From contig JABXKU010000018.1 of the NCBI GenBank assembly GCA_013619105.1, positions 1-38,548 of the forward strand: a stretch of DNA of 38,548 bases, written 5' to 3'. The notes beneath the pieces were generated by a model. That model saw nothing but the letters and a program-made list of their open reading frames with translations. It was not told where the DNA came from and searched no databases. Positions within the stretch are counted from its first letter, which is position 1. Every line of letters starts with the position of its first letter. The position numbers and the translations under genes are program-made. Shown in pieces: positions 1 to 38,548 of this stretch. This DNA comes from Desulfuromonadales bacterium. GTDB lineage: Bacteria; Desulfobacterota; Desulfuromonadia; Desulfuromonadales; Syntrophotaleaceae.

Positions 1-33
1 CCTATAAATAAGCCAACAAGCAAATCTATCAAT

Positions 34-457
34 CGGCCGGTCTTGCCCGGCCAGGCGCGTCACTTTTCTTGACGACCTAGAAAAGTAACAAAAGAAGGTC
101 GCCCCCCGTTGGCCCGCCTGCGGCGGGTTCCCTCTCTTCGGGATTATAATCCGGGAAAGACGAGATTCGCTTCGCTCAGACGTCTTTCTCTTCCGGATGA
201 AAATCCCTGCGTTCGGCGGCACTCACAGGGGTTTTGGGTCAAAAGCCTTCCCTCCCCCTGTGACGCTGCCGAAGCGAAGTGGACGTTTTACGATCAGCCG
301 GGGGAATGTTTGAGCGCAGCGAGTTTTTCCCCGCCCGTAAAACGTCTGCGCAGCGCAGGGTACCCGCAGGGCAAGGAGGTGGGGCGCCTTTTTCTGCCTA
401 CTCTTTTTTGGCGTGTAAAAAGAGTAGGGCGTCGGGCGGGGACGCAACCCCGCGACC
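34..457. repeat. Dispersed palindromic repeat, copy A
   Basis: This non-coding segment opens with a CGGCCGG/CCGGCC-rich motif. A hairpin with arms ACTTTTCT and AGAAAAGT follows at about 62-86, and a second hairpin with arms CCTACTCTTTTT and AAAAAGAGTAGG lies at about 397-428. It ends in a GC-rich tail containing CGCGACC. The same order (GC motif, AAAGAAAGTAAC-type hairpin, interior, AAAAAGTAGG-type hairpin, GCGACCC tail) recurs at 21543-22035 and 22062-22549, although the interior here differs. The overlapping short ORFs look like shadows of repeat sequence. Mobility mechanism is unknown. Confidence 0.6.
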
Positions 458-541
458 TTGCAGTTTAAACAACAACTATTTTTCAGGTATCATTAAACCA
501 TCCTGGAAAATAAAACCCTACGATCTATACAGGAGCACCCA

Positions 542-1555
542 GTGGACAAAGACCTCATCCTTCTCGGCCACGGCAGCGGCGGCAAACTCTCCCACCAACT
601 GCTAGACCAACTAATCATCCCCACCCTCTCCGGCGTTCCCCTTGCCGGGCAGAACGACTCAGCCCTGCTCGATCACAGCGGTGGGCAGTTGGCCTTTACT
701 ACCGACTCCTACGTGGTCGATCCGATCTTCTTCCCCGGCGGCAATATCGGGGATCTAGCCATCAACGGCACGGTCAACGATCTGGCCATGGTCGGTGCGC
801 AACCACTGGCCATTAGCGTCGGCCTGATTTTAGAAGAAGGTTTCAGCCGCAGCGAGCTGAGCGAGATTCTCACCGCCATGCGCCAGGCCGCTGACCAAGC
901 CGGAGTGACCATCGTCACCGGCGACACCAAAGTGGTTCCCCGAGGTAAAGCTGACCGCATCTTTATCAACACCTCCGGCATCGGGCAGGTGCGCCCCGGC
1001 CTGAATATCAGCGGCGCAAATGCCCGAGTGGGGGATAAGATCCTCATCAACGGCAGCATTGGCGATCACGGCATTGCGGTCATGGCCAGGCGGGAAGGTC
1101 TGGAACTGGATACGGAGATTAAGAGCGACTGCGCCGCCCTCAATGGCCTGGTGGCCGAGCTGCTCGCCGAGGAAACCGAGGCGATTCACGTGCTGCGCGA
1201 CCCCACCCGTGGCGGGGTGGCCACCACCCTTAAGGAAATTGCCCTGCAATCGCAGGTGTCTCTCTCTCTCGACGAAGCGGCCTTGCCTCTCAAGGGGCCG
1301 GTGCGAGGCGTCTGCGCCCTGCTCGGTCTCGATCCACTGTATGTCGCCAACGAGGGCAAGGTACTGGTAGTGGTTACTGCCGAAGCGGCAGAGCGGGTGC
1401 TGGAACAGATGCGGAGCCATCCTTTAGGTCGCGAGGCAGCCATCATCGGCGAGGTGAGCGCCAGCGGCGACGGCCGAGTGGAGCTGGAAACCCTGGTCGG
1501 TGGCCGGCGGGCGGTAGAGATGCTGTCCGGCGAGCAGTTGCCGCGCATCTGTTGA
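542..1555 (+). CDS. hypE: Hydrogenase maturation protein HypE
   Basis: HypE (337 residues) dehydrates the carbamoyl group that HypF places on its C-terminal cysteine, giving the thiocyanate from which the cyanide ligands of [NiFe]-hydrogenase are made. The sequence has the HypE N-terminus (LILLGHGSGGKLSHQL near residues 6-20), AIRS/PurM-like domains, and the diagnostic C-terminal end PRIC with the acceptor Cys as last residue. The start is GTG, with an AGGAG-like ribosome site about 6 nt upstream. Length is normal for the family. No other hyp or hydrogenase gene lies in the window; the upstream 540 bp are filled by a repeat, so any hypABCDF genes would lie beyond the left edge. A terminator hairpin follows at 1583-1604. 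Identification is secure. Confidence 0.95.
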   Translation: MDKDLILLGHGSGGKLSHQLLDQLIIPTLSGVPLAGQNDSALLDHSGGQLAFTTDSYVVDPIFFPGGNIGDLAINGTVNDLAMVGAQPLAISVGLILEEGFSRSELSEILTAMRQAADQAGVTIVTGDTKVVPRGKADRIFINTSGIGQVRPGLNISGANARVGDKILINGSIGDHGIAVMARREGLELDTEIKSDCAALNGLVAELLAEETEAIHVLRDPTRGGVATTLKEIALQSQVSLSLDEAALPLKGPVRGVCALLGLDPLYVANEGKVLVVVTAEAAERVLEQMRSHPLGREAAIIGEVSASGDGRVELETLVGGRRAVEMLSGEQLPRIC

Positions 1556-1582
1556 TGCTTCGACCAAGCAGCCGGAACGCAA

Positions 1583-1604
1583 GAAACCCTCCGAAGAGGG
1601 TTTC
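1583..1604 (+). terminator. Terminator hairpin after hypE
   Basis: A perfect 9-bp stem (GAAACCCTC, loop CGAA, GAGGGTTTC) lies 28 nt after the hypE stop. The trailing T-run is short, so efficiency is uncertain. It could also act on the minus strand for the convergent lipoprotein gene. Confidence 0.6.
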
Positions 1605-1646
1605 TGCAATCAGTCGATATGCCGAGCAAACAGGGGCCGGGCTCCC

Positions 1647-1871
1647 TTATCTGAACACGGAATCCCTCTCAATTTGATCCTTGCGGATGTCATATTCAGA
1701 TTGAGTAATCTTACCGTCCTTGAAATCCTGTTCGACCCGGTCTTCTTGACGCTTCATATGGTACTCGTAGCTACCGGCGCCGATAGCGGCACCTCCCAGG
1801 GCTCCTAACCCTGCGCTACCACCCTTGCTGCTGCAACCGGTCAGTGCAAACATTGCCAAAAAGAGTGCCAT
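1647..1871 (-). CDS. Small glycine-zipper lipoprotein, function unknown
   Basis: The product has a hydrophobic stretch ending in a lipobox (FALTGC), then a Gly/Ala-rich zipper (GLGALGGAAIGAG) and a charged C-terminal tail with a QDFKDGKITQSEYDIRKDQIE-type helix. This suggests a lipoprotein of the cell envelope of about 74 residues. The start is uncertain. The ATG at 1871 lacks a good ribosome site and leaves no positive residue before the hydrophobic core, whereas the frame stays open upstream to 2063 with RR and K just before the core, so a non-ATG start slightly upstream is possible. The longer N-terminus up to 2063 does not look like a signal peptide. It converges with hypE. I do not recognise a specific function. 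Confidence 0.6.
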   Translation of the reverse strand: MALFLAMFALTGCSSKGGSAGLGALGGAAIGAGSYEYHMKRQEDRVEQDFKDGKITQSEYDIRKDQIERDSVFR

Positions 1872-2090
1872 CCATAGCGCTTTTGCGATGGCTCGTCTCC
1901 AAATTGCGGGGTTCGGTCTGCAGCCGACAGGCACCTGCCTTGGATCAAGGAAGAACACGCGGTAACGAGCCAGATTGTGACTGCCGGGTTTTTCGCATGA
2001 CGTATCTATAATTCTATGGCGCGGTAAAACAGTTCGCAAGTCCCTGCCTACATTAATCTGCAAGTACTTCGGGATAACGACCTGCCTTAA

Positions 2091-2354
2091 TTACCGGCCG
2101 TGCTGGCGAAAGGTCTTTGCAAATCTGGCCAGCTCTTCCTGCACCTGCTCGCGGCTGCATTCATAGACAAGCTCCCGTCCCATCACTGTGCCAGCATAAG
2201 CCCGGCCGTTGGGGGTCGGCAACAGTTCGCAGCGCACACTGTGATCGCCTTCGCCGATCAACACCTTGATCCGATCAGAACGCTTTTCAATCACCTCGAC
2301 GCTGACCATCTGGTCAGTCTCCGTTACCCGCACCTTGATCTTCTCTGAAATCAT
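2091..2354 (-). CDS. Conserved hypothetical small protein
   Basis: An 87-residue soluble protein with alternating charged and hydrophobic residues (KIKVRVTETDQMVSVEVIEKRSDRIKVLIGEG) suggests a small beta-rich fold. It has no signal peptide or membrane segment. The start is well supported by a GAGGTGAA ribosome site 5 nt before the ATG. That ribosome site overlaps the end of a short relic resembling a nitroreductase C-terminus (2365-2420), so the gene's upstream region was rearranged. No catalytic motif is visible and I assign no function. Confidence 0.7.
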   Translation of the reverse strand: MISEKIKVRVTETDQMVSVEVIEKRSDRIKVLIGEGDHSVRCELLPTPNGRAYAGTVMGRELVYECSREQVQEELARFAKTFRQHGR

Positions 2355-2361
2355 CAGGATT

Positions 2362-2421
2362 CACCTCAAAAAGAATTTTCTGCCCCCGACGCACTTAAGG
2401 GCTGCTGGCCGGGATTGAGCC
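2362..2421 (-). pseudogene. Short nitroreductase C-terminal relic
   Basis: Read on the minus strand, this stretch gives a WLNPGQQPLS...ENSF-stop tail. It parallels the WPKPGQLPLS...ENSF-stop tail of the nitroreductase remnant at 3418-3754, with clear DNA similarity around CCCTTAAGTG in both. Only about 20 codons remain, preceded by an in-frame stop. It is a fragment, not a gene. Confidence 0.45.
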
Positions 2422-2493
2422 AGGCGATTGGTTACTCTTGTCTTCTAAGCAGGGCACTAGAAAATAGAGGGAGGGGAGCAAGCCGCAAAACCT

Positions 2494-3300
2494 CTATTCG
2501 TTGTCGAGTCCAGTCGCCGGTCGGGTTATCTCTTCAACAGACCCTTTTGATTCCGGTTGATCCTGCTGCCTAGATTCCAACAAGTTGTCAATGCTGCGCA
2601 CGCCGATAATTCCAGGCAGGGCGTTATTCGACATGTGGGTTGGAACAAAGACCATGGTGGATTTACCTTCCATACACATCTCATACAACATATTCATCGA
2701 GCGAAGCTGCAAGGCGATATCATTGCTTTGGTATTGCTTTGCTGCGTCAATCATCGACTTTGCAGCGAGATTTTCGGCTTCTGCAAGCTTGACCCGAGCT
2801 CGTTTCTCGCGTTCTGCTGCAGCCTCTCTGGAAATAGCATCCTCAAGTTCTTTGGCTACAATAACATCTTTGATCTCTACCGAGATCACCGTGACACCCC
2901 ACCTTTCTGCAAATGTCTCGATGTGTGATCGCAGTAGTTCCCCGATTTTCTCTCTTTCGGAAAGAAGATCGTCGAGTGTGGACTTACCCACCATATCTCG
3001 AATTGCCGAGCAAGCACCCAACTGTGTCGCTGCATGATAATTATCCACATTCAAGATAGCTGCTTTCGAATCCTTGACCTGGTAAAATACGATCGCATCC
3101 ACCTCAACGGGGATATTGTCCTTGGTCAATCCACTTTGCTGGGGAACATTATAGGTAATAATTCTCATGTCAATTTTGAACAGAACTTTGTGCAGAAACG
3201 GTATATAGAAATACAGACCCGGCTTGACCATTTTCGTCAATTTGCCTAAGAAAAATAAAGCATGTCTTTCCCACTCATTTACAACGCCAAAAAATAGCAT
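2494..3300 (-). CDS. Slipin / stomatin-like SPFH (Band 7) protein
   Basis: SPFH proteins scaffold membrane microdomains and often regulate membrane proteases of the NfeD type. The 268-residue product carries the full Band 7 core: VKPGLYFYIPFLHKV, DMRIITYNVPQQSGLTKDNIPV, VDAIVFYQVKD, LDDLLSEREKI, WGVTVISVEIKDV and the EAAAEREKRARVKLAEAE coiled segment. It is unusual in lacking the one or two N-terminal transmembrane segments typical of bacterial slipins; only a short MLFFGVV stretch precedes the domain. The ATG at 3300 is preferred over the adjacent TTG at 3303 because the GGGAGG site is 5 nt upstream of the ATG. No nfeD neighbour is present. It sits between two relics of nitroreductase tails. 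The family call is secure and the role is inferred. Confidence 0.88.
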   Translation of the reverse strand: MLFFGVVNEWERHALFFLGKLTKMVKPGLYFYIPFLHKVLFKIDMRIITYNVPQQSGLTKDNIPVEVDAIVFYQVKDSKAAILNVDNYHAATQLGACSAIRDMVGKSTLDDLLSEREKIGELLRSHIETFAERWGVTVISVEIKDVIVAKELEDAISREAAAEREKRARVKLAEAENLAAKSMIDAAKQYQSNDIALQLRSMNMLYEMCMEGKSTMVFVPTHMSNNALPGIIGVRSIDNLLESRQQDQPESKGSVEEITRPATGLDNE

Positions 3301-3417
3301 CAAGACCTCCCTTTGTTATTCATTAAACATACTGTCTCATAGTTTTAATTAAGCTGCAACCGTCTACGATGTATATCGTTTTGGCTTTGGGAGGCTTAAG
3401 CAAGGCTATATAGTTGT

Positions 3418-3754
3418 TTAAAATGAGTTTTCCACAACCAACTCACTTAAGGGCAACTGACCGGGCTTGGGCCACACCTCCTTGGTCTTTTTGCCAAGCT
3501 TTCACATCAGCGGTCATGATGATTAACAACGAGGCATCGGTCATCGGCGCCCGGTCATTGCCGTACTCGGTGCGGATCTCCCGAAGCAGTGCCGGGTCAC
3601 GCACGATGACAAAGCGCCAGTTTTGGATATTAAACCTGGCGGGTGCCTGAATCGCGGCCTCCAACAGTTTGGTCTCTTCTGCCGGGGTGAAGCGGTGGGT
3701 GGAGTCAAAGTGTTTGATGGCCCGGCGCGGATAGATGGCATCGAAGGTGTCCAT
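3418..3754 (-). pseudogene. Nitroreductase-family remnant with internal deletion
   Basis: The N-terminal half of an FMN-dependent nitroreductase is intact (MDTFDAIYPRRAIKHF, then APARFNIQNWRFVIV and ASLLIIMTADVKAWQKD), with an AAAGGA ribosome site before the ATG at 3754. About 100 residues in, the frame runs into an out-of-frame reading and stops at 3443. In the adjacent frame the sequence reads WPKPGQLPLSELVVENSF-stop (ending 3418), which is the expected C-terminus of this family. The middle 80 or so residues, with part of the FMN and dimer region, are therefore missing through an internal deletion plus frame change. Usual family length is about 190-200 residues. It is very unlikely to be functional. 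Confidence 0.75.
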
Positions 3755-3831
3755 ATATTGTTCCTTTCGGATGGGCCAGGTCTGGTTACAAAGAAATTTG
3801 TTAATGATCAATCTTCTGTACGATCATTTTA

Positions 3832-4107
3832 TCAAGCTTGCGTATTGGAGAATTGGCGCACCAGAAAATTGTAGAGCCAGCCAAAAACCAAACCGCCAAT
3901 GCCGGCGTCCACCAATCCGTAAAGGGTTCCGATAATGACCGATCCGAAAGTAAGGTCGGCATGATAGCCGGGGTAGATAGAAGCGGCGAGAACCAGAAAA
4001 GCCTGACCGTAAGGAGGCCAGATCAGGTTTGCGGCACCGACAAGAAAGATCGCGCCGGCCCAGACCAGCGCAATGGCAACAGCAAAAGCAGGGACGTTGA
4101 GTCGCAT
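3832..4107 (-). CDS. Small integral membrane protein (annotated elsewhere as 'bacteriophage holin'-like)
   Basis: The 91-residue product has three hydrophobic segments, near residues 6-28, 34-47 and 55-85, with the conserved YPGY, GLVDAGIGG and FGWLYN stretches. A strong AGGAGG ribosome site lies 4-5 nt before the ATG. Related chromosomal proteins in many bacteria carry a generic holin-like label, but no lysis genes or phage genes occur here, so a lysis role is not supported. It is followed by the nitroreductase remnant and preceded by the desaturase pseudogene. Confidence 0.65.
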   Translation of the reverse strand: MRLNVPAFAVAIALVWAGAIFLVGAANLIWPPYGQAFLVLAASIYPGYHADLTFGSVIIGTLYGLVDAGIGGLVFGWLYNFLVRQFSNTQA

Positions 4108-4245
4108 AAAGCCTCCTAGCGTAAGCGGTGAACAAAGAATGACCCGGATAATCGTTGCAAAATCATTGGTTCAGATGAAATGGGGGAGGACACAAGAGGG
4201 GAATAATCGGTTTAAGTGCAACGAGCATCCTCCCCCAGCAACACC

Positions 4246-5229
4246 TCAAGGAAAGCCTATCATTTGCTGCCGCCCCTCATCCCATAACTTTAGCTTGGCA
4301 CAAGAAAGACTTTTTACAAATATCAGCGGCGCTTTCGCTTGCAGTACCGGCACGGCTTCGAAACATTTCACCAGCAGGTAATTTGGAATTCGCGGACTCA
4401 GGTGGTGAATATGGTGAAAGCCGCTATTGCCGGAAAACCCGCGAAAAACGGCCGGCAACCTATAAAACGAGCTGCCCTCCATCGCGGCGCGTAGCGGCAC
4501 CCCGTCGCTCTTACGGGCCAAATAGCCGCCCTCGAACTGGTGCTGCACATAAAACAGCCAAATTCCCGCTGCCCCGGAAAACAACAGGACCGGCACCTGT
4601 ATCAACAGATAAGCCCACCAGCCGACAACCAGTGAGGCCACCACAAAGACGGCGACAAGGAGTAGGTTAGTAAAGAGCATGCCCATATACTCCTTACGTT
4701 TGGTCCGGCGCGTCGGCAGCCGATTACTTAAGGGGAAAATGAACAGCGACCCCAGTCCGAACAACACCAGTGGGTTGCGGTAGAGCCGGTACAGCAGGCG
4801 GGTCCGCTTGGGGGAGTCCTGATACTCTTTCAGGGCCATGGTCCAGACATCACCGAAACCCCGCGCATCGAGATCGGCGTAAGTTACATGATGCCGTAGG
4901 TGACTGAAACGCTAGTCTTCAAAGGGGGGGGGAACACCAGCAAGCCGAGCAGATAACCGAAAAAGGTATTGGCGCCCTTGCGGCGGAAAAATGAGCCCTG
5001 AACACAGTCATGAAACAGGATGAAGATGCGCACCAGAAAGGCCGCTGCAGGAAGGGCGAGCAAGAGCGTTACCGAATAATAAGTGCCGAATTGAATCGAC
5101 CAGACCATCAGAACCCAGAGACCACAATAAGGCACTAAGGTGTTGAAACTGCCCGACGACCCTTCGGCTGTCCGAATGCCGGAACCTTGCCAGCTCCGGA
5201 TACCATTCGGGGCACGGTTGCCCATGCAC
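4246..5229 (-). pseudogene. Fatty-acid desaturase, multiply disrupted
   Basis: The segments together resemble one membrane fatty-acid desaturase of the di-iron, histidine-box type. The N-terminus (WYPELARFRHSDSRRVVGQF) is in one frame, then NTLVPYCGLWVLM to FFGYLLGLLVF in a second frame from about 5143. A nine-C run at 4924-4932 breaks the frame again. Past it, the correct frame reads FED-stop-RFSHLRHH, where family members have EDW, so a TGG has become TAG. The remainder, from MALKEYQDSP to the stop at 4246, is open and retains the terminal GFHHIHHLSPRIPNY box. The first histidine box reads HDCVQGSFF where HDCxHGSFF is expected, and QHQFEGGY replaces QHQFEHTY. Two frameshifts, one nonsense codon and lost iron ligands make it a pseudogene. 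Confidence 0.8.
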
Positions 5230-5255
5230 AGGCCGCAGAACGCAGAACGCACAAA

Positions 5256-5291
5256 GGGGCCAGGCCTACGCAATTGCGTAGATCTGACCCC
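5256..5291. repeat. REP-like palindrome 1
   Basis: A 36-bp imperfect palindrome (GGGG...CCCC outer arms) is centred on a perfect 16-bp core, CTACGCAATTGCGTAG, at 5266-5281. It shares the half-site CAGATCTACGCA with the hairpin at 8414-8466. It resembles REP units mobilised in trans by REP-associated tyrosine transposases. No such transposase is in the window. It sits at the broken 5' end of the desaturase pseudogene. Confidence 0.6.
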
Positions 5292-5334
5292 ACCATGTAC
5301 TTCTTAACAGTCCGAGTGCGTTTGCTTTTAAGGC

Positions 5335-5790
5335 TTAATTGTTGTTGTTCTCAGAAATAAATGATCTAAATGAATCCACTGAAACTACAAACAAACGGAA
5401 AAATTCAGTGACATGTTTTACCGTTATCCCCCCGTTTGCCAATAAGTCGGATTCAATTACTGGATCACGATCGGAATCTAAATATGCGCGAGAAAGACGC
5501 TTTGTTCTATTCCATTCGTTGATTTCCTCGTACGAGATATTTACCCCTTGGATGGCGTAATAACCCTGAAGATCGCCGTCACTCTTATTAAACAAAACGA
5601 ACGTTCTGCCTTCAATTTTTATACGAAGAACTCCGTCTTTAAGTTTTGTAACGGCACTGTATCCATCATCCCTTATGATCTTAATCAGTTCAGCGTCTGA
5701 ATACTTATCCGTCAAATTTGTCCCGGCATAAACGGATACTGGCATCAGAAAGCAAACAGCCAACAGAATTCCTAATATACGATTTTTCAT
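5335..5790 (-). CDS. Secreted YbjN-domain protein
   Basis: A 151-residue protein with a cleavable signal peptide (MKNRILGILLAVCFLMPVSVYA). The rest matches the YbjN / putative sensory transduction regulator fold, a type III secretion chaperone-like alpha/beta domain: VLRIKIEGRTFVLF, a DLQGYYAI stretch, INEWNRTKRLSRAYLD and the GGITVKHVTEFFRLF helix. YbjN-domain proteins have no defined enzymatic activity. The start has a purine-rich AGGGGAAAA site directly upstream. It stands alone, with a REP-like palindrome downstream and a 600-bp gap upstream. Confidence 0.75.
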   Translation of the reverse strand: MKNRILGILLAVCFLMPVSVYAGTNLTDKYSDAELIKIIRDDGYSAVTKLKDGVLRIKIEGRTFVLFNKSDGDLQGYYAIQGVNISYEEINEWNRTKRLSRAYLDSDRDPVIESDLLANGGITVKHVTEFFRLFVVSVDSFRSFISENNNN

Positions 5791-6390
5791 TTTTCCCCTA
5801 ATTATTTTGGCTCATGATAAAGTTTTGTCAGGTCTGCAACATAAGCCGAATTACAGGCCTAACATTAAGTGTATGGTCCGATACCTTTGGAGTATAAAGG
5901 CCTTATTTCAAGGTGAAACTCAACTACTGAGCCCCCGTAGCATCCATGTTGACCCCAGTGATTTGACGATGTGTTGGAGTCGCAATTAATGCCCTAAAGT
6001 AAGGACCTCTCTGCTGGCCGTCACTAGACAGTTGAAATTACTGACCTATTTTAAAAAAAGCCCTCACCGTTACCGTAAGGGCTTTTTCATTGCCCCACCA
6101 GTGTTGAAATATTCTTAAAATTGACCCGATCTTTATCTGGGACTCCAATCCCAAAAAACTGGGCTTATCGTCCCTTTAATTAAAATCTATCTCAAGCTGA
6201 AGGTCGATTATCTTGATTGACTTTATCTACCTAAAATAGCCATTTGCGTGTCCCCGGTCAAGCTCTTCCTCGGAGTTATATTCAATCCTCTGTTCCCTGG
6301 GGGCAGGCAAAACTTAAACGTGCGGGTTGGGGAGATAGCCCCCCCCAGGCACCCCTTTTTGCTACCTAAGTTGCGAATGGCCGAAGTTAA
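5791..6390. other. Gene-free interval
   Basis: No convincing gene lies in these 600 bp; the short open frames lack ribosome sites and family resemblance. The only clear element is the terminator hairpin at 6053-6086. Confidence 0.6.
6053..6086. terminator. Bidirectional terminator hairpin
   Basis: The stem AAAAAGCCCT / AGGGCTTTTT with a 12-nt loop has an A-run on one side and a T-run on the other, so it can stop transcription in either direction. It lies about 300 nt downstream of the glycosidase-like gene on the minus strand and could end its transcript. Confidence 0.7.
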
Positions 6391-7557
6391 TCAGAATGTC
6401 GGACGCTCCAGCGCCGCACGCCAGGTATCGAGCGCGGGGCGGAGATTCCCCGCCCCGTCATACAGCCCGGTGTCGCGCCAGGTGCGGATCAACTGGGCGT
6501 TGGGATAATATTGCAGCTCGCTTTCCCAAAACTCGTCGTAGTCGCGAGTAAAGAATAGAACCAGGAACCTGCCGTTCAGTCTGTCCATTTCGTCAAGCAA
6601 AAGCCGAATGTATTGCTGCTGTCGCTGCGGGTCTTCCGCAGCGACAATGGTCCCCGGATTATTCACATCCTCAACATCCTCGGCCGGCCATGCGGTCTCG
6701 GCGACCACTACCGGCTTAGCTGGCGCCAGGTCGGTCAATCTCGAAAAATAGTCGACCGGCAGATCGGCCGGGTCCGGAAAGACGGTGTAGGGGTAGGCGC
6801 TGACGGCCAGGCAGTCCGTATAAGGCAGTATCTGCTCGATGGCAGCGGTTTGCCCGCTGATATCGGCGTGGAAGAAGCCAATTTGTAAGGAAATGAATAA
6901 AGGCAAGTCGGGATGGCTTGCCTTGATGGCGGGATAAACTTGTTGGACCAAATTTAAGAATTGCGCCCATTTATTGGTGCCGTTTAGCCTGTCGTACACA
7001 GCCAGCATGTTGGCCTCGATGGCATAGGCAAAATAATCGGGATCGAAATGATCGATCATATTCAGGCAATGCTGGGTGTAGGCCTTGATCACATCGGGAT
7101 GGTCTAGTGCATAGGCATCCCAAGGCGATGTCAGCGCTTCATTGGCACCAGCGCCACGGTGCAGTGACAACCCTTCACGCAATGGGCTCAGCGGCGTCAC
7201 GGCAAGATAGAGAACGTGGCCTGCCGGATTGTGCTGAAGCTTGAAATCCAGGTCGTTTAGAAAATCGGTGGCATAGGTATTACGGTACGTTGTGGCGTTA
7301 TTGACATTGTCCAGCGCCTCCTGCCACGGCACGCCGTCATCAAAGTGCTGAACCACCATATCAGCATCGAGAGAGATCGCATCATAAGCGGCCTCGACCG
7401 CCTCAAGGGTAAGGGCATGGGGAAACGGAGTGAATCCCAGGTAGAAACTGCGTGATTCGGGCAGGGTCACAGCATCGTCTCCGCCACCACCACCGCCACA
7501 ACATATCAGCAAGAAACACGCTCCGGAAATAAACCAAAGACGTAGACAGTTCACCAC
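6391..7557 (-). CDS. Glycosidase-like lipoprotein (TIM-barrel, GH53/GH17-like)
   Basis: The protein has an N-terminal hydrophobic stretch (LRLWFISGACFLLICC) with a lipobox-like end, a hexaglycine linker, then about 360 residues that look like a beta/alpha barrel. The segments YLGFTPFPHALTLE, DADMVVQHFDDGVPW, YFAYAIEANML, DCLAVSAYPYT and KPVVVAETAWPAED occur in the order expected of galactanase/glucanase-like hydrolases. E of IEAN and E of AETAWP would be the acid/base and nucleophile by analogy. I chose the GTG at 7557 because a GGAAGGGGG site precedes it and the signal peptide starts there; the frame runs open to 7722 but the extra residues look non-coding. No sugar transporter or other glycosidase is nearby. 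Family placement and substrate are uncertain. Confidence 0.65.
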   Translation of the reverse strand: MVNCLRLWFISGACFLLICCGGGGGGDDAVTLPESRSFYLGFTPFPHALTLEAVEAAYDAISLDADMVVQHFDDGVPWQEALDNVNNATTYRNTYATDFLNDLDFKLQHNPAGHVLYLAVTPLSPLREGLSLHRGAGANEALTSPWDAYALDHPDVIKAYTQHCLNMIDHFDPDYFAYAIEANMLAVYDRLNGTNKWAQFLNLVQQVYPAIKASHPDLPLFISLQIGFFHADISGQTAAIEQILPYTDCLAVSAYPYTVFPDPADLPVDYFSRLTDLAPAKPVVVAETAWPAEDVEDVNNPGTIVAAEDPQRQQQYIRLLLDEMDRLNGRFLVLFFTRDYDEFWESELQYYPNAQLIRTWRDTGLYDGAGNLRPALDTWRAALERPTF

Positions 7558-7806
7558 CCGCAACCCCCTTCCAGCCCAGCATGCAACATGGTGCCTCAAA
7601 CCCTCGCACCTTTCCGGATGAACGTCGGCAAAGACGCCTATCTGGTGCAAGTTGTTAACCCCAGAAAGGCCCCCGGATACTCTCTGCGCAAAGGTCTTGT
7701 CTTGAAAATTACTTCGCATCAAATATTAGTCAACGACCGACTTGCCCGTTTGACTAAGTCATGGAGGTCTCCCTTTTTTTTCCCTGTGGCGCAACGCCAA
7801 ATGGTT

Positions 7807-8076
7807 TTAAATAGGATTGCCACTTTCGCAGCCATAGCTCCCCGAAAGCGTCCCCTCTAACCCCTGACACCCTGTCCCGCAAGAGAAACCAGGCAGACAG
7901 GTGCAACTTCTGCTGGGGCTTGCTTCACCGGAGCTAGCTATCACCTGCGGGTTTAAAACTTCTCCACAAATCACCTCTCCGGGATCCTTAGCCAAGCGAT
8001 CAGCCAATGCCGCATCCTCTTGAGATTTGTCCTTAATCTCTTTTGCTTTAGCGATTAATTTGTCTTAGTCGGCCAT
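7807..8076 (-). other. Cys-rich ORF resembling a RiPP precursor, N-terminus interrupted by a stop
   Basis: Minus-strand reading from the ATG at 8076 gives MAD, a TAA stop (8065-8067), then DKLIAKAKEIKDKSQEDAAL and LADRLAKDPGEVICGEVLNP. That is a charged helical leader of the NHLP/Nif11 style. A small-residue stretch and a tail with six cysteines (CTCLPGFSCGTGC, later SYGCESG) follow, ending at 7807. A TTG at 8007 with an AGAGGA site 7-8 nt upstream could start a 66-residue version. No modifying enzyme, protease or transporter lies nearby, so this is either a relic or a chance ORF. Both the leader resemblance and the function are inference. Confidence 0.35.
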
Positions 8077-8543
8077 GTCATTTTGAAGTGGCTACACTAT
8101 CCCCCTCCAATATATTTCGCATATCACACCCCAACCACACCCCCAGTTCGGTCGAGGTGGCTTCACTCCATTCCTTAACTGTTAGATGCCGGATGCAAAC
8201 CGGTATGTGATGATGATTCACTCTTGCCAAGTGCCCCTCTCATTACCAGTCCGATAAAATGTGCCTATAAGCCGTTTTTAAGGGTCTTTTGGGATGCAAA
8301 GTCATGCGCTTTCAACATATTGGCTTGGTCCAACCCTAAGGAGCAAGCATTCTCTCTCTCTTCGCTGCCCTTTTCAACCTCAGGTTGTTCGTGCATACGA
8401 CCCAATAACTAACGAGGGAGCAGATCTACGCATTTGTGTTTGTCACATGCGTGGGTCTGCCCCCTCAATTATCTTTCGATTGTTTAGGTTGCATAGTGGT
8501 TTATTTCTGACCTTGAGTCGCTTTCGTCTAAAAGTGGTTAGGG
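8077..8543. other. Gene-free interval with REP-like hairpin
   Basis: The 467 bp contain no ORF with a credible ribosome site or recognisable product. The one structured element is the hairpin at 8414-8466. Confidence 0.55.
8414..8466. repeat. REP-like palindrome 2
   Basis: Arms of 20 nt (8414-8433 and 8447-8466) pair at about 17 positions around a 13-nt loop. The CAGATCTACGCA half-site is shared with the palindrome at 5256-5291, which suggests the same repeat family. Confidence 0.55.
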
Positions 8544-8912
<369 letters not shown>

Positions 8913-9166
8913 CTATTAAATTTACGCTGTTACCCTTCGACAGAAACAGGCGAGGGTAATGGGGCTGTTATTAATCTCCATCTGTCAGCTTGCCCGTTGC
9001 CACCCGGTATCCATGTCGGCTGGCTGGTGATTTATAGGAACTTGCTACATGGCTTTATACTAGACCGGCAGATGTTCGTACGAGTCAGTGGCGTCACTGG
9101 CGTGCAAGATTGAAACCTAGCACCATCACTGCATGATTCTCCTCGTTTTACTCCTGCGGCGCCAGA

Positions 9167-9592
9167 TCACTCCGATCCACGTTTTACCGTGAGCGGCAAT
9201 TCGGCGGTGCCCGCGTAAAAAACGATGATGTCCGCCGTTTCTGTCCCTTCGTTCCTGCCGTAGTGCCACTTGTCCACCACTTCGATGATCGAGTCTCCAG
9301 CCTTAAGCCGCAGGGTCTGGTTTTTTTCGGTGATGACGGTCAGGGCGCCGCTGATCAGCACCCCAGCATTGATCACAGAGTGCTTGTGCATCGGCAGCGT
9401 CGTGCCGGGGGGGATGCTAATGCGCAGGATAGTCACTTGCGGTTGGCCCTGAGGATAAGCCGGCAGCGAGGATCCCTCCCAGCTGGCGCTGCCCTTGGCC
9501 AGGGTCTCCACCACGACCCCAGATTTTTCCAGGGCGCATACGGGGGTGGAGAGGAAGACGAGCAACAAAAGGGTTGTCAGCAGTCGGACCAT
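9167..9592 (-). CDS. Secreted cupin-domain protein
   Basis: A 141-residue protein with a signal peptide cleaved near residue 20 (STPVCA). The single cupin domain shows both motifs: PPGTTLPMHKHSVINAGVLISG for motif 1 and KAGDSIIEVVDKWHYGRNEG for motif 2. The two histidines of HKH and the later WHYGRN His are plausible metal ligands. It is therefore a periplasmic small beta-barrel protein of unknown substrate. The AAGGAG ribosome site lies 7 nt before the ATG. An IS element is inserted about 120 bp upstream of its start, at 9714, and may have displaced its promoter. Confidence 0.8.
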   Translation of the reverse strand: MVRLLTTLLLLVFLSTPVCALEKSGVVVETLAKGSASWEGSSLPAYPQGQPQVTILRISIPPGTTLPMHKHSVINAGVLISGALTVITEKNQTLRLKAGDSIIEVVDKWHYGRNEGTETADIIVFYAGTAELPLTVKRGSE

Positions 9593-9705
9593 GATTGTTC
9601 TCCTTCATTGAAATGAAGTAACCGGATGGCAGAGTTTACACGCTGCCGCTATCCGTATACGGGCCAGCGGAGTCTGGCTTGCCAGATTGCAAGTTTTTCG
9701 GAAAA

Positions 9706-9713
9706 ATCTTTTT
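9706..9713. repeat. IS target-site duplication, left copy
   Basis: ATCTTTTT directly abuts the left inverted repeat and is repeated exactly at 10451-10458. An 8-bp duplication is typical for IS1595. Confidence 0.92.
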
Positions 9714-10450
9714 GGGTCATGACTAGTTTAGCTATGCTTGAGAGGTGCTAAGCTATTGTCATGACTATGAAAAACAAGTACGCAAAAAGGGCGCACATTT
9801 CTGAACGTAAATTTCAGCAACTTGTCCGCTTGTTTGCCGCAGGTCTTGAGGCATCCCAGATCGCTAACTTGACTGGCTTGAATCGCAATACAGTCAATCG
9901 CTATCTAACAAAAACCAGGCAACGTCTGGCTGAGTATTGCAATACTCAATCTCCTTATTCAGGAGAAATCGAAGTTGACGAATCGTTCTTCGGTGCACGT
10001 CGCGTCAAGGGCAAAAGAGGCCGTGGTGCAGGCGGTAAAACGATCGTATTTGGCATCTTTCAAAGGAACGGACATGTCTATACAGAGATCGTTCCAGATT
10101 GCTCCAAAGCCACATTACAAGCGGTTATACGCGGCAAGGTAGAGCTTGAAAGCATTATCTACTCCGACGGCTGGCGTGGCTATAACGGCCTGGTCGATGT
10201 TGGTTATGGAAAGCACCTTCGTGTTGATCATGGCAAGGATGAATTTGCCAAAGGTCGTAACCATATTAACGGAATTGAAGGCTTTTGGGGCCACGCAAAA
10301 ACACGGCTCGTTCGCTTCCGTGGTATGTCACCAAACACCTTCAACTTGCATCTAAAAGAATGTGAGTTTAGATTCAATCATAGAGGCTGGGATCTATGTC
10401 GTTTGATCCTTAGTATTTTGCGAAATCAACCTCTAAACTAGTCATGACCC
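9714..10450 (+). mobile_element. Complete IS1595-family insertion sequence (ISXO2/IS1016-like)
   Basis: The 737-bp element is bounded by perfect 18-bp terminal inverted repeats (GGGTCATGACTAGTTTAG at 9714-9731 and its complement at 10433-10450) and flanked by the exact 8-bp duplication ATCTTTTT. It carries one intact transposase. Perfect ends and duplication indicate a recent insertion that has probably not decayed. It lies between the cupin gene and the DUF3300 gene. Confidence 0.95.
9761..10441 (+). CDS. IS1595-family transposase
   Basis: The 226-residue DDE-type enzyme cuts and rejoins the IS ends. An N-terminal helix-turn-helix (LEASQIANLTGLNRNTVNRYL, residues 29-49) is followed by the catalytic core: D73 in EVDESFFG, D136 in YSDGWRGY, and the HINGIEGFWGHAK motif around residues 168-180. 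In IS1595 transposases this last motif supplies the third catalytic residue, often Asn instead of Glu. The start could be ATG 9761 or the ATG at 9767. The stop overlaps the right inverted repeat, as usual in compact IS elements. No frameshift or damage is visible. Confidence 0.93.
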   Translation: MTMKNKYAKRAHISERKFQQLVRLFAAGLEASQIANLTGLNRNTVNRYLTKTRQRLAEYCNTQSPYSGEIEVDESFFGARRVKGKRGRGAGGKTIVFGIFQRNGHVYTEIVPDCSKATLQAVIRGKVELESIIYSDGWRGYNGLVDVGYGKHLRVDHGKDEFAKGRNHINGIEGFWGHAKTRLVRFRGMSPNTFNLHLKECEFRFNHRGWDLCRLILSILRNQPLN

Positions 10451-10458
10451 ATCTTTTT
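10451..10458. repeat. IS target-site duplication, right copy
   Basis: Exact repeat of ATCTTTTT at 9706-9713. Confidence 0.92.
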
Positions 10459-10799
10459 TTATGTAGCACAGGCCTGAGGGTCAGAACTTTCCGTGCAATA
10501 ACCCTACTATTCGTTCTTCCCCTGCACACCCATTCCAACAAACACCACCTAATTAAACGGCAGCCAATGTACAGGAGACAACACGGCTGGTCAAGGTTGA
10601 GAACACCCACAAGCATTGACTATTTGGCCAACCTCTCTGATGCGCAAAAGGGGGAAATTTAACCCCCAGCGTAAACCTTCCCGCCAATAGTCCGTCCTAA
10701 ACACAAGAACGGCAAGGCTGATGTTTTGCCTCAATCACCCGGCAGGTTCATACTTAAAGCAAGACCGGGCCACGCCGTACCGGCTTTTAGGAGGTCGTC
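10459..10799. other. Gene-free interval upstream of DUF3300 gene
   Basis: A 341-bp gap with no convincing gene. A GGGGG/CCCCC mini-hairpin lies at 10650-10667. Promoter elements for the downstream gene pair are presumably here but none is clear. Confidence 0.5.
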
Positions 10800-12344
10800 A
10801 TGAAGGCAGCAACCATCTATCAATTTGCCATTGGACTGTTCATCACGTGTTTGCTTGTTTTCGGCTTTGCCTTGTTACCGACTCAAGTTAAGGCGCAGGA
10901 CGACGAAACGGTGGAAGCGTCCGCTACCTACAGCCGCGAGGAACTGGCCCAGATGCTGGCGCCTATCGCCCTGTATCCCGATACGCTGTTGTCGCAGATT
11001 TTGATGGCGTCAACTTATCCCATCGAGGTGATAGAAGCCGACCGCTGGCGCAACAAAAACTCACACTTGCAGGACGAAGCCCTTGATGAGGCCCTGGCGG
11101 CGGAGTACTGGGAGCCGAGCGTCAAGGCGATTTGTCATTTTCCGGATATTCTGGCCCTGATGAGCGAGCGAATCAGCGAAACCACCAACCTGGGTAACGC
11201 CTTTCTGGCTCAAGAAGCGCAAGTCATGGACACGGTTCAGGAACTACGGGCCGCCGCTCGCGCCCAGGGCAACTTGGCCAGCAACAACCGGCAGACGGTG
11301 GTGGTCGAAAAAGAGACCATCATCATTCAACCAGCAGACCCCCGCATCATCTATGTACCGTATTATGATCCCTACACCATCTATGGCCGCTGGTGGTACC
11401 CAGCCTATTCACCTTGGCACTGGGGACCGCCTGGGGCAAGCATCGGCTTGGGTATCGGTTACTGGCCGGGCTTCTATTTCAGTTTCAACTTCGGCAATTG
11501 GAGCTATTTCAACTGGCACCAGCATTATGTTCACATCGATGTGCATAAACGGCCGCGCTATGTTCGCCATGACCGTTGGCACGCCCGTCCCGGTCGCTGG
11601 CAGCACGCGCCGGTGCACCGGCGCGGGGTCGCCTATCGCGATAACCGCACCGCACGCAAATACGGCCAGGCCCCCCGCGCTGTTCAGTACCGCCGGGACA
11701 CCCGAGGTTTTCCGCAGCGTCAAGAACTGAATCGTAATGGTCGCAGCATCGACCGTAATCGACTGGATCGCCAGAGGATTGATCGCCACCGCGTCGAGGG
11801 AACGACTCAAACTCGGCAGCGGCTTGACACGCAACGGCAGAGGTCTAAAGTTACTGAGCGCAATCGGCAAAAACGAACCCAAACTGAAGCCAACCGGTCG
11901 ATACGGACCCAAATTGAGCAGGACAGGCAACAACGGGATAAAATCACTACTGAAACTCGGCAGCAACGGCGGATTGACCGCAGCCAACCGAAGGTAACTC
12001 GAAACAAAGCCAAACAGCCGCAAAAGGTGAGAGTTGAAAGAAAGCGCACGACGCAGCAACCGGCCGTGCGGACTCAGTCGAAACAACGACGGGTTGAGCG
12101 GGCAACCCCCAAGCGACAGGTTAAGCGAGTAGCACCCAAGCAACGGGTCGAGCAGTCAGCGCCCCAACAACGGGTAAAACGCCAACAGCGTGACAATGCA
12201 TTTAACCGAGTCGATCAGGGCATCAAAGAGCGTCGATCAAGTGAACGAGGTCGCAGCAGCGTGCAAGGCCGACCCGGAAATACCCGTAGCAATCGCGATA
12301 CGAGAGGCAGCACGCCTAATTACCGGGATCGCAGCAGACGTTAA
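10800..12344 (+). CDS. DUF3300 envelope protein with basic repetitive tail
   Basis: The 514-residue protein has an N-terminal signal sequence (residues 1-32, ending VKAQ), then the DUF3300 domain: YSREELAQMLAPIALYPDTLLSQILMAST, YPIEVIEADRW, and the aromatic PADPRIIYVPYYDPYTIYGRWWYP region to about residue 205. The last 230 residues are low complexity and very rich in Arg and Gln, with recurring QRVER/RVKR/QRRIDR units; they look disordered and strongly basic. AGGAGG precedes the ATG by 6 nt. It is followed 35 bp later by a DUF2950 lipoprotein; these two families are often neighbours in proteobacteria. The tail could bind nucleic acid, polyanion or surface polymer, but that is inference. Function is unknown. 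Confidence 0.88.
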   Translation: MKAATIYQFAIGLFITCLLVFGFALLPTQVKAQDDETVEASATYSREELAQMLAPIALYPDTLLSQILMASTYPIEVIEADRWRNKNSHLQDEALDEALAAEYWEPSVKAICHFPDILALMSERISETTNLGNAFLAQEAQVMDTVQELRAAARAQGNLASNNRQTVVVEKETIIIQPADPRIIYVPYYDPYTIYGRWWYPAYSPWHWGPPGASIGLGIGYWPGFYFSFNFGNWSYFNWHQHYVHIDVHKRPRYVRHDRWHARPGRWQHAPVHRRGVAYRDNRTARKYGQAPRAVQYRRDTRGFPQRQELNRNGRSIDRNRLDRQRIDRHRVEGTTQTRQRLDTQRQRSKVTERNRQKRTQTEANRSIRTQIEQDRQQRDKITTETRQQRRIDRSQPKVTRNKAKQPQKVRVERKRTTQQPAVRTQSKQRRVERATPKRQVKRVAPKQRVEQSAPQQRVKRQQRDNAFNRVDQGIKERRSSERGRSSVQGRPGNTRSNRDTRGSTPNYRDRSRR

Positions 12345-12379
12345 GCCCGCAAAATAAAACACCAGTGAAAGGGACACCC

Positions 12380-13333
12380 ATGAGGTTGCCGAAAGAACAT
12401 AGACAGAAGATGCTGCGCTGGTTTCTCGGGGCAGCGGCACTGATCACCGCCCTGGCCGGCTGCCATATGCCGAACCAGAAACCGGCGGACCAGCAGGGCT
12501 TCGCCTCGCCGCAGCAGGCAGTAGCCGCCCTGGTCGGGGCGGTGCAAAACGACGACGATAGCGTTTTACTGACGATCCTCGGCCCCGAGGCGCAGGACCT
12601 GATCTCTTCCGGCGACCCGGTGGCTGACCGGAACAGCCGAGCGCGTTTTTTAGAAGTTTTTGGCGAGAGGCACCGCCTTGAGCAGAAAGAGGAAGAACTG
12701 GCAGTGCTTCTCCTCGGCAACAAGGATTATCCCTTTCCGATTCCCATTCGGCGTCACCGTGACGCCTGGGCTTTCGATACTGGGGCGGGGCGGGAAGAAA
12801 TTCTCAGCCGGCGAATCGGTCGCAACGAGCTGCATACCATGGAGGTGATGCGGGCCTATACAACAGCTCAACGAGACTATGCCAGCAGAAAACATAGCGG
12901 AGACAACCCGACATTTGCTCAGCAATTGACAAGCAGCGAAGGTCAGAAAGACGGTCTCTATTGGCCGGTGACGGAAGTTGAGCAGGAGAGCCCCTTTGGG
13001 CCGTTGATCGCACGGGCCAGCGAAGAAGGCTATACGGGCGGTCTGGATGAGGACCCACCGGAACCCTTCCACGGCTATTTTTTCAAGATTCTCAAGGCCC
13101 AAGGTACCCATGCCAACGGAGGTGCTTTTAACTACGTGGCCGGGGGAAGGATGGTGCTCGGCTTCGCCCTGGTCGCTTACCCCGCCAAGTACGAGGCTTC
13201 GGGGATCATGACCTTTATCGTCAATCAAGAAGGGGTGATTTATGAAAAGGACCTGGGAGAGGATACCGACGATGAGGCTCTGTCCATGATCGATTTTGAC
13301 CCCGACGAGAGCTGGCAGAAACACGAAGATTGA
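12380..13333 (+). CDS. DUF2950 lipoprotein
   Basis: The 317-residue product has a lipobox ending at residue 28 (ITALAGC) and the DUF2950 domain: FASPQQAVAALVGAVQNDD near the start, GDPVADRNSRARF, AGREEILSRRIGRNELHTMEVMRAY, then EPFHGYFFKILKAQG and FALVAYPAKYEASGIMTFIVNQEGVIYEKDLG near the end. I use the ATG at 12380, with AAGGGA about 7 nt upstream, instead of the GTG at 12365. It forms a probable operon with the DUF3300 gene. The role of this family is unknown, although the pairing suggests a shared envelope function. A terminator follows at 13371-13408. Confidence 0.88.
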   Translation: MRLPKEHRQKMLRWFLGAAALITALAGCHMPNQKPADQQGFASPQQAVAALVGAVQNDDDSVLLTILGPEAQDLISSGDPVADRNSRARFLEVFGERHRLEQKEEELAVLLLGNKDYPFPIPIRRHRDAWAFDTGAGREEILSRRIGRNELHTMEVMRAYTTAQRDYASRKHSGDNPTFAQQLTSSEGQKDGLYWPVTEVEQESPFGPLIARASEEGYTGGLDEDPPEPFHGYFFKILKAQGTHANGGAFNYVAGGRMVLGFALVAYPAKYEASGIMTFIVNQEGVIYEKDLGEDTDDEALSMIDFDPDESWQKHED

Positions 13334-13370
13334 GATCAGATAGCTTTCATAACGGCAGATCACGACAAAC

Positions 13371-13408
13371 AAAAGGCTTTCCCATTAAGTAAAGAGGGAA
13401 GGCCTTTT
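13371..13408 (+). terminator. Terminator after the DUF3300/DUF2950 pair
   Basis: A 13-bp stem with one mismatch (AAAAGGCTTTCCC / GGGAAGGCCTTTT) and a 12-nt loop ends in a T-run. It lies 37 nt after the DUF2950 stop. Confidence 0.8.
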
Positions 13409-13897
13409 ATTTGTCCACAACTTGCGTTTCCACTGGGTTAATGCACCTACGCATTGGAGATCAATTCAATCAAAGACTACAGCCCAAGACGTTCCTGACC
13501 TCCCACACTCTGACTAAATCCTTGATCCAACTTGACGAAAATTATGGCATTACAAACATGAAACACAGTTAGAAAGAAATATATTGCAAGATACGCAATT
13601 TTTATTTCGCAATAAAACACACAACACACTGTAAAATAAAAAGAAATCAATAAACAACCACAAGTTAATAAAATCTAGATAGCTAGTTGAATACTTTAAG
13701 AGGTTTTGGTAATCTGCTTGGCCCCTCTCGCAAAGCAACCTATTTGGTAAGGCTAGCTTACCACCCTAGCTTAGAGAGTCTGAGAAATGGAGTAGGCCAG
13801 TACCCTTTTGTACACATTGAATTCATTTTTAAATATAAGCCGCCATAGAGGTGGCTTTTTAATTGGGTAACTACCCTTATTTGAGGAGGAAAGATTT
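13409..13897. other. AT-rich gene-free interval
   Basis: The 489 bp are markedly more AT-rich than the flanking genes and carry no credible gene. A hairpin with arms AAGCCGCC and GGTGGCTT (13837-13857) followed by TTT lies 27 nt before the TraT ribosome site and could be a terminator or leader attenuator. Confidence 0.5.
13837..13860 (+). terminator. Hairpin just upstream of the TraT gene
   Basis: The stem AAGCCGCC / GGTGGCTT with a 5-nt loop is followed by TTT. Its place between the gap and the traT ribosome site makes it either a read-through terminator or an attenuator; the sequence does not decide. Confidence 0.5.
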
Positions 13898-14656
13898 TTG
13901 AAAAAAATGCATTTTAAAGAATTCGCTGTAGCACTGGTTATTTTAATGGCAATCGTACTATCTGGTTGTTCATCCGGAGTTCGCGCCATAAAATCCAAAG
14001 ATCTTAAGGTCGTAGCCAAGATGTCGGACACCATATTTCTAGACGCTGAAGTTCTGACCGAAGAGCCGACTATCTTTGTAAGGGTCGCCAATACTAGCGA
14101 CTTTCAGGACATTGACTTTAGCAATCTACTTAAAACACGCTTGGAGACTATGGGCTACACTGTCACTCGCAAGGCCAGGGAAGCCACCTATCATGTGCAG
14201 GCGAATTTACTGTACATGGGGGAATCGAAGGAGGGCATGGATCCTGAAGCCATCCTGGCCGGAGGATTTGGCGGCGGCGCTCTCGGCGCAACGATTGCTG
14301 GCCTCACCGGCAGCACCTTCCGCGGAGGCCTAGGCGCTGGCCTTATCACCGGTGCTGCAGTTGCCGGAGGCGAGGCCTTGGTGGGTGGCTTCTTCCATAT
14401 TGATGAATACTTTGGCCTGTGTGATGTACAGATTAAAGAGGCCGTTGAAGGGGGAGTGACTGGCACCCAGGTAGCCCAAATGCAAGATGGCGCTAGCACC
14501 ACCCTGCAAACCACTCGGAACATCGAACGCTCTCGCCAGGAATATCGGACGCGCGTCATGGTTAAAGCAAAACAAACTCGAATGGACAAAATGGAAGCAT
14601 GTAATATTATTGCAATCCGTCTGGCTAACCAGATTTCAGGAATGTTCAGGCTCTAA
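13898..14656 (+). CDS. traT: TraT-family outer-membrane lipoprotein
   Basis: TraT of F-like plasmids is an outer-membrane lipoprotein that mediates surface exclusion and serum resistance. The 252-residue product has a lipobox (LSGC, Cys24) and TraT hallmarks: KSKDLKVVAKMSDTIFLD, PTIFVRVANTSDFQDIDF, TYHVQANLLYMGESKE, a Gly/Ala-rich hydrophobic segment (residues 122-170), and CDVQIKEAV with a C-terminal YRTRVMVKAKQTRM segment. The start is TTG at 13898 with GAGGAGGA 7 nt upstream; the ATG at 13907 is too far from that site. No tra, mob or replication gene lies in the window, so it is an orphan chromosomal homologue and an exclusion role is unproven. A strong terminator follows. Confidence 0.85.
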   Translation: MKKMHFKEFAVALVILMAIVLSGCSSGVRAIKSKDLKVVAKMSDTIFLDAEVLTEEPTIFVRVANTSDFQDIDFSNLLKTRLETMGYTVTRKAREATYHVQANLLYMGESKEGMDPEAILAGGFGGGALGATIAGLTGSTFRGGLGAGLITGAAVAGGEALVGGFFHIDEYFGLCDVQIKEAVEGGVTGTQVAQMQDGASTTLQTTRNIERSRQEYRTRVMVKAKQTRMDKMEACNIIAIRLANQISGMFRL

Positions 14657-14687
14657 AGAAATTTTAACAAAAACACCACACCCACCC

Positions 14688-14723
14688 AGTCCAGCGTTCT
14701 CTTTTTAGGGCGCTGGACTTTTT
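14688..14723 (+). terminator. Terminator after traT
   Basis: A perfect 9-bp stem, AGTCCAGCG / CGCTGGACT, with a 14-nt loop and a TTTTT run, begins 32 nt after the traT stop. Confidence 0.88.
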
Positions 14724-14830
14724 AATTGAACTGCCACCTAAATCCATCATATTTCCTACGGCCAAAAGAAAGCATCCCCAGTAGTTAAAGATAGTTAGCA
14801 GATGATCTGTAGATGAAACATAAGACAAAG

Positions 14831-14866
14831 AAACCCCCGCCTGTGTAATACAGCGGGGGTTTTTAT
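14831..14866. terminator. GC-rich terminator between traT and the efflux operon
   Basis: The stem AAACCCCCGC / GCGGGGGTTT is extended by CTG/CAG with a single bulge. The T-run is best on the plus strand, but the flank also gives a weaker run on the minus strand. It lies 41 nt beyond the end of the TetR gene, so it may close the efflux operon. Confidence 0.75.
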
Positions 14867-14906
14867 TTGTCTTGAGCTTGGGACTGGAACTCTATCCTGT
14901 TTCGAT

Positions 14907-15518
14907 TCAGGGCTGCAGACTTTTCAAAAAATCGCCAATCAGAGTACCGCCCTGTTCAGTAAGAGAAAAGGCCTCACTGTCCATCAGCCAGGTATGCAGC
15001 AGGCCGACCATCAAGGCGCGCAGAGCCAGGGCAGCCTGGGTGCAGTCAACATCGGCGCGCACCTGACCCGCTTTCTGCAGCCGCCGCAGATCATCCTCGT
15101 CCTTTTGCTGGCGGCGACGAAGCTTGTTCTGGTACTGCTCCTTTACTGGTAGCAATTCATCGGTGAATTCGGTACGGAAAAAAACCGTTTCGAAATAATT
15201 TCGAAAACGCTGATCCTGTTCCAGCTGACGAAAATAGCGCAGCAGCCCGTCCTGGATATCGGCCAGGAAATCGACGGGCAGTTGTAGAAGATCCTCCAAG
15301 CGGATACCGGCTGACCCCTCGATCTCTTCCTTAAGCCCGATAAACAGATCGACTTTGTCCTTGAAGTGCCAGTAGATGGCGCCCCGGGTCACCCCGGCCT
15401 TACGAGCGATCTGATCCAGGGTAGTGCGGGAAAAGCCCCGCTCGTGAAACAGTTCCAGGGCAGCGTTGAGAATATCGAGCCGTGTCTGTTCGGCTTCGGC
15501 TTTAGTTTTGCGGGCCAT
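14907..15518 (-). CDS. TetR/AcrR-family repressor of the adjacent efflux operon
   Basis: The 203-residue protein has the TetR helix-turn-helix at residues 27-55 (RTTLDQIARKAGVTRGAIYWHFKDK), highly similar to AcrR and TtgR, and a C-terminal ligand/dimer domain of normal length. The ATG at 15518 follows an AAGGAG site by 8 nt; the frame remains open to 15569 but there it overlaps the pump gene. It is the last gene of the four-gene operon, 22 nt after the pump stop, an arrangement that gives autoregulation. The operator is most likely the palindrome at 21334-21353. Ligand specificity is unknown, but lipophilic drugs or solvents are usual for AcrR relatives. Confidence 0.93.
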   Translation of the reverse strand: MARKTKAEAEQTRLDILNAALELFHERGFSRTTLDQIARKAGVTRGAIYWHFKDKVDLFIGLKEEIEGSAGIRLEDLLQLPVDFLADIQDGLLRYFRQLEQDQRFRNYFETVFFRTEFTDELLPVKEQYQNKLRRRQQKDEDDLRRLQKAGQVRADVDCTQAALALRALMVGLLHTWLMDSEAFSLTEQGGTLIGDFLKSLQP

Positions 15519-15540
15519 CAGCGAATCTCCTTTTGCAACA

Positions 15541-18500
15541 TCAGGGCTTTTGCCCTTTCCAGCGGGCACGGAGGTTTTCGCTGGCCCTCTGAATCACTAC
15601 GTAAAAGACCGGCACGAAGATCAACAACAACAGGGTGGCGGCAATCATGCCGCCGAACACGGCGGTGCCAAGGGCCTGGCGACTGGCGGAACCGGCGCCG
15701 CTGGCGACCACCAAGGGGGCCACTCCGAGGATGAAGGTGAAGGCGGTCATCAGTACCGGCCGAAAGCGCAGCGCAGCGGCACCTGTGGAGGCTTCGACGA
15801 TCCCCTCCCCGGCTTCGCGCTTGGACTTGGCAAATTCGACGATCAGGATCGAGGTCTTGGAGGCCAAGGCAATGAGCAGCACGATGCCGATCTGGGTGTA
15901 GACGTTGACATCCATGCCGCGAATCATGACCGCGCCAACGGTGCCGAGCAGGGCCAGGGGCACCGACAGAATGACCATCAGAGGGCTCGACCAGCTTTCA
16001 TACTGGGCACAGAGTACCAGATAGACAAAGGTGACTGCCAGCAGGAAGATCAGCAGAGTCTGACTGCTGGTGATCTTTTCCTGATAAGACATGCCGGTCC
16101 ATTCATAACCGAAAGAAGCGGGCAAATTGCTGTCTGCCAATTGCTCCATGAGCGCCAGGGCCTCGCCGGAACTGCTCCCCGGACCTGCCCGACCGTTGAT
16201 AGTGGCCGACGGATACATATTGTAGCGCTTGACCAACTGAGGCCCGACGGCTTCGTCGATATCCACTACGCTACCCAAGGGGATCATCTGGCCGCGATTG
16301 TTGCGTACTTCCAGCCTGCGAATGTCCTCAGGGCTGCTACGGAAGGCGGCATCAGCCTGCACCTTGACCTGATATGTACGACCGAACTTATTGAAATCAT
16401 TGACATACACCGAGCCGAGATAGGCCTGCAAGGTGTCGAAAACATTATTCAAGGGAATATCGAGGGTCTTGGCCTGAGTGCGGTCGACATCGGCATAGAG
16501 CTGTGGCACATTAGCGCGAAAAGTGGAGTAGACCCGCTGCAACTGAGATTGACCGTTGGCGGCTTGAATCACCCCGCCAGCTACCTGTTGCAACGTATCG
16601 AGACCAGCTCCGCCGCGATCTTGCAATTCCATGAGAAAGCCACCGGCAAAACCGAGGCCGCGAATGGCAGGCGGAACGAATGCAAAAATCCGCGCTTCCT
16701 GAATATCGGCAAACTCCTGCCACATGCGCCCGACCAGGGCGTCCTGCTTGAGATGAGGCGCGGAACGTTCCTGCCAGGGATCGAAAACCACCCATACGGT
16801 GGCCATATTGGAGCTTGGCGCCATGTCGATGAGGGAGAAGCCAATAATGGAGACCCAATCTCGAACACCCTCCATCTTGGCGAATCGACGGTTAATCTCT
16901 TCGACCACCTCGGCGGTGCGCTCCACAGAAGCGGCGTCGGGCAGCTGAATGCTGACAAAAGCGTAGCCCTGATCTTCGGCCGGCACGAAACCGGTGGGTA
17001 GGCGGCTAAAACCCCAAAAGGCACCCCCGGCCAAAATCAGGAAACAGATCAAGGTCAAAGCGGATCGGCGGATCAGCACAGACAGCAGCCGAGCGTAGAT
17101 GTTGCGCGTATAGTCAAAAGAGTTGTTGAAGAGGCGGAAAAACCCTTTATTACTGACCCGGGTGGGCCGCAGCACCAGAGCGCAAAGGGCCGGACTGAGG
17201 GTCAGAGCATTAATAGAACTGAACACGGTAGCGGCAGAAATCGTTAGCGCAAATTGACGGTAGAGCTGACCGGTGATGCCTCCGAGAAAGGCCGTGGGCA
17301 CAAACACCGCCAGCATAACCAGAGTGGTGGCGATAACCGGCCCTGTGACTTCATGCATGGCGCGGATGGTCGCCTCGCGGGCCGATAAGCCCAGCTCGTT
17401 GATGTTACGGACAGCGTTTTCCACCACCACAATCGCATCGTCGACCACGATGCCGATAGCCAGCACGATACCGAACAGCGATACCAAGTTGATGCCGATA
17501 CCGAGAGCGGCCATGACGGCAAAGGTGCCGATCAACGACACCGGAATGGTCAGGGCCGGAATCAGGGTCGCTCGCCAATCCTGCAAAAAGACGAAGATGG
17601 TAATAAACACCAGCAGTACAGCAATGAGCAGGGTCTGCACCACCTCTTCAATGGCGGTATCGACAAAAGTGGTGGTGTTGAAGGGCACATGATAGGCCAT
17701 GCCATCAGGAAAATCCTTGGAAAGATGAGCCAGCTTGGCCTGCACCTGATCGGCCACATCGAGGGCGTTGGCGCCGGGCAGCTGATAGATGCCGATAGCC
17801 ACCGACGGCTTGCCCTTGTACTGGGTGCGCTCGCCATAATTTTTAGCCCCCAATTCGATGCGGGCCACGTCACTGACCCGGGTCAGTCGACCGCCCGGGG
17901 CGTTCTTGATGATGATCTCGCCGAACTGTTCGACGTTATTGAGCCGACCAAGGGTGGTCACTGTGTACTGGAAGCTCTGGCCACTTGGAGCGGGGTCCTG
18001 GCCGACCATACCGGCGGCGACCTGTACGTTCTGTTCTTTGAGCGCAGCGACCACATCGCTGGTGGTGAGTTGCCGAGCTTTAAGCCGGTCGGCGTCGAGC
18101 CAGATGCGCATACTGTAGTCGCGGGCACCGAAAAGGCGCACGTCGCCGACTCCGTCGATACGGGCCAGCTCATCCTTGATACGCAGGGTGGCGTAGTTGC
18201 TCAGGTAAAGGGTGTCGTAGGCTTCATCGGGGGCAAACAACGAGGCAATCAACAGAATATTGGTCGACTGCTTCTTGGTAGAGACACCGAGACGTTTGAC
18301 CTCTTCGGGCAAGGTCGGTTCGGCGATGGCCACCCGGTTCTGCACCAGTACCGCCGCCATGTCGAGATCGGTGCCGACCTCAAAGGTCACGGTCAGGGTA
18401 TAGCTACCGGTATTGGAACTGGTCGAAGACATGTAGAGCATATCTTCGACGCCGTTGACCTGCTCCTCAATAGGCTGGGCCACGGTTTCCGCCACCACCT

Positions 18501-18666
18501 CGGCATTAGCACCGGGATAATTGGCCGTGACCTGAACCGTAGGCGGCGAGATCTCGGGATACTGGGCGATAGGCAAGGTGCGCATAGTCACCAGGCCGGC
18601 AATAACGATAACGATGGAGATGACCGAGGCAAAAATTGGTCGATCGATGAAAAAACGACTGAACAT
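15541..18666 (-). CDS. RND multidrug efflux pump, HAE1/AcrB type
   Basis: The 1041-residue inner-membrane antiporter exports hydrophobic compounds using the proton gradient. It shows AcrB-family landmarks: MFSRFFIDRPIFASVISI at the N-terminus, PIAQYPEISPPTVQVTANYPGA, the two large periplasmic loops, and the proton-relay pair D409-D410 in GIVVDDAIVVVEN, equivalent to AcrB D407/D408. Length is normal and no frame damage is visible. The AGGGGG ribosome site lies 6 nt before the ATG. The operon order on the minus strand is outer-membrane factor, fusion protein, pump, regulator, so the tripartite pump is encoded together. Several large open frames on the opposite strand are shadows of this gene. 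Confidence 0.97.
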   Translation of the reverse strand: MFSRFFIDRPIFASVISIVIVIAGLVTMRTLPIAQYPEISPPTVQVTANYPGANAEVVAETVAQPIEEQVNGVEDMLYMSSTSSNTGSYTLTVTFEVGTDLDMAAVLVQNRVAIAEPTLPEEVKRLGVSTKKQSTNILLIASLFAPDEAYDTLYLSNYATLRIKDELARIDGVGDVRLFGARDYSMRIWLDADRLKARQLTTSDVVAALKEQNVQVAAGMVGQDPAPSGQSFQYTVTTLGRLNNVEQFGEIIIKNAPGGRLTRVSDVARIELGAKNYGERTQYKGKPSVAIGIYQLPGANALDVADQVQAKLAHLSKDFPDGMAYHVPFNTTTFVDTAIEEVVQTLLIAVLLVFITIFVFLQDWRATLIPALTIPVSLIGTFAVMAALGIGINLVSLFGIVLAIGIVVDDAIVVVENAVRNINELGLSAREATIRAMHEVTGPVIATTLVMLAVFVPTAFLGGITGQLYRQFALTISAATVFSSINALTLSPALCALVLRPTRVSNKGFFRLFNNSFDYTRNIYARLLSVLIRRSALTLICFLILAGGAFWGFSRLPTGFVPAEDQGYAFVSIQLPDAASVERTAEVVEEINRRFAKMEGVRDWVSIIGFSLIDMAPSSNMATVWVVFDPWQERSAPHLKQDALVGRMWQEFADIQEARIFAFVPPAIRGLGFAGGFLMELQDRGGAGLDTLQQVAGGVIQAANGQSQLQRVYSTFRANVPQLYADVDRTQAKTLDIPLNNVFDTLQAYLGSVYVNDFNKFGRTYQVKVQADAAFRSSPEDIRRLEVRNNRGQMIPLGSVVDIDEAVGPQLVKRYNMYPSATINGRAGPGSSSGEALALMEQLADSNLPASFGYEWTGMSYQEKITSSQTLLIFLLAVTFVYLVLCAQYESWSSPLMVILSVPLALLGTVGAVMIRGMDVNVYTQIGIVLLIALASKTSILIVEFAKSKREAGEGIVEASTGAAALRFRPVLMTAFTFILGVAPLVVASGAGSASRQALGTAVFGGMIAATLLLLIFVPVFYVVIQRASENLRARWKGQKP

Positions 18667-18677
18667 TACGTGTCCCC

Positions 18678-19844
18678 CTAGCCGGCCTGCGATTGTTTGG
18701 CTGCCGCCAGTTGCTCGGCCGTCTGCGGATTTACGGTGGCACCGGGACGAACCCGCTGCAAACCGTTGACAATCACCCGCTCACCGGCAGCGAGGCCCTT
18801 CTGGACCACCCGCAAACCTGTCGTGGCGCTGCCAACCTCGACACCTCGGTATTCGACTTGATTCTGCTCGTTGACCACCAGCAGATAATAGCCCTGCTGA
18901 TCGATACCGAAGGCCGACTCCGGCACTACCAGAGCGTCTTTTTGCACACTGATGGGAGCCCGCAAGCGGGCAAAAAGACCGGGCAGCAGACTGGCGTCGG
19001 TATTTTCGAAGACGCCACGCACCTGAATGGTGCCGGTCTGAGCATCGACTTGGTTGTCGACGTAATCGATGTGCCCGGGGTGAGGATAATCATCTTCGGT
19101 GGAGAGGCCGAGGAACAATTTGCTATGGCCATTATCGCTGGTCGGGGTCTGTTGACGCTCGTACTGCTTGTATTCGAGCAAATCCCGCTCGTTGACGTTG
19201 AAATAGACATACACGGGGTTTTCACTAACCACCGTAGCCAACAGGGTCCGATCCCCAGCGCCGACCAAGTTGCCAACATCGACCAGATGGCGGCCGATAC
19301 GACCGCTGATGGGGGCATGGATGCGGGTATAGGAGAGCTGCAAGCGGGCTGTCTCGATGTCCGCCTGCGCGGCGTCGATGGTCGCCGCAGCCTTGGCTTG
19401 CTCGGCCCGGGCAGCGATCACCTCCACCTCACTGACCGCGTTGTCTTTATAAGCGTTTTCTTTACGTTTAAGGGTCGCCTCGGCCAGGCGCATTTCTGCC
19501 CGGCGCATGGCCAGCTGGGCTGTTGCCTCATCCAGCCGCGCCTGATATGGCCTGGGGTCGATAACGAAGAGCAGATCGCCCTTTTTGACCTGACTGCCAG
19601 AATCGAAGTGGATGCCCTGCAGATAGCCTTCGACCCGAGCACGCAGCTCTACCGATTTTACTGCCGCAGTAGTGCCGCTGTACTGGGCGTAGCGGGTCAC
19701 GCTCTGCACTTGGGGCACAGCGATGGTCACCGTCGGCGGCGGAGGGGCCACGAAGGTGTTTTTATCTTTGCAACCGGCAACCGCCAGCACTCCCAATAAC
19801 AACATTGGGCTCCAAGTACGCATCATCTGCTTTATCTTTTGCAT
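18678..19844 (-). CDS. RND periplasmic adaptor (membrane-fusion) lipoprotein, AcrA type
   Basis: The adaptor links the inner-membrane pump to the outer-membrane channel. The 388-residue product has a lipobox (AVAGC, Cys25), a biotinyl-lipoyl half (YAQYSGTTAAVKSVELRARVEGYL, GSQVKKGDLLFVIDPRPYQA), an alpha-helical hairpin (about residues 85-155), TRIHAPISGRIGRHLVDVGNLVG, and the beta-barrel/membrane-proximal region ending GLQRVRPGATV. The start at 19844 overlaps the TGA of the upstream gene by one base (TGATG), with AAGGAG 8 nt upstream inside that gene; translational coupling is likely. The frame extends further upstream but overlaps the preceding gene and is unlikely to be used. Confidence 0.95.
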   Translation of the reverse strand: MQKIKQMMRTWSPMLLLGVLAVAGCKDKNTFVAPPPPTVTIAVPQVQSVTRYAQYSGTTAAVKSVELRARVEGYLQGIHFDSGSQVKKGDLLFVIDPRPYQARLDEATAQLAMRRAEMRLAEATLKRKENAYKDNAVSEVEVIAARAEQAKAAATIDAAQADIETARLQLSYTRIHAPISGRIGRHLVDVGNLVGAGDRTLLATVVSENPVYVYFNVNERDLLEYKQYERQQTPTSDNGHSKLFLGLSTEDDYPHPGHIDYVDNQVDAQTGTIQVRGVFENTDASLLPGLFARLRAPISVQKDALVVPESAFGIDQQGYYLLVVNEQNQVEYRGVEVGSATTGLRVVQKGLAAGERVIVNGLQRVRPGATVNPQTAEQLAAAKQSQAG

Positions 19845-21298
19845 CAGGGTTTCTCCTTGCTTGCGTCTTGCGGTCCGGCCGGATTCCAACCACCACCGAT
19901 TGCTTTGTAGAGCTGAACCAGATTAATGACCGCATCGCCCCGGGCGGCAGCCAGCTGATTTTCGATTTCGAACAGGGCGCGTTGAGAATCCAACACGTTT
20001 TGAAAGTCGGACAGACCGTCTTTATAGAGACCGGTGGCCAGTTTCACCGAGCGGCGACCCGCCTGTTGCGAGCGCTCCAGGGCTGCCAAAGTGTCCCGCT
20101 GCTGCAGATATTGGGTCATGGCGTTTTCCGCCTCATTCAGGGCATTGAGCATGGTCTGCTCATACTGATAGAGAGCCTGCTCAGCAAGGGCATCCTCAAC
20201 CTGGATCTGGCTGCGCACTCGTTTGCCATCAAACAGTAACCAACGCACCGTTGGGCCAAAAGCGAAGGCACGGCTACCTGACTTGAGCAGGTCGCCACCG
20301 TTCAGAGCTTCAAAAGCAAAGGAACCAGACAAAGACAGGCGAGGATAAAGATCGGCCTTGGCGATGCCGATACGGGCGGTCTGCGCGGCCAGTTGCCTCT
20401 CAGCGCGGCGGATATCCGGGCGCTGGCGCAGCAAATCGGCTGGCACACCCACGGTAACCTGAGCCAGCGGCACGGGAATCGGCGCCGGTTCGCTCAGTTC
20501 AGCAAACAGGGCCCCGGGGGGTTGACCGAGCAATACCGCAATGGAGTTGATCGACCGGGTCAGTTCAATGCGCAACGGCGGCACCACCGCCTCGGATGCG
20601 GCCAGCACCCGTTCCGCCTGGGCGACATCGAGACCAGTGGCCAAGCCGTTGCGGAACCGCGACTGAGTAAGGTCCAGTACCTGTCGCTGCGAAATCAGGT
20701 TACCTTCCGCCGCGGCCAGACGCGCCTGCGAGGTACGAACGGTAAAGTAAGTACGGGCAATCTCGGCATAGAGGGTGATCAGCACATCGACCCGGTCCTC
20801 TTCGCTGGCCTGATAATCGGCCCGAGCTGCTTCTACCGAGCGGCCTATGCGGCCAAAGAGATCGAGCTCCCAGCTAGCGTCAAGGCCGACGTTATAAACA
20901 GACTCGGTCCTGGAACCGACAGACAGACTATTTTCGCTGCTACGCTGACGCATGGCGCTGCCTGCGGCCTCGACACCCGGCCAGTATTCGCCGGTTGCGA
21001 CCCCGAGGCGGGCACGGGCTTCCCTGACCCGGGCCACAGCGCTACGCAGATCGAGATTGCCTTGCGTCCCCTGGGCAATAAGCCTTTCCAAAAGCGGATC
21101 ATCGAACAGAGTCCACCAGCGAACCACCATGGCCTCCGCAGGCACCAGGGCCGGATCCGACCCTTCCTGCCAAACTACCGGCACCTGCATCTTGGGCGTT
21201 TCGTAGTCCGGCCCTACCGACATACAGCCGGCGACCAGCAGCAGTAAAAGCCCCGCCAGCAATGGACGCAACTTGCCGTGAATGCTATCCCTCATCAT
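19844..21298 (-). CDS. Outer-membrane efflux factor, NodT/OprM type lipoprotein
   Basis: The 484-residue channel protein has a lipobox (LLVAGC, Cys25) and the family sequence SVGPDYETPKMQVP, then two repeats of the helical domain with WWTLFDDPLLERLIAQ, TRSINSIAVLLGQPPG, PADLLRQRPDIRRAERQLAAQTARIGIAKADLYPRLSL and FGPTVRWLLFDGKRVRSQ. It would form the trimeric TolC-like exit duct. It is first in the operon. The ATG has a GAGGCG-like site upstream, and a promoter with overlapping operator precedes it. Confidence 0.96.
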   Translation of the reverse strand: MMRDSIHGKLRPLLAGLLLLLVAGCMSVGPDYETPKMQVPVVWQEGSDPALVPAEAMVVRWWTLFDDPLLERLIAQGTQGNLDLRSAVARVREARARLGVATGEYWPGVEAAGSAMRQRSSENSLSVGSRTESVYNVGLDASWELDLFGRIGRSVEAARADYQASEEDRVDVLITLYAEIARTYFTVRTSQARLAAAEGNLISQRQVLDLTQSRFRNGLATGLDVAQAERVLAASEAVVPPLRIELTRSINSIAVLLGQPPGALFAELSEPAPIPVPLAQVTVGVPADLLRQRPDIRRAERQLAAQTARIGIAKADLYPRLSLSGSFAFEALNGGDLLKSGSRAFAFGPTVRWLLFDGKRVRSQIQVEDALAEQALYQYEQTMLNALNEAENAMTQYLQQRDTLAALERSQQAGRRSVKLATGLYKDGLSDFQNVLDSQRALFEIENQLAAARGDAVINLVQLYKAIGGGWNPAGPQDASKEKP

Positions 21299-21333
21299 CT
21301 TTTTCGCCTCACCTTAGCAGTAAACATTGGAAG

Positions 21334-21353
21334 CAAACATACATGAATGTTTG
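21334..21353. promoter_or_regulatory. Putative TetR/AcrR-type operator
   Basis: CAAACATACATGAATGTTTG is an inverted repeat matching at 18 of 20 positions, lying 36 nt upstream of the outer-membrane factor start. It closely resembles the TtgR/AcrR operator type, in which ACAAACA and TGAATGT half-sites flank a short spacer. It overlaps the spacer and -10 box of the promoter, so binding would block polymerase. The partner is inferred to be the TetR protein at 14907-15518. Confidence 0.75.
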
Positions 21354-21364
21354 TAAGTTGCCAA
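21336..21364 (-). promoter_or_regulatory. Sigma-70 type promoter of the efflux operon
   Basis: On the minus strand the -35 box is TTGGCA (21359-21364), the spacer is exactly 17 bp, and the -10 box is TATGTT (21336-21341). It drives the four-gene efflux operon. Confidence 0.7.
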
Positions 21365-21542
21365 GAGGAAACATAAGATTTATTTCGGCCGGTTGCCGGA
21401 GGGGATTGATGGTTGATCTCTATCGTAGCCGTTTGCCTGGCTGGCAATGGGGAGGGGAATCAGGTCATATACATGGTTGACACTTTCGAACCCAACACTT
21501 GAACCTTTTCCTCAAAAACAAAGGTAAATACAATAACTTCAA

Positions 21543-22035
21543 CTTCGCCGGTCCCGGCCGGCCAGCCGGGTTACTTTCTTTACTAGTCTAAAGAAAGTAA
21601 CCAAAGAAAGGACGGATTGGCTGTCGCCTGACTTCTATCGCGATGATTATTAAATCGGTGGCTCTTTGTTGCTGTATTAAAGAGAGACCGCTTCGTTGGC
21701 GACTCCCCTTCTATTGGAACAGCGCACAGGCAGCCGTCGGCAGAGGGCGCCGTAGAGGTGTTGCAGTTGCGTTATGGGTTTTAAAACCAACAGCCCCTTC
21801 GATCACTGTTGGGAAGAGAGTTTGATCCATAGTTTTAGCGATCAACCTTCGAAAGAGGGGCCGCGCAAAGAAATTGCAGCCGCCGTGAGATAGCTCTAGG
21901 GTTGTCAACCTTCTCCTTACCTGCGTGCCAGCATGCTCCACGCAGTGGCAAGGCACTTTTTGCTTCCTTTTTGTTGCCGCCTGGAGAAAAAGGAAGGCGG
22001 CTGGCGGGCCGCGACCCGCCGGTGTTGCTTCTTCG
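21543..22035. repeat. Dispersed palindromic repeat, copy B
   Basis: Copy B carries a perfect 12-bp hairpin (TTACTTTCTTTA, loop CTAGTC, TAAAGAAAGTAA) at 21571-21600, and a second hairpin (CTTCCTTTTT / AAAAAGGAAG) near the right end, followed by the GCGACCC tail. About three quarters of its interior matches copy C by eye, including the conserved TTACCTGCGTG, AGCATGCTCCACGCAGTGG and GCGGGCCGCGACCCG segments. No credible ORF. Confidence 0.8.
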
Positions 22036-22061
22036 AAACTGTATGAAATCTGCAATCTTTA

Positions 22062-22549
22062 CTTCGCCGGTCCCGGCCGGCCAGCCGGGTTACTTTCATT
22101 ACTAGTCTAAAGAAAGTAACCAAAGAAAGGACGGATTGGCTGTCGCCGGACTTCTGTCGCGTAGGTTTTTAAATCGAAGTCCCTATGTTACGACATTGAG
22201 GGGACACTGCTTCGTTGGCAGCACCTCTGTCATTGGGAAAGCGTGCAGGCAGCCATCGGCCCAGGTTGTCGTAGCGATGTTGCATATGCGTTGTTGGTTT
22301 TAAACCCAACAGCCCTTCCATCACTGTTAGGAAGAAATTACGACCGATCATTTTAGCAATAAACATCAGAAGAAGGGCCGCGCAAAGAAATTACTAGCGT
22401 TGTGTCATGGCTCTAGGGAAGTTAGCCTTCTCCTTACCTGCGTGACAGCATGCTCCACGCAGTGGAAGCCATTTTTTGCCTACTTTTTGTTGGCTTGGAC
22501 AAAAAGTAGGGCGGCTGGCGGGCCGCGACCCGTCGGTGTTGTTTATCGA
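22062..22549. repeat. Dispersed palindromic repeat, copy C
   Basis: Near-tandem to copy B, offset by 519 bp. It starts with the same CTTCGCCGGTCCCGGCCGG motif, has the AAAGAAAGTAACC hairpin with one arm mutated (TTACTTTCATTA), and ends with CCTACTTTTTGT / ACAAAAAGTAGG and the GCGACCC tail. Confidence 0.8.
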
Positions 22550-22580
22550 TTGTAACCAATCAATGCTAGCCACATTGCAC

Positions 22581-22623
22581 AAAAGAAAAAGGCCGCTAGC
22601 GACAAAATAGTCACCAGCGGCCT
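22581..22623 (-). terminator. Terminator after cydB
   Basis: On the minus strand a 14-bp stem matching at 12 positions (AGGCCGCTGGTGAC / GTCGCTAGCGGCCT) is followed by TTTTTCTTTT. It lies about 24 nt beyond the cydB stop. Confidence 0.85.
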
Positions 22624-22646
22624 CGGTATCCAAACTCTCAAATTAC

Positions 22647-23675
22647 TCAATAAGCATGATCATCCGCCGTCACCTCTTCAACGGTAACCGGCTCGCGAAA
22701 GATCCGATAAGCCCAAATCTTATAGGCAATGACGATAGGCACGAAAACCAAAGCCACCATAGTCATAAGCCCCAAGGTATAGGGACTCGATGACGAATTG
22801 TAGATCGTCAGGCTGGCAGCGGTATCGAGACTGGAGGGAATCAGATTGGGAAACAGTCCCACCAGGGCGGTAGCGAATACCAACAAAATAGTGACGCAAG
22901 AAGCGGCAAAAGCCTTGAGCAACTTGGCGCGGCCCAGCATGATACGCACCACGATCAATTCCAAGGCCGTCAGCAGAGGCACTGCCCACAATGCTGGATG
23001 AGCATAATAATTGTCGTACAAGAGGGTGAATTTTGCCGTAGCGGCCAGAAAAACGACGGCGATCAACAGCACTATTGGCCAGAGCATTTTAGCCATGCGC
23101 TGGGCGCGTTCTTTGAGTTCGCCAGTAGTCTTGACCGACAGGTAAAGGGCGCCATGCTGCAGAAACAGCCCCACGAAGAGCAGTCCAGTGAGCAGACCAT
23201 AGGGGTTTAACAGTGCGATAAACGAGCCATGGTAGCCAGAAGCATCCATGGCCAAACCACCAAAGATATTGCCAAAGGCGACCCCAAACAGCAGTGCCGG
23301 CAGAAAACTACAGACCAAAATAGCGATATCCCAACCCTTCTTCCAGCCGAGGCCGTCCATCTTGCCACGGAACTCAAAAGACACCCCGCGTATAATCAGG
23401 GCAAAAAGCAGAATCAGCAGGGCGCTGTAGAGATAGCTGAACATCAGGGCATAGGTGGTGGGAAAAGCGGCAAAGGTGGCGCCACCGGCAGTGACCAGCC
23501 ACACCTCGTTACCATCCCATACGGGGCCAAAAGTATTGATCACCACCCGCTTTTCCGCATCGTTACGAGCGATGAAATTCATCAGCATGCCCGCGCCGAG
23601 AACGAAACCGTCGAGCATGAAGTAGACCGCCCACAATACTCCCCAGAGCACGAACCAGATAATTTGCAGTTCCAT
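22647..23675 (-). CDS. cydB: Cytochrome bd oxidase subunit II
   Basis: CydB pairs with CydA in the quinol-oxidising, oxygen-reducing bd oxidase of the inner membrane. The 342-residue protein has the CydB N-terminus (QIIWFVLWGVLWAVYFMLDGFVLGAGM), GPVWDGNEVWLVTAGGATFAAFP and about eight membrane helices. Its start lies 1 nt after the cydA stop, with a GGAGG site inside the cydA end, so the two are translationally linked. No cydX, cydC or cydD is visible here. The oxidase gives high-affinity oxygen use and oxygen protection, fitting an anaerobe tolerating traces of oxygen. Confidence 0.96.
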   Translation of the reverse strand: MELQIIWFVLWGVLWAVYFMLDGFVLGAGMLMNFIARNDAEKRVVINTFGPVWDGNEVWLVTAGGATFAAFPTTYALMFSYLYSALLILLFALIIRGVSFEFRGKMDGLGWKKGWDIAILVCSFLPALLFGVAFGNIFGGLAMDASGYHGSFIALLNPYGLLTGLLFVGLFLQHGALYLSVKTTGELKERAQRMAKMLWPIVLLIAVVFLAATAKFTLLYDNYYAHPALWAVPLLTALELIVVRIMLGRAKLLKAFAASCVTILLVFATALVGLFPNLIPSSLDTAASLTIYNSSSSPYTLGLMTMVALVFVPIVIAYKIWAYRIFREPVTVEEVTADDHAY

Positions 23676-23676
23676 G

Positions 23677-25020
23677 TTACGCCTCCTTCAGTATCGGTTG
23701 TGCCGCCGGGCCTTCTTCGGGACCTTTGCGAGCAAACTTTATCAACAGATAGATATCAATAAACCCAAGGGCGCTATACAGCAAGGTGAAGGCAATCAGG
23801 GAAACCGCCACCTGGGTGGAGCTGATGGCGGTGGACACCCCCTCGGAAGTACGCATCACGCCATAGACGATCCACGGCTGACGCCCGACCTCGGCGACCA
23901 GCCAACCGAGCTGTATGGTCAGGTAGGGTATGGGGATGAAATAAATCAACAGCCGCAAAAAGAGTCGTTGTTTTTCCAGAGTGCCACGCCAGGCAAAAAA
24001 AGCGGCCAGCACCGAAACCAGAACCATTAGGCTGCCAAAGCCGACCATGGCCCGAAAACTGAGAAATACCGGCAGTATGGGTGGACGGTCTTCCCGAGGA
24101 ATGTCATTCAGCCCTATAACCTCGGCATTAAAATCGCGATAGGCCAGGTAGCTAAGCACTCCCGGCACGTAAGCAGCCTCGACCACGTTGCGCTCCTGCT
24201 CGGCATCGGGCCAGGCCAGCAGATGAATGCCGGCGTTGGTGCCCGTTTCCCAGTGAGCTTCCATGGCCGCCAGTTTGGCAGGTTGGTATCGGGCCACCAC
24301 CTCGGCCTGGTAATCACCGGTCAACAGTGACAGGGCAATGGTGACTAAACCGAAGTAGGCCCCCATGCGAAAAGAAGTACGGAAGAATTCCAGCTGGCGG
24401 CCACGTAGCAGATGCCAGGCGGAAATTCCCATAACGAAAAAGGCCCCCACCGTATAGCAGGAAACCACCGTATGGTAGAACTTCCAGACTCCATAAGGAT
24501 TAGTAAACATGGCGCCGAAATCGACCATCTCTGCACGGCCGTTGCGTAGTACATAGCCAACGGGGTTCTGCATCCAGCCGTTGGCCAGCAGAATCCACAA
24601 TGCCGACAGACTGCTGGCGATGGCCACCACCCAGATGCACAGCAGGTGAACCTTCTTCGAAACTTTATCCCAGCCAAAGGCCCAGATACCGATAAATACA
24701 GACTCAAGAAAAAAAGCTACCGTCGCCTCAATAGCCAGGGGCGCGCCGAAAATATCGCCGACATAGCGGGAATACTCGGCCCAGTTCATCCCGAACTGAA
24801 ACTCGAGGGTAATGCCGGTAACGATGCCGAGGGCGAAGTTGATCAGAAACAACTTGCCCCAGAATTGGGTCATCCGCTTGTACATCTCATTACCGGTGCG
24901 AACGTAGCGGGTTTCCATCCAAGCCACCAGCAGCACCAGTCCCAGAGTCAGGGGCACGAAAATAAAATGAAACATACTGGTCACGGCGAACTGCAACCGG
25001 CTCAACTCCACCACATCCAT
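23677..25020 (-). CDS. cydA: Cytochrome bd oxidase subunit I
   Basis: CydA holds hemes b558, b595 and d and the quinol site. The 447-residue sequence has His18 (MFHFIF; E. coli His19), His183 (WKFYHTVVSCYTVG; E. coli His186), a Met ligand in SFRAMVGFGSLM, and GWLVAEVGRQPW. It is shorter than E. coli CydA (about 520 residues) because the Q-loop is short, a feature of the CIO/short-Q-loop class. The start has AGGAGGG 6 nt upstream. A 23-bp interrupted palindrome at 25136-25158 may be a regulator site. Confidence 0.96.
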   Translation of the reverse strand: MDVVELSRLQFAVTSMFHFIFVPLTLGLVLLVAWMETRYVRTGNEMYKRMTQFWGKLFLINFALGIVTGITLEFQFGMNWAEYSRYVGDIFGAPLAIEATVAFFLESVFIGIWAFGWDKVSKKVHLLCIWVVAIASSLSALWILLANGWMQNPVGYVLRNGRAEMVDFGAMFTNPYGVWKFYHTVVSCYTVGAFFVMGISAWHLLRGRQLEFFRTSFRMGAYFGLVTIALSLLTGDYQAEVVARYQPAKLAAMEAHWETGTNAGIHLLAWPDAEQERNVVEAAYVPGVLSYLAYRDFNAEVIGLNDIPREDRPPILPVFLSFRAMVGFGSLMVLVSVLAAFFAWRGTLEKQRLFLRLLIYFIPIPYLTIQLGWLVAEVGRQPWIVYGVMRTSEGVSTAISSTQVAVSLIAFTLLYSALGFIDIYLLIKFARKGPEEGPAAQPILKEA

Positions 25021-25412
25021 AACAATCCCTCCTAGCGCAAAACAGTTGAGGTTGACCTATCCAATAGCGACCCGTCCAAAGACACAATCGCCCGACCGAT
25101 GCACCTTAACAAAAATCCATGACCTTTTCAGTAGCAAATTAGTTGTAACGACTAATTTAAAGAAGACGGTAAATACAGGGGCAAGGCCTCCCCCCACATC
25201 TGAACCTGGACATAAAAAGGGGTACCAATTCCCCGACGTCAGTTAACAACAAACGATTGACTGACTTCTTAGCAAACAGTTATTGACTCCAAACGAAGAA
25301 GATTGTAAATTTCTTAGGTATATTTTCATTAACTTTAACCACTAAACAGTTACCCCACCGCGGGAAATCCATTCAATAGAAACAACGTCAGAAAAAGCAA
25401 CGGAGCCCAACC
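25021..25412. other. Intergenic region between divergent cydA and nitroreductase genes
   Basis: The 392-bp divergent interval holds the promoters of cydA (minus) and the nitroreductase (plus). The one clear element is the palindrome at 25136-25158; no convincing -35/-10 pair could be fixed by eye. Confidence 0.6.
25136..25158. promoter_or_regulatory. Interrupted palindrome upstream of cydAB
   Basis: Perfect 8-bp arms AAATTAGT and ACTAATTT are separated by TGTAACG. It lies about 115 nt upstream of the cydA start. The match is to no regulator I can name with confidence; FNR, Rex and ArcA consensus do not fit well. Confidence 0.45.
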
Positions 25413-25985
25413 TTGCAGACCTTCGAATCCCTGATCACAAACCGCAGCACCTGCCGCAACTTTTCCGACAACGAACTACAACCAAAAGAAATCACCGAGC
25501 TGATCACTACGGCGACCTGGGTTCCGAGCGGGTCGAACAATCAGCCCTGGCATTTTGTGGTTATTACCGACCGAGACAAACTGCGAGCCTATTCGGATGC
25601 CGCCAAGACGGCCTGGTTGGGAACGTTGGAAGAGAACCCTCACATGCATCAATATGAGGAGTATATTCGCAACCCGGAGTACAACATCTTTTATAATGCT
25701 CCGGCGCTGGTCATCGTTTACGGCAATCGCGAATCCCACTGGCACGTGTATGACTGCAGCATGGTCGCTTATAATTTGCACCTGCTGGCCGAAGAGCGAG
25801 ACCTAGGGTGCTGTTGGATCGGCTTTGCCCACAACATCCTTTCGGAGCCGGCAGTAAAACGGGGTCTGGGAGTACCGGAGCAATACGACCTGGTGGCACC
25901 GGTTATCCTAGGCCATCCGGCCCAGAAAAAATCTTCTGTTCGAAACCTGAATCCGCGCAAGGATTTTGCCATCAACTGGTTTTAG
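25413..25985 (+). CDS. Nitroreductase-family flavoprotein
   Basis: The 190-residue product fits the FMN-dependent nitroreductase superfamily, which uses NAD(P)H to reduce nitro groups, quinones or flavins. Visible signatures are FESLITNRSTCRNFSD (FMN-binding Arg/Ser), ATWVPSGSNNQPWHFVVI, the central helices, LLAEERDLGCCWIGFAHNI and a C-terminal VAPVILGHPAQKKSS. The start is TTG with a CGGAG site about 7 nt upstream, as no ATG fits. A 15-bp perfect-stem terminator follows. Specific substrate is unknown. It is intact, unlike the paralogous remnant at 3418-3754. Confidence 0.85.
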   Translation: MQTFESLITNRSTCRNFSDNELQPKEITELITTATWVPSGSNNQPWHFVVITDRDKLRAYSDAAKTAWLGTLEENPHMHQYEEYIRNPEYNIFYNAPALVIVYGNRESHWHVYDCSMVAYNLHLLAEERDLGCCWIGFAHNILSEPAVKRGLGVPEQYDLVAPVILGHPAQKKSSVRNLNPRKDFAINWF

Positions 25986-26015
25986 CCCTTCGAATAGTTC
26001 ATTTAGATAAAAACA

Positions 26016-26050
26016 AACGCCCCCCTTGGACAAGGTCCAAGGGGGGCGTT
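26016..26050. terminator. Perfect 15-bp terminator between convergent genes
   Basis: AACGCCCCCCTTGGA pairs exactly with TCCAAGGGGGGCGTT around a CAAGG loop. It lies 30 nt after the nitroreductase stop and 32 nt before the LysE stop, so it probably terminates transcripts from both sides. Confidence 0.92.
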
Positions 26051-26082
26051 ATTTGTTGTGCCAATAATGAATGCGTCTGAAA

Positions 26083-26712
26083 CTAGTGTACTTCGGGCCA
26101 GGCAAGCCGCAAACCGAGCAGCACCAGCACACTACCCGCTATCCGGCCAATACGATTGCCGACAGCAGGTTTTTTCTGCAACCACGCACCGATCCAGCCA
26201 GAACAGAAGCCTACCAGACCAAAACAGATCATGGTCAATACCACGAACAAAGTGCCGAGCAAAAGCATCTGCAGAGGAAGGGAACCCTGTTTTTTATCGA
26301 GAAACTGAGGAAAGAAGGCGAGAAAAAAAATCGCCACCTTAGGGTTAAGCACGTTAGCGATAATACTCTGCAGAAAGATGGTGCGCCCTTGCAGAAGCTT
26401 TAACTCACCCCCTGCCGCCAGATCAGCTTTGCTGCAAAACATCCGAATGCCGAGATATACAAGATAGAGGGCACCAGCATACTTGACCAGCTGAAAGGCC
26501 CGGGCTGAGGAAGCCAGCAGGGCCGAAAGACCAACCAAGGCAAAGAAGATATGCACGAAGTTACCCAGACTAAAGCCGGCCGCAGCCGCCAGCGCCGCCT
26601 TGCGACCCTGAGCCACGCCACGGGTCATAACGTAGATAATATCGGGCCCCGGGGTGAAGATCAGCACCACGGAAGTCGCCGCAAAGAGCATCAACTGAGT
26701 CGAAGATATCAT
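26083..26712 (-). CDS. LysE/RhtB-family amino-acid exporter
   Basis: The 209-residue membrane protein exports amino acids or related small molecules. Its family pattern is clear: the N-terminal LMLFAATSVVLIFTPGPDIIYVMTRGVAQG, GRKAALAAAAGFSLGNFVHIFFALVGLSALL, VKYAGALYLVYLGIRMF and NVLNPKVAIFFLAFFPQFL. Six hydrophobic segments are visible. The start has GGAGGG 7-8 nt upstream. It sits 57 nt downstream of ribB and may be co-transcribed with it. No substrate can be deduced. Confidence 0.92.
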   Translation of the reverse strand: MISSTQLMLFAATSVVLIFTPGPDIIYVMTRGVAQGRKAALAAAAGFSLGNFVHIFFALVGLSALLASSARAFQLVKYAGALYLVYLGIRMFCSKADLAAGGELKLLQGRTIFLQSIIANVLNPKVAIFFLAFFPQFLDKKQGSLPLQMLLLGTLFVVLTMICFGLVGFCSGWIGAWLQKKPAVGNRIGRIAGSVLVLLGLRLAWPEVH

Positions 26713-26769
26713 TCATGCCCTCCTGTGCTGGAAACTATGCTTTTGTTCAGCCGGGGCTCCTAACGGAAA

Positions 26770-27423
26770 CTAGCTGGCCTTGCGCTCCATCGCCACCCGA
26801 TAGTTTACCAGATCTGCAACAGTCATCACCGGCAGGTAGCGCCGCTTAGCAAAATCGACAATCTCCGGCAGACGCGCCATGGTCCCGTCAGGGTTGGTCA
26901 CTTCACAGAGTACGCCACAGGGCTTGAGGCCTGCCAGGCGCATCAGGTCGACGGTCGCTTCGGTATGACCTTCCCGCTCCAGCACCCCGCCGGAGCGTGC
27001 CCGCAACGGAAAGACGTGGCCGGGCCGGCAGAGATCGGAAGGCTTGGCGCCGTCGGCGATAGCCGCCTTGATGGTGGTCACCCGGTCGGCTGCGGAAACG
27101 CCGGTAGTCACCCCTTCAGCCGCTTCGATGGTGACGGTGAAAGCGGTCTGGTAGGCACTGGAATTATCCTCAACCATCATCGGCAATTCGAGTTCACGAA
27201 CCTTCTCGTCGGGCAGACAGAGACAGACGATGCCACTGCACTCGCGAATCAATAGGGCCATCTGCGCATCGGTCAGGGTCTCGGCGGCATAGATCAGATC
27301 CCCTTCATTTTCGCGATCTTCGTTGTCGACAACCAACACACCACGGCCAGCACGCAGGGCTTCCAAGGCGCGCTCTACCCGCTGATGCGAATCACCGAAC
27401 TCATTTAACAAGGATTGACTCAT
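26770..27423 (-). CDS. ribB: 3,4-dihydroxy-2-butanone 4-phosphate synthase
   Basis: RibB converts ribulose 5-phosphate to 3,4-dihydroxy-2-butanone 4-phosphate plus formate in riboflavin biosynthesis. The 217-residue protein is the same length as the E. coli monofunctional enzyme. Motifs are [18 protein letters not shown] (residues 31-48, Mg and acid/base residues), [48 protein letters not shown] and [12 protein letters not shown]. No GTP cyclohydrolase domain is fused. AAGGG lies 8 nt before the ATG. An FMN riboswitch lies in its leader, so expression falls when FMN is plentiful. Confidence 0.97.
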
Positions 27424-27519
27424 GGGAATACCCTTCTTCCGTATAGGGAAAAATCAGAATCAGGGCGTGACAGGCAAAAAGCAGGGGCCGGAAAATATAT
27501 GGCGGGTTGCTGGCTGCCT

Positions 27520-27668
27520 CATCCTCTATCGTCCGGACTATAACCGTCGGCTCTGGAATCACACCAGATCTGCTGACCTCCTTTAACGAGAAAAGGAGCG
27601 CTCGCGGGCTCCCCAGAGCAACCTGGGATACCGCCGGTGGGGACTCGCACCCCGCCCTGAGAATAAGC
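27520..27668 (-). ncRNA. FMN riboswitch (RFN element)
   Basis: On the minus strand the conserved RFN elements occur in order: TCTCAGGGCGGGGTGC, GAGTCCCCACCGGCGGTA, AGCCCGCGAGCG, GGTCAGCAGATCTGGTGTGA, CCGACGGTTATAGTCCGGA, then the GATAGAGGATGA closing strand. The exact ends are approximate. The aptamer lies about 100 nt upstream of ribB and controls it through its unresolved expression platform. Confidence 0.96.
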
Positions 27669-27742
27669 GCCTGAACTTTAGAACGTCCGATGGCCCGTTG
27701 TCAACCACCATTCTATTTGGAGCGTTTTTAGAGAACCAGTAA

Positions 27743-27777
27743 CAAAAAAGGCAGCCGCCTCGCAAGAGACGCCTGCC
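27743..27777 (-). terminator. Terminator after ppnP
   Basis: On the minus strand, GGCAGGCGTCTC pairs with GAGGCGGCTGCC at 10 of 12 positions around TTGC and is followed by TTTTTTG. It lies about 28 nt after the ppnP stop. Confidence 0.85.
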
Positions 27778-27804
27778 CAAAATCGATACGCCACGGGGTG
27801 GCGA

Positions 27805-28119
27805 TTAGCGCATATATGAACAGCAATAATCGGTGGGCTCTTTGACCTTGGCGATAAAAAAGGAACCCGCCGGCACCACGAAAGCCTCGCCGGCCTTGAC
27901 GGTCTTCCATTCACTGTCGCCGGCAACCTGCACTTCGAGTTCGCCGTTGAGAATCTCCATGGTCTCCTGAGCATCGGCGTTAAAGCGGTATTCACCGGGC
28001 TGCATCATGCCCAGGGTCTTTTCTGTGCCATCTTCAAAGCGGACGGTGCGACTGCTGACCATACCGTCAAAATAGAGATTGGCTTTCTTGATTACCGAAA
28101 CATTTTTGAATTCGCTCAC
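27805..28119 (-). CDS. ppnP: Pyrimidine/purine nucleoside phosphorylase, cupin-like (PpnP, DUF1255)
   Basis: PpnP catalyses phosphorolysis of several nucleosides. The 104-residue product fits the family throughout: FKNVSVIKKANLYFDGMVSSRTV, FEDGTEKTLGMMQPGEYRFN, QETMEILNGELEVQVAG and KAGEAFVVPAGSFFIAKV, then YCCSYM at the end. It forms a single cupin barrel. The start is GTG at 28119 with AAGGAG 7 nt upstream. Confidence 0.95.
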   Translation of the reverse strand: MSEFKNVSVIKKANLYFDGMVSSRTVRFEDGTEKTLGMMQPGEYRFNADAQETMEILNGELEVQVAGDSEWKTVKAGEAFVVPAGSFFIAKVKEPTDYCCSYMR

Positions 28120-28154
28120 TGAAATCTCCTTGATCGATGACGATTATTAGTGTC

Positions 28155-28173
28155 CATCCGGAATCTCCGGATG
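28155..28173. repeat. CCATCCGG palindrome, short form
   Basis: CATCCGGA / TCCGGATG flank a 3-nt centre. The surrounding TAGTGTCCATCCGGAA, then TCCGGATGAAAACTAT, matches both ends of the larger element at 33318-33499, so this may be a shortened copy. Confidence 0.5.
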
Positions 28174-28253
28174 AAAACTATCTATGGTTGCGGCCAGGAA
28201 CTACATTGAAGTTTATCAGGTAGTTTAATTGTTGCTTGACTCTATTTTGTTCA

Positions 28254-28574
28254 CTATTCCACGAGCTCGGCGGTCAAGTCCAACATTGCTAGCAGATCGC
28301 GACGATCGGGACGACGGTTGACCAGAAGTTCCTTACGGGCCTTGGGCAGTCTTTTGACCCTCAATTCGGCCTTCAACGCCAAACTGTGGCTACCCAATTC
28401 GCAATCATAGACCAACTCCAAGGATTTACAACTGCGGGTAAACTTGCTTCCCCGGCCCGACCGGGCACGATGTTCGCTGAGTCGCCGAGAGAGATCAGTG
28501 GTAATCCCAGTGTAAAGTGCGCCACGCTCGTTGCGCAACAGATAGAGAAACCAGCGCTGGATATCCGAGGTCAA
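28254..28574 (-). CDS. GIY-YIG nuclease-domain protein
   Basis: The 106-residue product (from the TTG at 28574) contains a small stand-alone GIY-YIG domain of the UPF0213/YhbQ type: WFLYLLRNERGALYTGITTDLSRRLSEH and a C-terminal ALKAELRVKRLPKARKELLV helix. The catalytic Tyr, Arg and Glu positions are represented in YLL..YTGITTD..RR and AELRVK. The frame is open upstream to 28652 but overlaps the preceding gene; family members begin close to the WFLYLL motif, so TTG 28574 is a guess. It lies just downstream of the TSCPD gene in the TRAP cluster and is presumably co-transcribed. Confidence 0.8.
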   Translation of the reverse strand: MTSDIQRWFLYLLRNERGALYTGITTDLSRRLSEHRARSGRGSKFTRSCKSLELVYDCELGSHSLALKAELRVKRLPKARKELLVNRRPDRRDLLAMLDLTAELVE

Positions 28575-28594
28575 ATCTTTGCTACCGACACTAT

Positions 28595-28858
28595 TCAAGA
28601 AGCCGCTTGCAAAAGAGCATCGGACAGAGCTGTGGCCAGTTGATCGGGACAACTGGTGCCCTTAGCACCGCATTCAATTCCGCGCAGTCGTTCGATAATC
28701 ACACTAACCGGTTGGCCTGCAGCCAGAGCGGCTACCCCCTGAGCATTGCCGTGGCAACCGCCAGAGAAACAAACGTCTTTCACCCGCTCACCTTCGAGTT
28801 CGATAGTGATCGAACTGGCACAGGTCCCGCGTGTCTGATAATCAATTTTCATGCTCAT
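28595..28858 (-). CDS. TSCPD-domain small protein (TIGR03905-like)
   Basis: The 87-residue protein matches a small family with a TSCPD motif also found at the C-terminus of class II ribonucleotide reductases: IDYQTRGTCASSITIELEGERVKDVCFSGGCHGNAQGVAALA and GTSCPDQL. Four Cys residues (GTCAS, VCFSGGCHG, IECG and TSCPD) suggest metal binding. It begins 32 nt after the DctM stop, so it is likely in the TRAP operon. The ATG at 28858 is followed two codons later by another ATG (28852). Function is unknown. Confidence 0.88.
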   Translation of the reverse strand: MSMKIDYQTRGTCASSITIELEGERVKDVCFSGGCHGNAQGVAALAAGQPVSVIIERLRGIECGAKGTSCPDQLATALSDALLQAAS

Positions 28859-28890
28859 TCCATTCTTTAATTTAAAACGCCCTAACGGTA

Positions 28891-30177
28891 TCAGCCACCA
28901 TAAAACAAACGGGGCAACCACAACACCAGGTCGGGACAATAGGTCAGCAACAATAAGATGGCAATCTGAATAGCCAGAAAAGGCAATACCGCCCGGGAAA
29001 CATAGAGAAGGTCGCGGTGAGCCACGGCTCCAGAAATATAGAGGCTGACGCCAAGAGGAGGCGTGCAGTAGCCGATGCCAAGGTTGAGGGTCATCAACAG
29101 GCCGAAGTGCAAAGAATCAATGCCAAATGGTGCCAGCAACGGCAAAAAAATCGGCGTCAGAATCAGGGTGGCAGAAATAATATCCATGAACATGCCGACC
29201 AACAGCAGCAAAATATTCACCGCCAACAAAAAGACCCAGGGGCTGTGAATATTGGCCACCACCAGCTTGGCTATCAGATTGGGAATCTGCTGAAAAGTCA
29301 GATACTCACCGAACACCGAGGCGCCGGCCACGATCACCAATAAACTGGCCGAGGTTACCGCTGAAGAAACCACTACCTGCTTAACATCCCGCAGGTGCAT
29401 ATCCTTATGAATAACAATTTCAACAAAGAAGGCATAGAAACAAGCCACCACCGCCGCTTCATTGGCGGTAAACAGACCGGAATAGATGCCACCGAAGATC
29501 AGTACCGGCAACAGCAACGCCCAGACGCTCTCTCGCAATACTGCCAGCAATTCCCGCAGCGACACCCGCTTCGAGGTGCGGGTACGGCGCCGGCGGCAAA
29601 AGAACCAGGCATATAGAGACATAGCGACCATGATCAGTAGGCCGGGTATGAACCCCGTTAAAAACAGTGCCTCCAAAGAATCGTTGGAGATCATCGAATA
29701 GAGGATCATGGAAATGGAGGGTGGAATGACGACTCCCAGCACCGGGGCAGTGGTCATGATGCCGACGCTAAAGGAATGGTCGTAGTCATGCTCGATGAGA
29801 GCCGGAATCATGAAACCACCGATGGCCACTACCGTAGCCACTGTGGAACCGGAGATAGCACCGAAAAAGCCGCAGGCCAAAACCCCGGCCATGGCCAAGC
29901 CGCCGGGCAAAAAACCCACCAGCGCATTGGCGGTTTTGATGAGTTTTGAAACGATGCTGCCGGTGGTCATGATATTGCCGCAGAGGACAAAGAACAGCAC
30001 CACAATCAGGGCGAACTTATCCATGCTGCGATACAACACTTCGATCACAATCTGCGGGTCGATACCGGCCAGGGTCAAACCGACCAGGCCGGTGAAGAAC
30101 AACGCCATGAAGACCGGCACGGTGGTTACCAGCGCGCCGACCAACAGGGCAAAAACGATTAAATAACTGATATCCAT
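28891..30177 (-). CDS. dctM: TRAP transporter large permease (DctM)
   Basis: DctM is the ion-coupled channel subunit of tripartite ATP-independent periplasmic transporters. The 428-residue protein has 12 or so hydrophobic helices and family motifs: LVGALVTTVPVFMALFFTGLVGL, SGSTVATVVAIGGFMIPALIEHDYD, TTAPVLGVVIPPSISMILYS, TANEAAVVACFYAFFVE and LGIGYCTPPLGVSLYI. It completes the DctPQM set with the genes upstream. Substrate, normally a carboxylate or similar organic acid, cannot be told from sequence. Confidence 0.95.
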   Translation of the reverse strand: MDISYLIVFALLVGALVTTVPVFMALFFTGLVGLTLAGIDPQIVIEVLYRSMDKFALIVVLFFVLCGNIMTTGSIVSKLIKTANALVGFLPGGLAMAGVLACGFFGAISGSTVATVVAIGGFMIPALIEHDYDHSFSVGIMTTAPVLGVVIPPSISMILYSMISNDSLEALFLTGFIPGLLIMVAMSLYAWFFCRRRRTRTSKRVSLRELLAVLRESVWALLLPVLIFGGIYSGLFTANEAAVVACFYAFFVEIVIHKDMHLRDVKQVVVSSAVTSASLLVIVAGASVFGEYLTFQQIPNLIAKLVVANIHSPWVFLLAVNILLLLVGMFMDIISATLILTPIFLPLLAPFGIDSLHFGLLMTLNLGIGYCTPPLGVSLYISGAVAHRDLLYVSRAVLPFLAIQIAILLLLTYCPDLVLWLPRLFYGG

Positions 30178-30212
30178 AAAAAGGTACTATCCCTGCAAAT
30201 TAAAAAGCGCCA

Positions 30213-30710
30213 TCACTGGTCGATTGGAAGGCCTCGCCAGTCCTCAATCAACAACAGCAAGGTGCGTAAAAGGAGCATCACCCCCATCAGGGGCAGCACC
30301 GCATAAAAGAGCCACTCGGGAATTTCCAGCGTGGCGGTGCGGGCAAAGGGGTCGTTCCAGGCGGATACGGTCATGGTCCAGCCGAAGCGCACCATAAACA
30401 CGGCAAAAACCAGTACCGCCACATGGCTGAAGGCCGTCAACGGTTTTTTCAGGCACTTCACTATCTGCGGCAACGCATCGATGCGAATCAGTGCCCGCTT
30501 GCGCACCGCGGCGCTACAACCGATATAGGTGGTAAAAAAGATAACCTTTTTTACCACCTCGTCGGACCAATAGAGACTAATCGGCGACAGCTTGCGCAGC
30601 ACCACATTGGCCATGGCCACCAGCAAAGCGATAGCGACCGCGATAAAAAGGGACCAGTCCTCGATGAAACCGAGGGACCGGTCCACATTTTTAAGTAATT
30701 TCTGTATCAT
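30213..30710 (-). CDS. dctQ: TRAP transporter small permease (DctQ)
   Basis: The 165-residue protein has four hydrophobic helices with the DctQ pattern VDRSLGFIEDWSLFIAVAIALLVAMANVVLRKLSP, LYWSDEVVKKVIFFTTYIGCSAAVRKRALIRIDALP and IPEWLFYAVLPLMGVMLLLRTLL. I use the ATG at 30710; a GTG at 30725 would add five residues. It sits between dctP and dctM as usual; its 5' flank contains a 29-bp tandem duplication. Confidence 0.92.
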   Translation of the reverse strand: MIQKLLKNVDRSLGFIEDWSLFIAVAIALLVAMANVVLRKLSPISLYWSDEVVKKVIFFTTYIGCSAAVRKRALIRIDALPQIVKCLKKPLTAFSHVAVLVFAVFMVRFGWTMTVSAWNDPFARTATLEIPEWLFYAVLPLMGVMLLLRTLLLLIEDWRGLPIDQ

Positions 30711-30727
30711 TTCAGGTCTTTCCACTC

Positions 30728-30785
30728 ACTTCAGTTACCGAGACGCTGTTGCACCTACTTCAGTTACCGAGACGCTGTTGCACCT
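30728..30785. repeat. Tandem 29-bp duplication at the dctP stop
   Basis: Two identical 29-bp units (30728-30756 and 30757-30785) abut. The second covers the last dctP codons and the stop; the first repeats the same tail downstream. It is a simple tandem duplication that does not change the protein. Confidence 0.9.
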
Positions 30786-31857
30786 TCTGCAGATACTCAA
30801 CGCCAATCTTTTCGCCCCAGGCCTGGTAGACCGGAGCACTGGCTTCGATCAGAGTCTGTCGGTCGGCCTCGGACAGATCAATAAACTCCACTCCATTGGC
30901 CTCAGCGGCAACGATCTGCTCTTCTTGCTGCTGACGAGTACGGGCTCGACTGGCTGCACTCTCCTCGGCAATGACCTCCGTTAGCACCTGTTGCAAGTCG
31001 GCGGGCAAACGCTCAAACCAGGCTTTGTTCATCAAATGAATGAACAGCCCCTGAGCGTAATCGATACGGGTCAGGTAACGGGCCACTTCAAATTTGCGGG
31101 TCAGGTTGCAGACAATGGGCGTATGGTCAAGGCCGTCGATCACCCCGGTCTGCAGAGCTTGCGGAACATCACCCCAGGGCATAACGGTAAACTTCAAGCC
31201 CCAGGCCTTATAAATATCGGCGTTGACCGGTGCCTGAGCGATACGGAAGTTGACCTTGCGGGCATCCTCCAGGTTGCGCACTGGCGTCTTAGTGGCCCAG
31301 CCGTAAGAACCATAACCGGTCACATCGACGACTTTCAGCCCCCGGCCTAGAGCACTATTACTAAACTCGCCGAACAGTTCCGGATCGTTACGAAAGATAT
31401 CGAGTTTGTCGAAACTATCGATCACGAAAGGCAGGTTAACGATACCCAGAGTGTCGGCCACATTGGCCGCAGCCACCGATGAGCAGAGCATACCCTGAAC
31501 CGCGCCGAGCTTGAGCTTGCTGAGCACAGCCTTTTCCTGGCCGAGCTGAGCAAGGGGCCGAAAATCGACAAAAATTCGACCACCAGAACGCTCCCAAACC
31601 TTGTCACGAAGACGGTACCCAAAAGACACCCCTTCAATCGCCGGATGGGAAACGTTGGACAGCAAGTAGGTATATTCGGCGCCACTCGGATCGAACTGGG
31701 GTTGCCAGGCCGCCAAAGGGTCCTGCTTAGCCGCCTTTTCTGCCGCAGCTGGCTTAGTAGGTTCCGCTGCGGTCTCTTCACTTTTTTTCTCACCGGGACA
31801 TCCAACCAGAGACGCAACCAATAACAACCCGCCCAACAGCATGCTCAGTCGTTTCAT
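30760..31857 (-). CDS. dctP: TRAP substrate-binding lipoprotein DctP (copy 1)
   Basis: DctP captures the substrate in the periplasm and delivers it to DctQM. The 365-residue protein is a lipoprotein (ASLVGC, Cys20), whereas most DctP proteins are soluble. Family stretches include YTYLLSNVSHPAIEGVSFGYRLRDKVWERSGGRIFVDF, GQEKAVLSKLKLGAVQGML, NLPFVIDSFDKLDIFR, VNFRIAQAPVNADIYKAWGLKFTVMPWGDVPQALQTGVIDGLDHTP and FIHLMNKAWFERLP. By eye it is about two thirds identical to copy 2 over the mature region. The ATG follows a GGGGGGGAG site. Confidence 0.94.
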   Translation of the reverse strand: MKRLSMLLGGLLLVASLVGCPGEKKSEETAAEPTKPAAAEKAAKQDPLAAWQPQFDPSGAEYTYLLSNVSHPAIEGVSFGYRLRDKVWERSGGRIFVDFRPLAQLGQEKAVLSKLKLGAVQGMLCSSVAAANVADTLGIVNLPFVIDSFDKLDIFRNDPELFGEFSNSALGRGLKVVDVTGYGSYGWATKTPVRNLEDARKVNFRIAQAPVNADIYKAWGLKFTVMPWGDVPQALQTGVIDGLDHTPIVCNLTRKFEVARYLTRIDYAQGLFIHLMNKAWFERLPADLQQVLTEVIAEESAASRARTRQQQEEQIVAAEANGVEFIDLSEADRQTLIEASAPVYQAWGEKIGVEYLQKVQQRLGN

Positions 31858-32036
31858 TCTCTACTCCCCCCCCTCATTAAAGAGGCAACCAAAATCGTCG
31901 ACGCCCAAAACCGTCATCGCCAAAAAATATTAAACCCTCACAAACTCAGTCGCTTAGCACTATCGCAGGAGAATAACGGCCGGCTGTCCGCCGGTCAAGG
32001 GTTATATTAGCAAGTCGCCCATCAGACAAACTGCGA

Positions 32037-33137
32037 CTACTGGTCTGCCAGAGTACTTCTAACCCGCTTCAAGTACTCCGGCCCGACCCTTTCAGCCCAA
32101 CTATCGTAAACCGGCTGCGAAAGCTCGATGAGTTTCTGCCGGTCAACCGGGGCAAGCTCTAAAACCTGCACGCCGCGACCTTGTGCGGCCACGAGTTCCC
32201 GCTCCTGCTGATCCCGAGTCAGAGCCCGCGCCTTGGCACTCTCTTCTTCGATGGTCCGCAACAAGATATCCTGAAGGTCGGTGGGCAGGCCATCAAGCCA
32301 GCGCTTGTTGAGCAGATGGATATAGAGCCCCTGGGCATAGTCGATACGGGTGAAATTTTTTGCATAATTGAATTTTTTGGTGATGCTGCAAACGATGGGA
32401 GTATGATCGAGGCCTGTTACCACGCCGGTTTGCAAAGCCTGAGGCACATCGGGCCAGGGCATGACTGTAAACTTCAATCCCCAAGCCTTGTAGGTGTCGA
32501 TATTGACGGGTGCCTGTGCTACTCGAAAATTGACTCGGCGAGCCTCTTCCAAAGTCCGTACCGGCTCCTTAGTCGCCCAGCCATAGGTGCCGTAACCGGT
32601 GAAATCCACGGCCAGGATGCCCCGAGCAACAGCGGCCTGACGGAAATCATCGAAAAGCTCAGGGGTGCTTCGAAATGTTTCGAGCTTGTCGAAGCTTCCA
32701 ACCACAAATGGCAGATTCACCACGCCTAGCTTGTCGGCTACGTTAACAGCCGCCACCGAAGAACAGAGCATGCCCTGAACGGCACCGAGCTTAAGCTTTT
32801 TGATAACATCCTTTTCACCCCCAAGCTGACCCATGGGGCGAAAGTCGACATACAGACGGCCGCCAGAGCGCTGCCAGACCTTGTCACGGATATGGTAACC
32901 AACAGCGATTCCCTCGATGGCCGGATGATCGACATTGGACAATATATAAGTATATTCAGCCGACTTCGGGTCAAAAGCAGGCTGCCAGGCCACCAAAGGG
33001 TCGTTCACCACCTCTTTTGCAACAGCCTGCGATTCCTGCTGAGCAGAAGGGGCCGTTTCTTGTTTGCAGCCTGCAAGACTGCACAACACCAGCAGCATTC
33101 CGAGCCCACCAATCAAAATCTGTCGAAAGGATTTCAT
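32037..33137 (-). CDS. dctP: TRAP substrate-binding lipoprotein DctP (copy 2)
   Basis: The 366-residue paralogue has a lipobox (CSLAGC, Cys24) and the same family segments: YTYILSNVDHPAIEGIAVGYHIRDKVW, GQLGGEKDVIKKLKLGAVQGML, VNFRVAQAPVNIDTYKAWGLKF and DVPQALQTGVVTGLDHTP. The ATG at 33137 is used because GGAGG lies 5 nt upstream; an ATG at 33149 would add four residues. It precedes copy 1 by 180 bp, so two receptors share one DctQM pair. They probably widen the substrate range or differ in affinity; this is inference. Confidence 0.93.
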   Translation of the reverse strand: MKSFRQILIGGLGMLLVLCSLAGCKQETAPSAQQESQAVAKEVVNDPLVAWQPAFDPKSAEYTYILSNVDHPAIEGIAVGYHIRDKVWQRSGGRLYVDFRPMGQLGGEKDVIKKLKLGAVQGMLCSSVAAVNVADKLGVVNLPFVVGSFDKLETFRSTPELFDDFRQAAVARGILAVDFTGYGTYGWATKEPVRTLEEARRVNFRVAQAPVNIDTYKAWGLKFTVMPWPDVPQALQTGVVTGLDHTPIVCSITKKFNYAKNFTRIDYAQGLYIHLLNKRWLDGLPTDLQDILLRTIEEESAKARALTRDQQERELVAAQGRGVQVLELAPVDRQKLIELSQPVYDSWAERVGPEYLKRVRSTLADQ

Positions 33138-33317
33138 TCCCACCTCCATTGCTTTAATACGAACAAGCTACCACGTCATTGCAGAACAGCGCTTGGAAGC
33201 ATAAGCCAGCTACCATTATTCAGTAAAGAACATTTCATCCTACTTCCCTCTTGCCATTCAGCCAGCTCTCAATGGCGGTGCCCATCGTGCCGCTTTCTTC
33301 CCTTTTGAGGCTATGCT

Positions 33318-33503
33318 AGTGCCCATCCGGAAATTCCGGATGGACAGGATGTAGTTTTCATATGGGAAACGAGCAATTTTCCCCAAGGTCAAGAAAATCA
33401 AACGGTTGCGCGGAGGCGTAGCTGTTTACGCCGCACAAGCAAACGTGCAGATTGCCGCAGAGATTGGGGGAAAGGGCCGTTTCCGGAGGAAAACTATGCT
33501 AGC
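33318..33503. repeat. Intergenic repeat element with CCATCCGG-type palindrome
   Basis: It begins with TAGTGCCCATCCGG, has a perfect palindrome (CCATCCGGAA, central A, TTCCGGATGG) at 33323-33343, and ends with TTTCCGGAGGAAAACTATGC. Its end segments match the short copy at 28155-28173. The interior of about 140 nt is open in one frame (KKIKRLRGGVAVYAAQANV...), but no start or ribosome site supports it as a gene. It lies directly upstream of tatD. Confidence 0.55.
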
Positions 33504-33511
33504 ATGGCCTC

Positions 33512-34297
33512 ATGCAAACTCATTCTGAGTTATTTTTCGATACCCATGTACACCTTGACCAGTTGCCAGCCGGGCTCGATCCGGCCACTGAGGTCGCCCT
33601 GGCGCAGCGGCAGGGCATTCATCGTTTTCTGTTGCCCGGCGTGGAACCGCAGCACTGGCAGCGGCTGCTGGAGCTGGCGACGACCCTTTCCGGCTGCCTG
33701 GCGGCGCCAGGCGTTCATCCACTGGCCGCTGAAAGCTGGAATGAGGATACCGCCAATCGGTTGCTGAGTCTGCTCGACAATCCGCAGGTAGTCGCCGTTG
33801 GTGAGATCGGTCTCGACGGTTACCTTGCGCAACCTACGGCCGAAATCCAGGAGCAGGCCCTACGTGACCAGTTGCGCCTAGCCCGACAGACCGGGTTGCC
33901 GGTACTGCTGCACTGCCGCAAGGCCACCGGCAGACTGCTAGAGATTTTACACCAAGAACAGGCTGCCGACTGTGGCGGCATCTGGCATGCCTTTTCTGGC
34001 AGCCTGGAAACCGCCCAAGCCGCCACCCAGTTGAATTTCGCCATCGCCTTCGGTGGCCCGCTGACCTGGCCCGGCGCCCGCAGGGGGCCCGAGGTACTGA
34101 AAAAGCTATCCGCCGAATGGATCGTGCTGGAAAGCGACGCGCCGGACCTGGCACCACACCCCCATCGCGGCGAGACCAACCGACCGGCCTATCTTGGTTT
34201 GGTGGCCGAGCGGGTGGCAGCCCTGCGTGGCTGGAGCATGGAAGAAACTGCTCGCATCACCACGGCCAACGCTTGCCGAGTATTGGGGCTGAAGTGA
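33512..34297 (+). CDS. TatD-family metal-dependent hydrolase
   Basis: TatD proteins are TIM-barrel, two-metal nucleases of DNA or D-Tyr-tRNA. The 261-residue product keeps all landmarks: FFDTHVHLD (residues 8-16), GVHPLAA, VAVGEIGLDGY (metal Glu), VLLHCRKA, IWHAFSGSLETA and VLESDAPDLAP. The start lies after the repeat element; the GGAGGAAAA stretch at about 33483 is 24 nt upstream and the ribosome site is weak, so a slightly different start cannot be excluded. It stands alone upstream of tcdA. Confidence 0.93.
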   Translation: MQTHSELFFDTHVHLDQLPAGLDPATEVALAQRQGIHRFLLPGVEPQHWQRLLELATTLSGCLAAPGVHPLAAESWNEDTANRLLSLLDNPQVVAVGEIGLDGYLAQPTAEIQEQALRDQLRLARQTGLPVLLHCRKATGRLLEILHQEQAADCGGIWHAFSGSLETAQAATQLNFAIAFGGPLTWPGARRGPEVLKKLSAEWIVLESDAPDLAPHPHRGETNRPAYLGLVAERVAALRGWSMEETARITTANACRVLGLK

Positions 34298-34325
34298 GTC
34301 AGAAACTTTAAACAAAAGCTGGTCT

Positions 34326-34429
34326 TTTACCGCAGAGGACGCAAAGAACGCAGAGGTAAAACAAATGCTTGGGTTTAAACCCTTTTTTCCCCGGGGTTTC
34401 TCTGCGCCCTCTGCGAACTCTGCGGTAAA
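34326..34429. repeat. CGCAGAG-type inverted-repeat element
   Basis: A 104-bp element is bounded by TTTACCGCAGAG and its exact complement CTCTGCGGTAAA, with further CGCAAAGAACGCAGAGG and CTCTGCGCCCTCTGCG repeats inside each arm. Such elements occur widely in bacterial intergenic regions. It may form a long hairpin between tatD and tcdA. Confidence 0.75.
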
Positions 34430-34499
34430 TAGGGTTTGCCAATTGCCTTAAAACCTTACATACAATCTACCCACAGAGATTATTTTGGAGCTTGAAAAT

Positions 34500-35243
34500 A
34501 TGGAACACCATCGTTTTGAACGCCTTGAACTGCTCGTCGGCAACGACGGCCTGCAGCGCCTCAGAAATGCCTCCGTCGCTGTGGTCGGAGTGGGTGGGGT
34601 CGGCAGCTACGCCGCTGAAGCCCTGGCCCGGGCCGGCATAGGCCGCATAACCCTGATCGACTTCGACCGCATTGCCCTCAGCAACATCAACCGGCAGATT
34701 CACGCTCTTGAGCAAACCGTCGGCCGAACCAAGGTGCAAACCATGGCCGAACGCTGCCTGTCTATCAACCCTGAAGCGGAAGTTCGGCCCATAGAGGCCT
34801 TTTACAGCGCTGACACCTCGACGGAACTACTGGCCGGCGGCTACGACTACCTGTGCGACTGCATCGACAGTATCACCTCTAAACTGCACCTGATCGAAAG
34901 CTGCATGAATAGCTCCATTCCTGTCATTTCAGCCATGGGCGCGGCCAACAAGCTCGATCCGAGCCTAATTCGGGTCGGCGACCTAGCCCGCACCCAGACC
35001 TGCCGCATGGCTCGCATCATGCGCAAAGAGTTGGGCCGGCGAGGCATCCGCCGCGGGGTCAAGGTGGTCTATTCCCTGGAAGAATTCCGCGCCCTCAGAG
35101 CAGAGACTCCACCAGAGGAGGACCCGGCATCGGACCATCGGCCACGGGTCACCCTCGGCAGCTCATCCTACATTCCACCTATCTTCGGTCTGACCATGGC
35201 CGGTGAAGTGATTCGCGAACTGCTAGAAGGGTGCCAGACTTGA
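34500..35243 (+). CDS. tcdA: tRNA threonylcarbamoyladenosine dehydratase (TcdA)
   Basis: TcdA (formerly CsdL/YgdL) uses ATP to cyclise t6A37 of ANN-decoding tRNAs to ct6A. The 247-residue product is an E1-like enzyme: HRFERLELLVGNDGLQRLRNASVAVVGVGGVGSYAAEALARAG (nucleotide loop GVGGVGS), LIDFDRIALSNINRQIHA, YDYLCDCIDSITSK, KLDPSLIRVGDLARTQTCRMARIMRKELGRRGI and the C-terminal GSSSYIPPIFGLTMAGEVI. The ATG at 34500 has GGAG 9 nt upstream; a TTG at 34485 would overlap that site. A terminator follows. Confidence 0.94.
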   Translation: MEHHRFERLELLVGNDGLQRLRNASVAVVGVGGVGSYAAEALARAGIGRITLIDFDRIALSNINRQIHALEQTVGRTKVQTMAERCLSINPEAEVRPIEAFYSADTSTELLAGGYDYLCDCIDSITSKLHLIESCMNSSIPVISAMGAANKLDPSLIRVGDLARTQTCRMARIMRKELGRRGIRRGVKVVYSLEEFRALRAETPPEEDPASDHRPRVTLGSSSYIPPIFGLTMAGEVIRELLEGCQT

Positions 35244-35262
35244 CAGCCACCTTTACCTGGCA

Positions 35263-35285
35263 GGCCGGCCCTTGGGCCGGCTTTC
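35263..35285 (+). terminator. Terminator after tcdA
   Basis: The perfect stem GCCGGCCC / GGGCCGGC with a 2-nt loop is followed by TTTCTC, about 20 nt after the stop. The loop is very short, so the effective stem may be one or two pairs less. Confidence 0.7.
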
Positions 35286-35289
35286 TCAA

Positions 35290-35850
35290 CATGTTGGCCT
35301 TCGCCATCAAGCGGCTGACCGGCAGACGTTTTTCTGCTCGCCTCAAAGTCTGACAAAAAAAAACAAACCACCTTCTAAAACTTCCCCCCAGCCCTATGCA
35401 TTCCAAACATCTCTGGTATACTCGTCAACAATTTGTACCATACATTAACTCGGCTGAAAATTGGCCACAGCTATTATAAAACGACATTTGATATTTTTAC
35501 TCTTGGCACAGTGGCTGTCTCCCCGTAATCCTTTTAAGGGCTTTTGAGGTTAGGCAAGCGCAGCCAAAAAAACTTAGGGGAAACCAACCCGGACCAGGCT
35601 ATACAACCGAGGTCAGAGAACACAGTCAATAATTCTAGTCCCTTCCAACAACTACCGGGATGATACGATTGGCACCATACCGCACCTTAAGCATATCCAC
35701 ACAACCCTAACCGATGTTCTATTTTGGAACAATATGTCGCCACATGTACCCCTTTGCACCAGCGGGAACTTTCTTGAAAGGATGTTTGCCTCTTTTTTTC
35801 AAGAAAAAACCACTAGAGTTTCAACTAGATATCACCAAAGTTCACGTTCT
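35290..35850. other. Gene-free interval upstream of the sigma-54 promoter
   Basis: The 560 bp hold no credible gene. A weak hairpin (TTTCTTGAA / TTCAAGAAA) lies around 35771-35809. The stretch may contain enhancer sites for a sigma-54 activator, but no clear tandem palindrome was found. Confidence 0.45.
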
Positions 35851-35857
35851 TGACACA

Positions 35858-35872
35858 TGGCACTGAAATTGC
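35858..35872 (+). promoter_or_regulatory. Sigma-54 promoter (-24/-12) of the porin gene
   Basis: TGGCACTGAAATTGC carries the invariant GG (35859-35860) and GC (35871-35872) exactly 10 nt apart, as sigma-54 promoters require. The expected transcription start is near 35884, which gives the porin mRNA a leader of about 350 nt. Activation would need an enhancer-binding protein. Confidence 0.72.
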
Positions 35873-35899
35873 CCTTGTTAAAACGACTGTTTATTTCTA

Positions 35900-36235
35900 A
35901 AATGCAAAGCAAACCTTTCCCAGAAAGGAGGTGCAACTGGCAGCAAGGTAAGTCCCGTTTAAACGATCAACCGGTTTCCGTGTTACACCCCAACCGGGAA
36001 CTCGCGACTTTTGGTATGGCTGACCACAGCTGAAATACCGTACCCGGGAAAAAGATGCTCTTCGAGCCCTTTTTCTGGTAAGCCAGCAAACAGCTTCCCA
36101 CCCATGAGTCGGCAAAAAAGGTAAAAGATGGAGGTTTTTGGACCGGACTCCGCAAGGAGTTCTGCAGGCGACCCATCCCACCGCCTGCACATTCGACAAA
36201 CCAAGCATACCTATGTAATCAGGAGGCACCACAAG
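35900..36235 (+). ncRNA. Structured 5' leader of the porin mRNA, class unknown
   Basis: Within the leader I see a stem at about 36014-36040 (GGTAT...ATACC with inner GCTG/CAGC), ACTCC-GCAA-GGAGT with a GNRA loop near 36149-36162, GCAGGCG / CGCCTGC around 36164-36188, and CCTTTC-CCA-GAAAGG near 35915-35929. The clustered hairpins suggest a regulatory leader. No known riboswitch consensus could be matched. Boundaries are approximate. Confidence 0.4.
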
Positions 36236-37441
36236 ATGAGATTTACTAAGATTTCTGTACTGGCCCTTTTGGCGGCCATGATGTTCTTCGCATCCACCGC
36301 TTCGGCGGCTATCGTAATCGGCGGCGCTGACGGCTGGTCTTTCAGCACCGACGGCATGGTTAACCTGTTCGCCACTTATCAAAATTCCGACGATGCTCCT
36401 ACCGGCATTCAAACCGCCTATGTTACCGAGGAAGACGGCTTCCGCCTCAAAAACGGATTTCTGCCGAACATCCTGGCCTTCAACATCAAGGCCCCGACCA
36501 TGAACGGTTTGGACCTGGCCGCCCGCATTGGCTTCTACCCTTCATCCGCCCACGCTAACGTCAAGGACAAAACCGACAGCCAACTCGACATGCGTGAAGT
36601 CTTCTTCACCGTCGACGGTAACTTCGGCCAACTAATGATCGGTAAAGGCCTGAGCCTGTTCCTGGGCCAGAACCTGCTTACCGAGCAGACCCTGATGGGC
36701 GCCGGCAACCTCGGCACCGCCACCGGCCTCAGCGACGCTGTCGGTGTCACCCTCGGCCGCATCGGCTACGGCTACCTCTACCCAGAGTTCAATGCCCAGG
36801 TCCGTTACACTACCCCCGACATGGGTGGCTTCAAAGTGGCTCTCGGAATCTATGACCCTGCCGTAATTGGCACCTTTGACGAAACCAAATTGCCCCGCGT
36901 AGAAGGCGAAGTGTCTTACGCCGGCACCTTCAACGGCGGTACTTTCAAGGCTTACTCCAACGGCATGTGGCAAGAGATTGGTACCGTTTCCTCCTCAGCT
37001 GACGTCACTGCTTATGGTATCAGCGCTGGCGCAGTAGTCGGCCTGGCCGGTTTCGAACTGTCCGGCTCCATCTTTTCAGGCGAAGCCCTCGGCACCACAT
37101 TACAATTCGGCGCAGATGGCCTTGATTCGGCTGGCAATGAGCGTGACACCATGGGCTATATTGCCCAGCTCACCTACACCATGGCCAACGAAGGCAAGAC
37201 CAAGTTCGGCGTGAGCTACGGCGCCAACGAAATGGACGAAACCAGCACCGACAAAGCAGAACGCCTCGCCGGTGGTGACGCCTTCATCGAGACCTTGGCC
37301 CAGCTGACCTTCATGGTCACCCAGGACATCACCCCCAACCTGAAGATTGTCGGCGAAGTTAGCTTCCTCGATCACGAGTGGCACAACGGCGAAGACTGGC
37401 AAGCTCAGCAGGTCAGCCTTGGCACCTTCTTCCTCTGGTAA
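36236..37441 (+). CDS. Outer-membrane porin-like beta-barrel protein
   Basis: The 401-residue precursor has a signal peptide cleaved after ASTASA (residue 24). The rest is composed of alternating hydrophobic beta strands and ends in FFLW, an aromatic C-terminal residue typical of BAM-targeted barrels. GMVNLFATYQ, GLDLAARIGFYPSS, FGQLMIGKGLSLF, GRIGYGYLYPEF, VEGEVSYAG and FMVTQDITPNLKIVGEVSFLDHEW match the Porin_4-type style of general porins. The ATG at 36236 follows AGGAGG by about 9 nt. Expression probably depends on sigma-54 and the leader. Solute specificity is unknown. Confidence 0.86.
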   Translation: MRFTKISVLALLAAMMFFASTASAAIVIGGADGWSFSTDGMVNLFATYQNSDDAPTGIQTAYVTEEDGFRLKNGFLPNILAFNIKAPTMNGLDLAARIGFYPSSAHANVKDKTDSQLDMREVFFTVDGNFGQLMIGKGLSLFLGQNLLTEQTLMGAGNLGTATGLSDAVGVTLGRIGYGYLYPEFNAQVRYTTPDMGGFKVALGIYDPAVIGTFDETKLPRVEGEVSYAGTFNGGTFKAYSNGMWQEIGTVSSSADVTAYGISAGAVVGLAGFELSGSIFSGEALGTTLQFGADGLDSAGNERDTMGYIAQLTYTMANEGKTKFGVSYGANEMDETSTDKAERLAGGDAFIETLAQLTFMVTQDITPNLKIVGEVSFLDHEWHNGEDWQAQQVSLGTFFLW

Positions 37442-37565
37442 GCAACACTGCTGTCATTTGACGCAGAAGGGGACTTGCAAGCAGAACACCAGATGTTATC
37501 ATGAAACCATGTTTGTTGTAGTTCCGACAGTTTGATCAAAAAGACTCGAACGAAAGGAAAAAACA

Positions 37566-37736
37566 ATGCGCAAATTGGTTGCACTGACAACATTGCTTCT
37601 GGCGCTGGCAGCATTCGGTTGCACGCCAGCCAAGAAAATGCCTAGCGACAAGACCCTGATTAAATGCACAACCTGCGGTGTAGAATTCACCGTAGAAGAA
37701 GGCATGAGCGCTTATGAGTCAGCCCACGGCCACTAA
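37566..37736 (+). CDS. 56-residue lipoprotein with CxxC motif
   Basis: The short gene has a clear AAAGGAAAA ribosome site 5 nt before the ATG. It encodes a signal peptide with lipobox (LAAFGC, Cys19), then a compact mature part of about 38 residues with CTTCG (Cys34 and Cys37), VEFTVEEGMSAYESAHGH and a terminal HGH. The two Cys and two terminal His could bind zinc, heme or iron, or form a small redox site; I do not recognise a family. It follows the porin gene by 124 nt and may be co-transcribed. A strong terminator follows 26 nt after its stop. Confidence 0.8.
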   Translation: MRKLVALTTLLLALAAFGCTPAKKMPSDKTLIKCTTCGVEFTVEEGMSAYESAHGH

Positions 37737-37761
37737 CAGGGCTGCCTGACAGGTGTTTACC

Positions 37762-37791
37762 AAGCGGGCCGGGAAACCGGCCCGCTTTTTT
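37762..37791 (+). terminator. Terminator after the CxxC lipoprotein
   Basis: A perfect 11-bp stem, AAGCGGGCCGG / CCGGCCCGCTT, has a GAAA tetraloop and a run of T residues. It closes the porin-lipoprotein unit. Confidence 0.95.
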
Positions 37792-37907
37792 ATGCTCTAC
37801 TCTACCAACGACAAAACCAAAAACTGTTTGACCTGCAACAGGTTCGACTTTATTATCGTGTAGTTGTCAGATAGCTACTTATTTCAATTTTATTGAAGGA
37901 GATCGCA

Positions 37908-38548
37908 ATGGGGCGCAAGATTGTTTTCGGCAAGTGCAAGGCGCTGTACGGGCGCATGATTCTCGCTACTGTTCTGGCTCTGATACTTTCAGGCTGCGGA
38001 GCCAATCTGCTAGGAGGCAAAGACGCCGAGATCAGCTCCGTTATCTGGAAACATCGCGATCAATTTGTGCGCATCGAGGCCCAGGATCGCGCCACCACAC
38101 CACCACTGGCCAACGAACATCCTGCCAGCCTCACTGCTGAAGAAATCCGAAGCATGCTCGGCTCACTGGATGTCCAGTTTGAGGGCGCTGAAAAACCGAC
38201 ATCAATCTTTACCTTCAAGGAACTGGAAATCCTAGGCGAGGCTATCAGCACCGGCCTGACTCAGGCCGGTCCCCACGAGGACGTGACCTTTGCCATAGCC
38301 GGTATCCACCGGGATTTCATCTCCTTCTCCAGCGACCGCACCATCTCCACCTATCGCGCCTTTGTGGCCAACGGCCAACTTAACCTGATTATTGGTTTTT
38401 TGCATGAGAGATATGCCGATAGCTCCTCACGCCGCAGATATCCCCTGACTCCCGGTAGCCGTAAATACACCCCACCAAATCCAAGAAGAAGCATCAAGGC
38501 TTGGCAGGTTCTGCCGGAGGCGGGTCTGGAGTTAAAAACCATCGACGG
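37908..38548 (+). CDS. Lipoprotein of unknown function, truncated by the window edge
   Basis: The ATG at 37908 has GAAGGAG 7 nt upstream. The first 213 codons stay open to the last base of the window. The N-terminus is basic (MGRKIVFGKCKALYGR), then a hydrophobic stretch with lipobox LILSGC and a mature domain: KDAEISSVIWKHRDQFVRIEAQD, SLTAEEIRSMLGSLDVQF, GEAISTGLTQAGPHEDVTFAIAGI and SDRTISTYRAFVANGQLNLIIG. The second half is basic and Pro/Arg rich. The gene continues to the right of the window, so full length is unknown. I do not recognise the family. Confidence 0.8.
   Translation, partial: MGRKIVFGKCKALYGRMILATVLALILSGCGANLLGGKDAEISSVIWKHRDQFVRIEAQDRATTPPLANEHPASLTAEEIRSMLGSLDVQFEGAEKPTSIFTFKELEILGEAISTGLTQAGPHEDVTFAIAGIHRDFISFSSDRTISTYRAFVANGQLNLIIGFLHERYADSSSRRRYPLTPGSRKYTPPNPRRSIKAWQVLPEAGLELKTID

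Follow-up and report, generated by a model that had tools for sequence, protein, structure and literature searches.

Long structured leaders on the transcripts of outer-membrane proteins are known, the 5' UTR of E. coli ompA, of about 130 nt, being an example, and control of porins by small RNAs is known as well. GEMM (c-di-GMP) riboswitches are cis-regulatory RNAs that occur in Geobacter relatives. According to the accessible text of one report, the Burkholderia cenocepacia porin BCAL3473 has a promoter that resembles sigma-54 sites and is subject to post-transcriptional control with the small RNA NcS25 (PMC10117139), while the accessible text of another describes the porin-like OmpJ of Geobacter sulfurreducens, which has homologues in G. 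metallireducens and Pelobacter carbinolicus (PMC1186022). The word promoter is absent from the main text of PMC1186022, the words porin, ompJ, GSU3304, untranslated and outer membrane are all absent from that of PMC2725144, which treats the RpoN regulon, and porin is absent from that of PMC12316311. A literature search of titles and abstract openings, of incomplete coverage, returned no description of a comparable leader.

The porin locus described here lies in a window of 38,548 nucleotides (the whole stretch of DNA analysed), which is contig C130 of a 3.32-Mb genome in 205 contigs (G000), and was compared with a family set of 14 genomes and an order set of 136 genomes, 122 of them outside the family. 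We think there is about an even chance that this porin belongs to a small regulon of sigma-54 channel genes whose transcripts carry lineage-specific structured leaders that act post-transcriptionally, a reading that is drawn from sequence comparison and rests on 11 porin leaders. The features first needed are these:

36236 to 37441, + strand: gene of the porin (401 aa), which Pfam assigns to no family and whose predicted fold matches porins.
35858 to 35872, + strand: predicted sigma-54 (-24/-12) promoter TGGCACTGAAATTGC, recognised by sequence and by its conservation.
35879 to 35895, + strand: start-site motif of 17 nt, TAAAACGACTGTTTATT, which extends across the predicted +1 (35884) and has 2 copies in the window genome.
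35884 to 36235, + strand: predicted 5' leader of the porin mRNA, 352 nt, from the -12 element (start), conservation and structure.
35924 to 35933, + strand: AAAGGAGGTG, resembling a Shine-Dalgarno sequence and retained, with changes, by most leaders; no start codon is conserved 3' of it.
36221 to 36226, + strand: porin Shine-Dalgarno AGGAGG, read as CAGGAGG in 12 of 12 aligned upstream regions.

A Pfam scan, which left out the ORF at 37567-37737, yielded no family for the 401-aa product, and the predicted structure of this product (12 aligned homologues, mean pLDDT 62.6) best matches DcaP of Acinetobacter (6eus, E 1.8e-14); the name porin is thus sound by predicted fold, not by sequence family. 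Named relatives of the porin come from Desulfuromonadales MAGs, Pelobacter MAGs and Desulfuromonas sp. CSMB_57. The 11 orthologous leaders comprise group A (G000, G001, G003 and G004, which are of the same genus, plus G009), G005, and group B (G006, G008, G010, G011 and G012). Among the other family genomes, the porin search found no match in G002, and G007 and G013 have only more distant porins (48-51% identity) that do not carry the sigma-54 promoter of the window porin. The window genome holds a second porin copy (L047, G000:C86:3-1085), 76% identical over its visible part, which is cut by the contig start, so that its leader is not visible. Elsewhere in the window, two adjacent, similar genes on the - strand (30760-31857 and 32037-33149) presumably encode TRAP-type substrate-binding lipoproteins, and we take the adjoining genes to be DctQ- and DctM-like.

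The GG-N10-GC pattern that an earlier note on this DNA had pointed out is present exactly as described, with GG at 35859-35860 and GC at 35871-35872, in the context TGGCAC-N5-TTGC. The consensus TGGCAYNNNNNNTGC matches once in the 38.5-kb window against 1.05 matches expected from shuffles, which is chance level, and the case for a promoter therefore rests on the relatives. There the site is kept 334-378 nt 5' of the start codon in 10 of the 11 orthologous porin leaders, a conservation that supports the sigma-54 promoter proposed in that note. The 11th leader, that of G009, has lost both core dinucleotides and retains the start-site motif and the leader; the loss, at G009:C205 (L107), reflects either a true loss or an assembly error. 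The first porin copy of a tandem pair in G005 has no such promoter. Counting from the -12 element, transcription would be predicted to start at 35884, 12 nt 3' of its C.

It is conceivable, if very improbable indeed, that the region is a DNA-level regulatory sequence or encodes a separate small RNA, with the porin transcribed mainly from elsewhere. One weak sigma-70-like site that overlaps the sigma-54 site fits such a scenario, but no sigma-70-like site was found near 36200, nor any promoter-like site on the + strand from 35904 to 36235. The start-site motif also speaks for this alternative. Since the motif is a dyad and the predicted start falls inside it, its left arm would be untranscribed, which suits a DNA element better than an RNA hairpin, and the motif is probably a DNA operator or an extended core promoter. 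In the window genome its two copies are common only to the porin and to a gene for an AmiS/UreI-like small membrane protein on contig C124. Across the 14 family genomes, TRRAACNNNNGTTTATT has 26 matches as opposed to 2 for the reversed control, and 22 of these lie at a fixed spacing 3' of a sigma-54-like element (9 at porin genes, 13 at AmiS-like genes), including the AmiS locus of G003 (L160), whose -12 element reads CC, not GC; the remaining four comprise one in the porin leader of G009 and three at other places. The -12 element and the motif are separated by 6 nt in all porin leaders, and at AmiS-like genes by 7 nt in 12 cases and 6 nt in one. At order-level relatives (L062-L066, L068-L071, L077 and L078), an AAC-N3/4-GTT-like dyad was seen by eye just 5' of the -24 element of porin or AmiS promoters, whereas in the family the dyad sits at the start site instead.

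The second motif-bearing gene is named with some reserve. Six-frame searches place PF02293 above cut-off in 4 of the 14 family genomes, and direct scans matched 2 of 5 members in one case and 0 of 2 in another, a patchiness that makes the AmiS/UreI-like label tentative. With a model built from five AmiS-like proteins, the gene is found in 14 of 14 family genomes and in 18 of the 122 others of the order, of which all but one (17 of 18) have the porin as well. The AmiS alignment left out L115. Upstream sequence was sufficient in 13 family genomes, and there the motif precedes the AmiS-like gene in all 13 and an intact promoter in 12, at 383-525 nt 5' of the start codon. Outside the family the two genes are often neighbours behind a sigma-54 site, with an SCO4226-like gene at many of these loci. 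By sequence, then, the porin and the AmiS/UreI-like channel appear to form one small sigma-54 regulon. The two genes stand some 24-29 kb apart in G003, G006, G008, G010 and G012, the five genomes in which both are on one contig. At one locus of this kind outside the family (L166, G106:C1:2486000-2500000), a histidine kinase, an NtrC-type sigma-54 activator and an iron-containing alcohol dehydrogenase are encoded alongside, divergently from the SCO4226-like, AmiS-like and porin genes; this offers a starting point for finding both activator and solute, drawn from the single genome examined for an activator beside the pair (G106). The idea that the leader is a relic of an SCO4226-like gene was rejected, as tblastn found no trace of one in the family leaders and gave a single family row (L141, E 5.0), outside the leader.

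The length of about 350 nt given for the leader in the earlier note accords with the 352 nt predicted here. Between the window and G003 the leader is 0.80 identical, as against 0.52 for the 300 nt 5' of the promoter and 0.75 for the coding sequence, and within group B the corresponding figures are 0.64 for the leader and 0.42 upstream; for comparison, five paralogue upstream regions average 0.40 and shuffled sequence 0.28. This jump in identity from upstream DNA to leader indicates that constraint rises at the promoter. The pentamer ACCGG occurs in 11 of 11 porin leaders, and together with the layout it is all that groups A and B, which are barely alignable, have in common. Group A in addition holds near-invariant blocks that are partly unpaired, namely CCGTACCCGGGAAA and AGATGGAGGTTT.TGGACCGG. 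The helices modelled on group A are as follows:

35973 to 36002, + strand: hairpin H1, arms 35973-35980 and 35995-36002, CACCCC in the loop; all cells paired, one-sided changes only.
36005 to 36111, + strand: long interrupted arm made up of P1 to P4.
36005 to 36014 with 36102 to 36111, + strand: P1, with compensatory change or changes.
36019 to 36022 with 36091 to 36094, + strand: P2, with compensatory change or changes.
36036 to 36039 with 36077 to 36080, + strand: P3, no compensatory change.
36047 to 36054 with 36069 to 36076, + strand: P4, with compensatory change or changes.
36142 to 36162, + strand: ACCGG and hairpin H4, arms 36145-36151 and 36156-36162, GCAA tetraloop; ACCGG and the H4 hairpin each in 11 of 11 leaders.
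36163 to 36189, + strand: hairpin H5, arms 36163-36170 and 36182-36189; two compensatory pairs in group A.

Where the earlier note had counted at least three or four hairpins, the model thus has seven helices, five of them with a compensatory pair. The GNRA loop it had noticed is the GCAA at 36152-36155, which is GAAA in two relatives and AUAA in G009, so that four of the five group A leaders have a GNRA sequence at the H4 loop. The arms of H5 are complementary by eye in all 11 leaders, and the helix is predicted in 10 of them. Overall, 96.2% of 266 cells are paired in the group A model, a value reached by 0 of 500 shuffles, and pairing falls to 36-56% when partners are slid along. Compensatory base changes, on which the earlier note had made its reading depend, are present: 6 of 54 pairs are changed on both sides, in five helices, a count again reached by 0 of 500 shuffles, while for further pair types the count does not exceed that of shuffles (419 of 500). 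Such pair-preserving changes within the leader speak against a purely DNA-level element or a separate RNA.

Since this structure was drawn from the same sequences, a second test was made with a re-optimised structure. By RNAalifold energy, the porin leaders of group A (z -3.7) and group B (z -3.1) are each better than all column shuffles (0 of 100 as good), as are two sets of AmiS leaders (z -4.3 and -4.8, 0 of 60 each), and six coding controls range from z -1.8 to +0.7; as the gene of G004 is cut, the controls for group A cover its other four genomes. The count of double changes under re-optimisation is not above column shuffles in porin group A (21 of 100), porin group B (23 of 100) or the AmiS sets (24 and 32 of 60); it exceeds them in one four-genome set only (15 versus 6.3, 0 of 60), and one coding control comes near significance (4 of 60). 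The first half of the group A leader, taken alone, is not significant (13 of 100), and DNA 5' of the promoter also beats shuffles (z -2.4, 0 of 60). Folded in reverse, group A gives z -1.8 (3 of 60) and group B z -3.9 (0 of 60), as good as forward, and the latter favours the DNA-level alternative; the g1/g4 AmiS leader fold, by contrast, is strand-specific (z -4.3 forward, +0.14 reverse), which argues against it. In group B and G005 the order of arm, H4, H5 and ribosome site recurs with other sequences. Folding energy by itself was rejected as evidence: single-sequence z is -2.4 for the window leader, spans -2.6 to +1.2 over the 11 leaders and -2.5 to +1.4 over ten paralogue upstream regions, so that the two overlap and the measure is not specific. 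The evidence for structure is therefore comparative. Masking of the ribosome site as a shared default was likewise rejected, since accessibility follows no common tendency: compared with most shuffles, the site is more open in G000, G001, G003 and G004, where 28-40 of 40 shuffles do not exceed it, and likewise in G009 (34 of 40); it is more closed in the leaders of G008, G010 and G011 (2-4 of 40) and intermediate in G005, G006 and G012 (15-30 of 40). The leader is conserved, structured and unclassified, of a general kind already known, and on these comparisons it looks like a real regulatory leader that awaits classification.

One way in which such a leader could act is as a metabolite-binding riboswitch that senses a small molecule, for example the solute carried, and switches translation or termination. 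The near-invariant, partly unpaired blocks of group A with the GNRA loop in four of its five leaders would suit this, as would the long leaders on two linked channel genes. At the gathering score, however, Rfam scans of the whole window, of L004, L005, L007 and L062-L078, and of 18 porin loci gave nothing credible in the leaders, and 11 of 11 porin leaders and 12 AmiS loci are without a match. That the method works is indicated by an FMN riboswitch (RF00050, 108.9 bits) which the same scan recovered at 27517-27668 on the - strand; the ORF downstream of it (26770-27423) is, we assume, RibB-like. With the threshold relaxed to E up to 10 for 35240-36300, nothing credible emerged, the best of the four matches listed having E 0.81. 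The absence of an Rfam family takes GEMM out of consideration; the earlier note had itself failed to match GEMM, as does the scan, and the GCAAACC segment near 35910 in which it saw a resemblance is not part of a GEMM element by Rfam. A covariance model of group A (R1), built from its five leaders of g1 and g4, was run against the 136 genomes of the order: strong matches (E below 1e-60) are confined to the five genomes that supplied the leaders, and 17 further genomes have weak ones (best E 0.004) in a search whose stricter filters lose weak matches. Given this range and the poor alignability of groups A and B, no conserved aptamer core was found across diverse species or gene contexts, and the + strand of the leader holds no terminator-like site. 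A classic riboswitch, which we judge highly unlikely, would not be expected to diverge so rapidly or to be missing from the rest of the order. Of the unclassified cis-regulatory RNA suggested earlier, the promoter, the long leader, the conserved structure and the lack of an Rfam family therefore stand, whereas the riboswitch-like suggestion is weakened by the confinement of R1 to its source genomes.

Another possibility is that part of the leader is translated. The leader had been described as free of ORFs, which holds for long ones, but two short frames begin within it. The first, from ATG 36128, is in frame with the porin in the four same-genus leaders, not in G009, and would add 36 codons; the second and a pairing that might affect it are these:

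36138 to 36218, + strand: possible short upstream ORF, TTG start, 26 codons, GGAGG 3 nt 5' of the start; start position the same in 5 of 5 group A leaders.
36127 to 36177, + strand: possible pseudoknot of GATGG 36127-36131 with CCATC 36173-36177 in the H5 loop; pairs in 5 of 5.

A short upstream ORF would start at TTG 36138 behind GATGGAGG (position -98, ATG in G009), span H4-H5 and end at the porin start codon or shortly 5' of it, so that porin translation would be coupled to the state of the leader. The ribosome-binding site of this frame includes GATGG, and the pseudoknot would cover the Shine-Dalgarno sequence and hide the start; the pairs are almost invariant in group A and hence give the pseudoknot no covariation support. 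It is the common position of start codon and GGAGG in all five group A leaders that makes this frame count as a rival, together with its end, which lies 17 nt 5' of the porin ATG in G000, G001 and G003 (26 codons) and overlaps the porin start (ATGA) in G004 and G009 (33 codons). Its peptide is not conserved, however, with 2-7 amino-acid-changing versus 1-4 silent codons between same-genus pairs and, in G009, divergence from the third residue after the start, so that a role, if there is one, would depend on translation as such. Spacing of 3 nt from GGAGG to the start is short and TTG is a weak start codon, group B has no start codon at the corresponding place, and an open frame of 26 codons is not rare by chance. 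We regard a translated frame as distinctly unlikely; it may nevertheless offer an alternative reason for part of the conservation of the leader.

Returning to a structured leader that acts post-transcriptionally, we infer its start site, its role, its partner and the solute concerned from what can be read in the sequences, namely the promoter, the motif, the conservation and structure of the leader and the pairing of two genes. RNA polymerase with sigma-54 and an NtrC-type activator would start transcription near 35884, giving a porin mRNA whose 352-nt leader carries H1, the interrupted arm P1-P4 and the tandem H4-H5 just 5' of the ribosome-binding site. This leader would serve as a cis-acting platform that determines how stable the porin mRNA is and how well it is translated. 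In doing so it would most probably depend on a trans-acting partner (an RNA-binding protein, for instance CsrA, or a small RNA) and not on a bound metabolite. The AmiS/UreI-like channel, whose gene shares the start-site motif and likewise has a long structured leader, would be co-ordinated with the porin for the entry of a small solute.

As to the partner, a trans-encoded small RNA could pair with the leader, as for other porins, and BCAL3473, with sigma-54-like promoter elements and small-RNA control, is in the accessible text of its report a precedent (PMC10117139). The leader given there is 87 nt, however, and the length of 352 nt thus stays unexplained by this alternative. No candidate small RNA was found. 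Pairing between the two leaders themselves was considered and rejected: in G000, G001 and G009, CCGTACCCGG of the porin leader is exactly complementary to CCGGGTACGG of the AmiS leader, but 9-12 of 60 shuffles do equally well, and in G003 another pairing scores best (11 of 60). Nine of the 10 genomes do not rise above shuffles in this respect, with only G005 standing out (1 of 60). We hold a small-RNA target to be rather unlikely.

CsrA could instead bind GGA in leader hairpins and near the ribosome-binding site and repress or stabilise the mRNA, which we consider unlikely. The genome encodes csrA, and in the accessible transcriptome table of a csrA mutant the G. sulfurreducens porin gene ompJ, likened to the window porin by description only, has negative values (-1.68 and -1.52; PMC11934962). 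GGA occurs 7-11 times per porin leader versus 5.0-7.8 expected, but this enrichment is small, is measured against mononucleotide shuffles only and is absent in several AmiS leaders. ANGGA occurs 2-5 times per porin leader and 0-4 times per AmiS leader, and two of the window GGA sit in the H4 stem.

A more ambitious scenario is that the large leader RNAs of both transcripts belong to a new class that evolves fast, and that they respond to a single shared signal or trans-acting factor; entry of the same solute through the outer and inner membrane would then be adjusted together post-transcriptionally, in group A possibly via a pseudoknot that hides the short-ORF start; we see this as a long shot. 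What was an impression from raw sequence has in any case become a testable object: a conserved leader whose helices are defined, a partner gene, and a start-site motif that seems to mark a sigma-54 regulon of two genes. If the proposed leader function is true, post-transcriptional control would be added to the outer-membrane channels of the Desulfuromonadales.

Set beside the described systems, the locus differs from GEMM riboswitches in that the window has no GEMM match at the gathering score, and the four matches listed for 35240-36300 with E up to 10 include none either. It is like ompA in having a folded leader before what would be an abundant outer-membrane protein, for which a role in mRNA stability and small-RNA control is plausible by analogy, and unlike ompA, with its leader of ~130 nt, in that the window leader is ~352 nt long and apparently sigma-54 driven and that a second channel gene is built alike. 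With OmpJ the window porin has in common that it is a porin-like protein of related bacteria, a likeness by description only and from the accessible text (PMC1186022). Whereas the BCAL3473 leader, as far as the accessible text of its report goes, is 87 nt long and mostly unconserved (PMC10117139), that of the window porin extends over ~352 nt and is conserved and structured.
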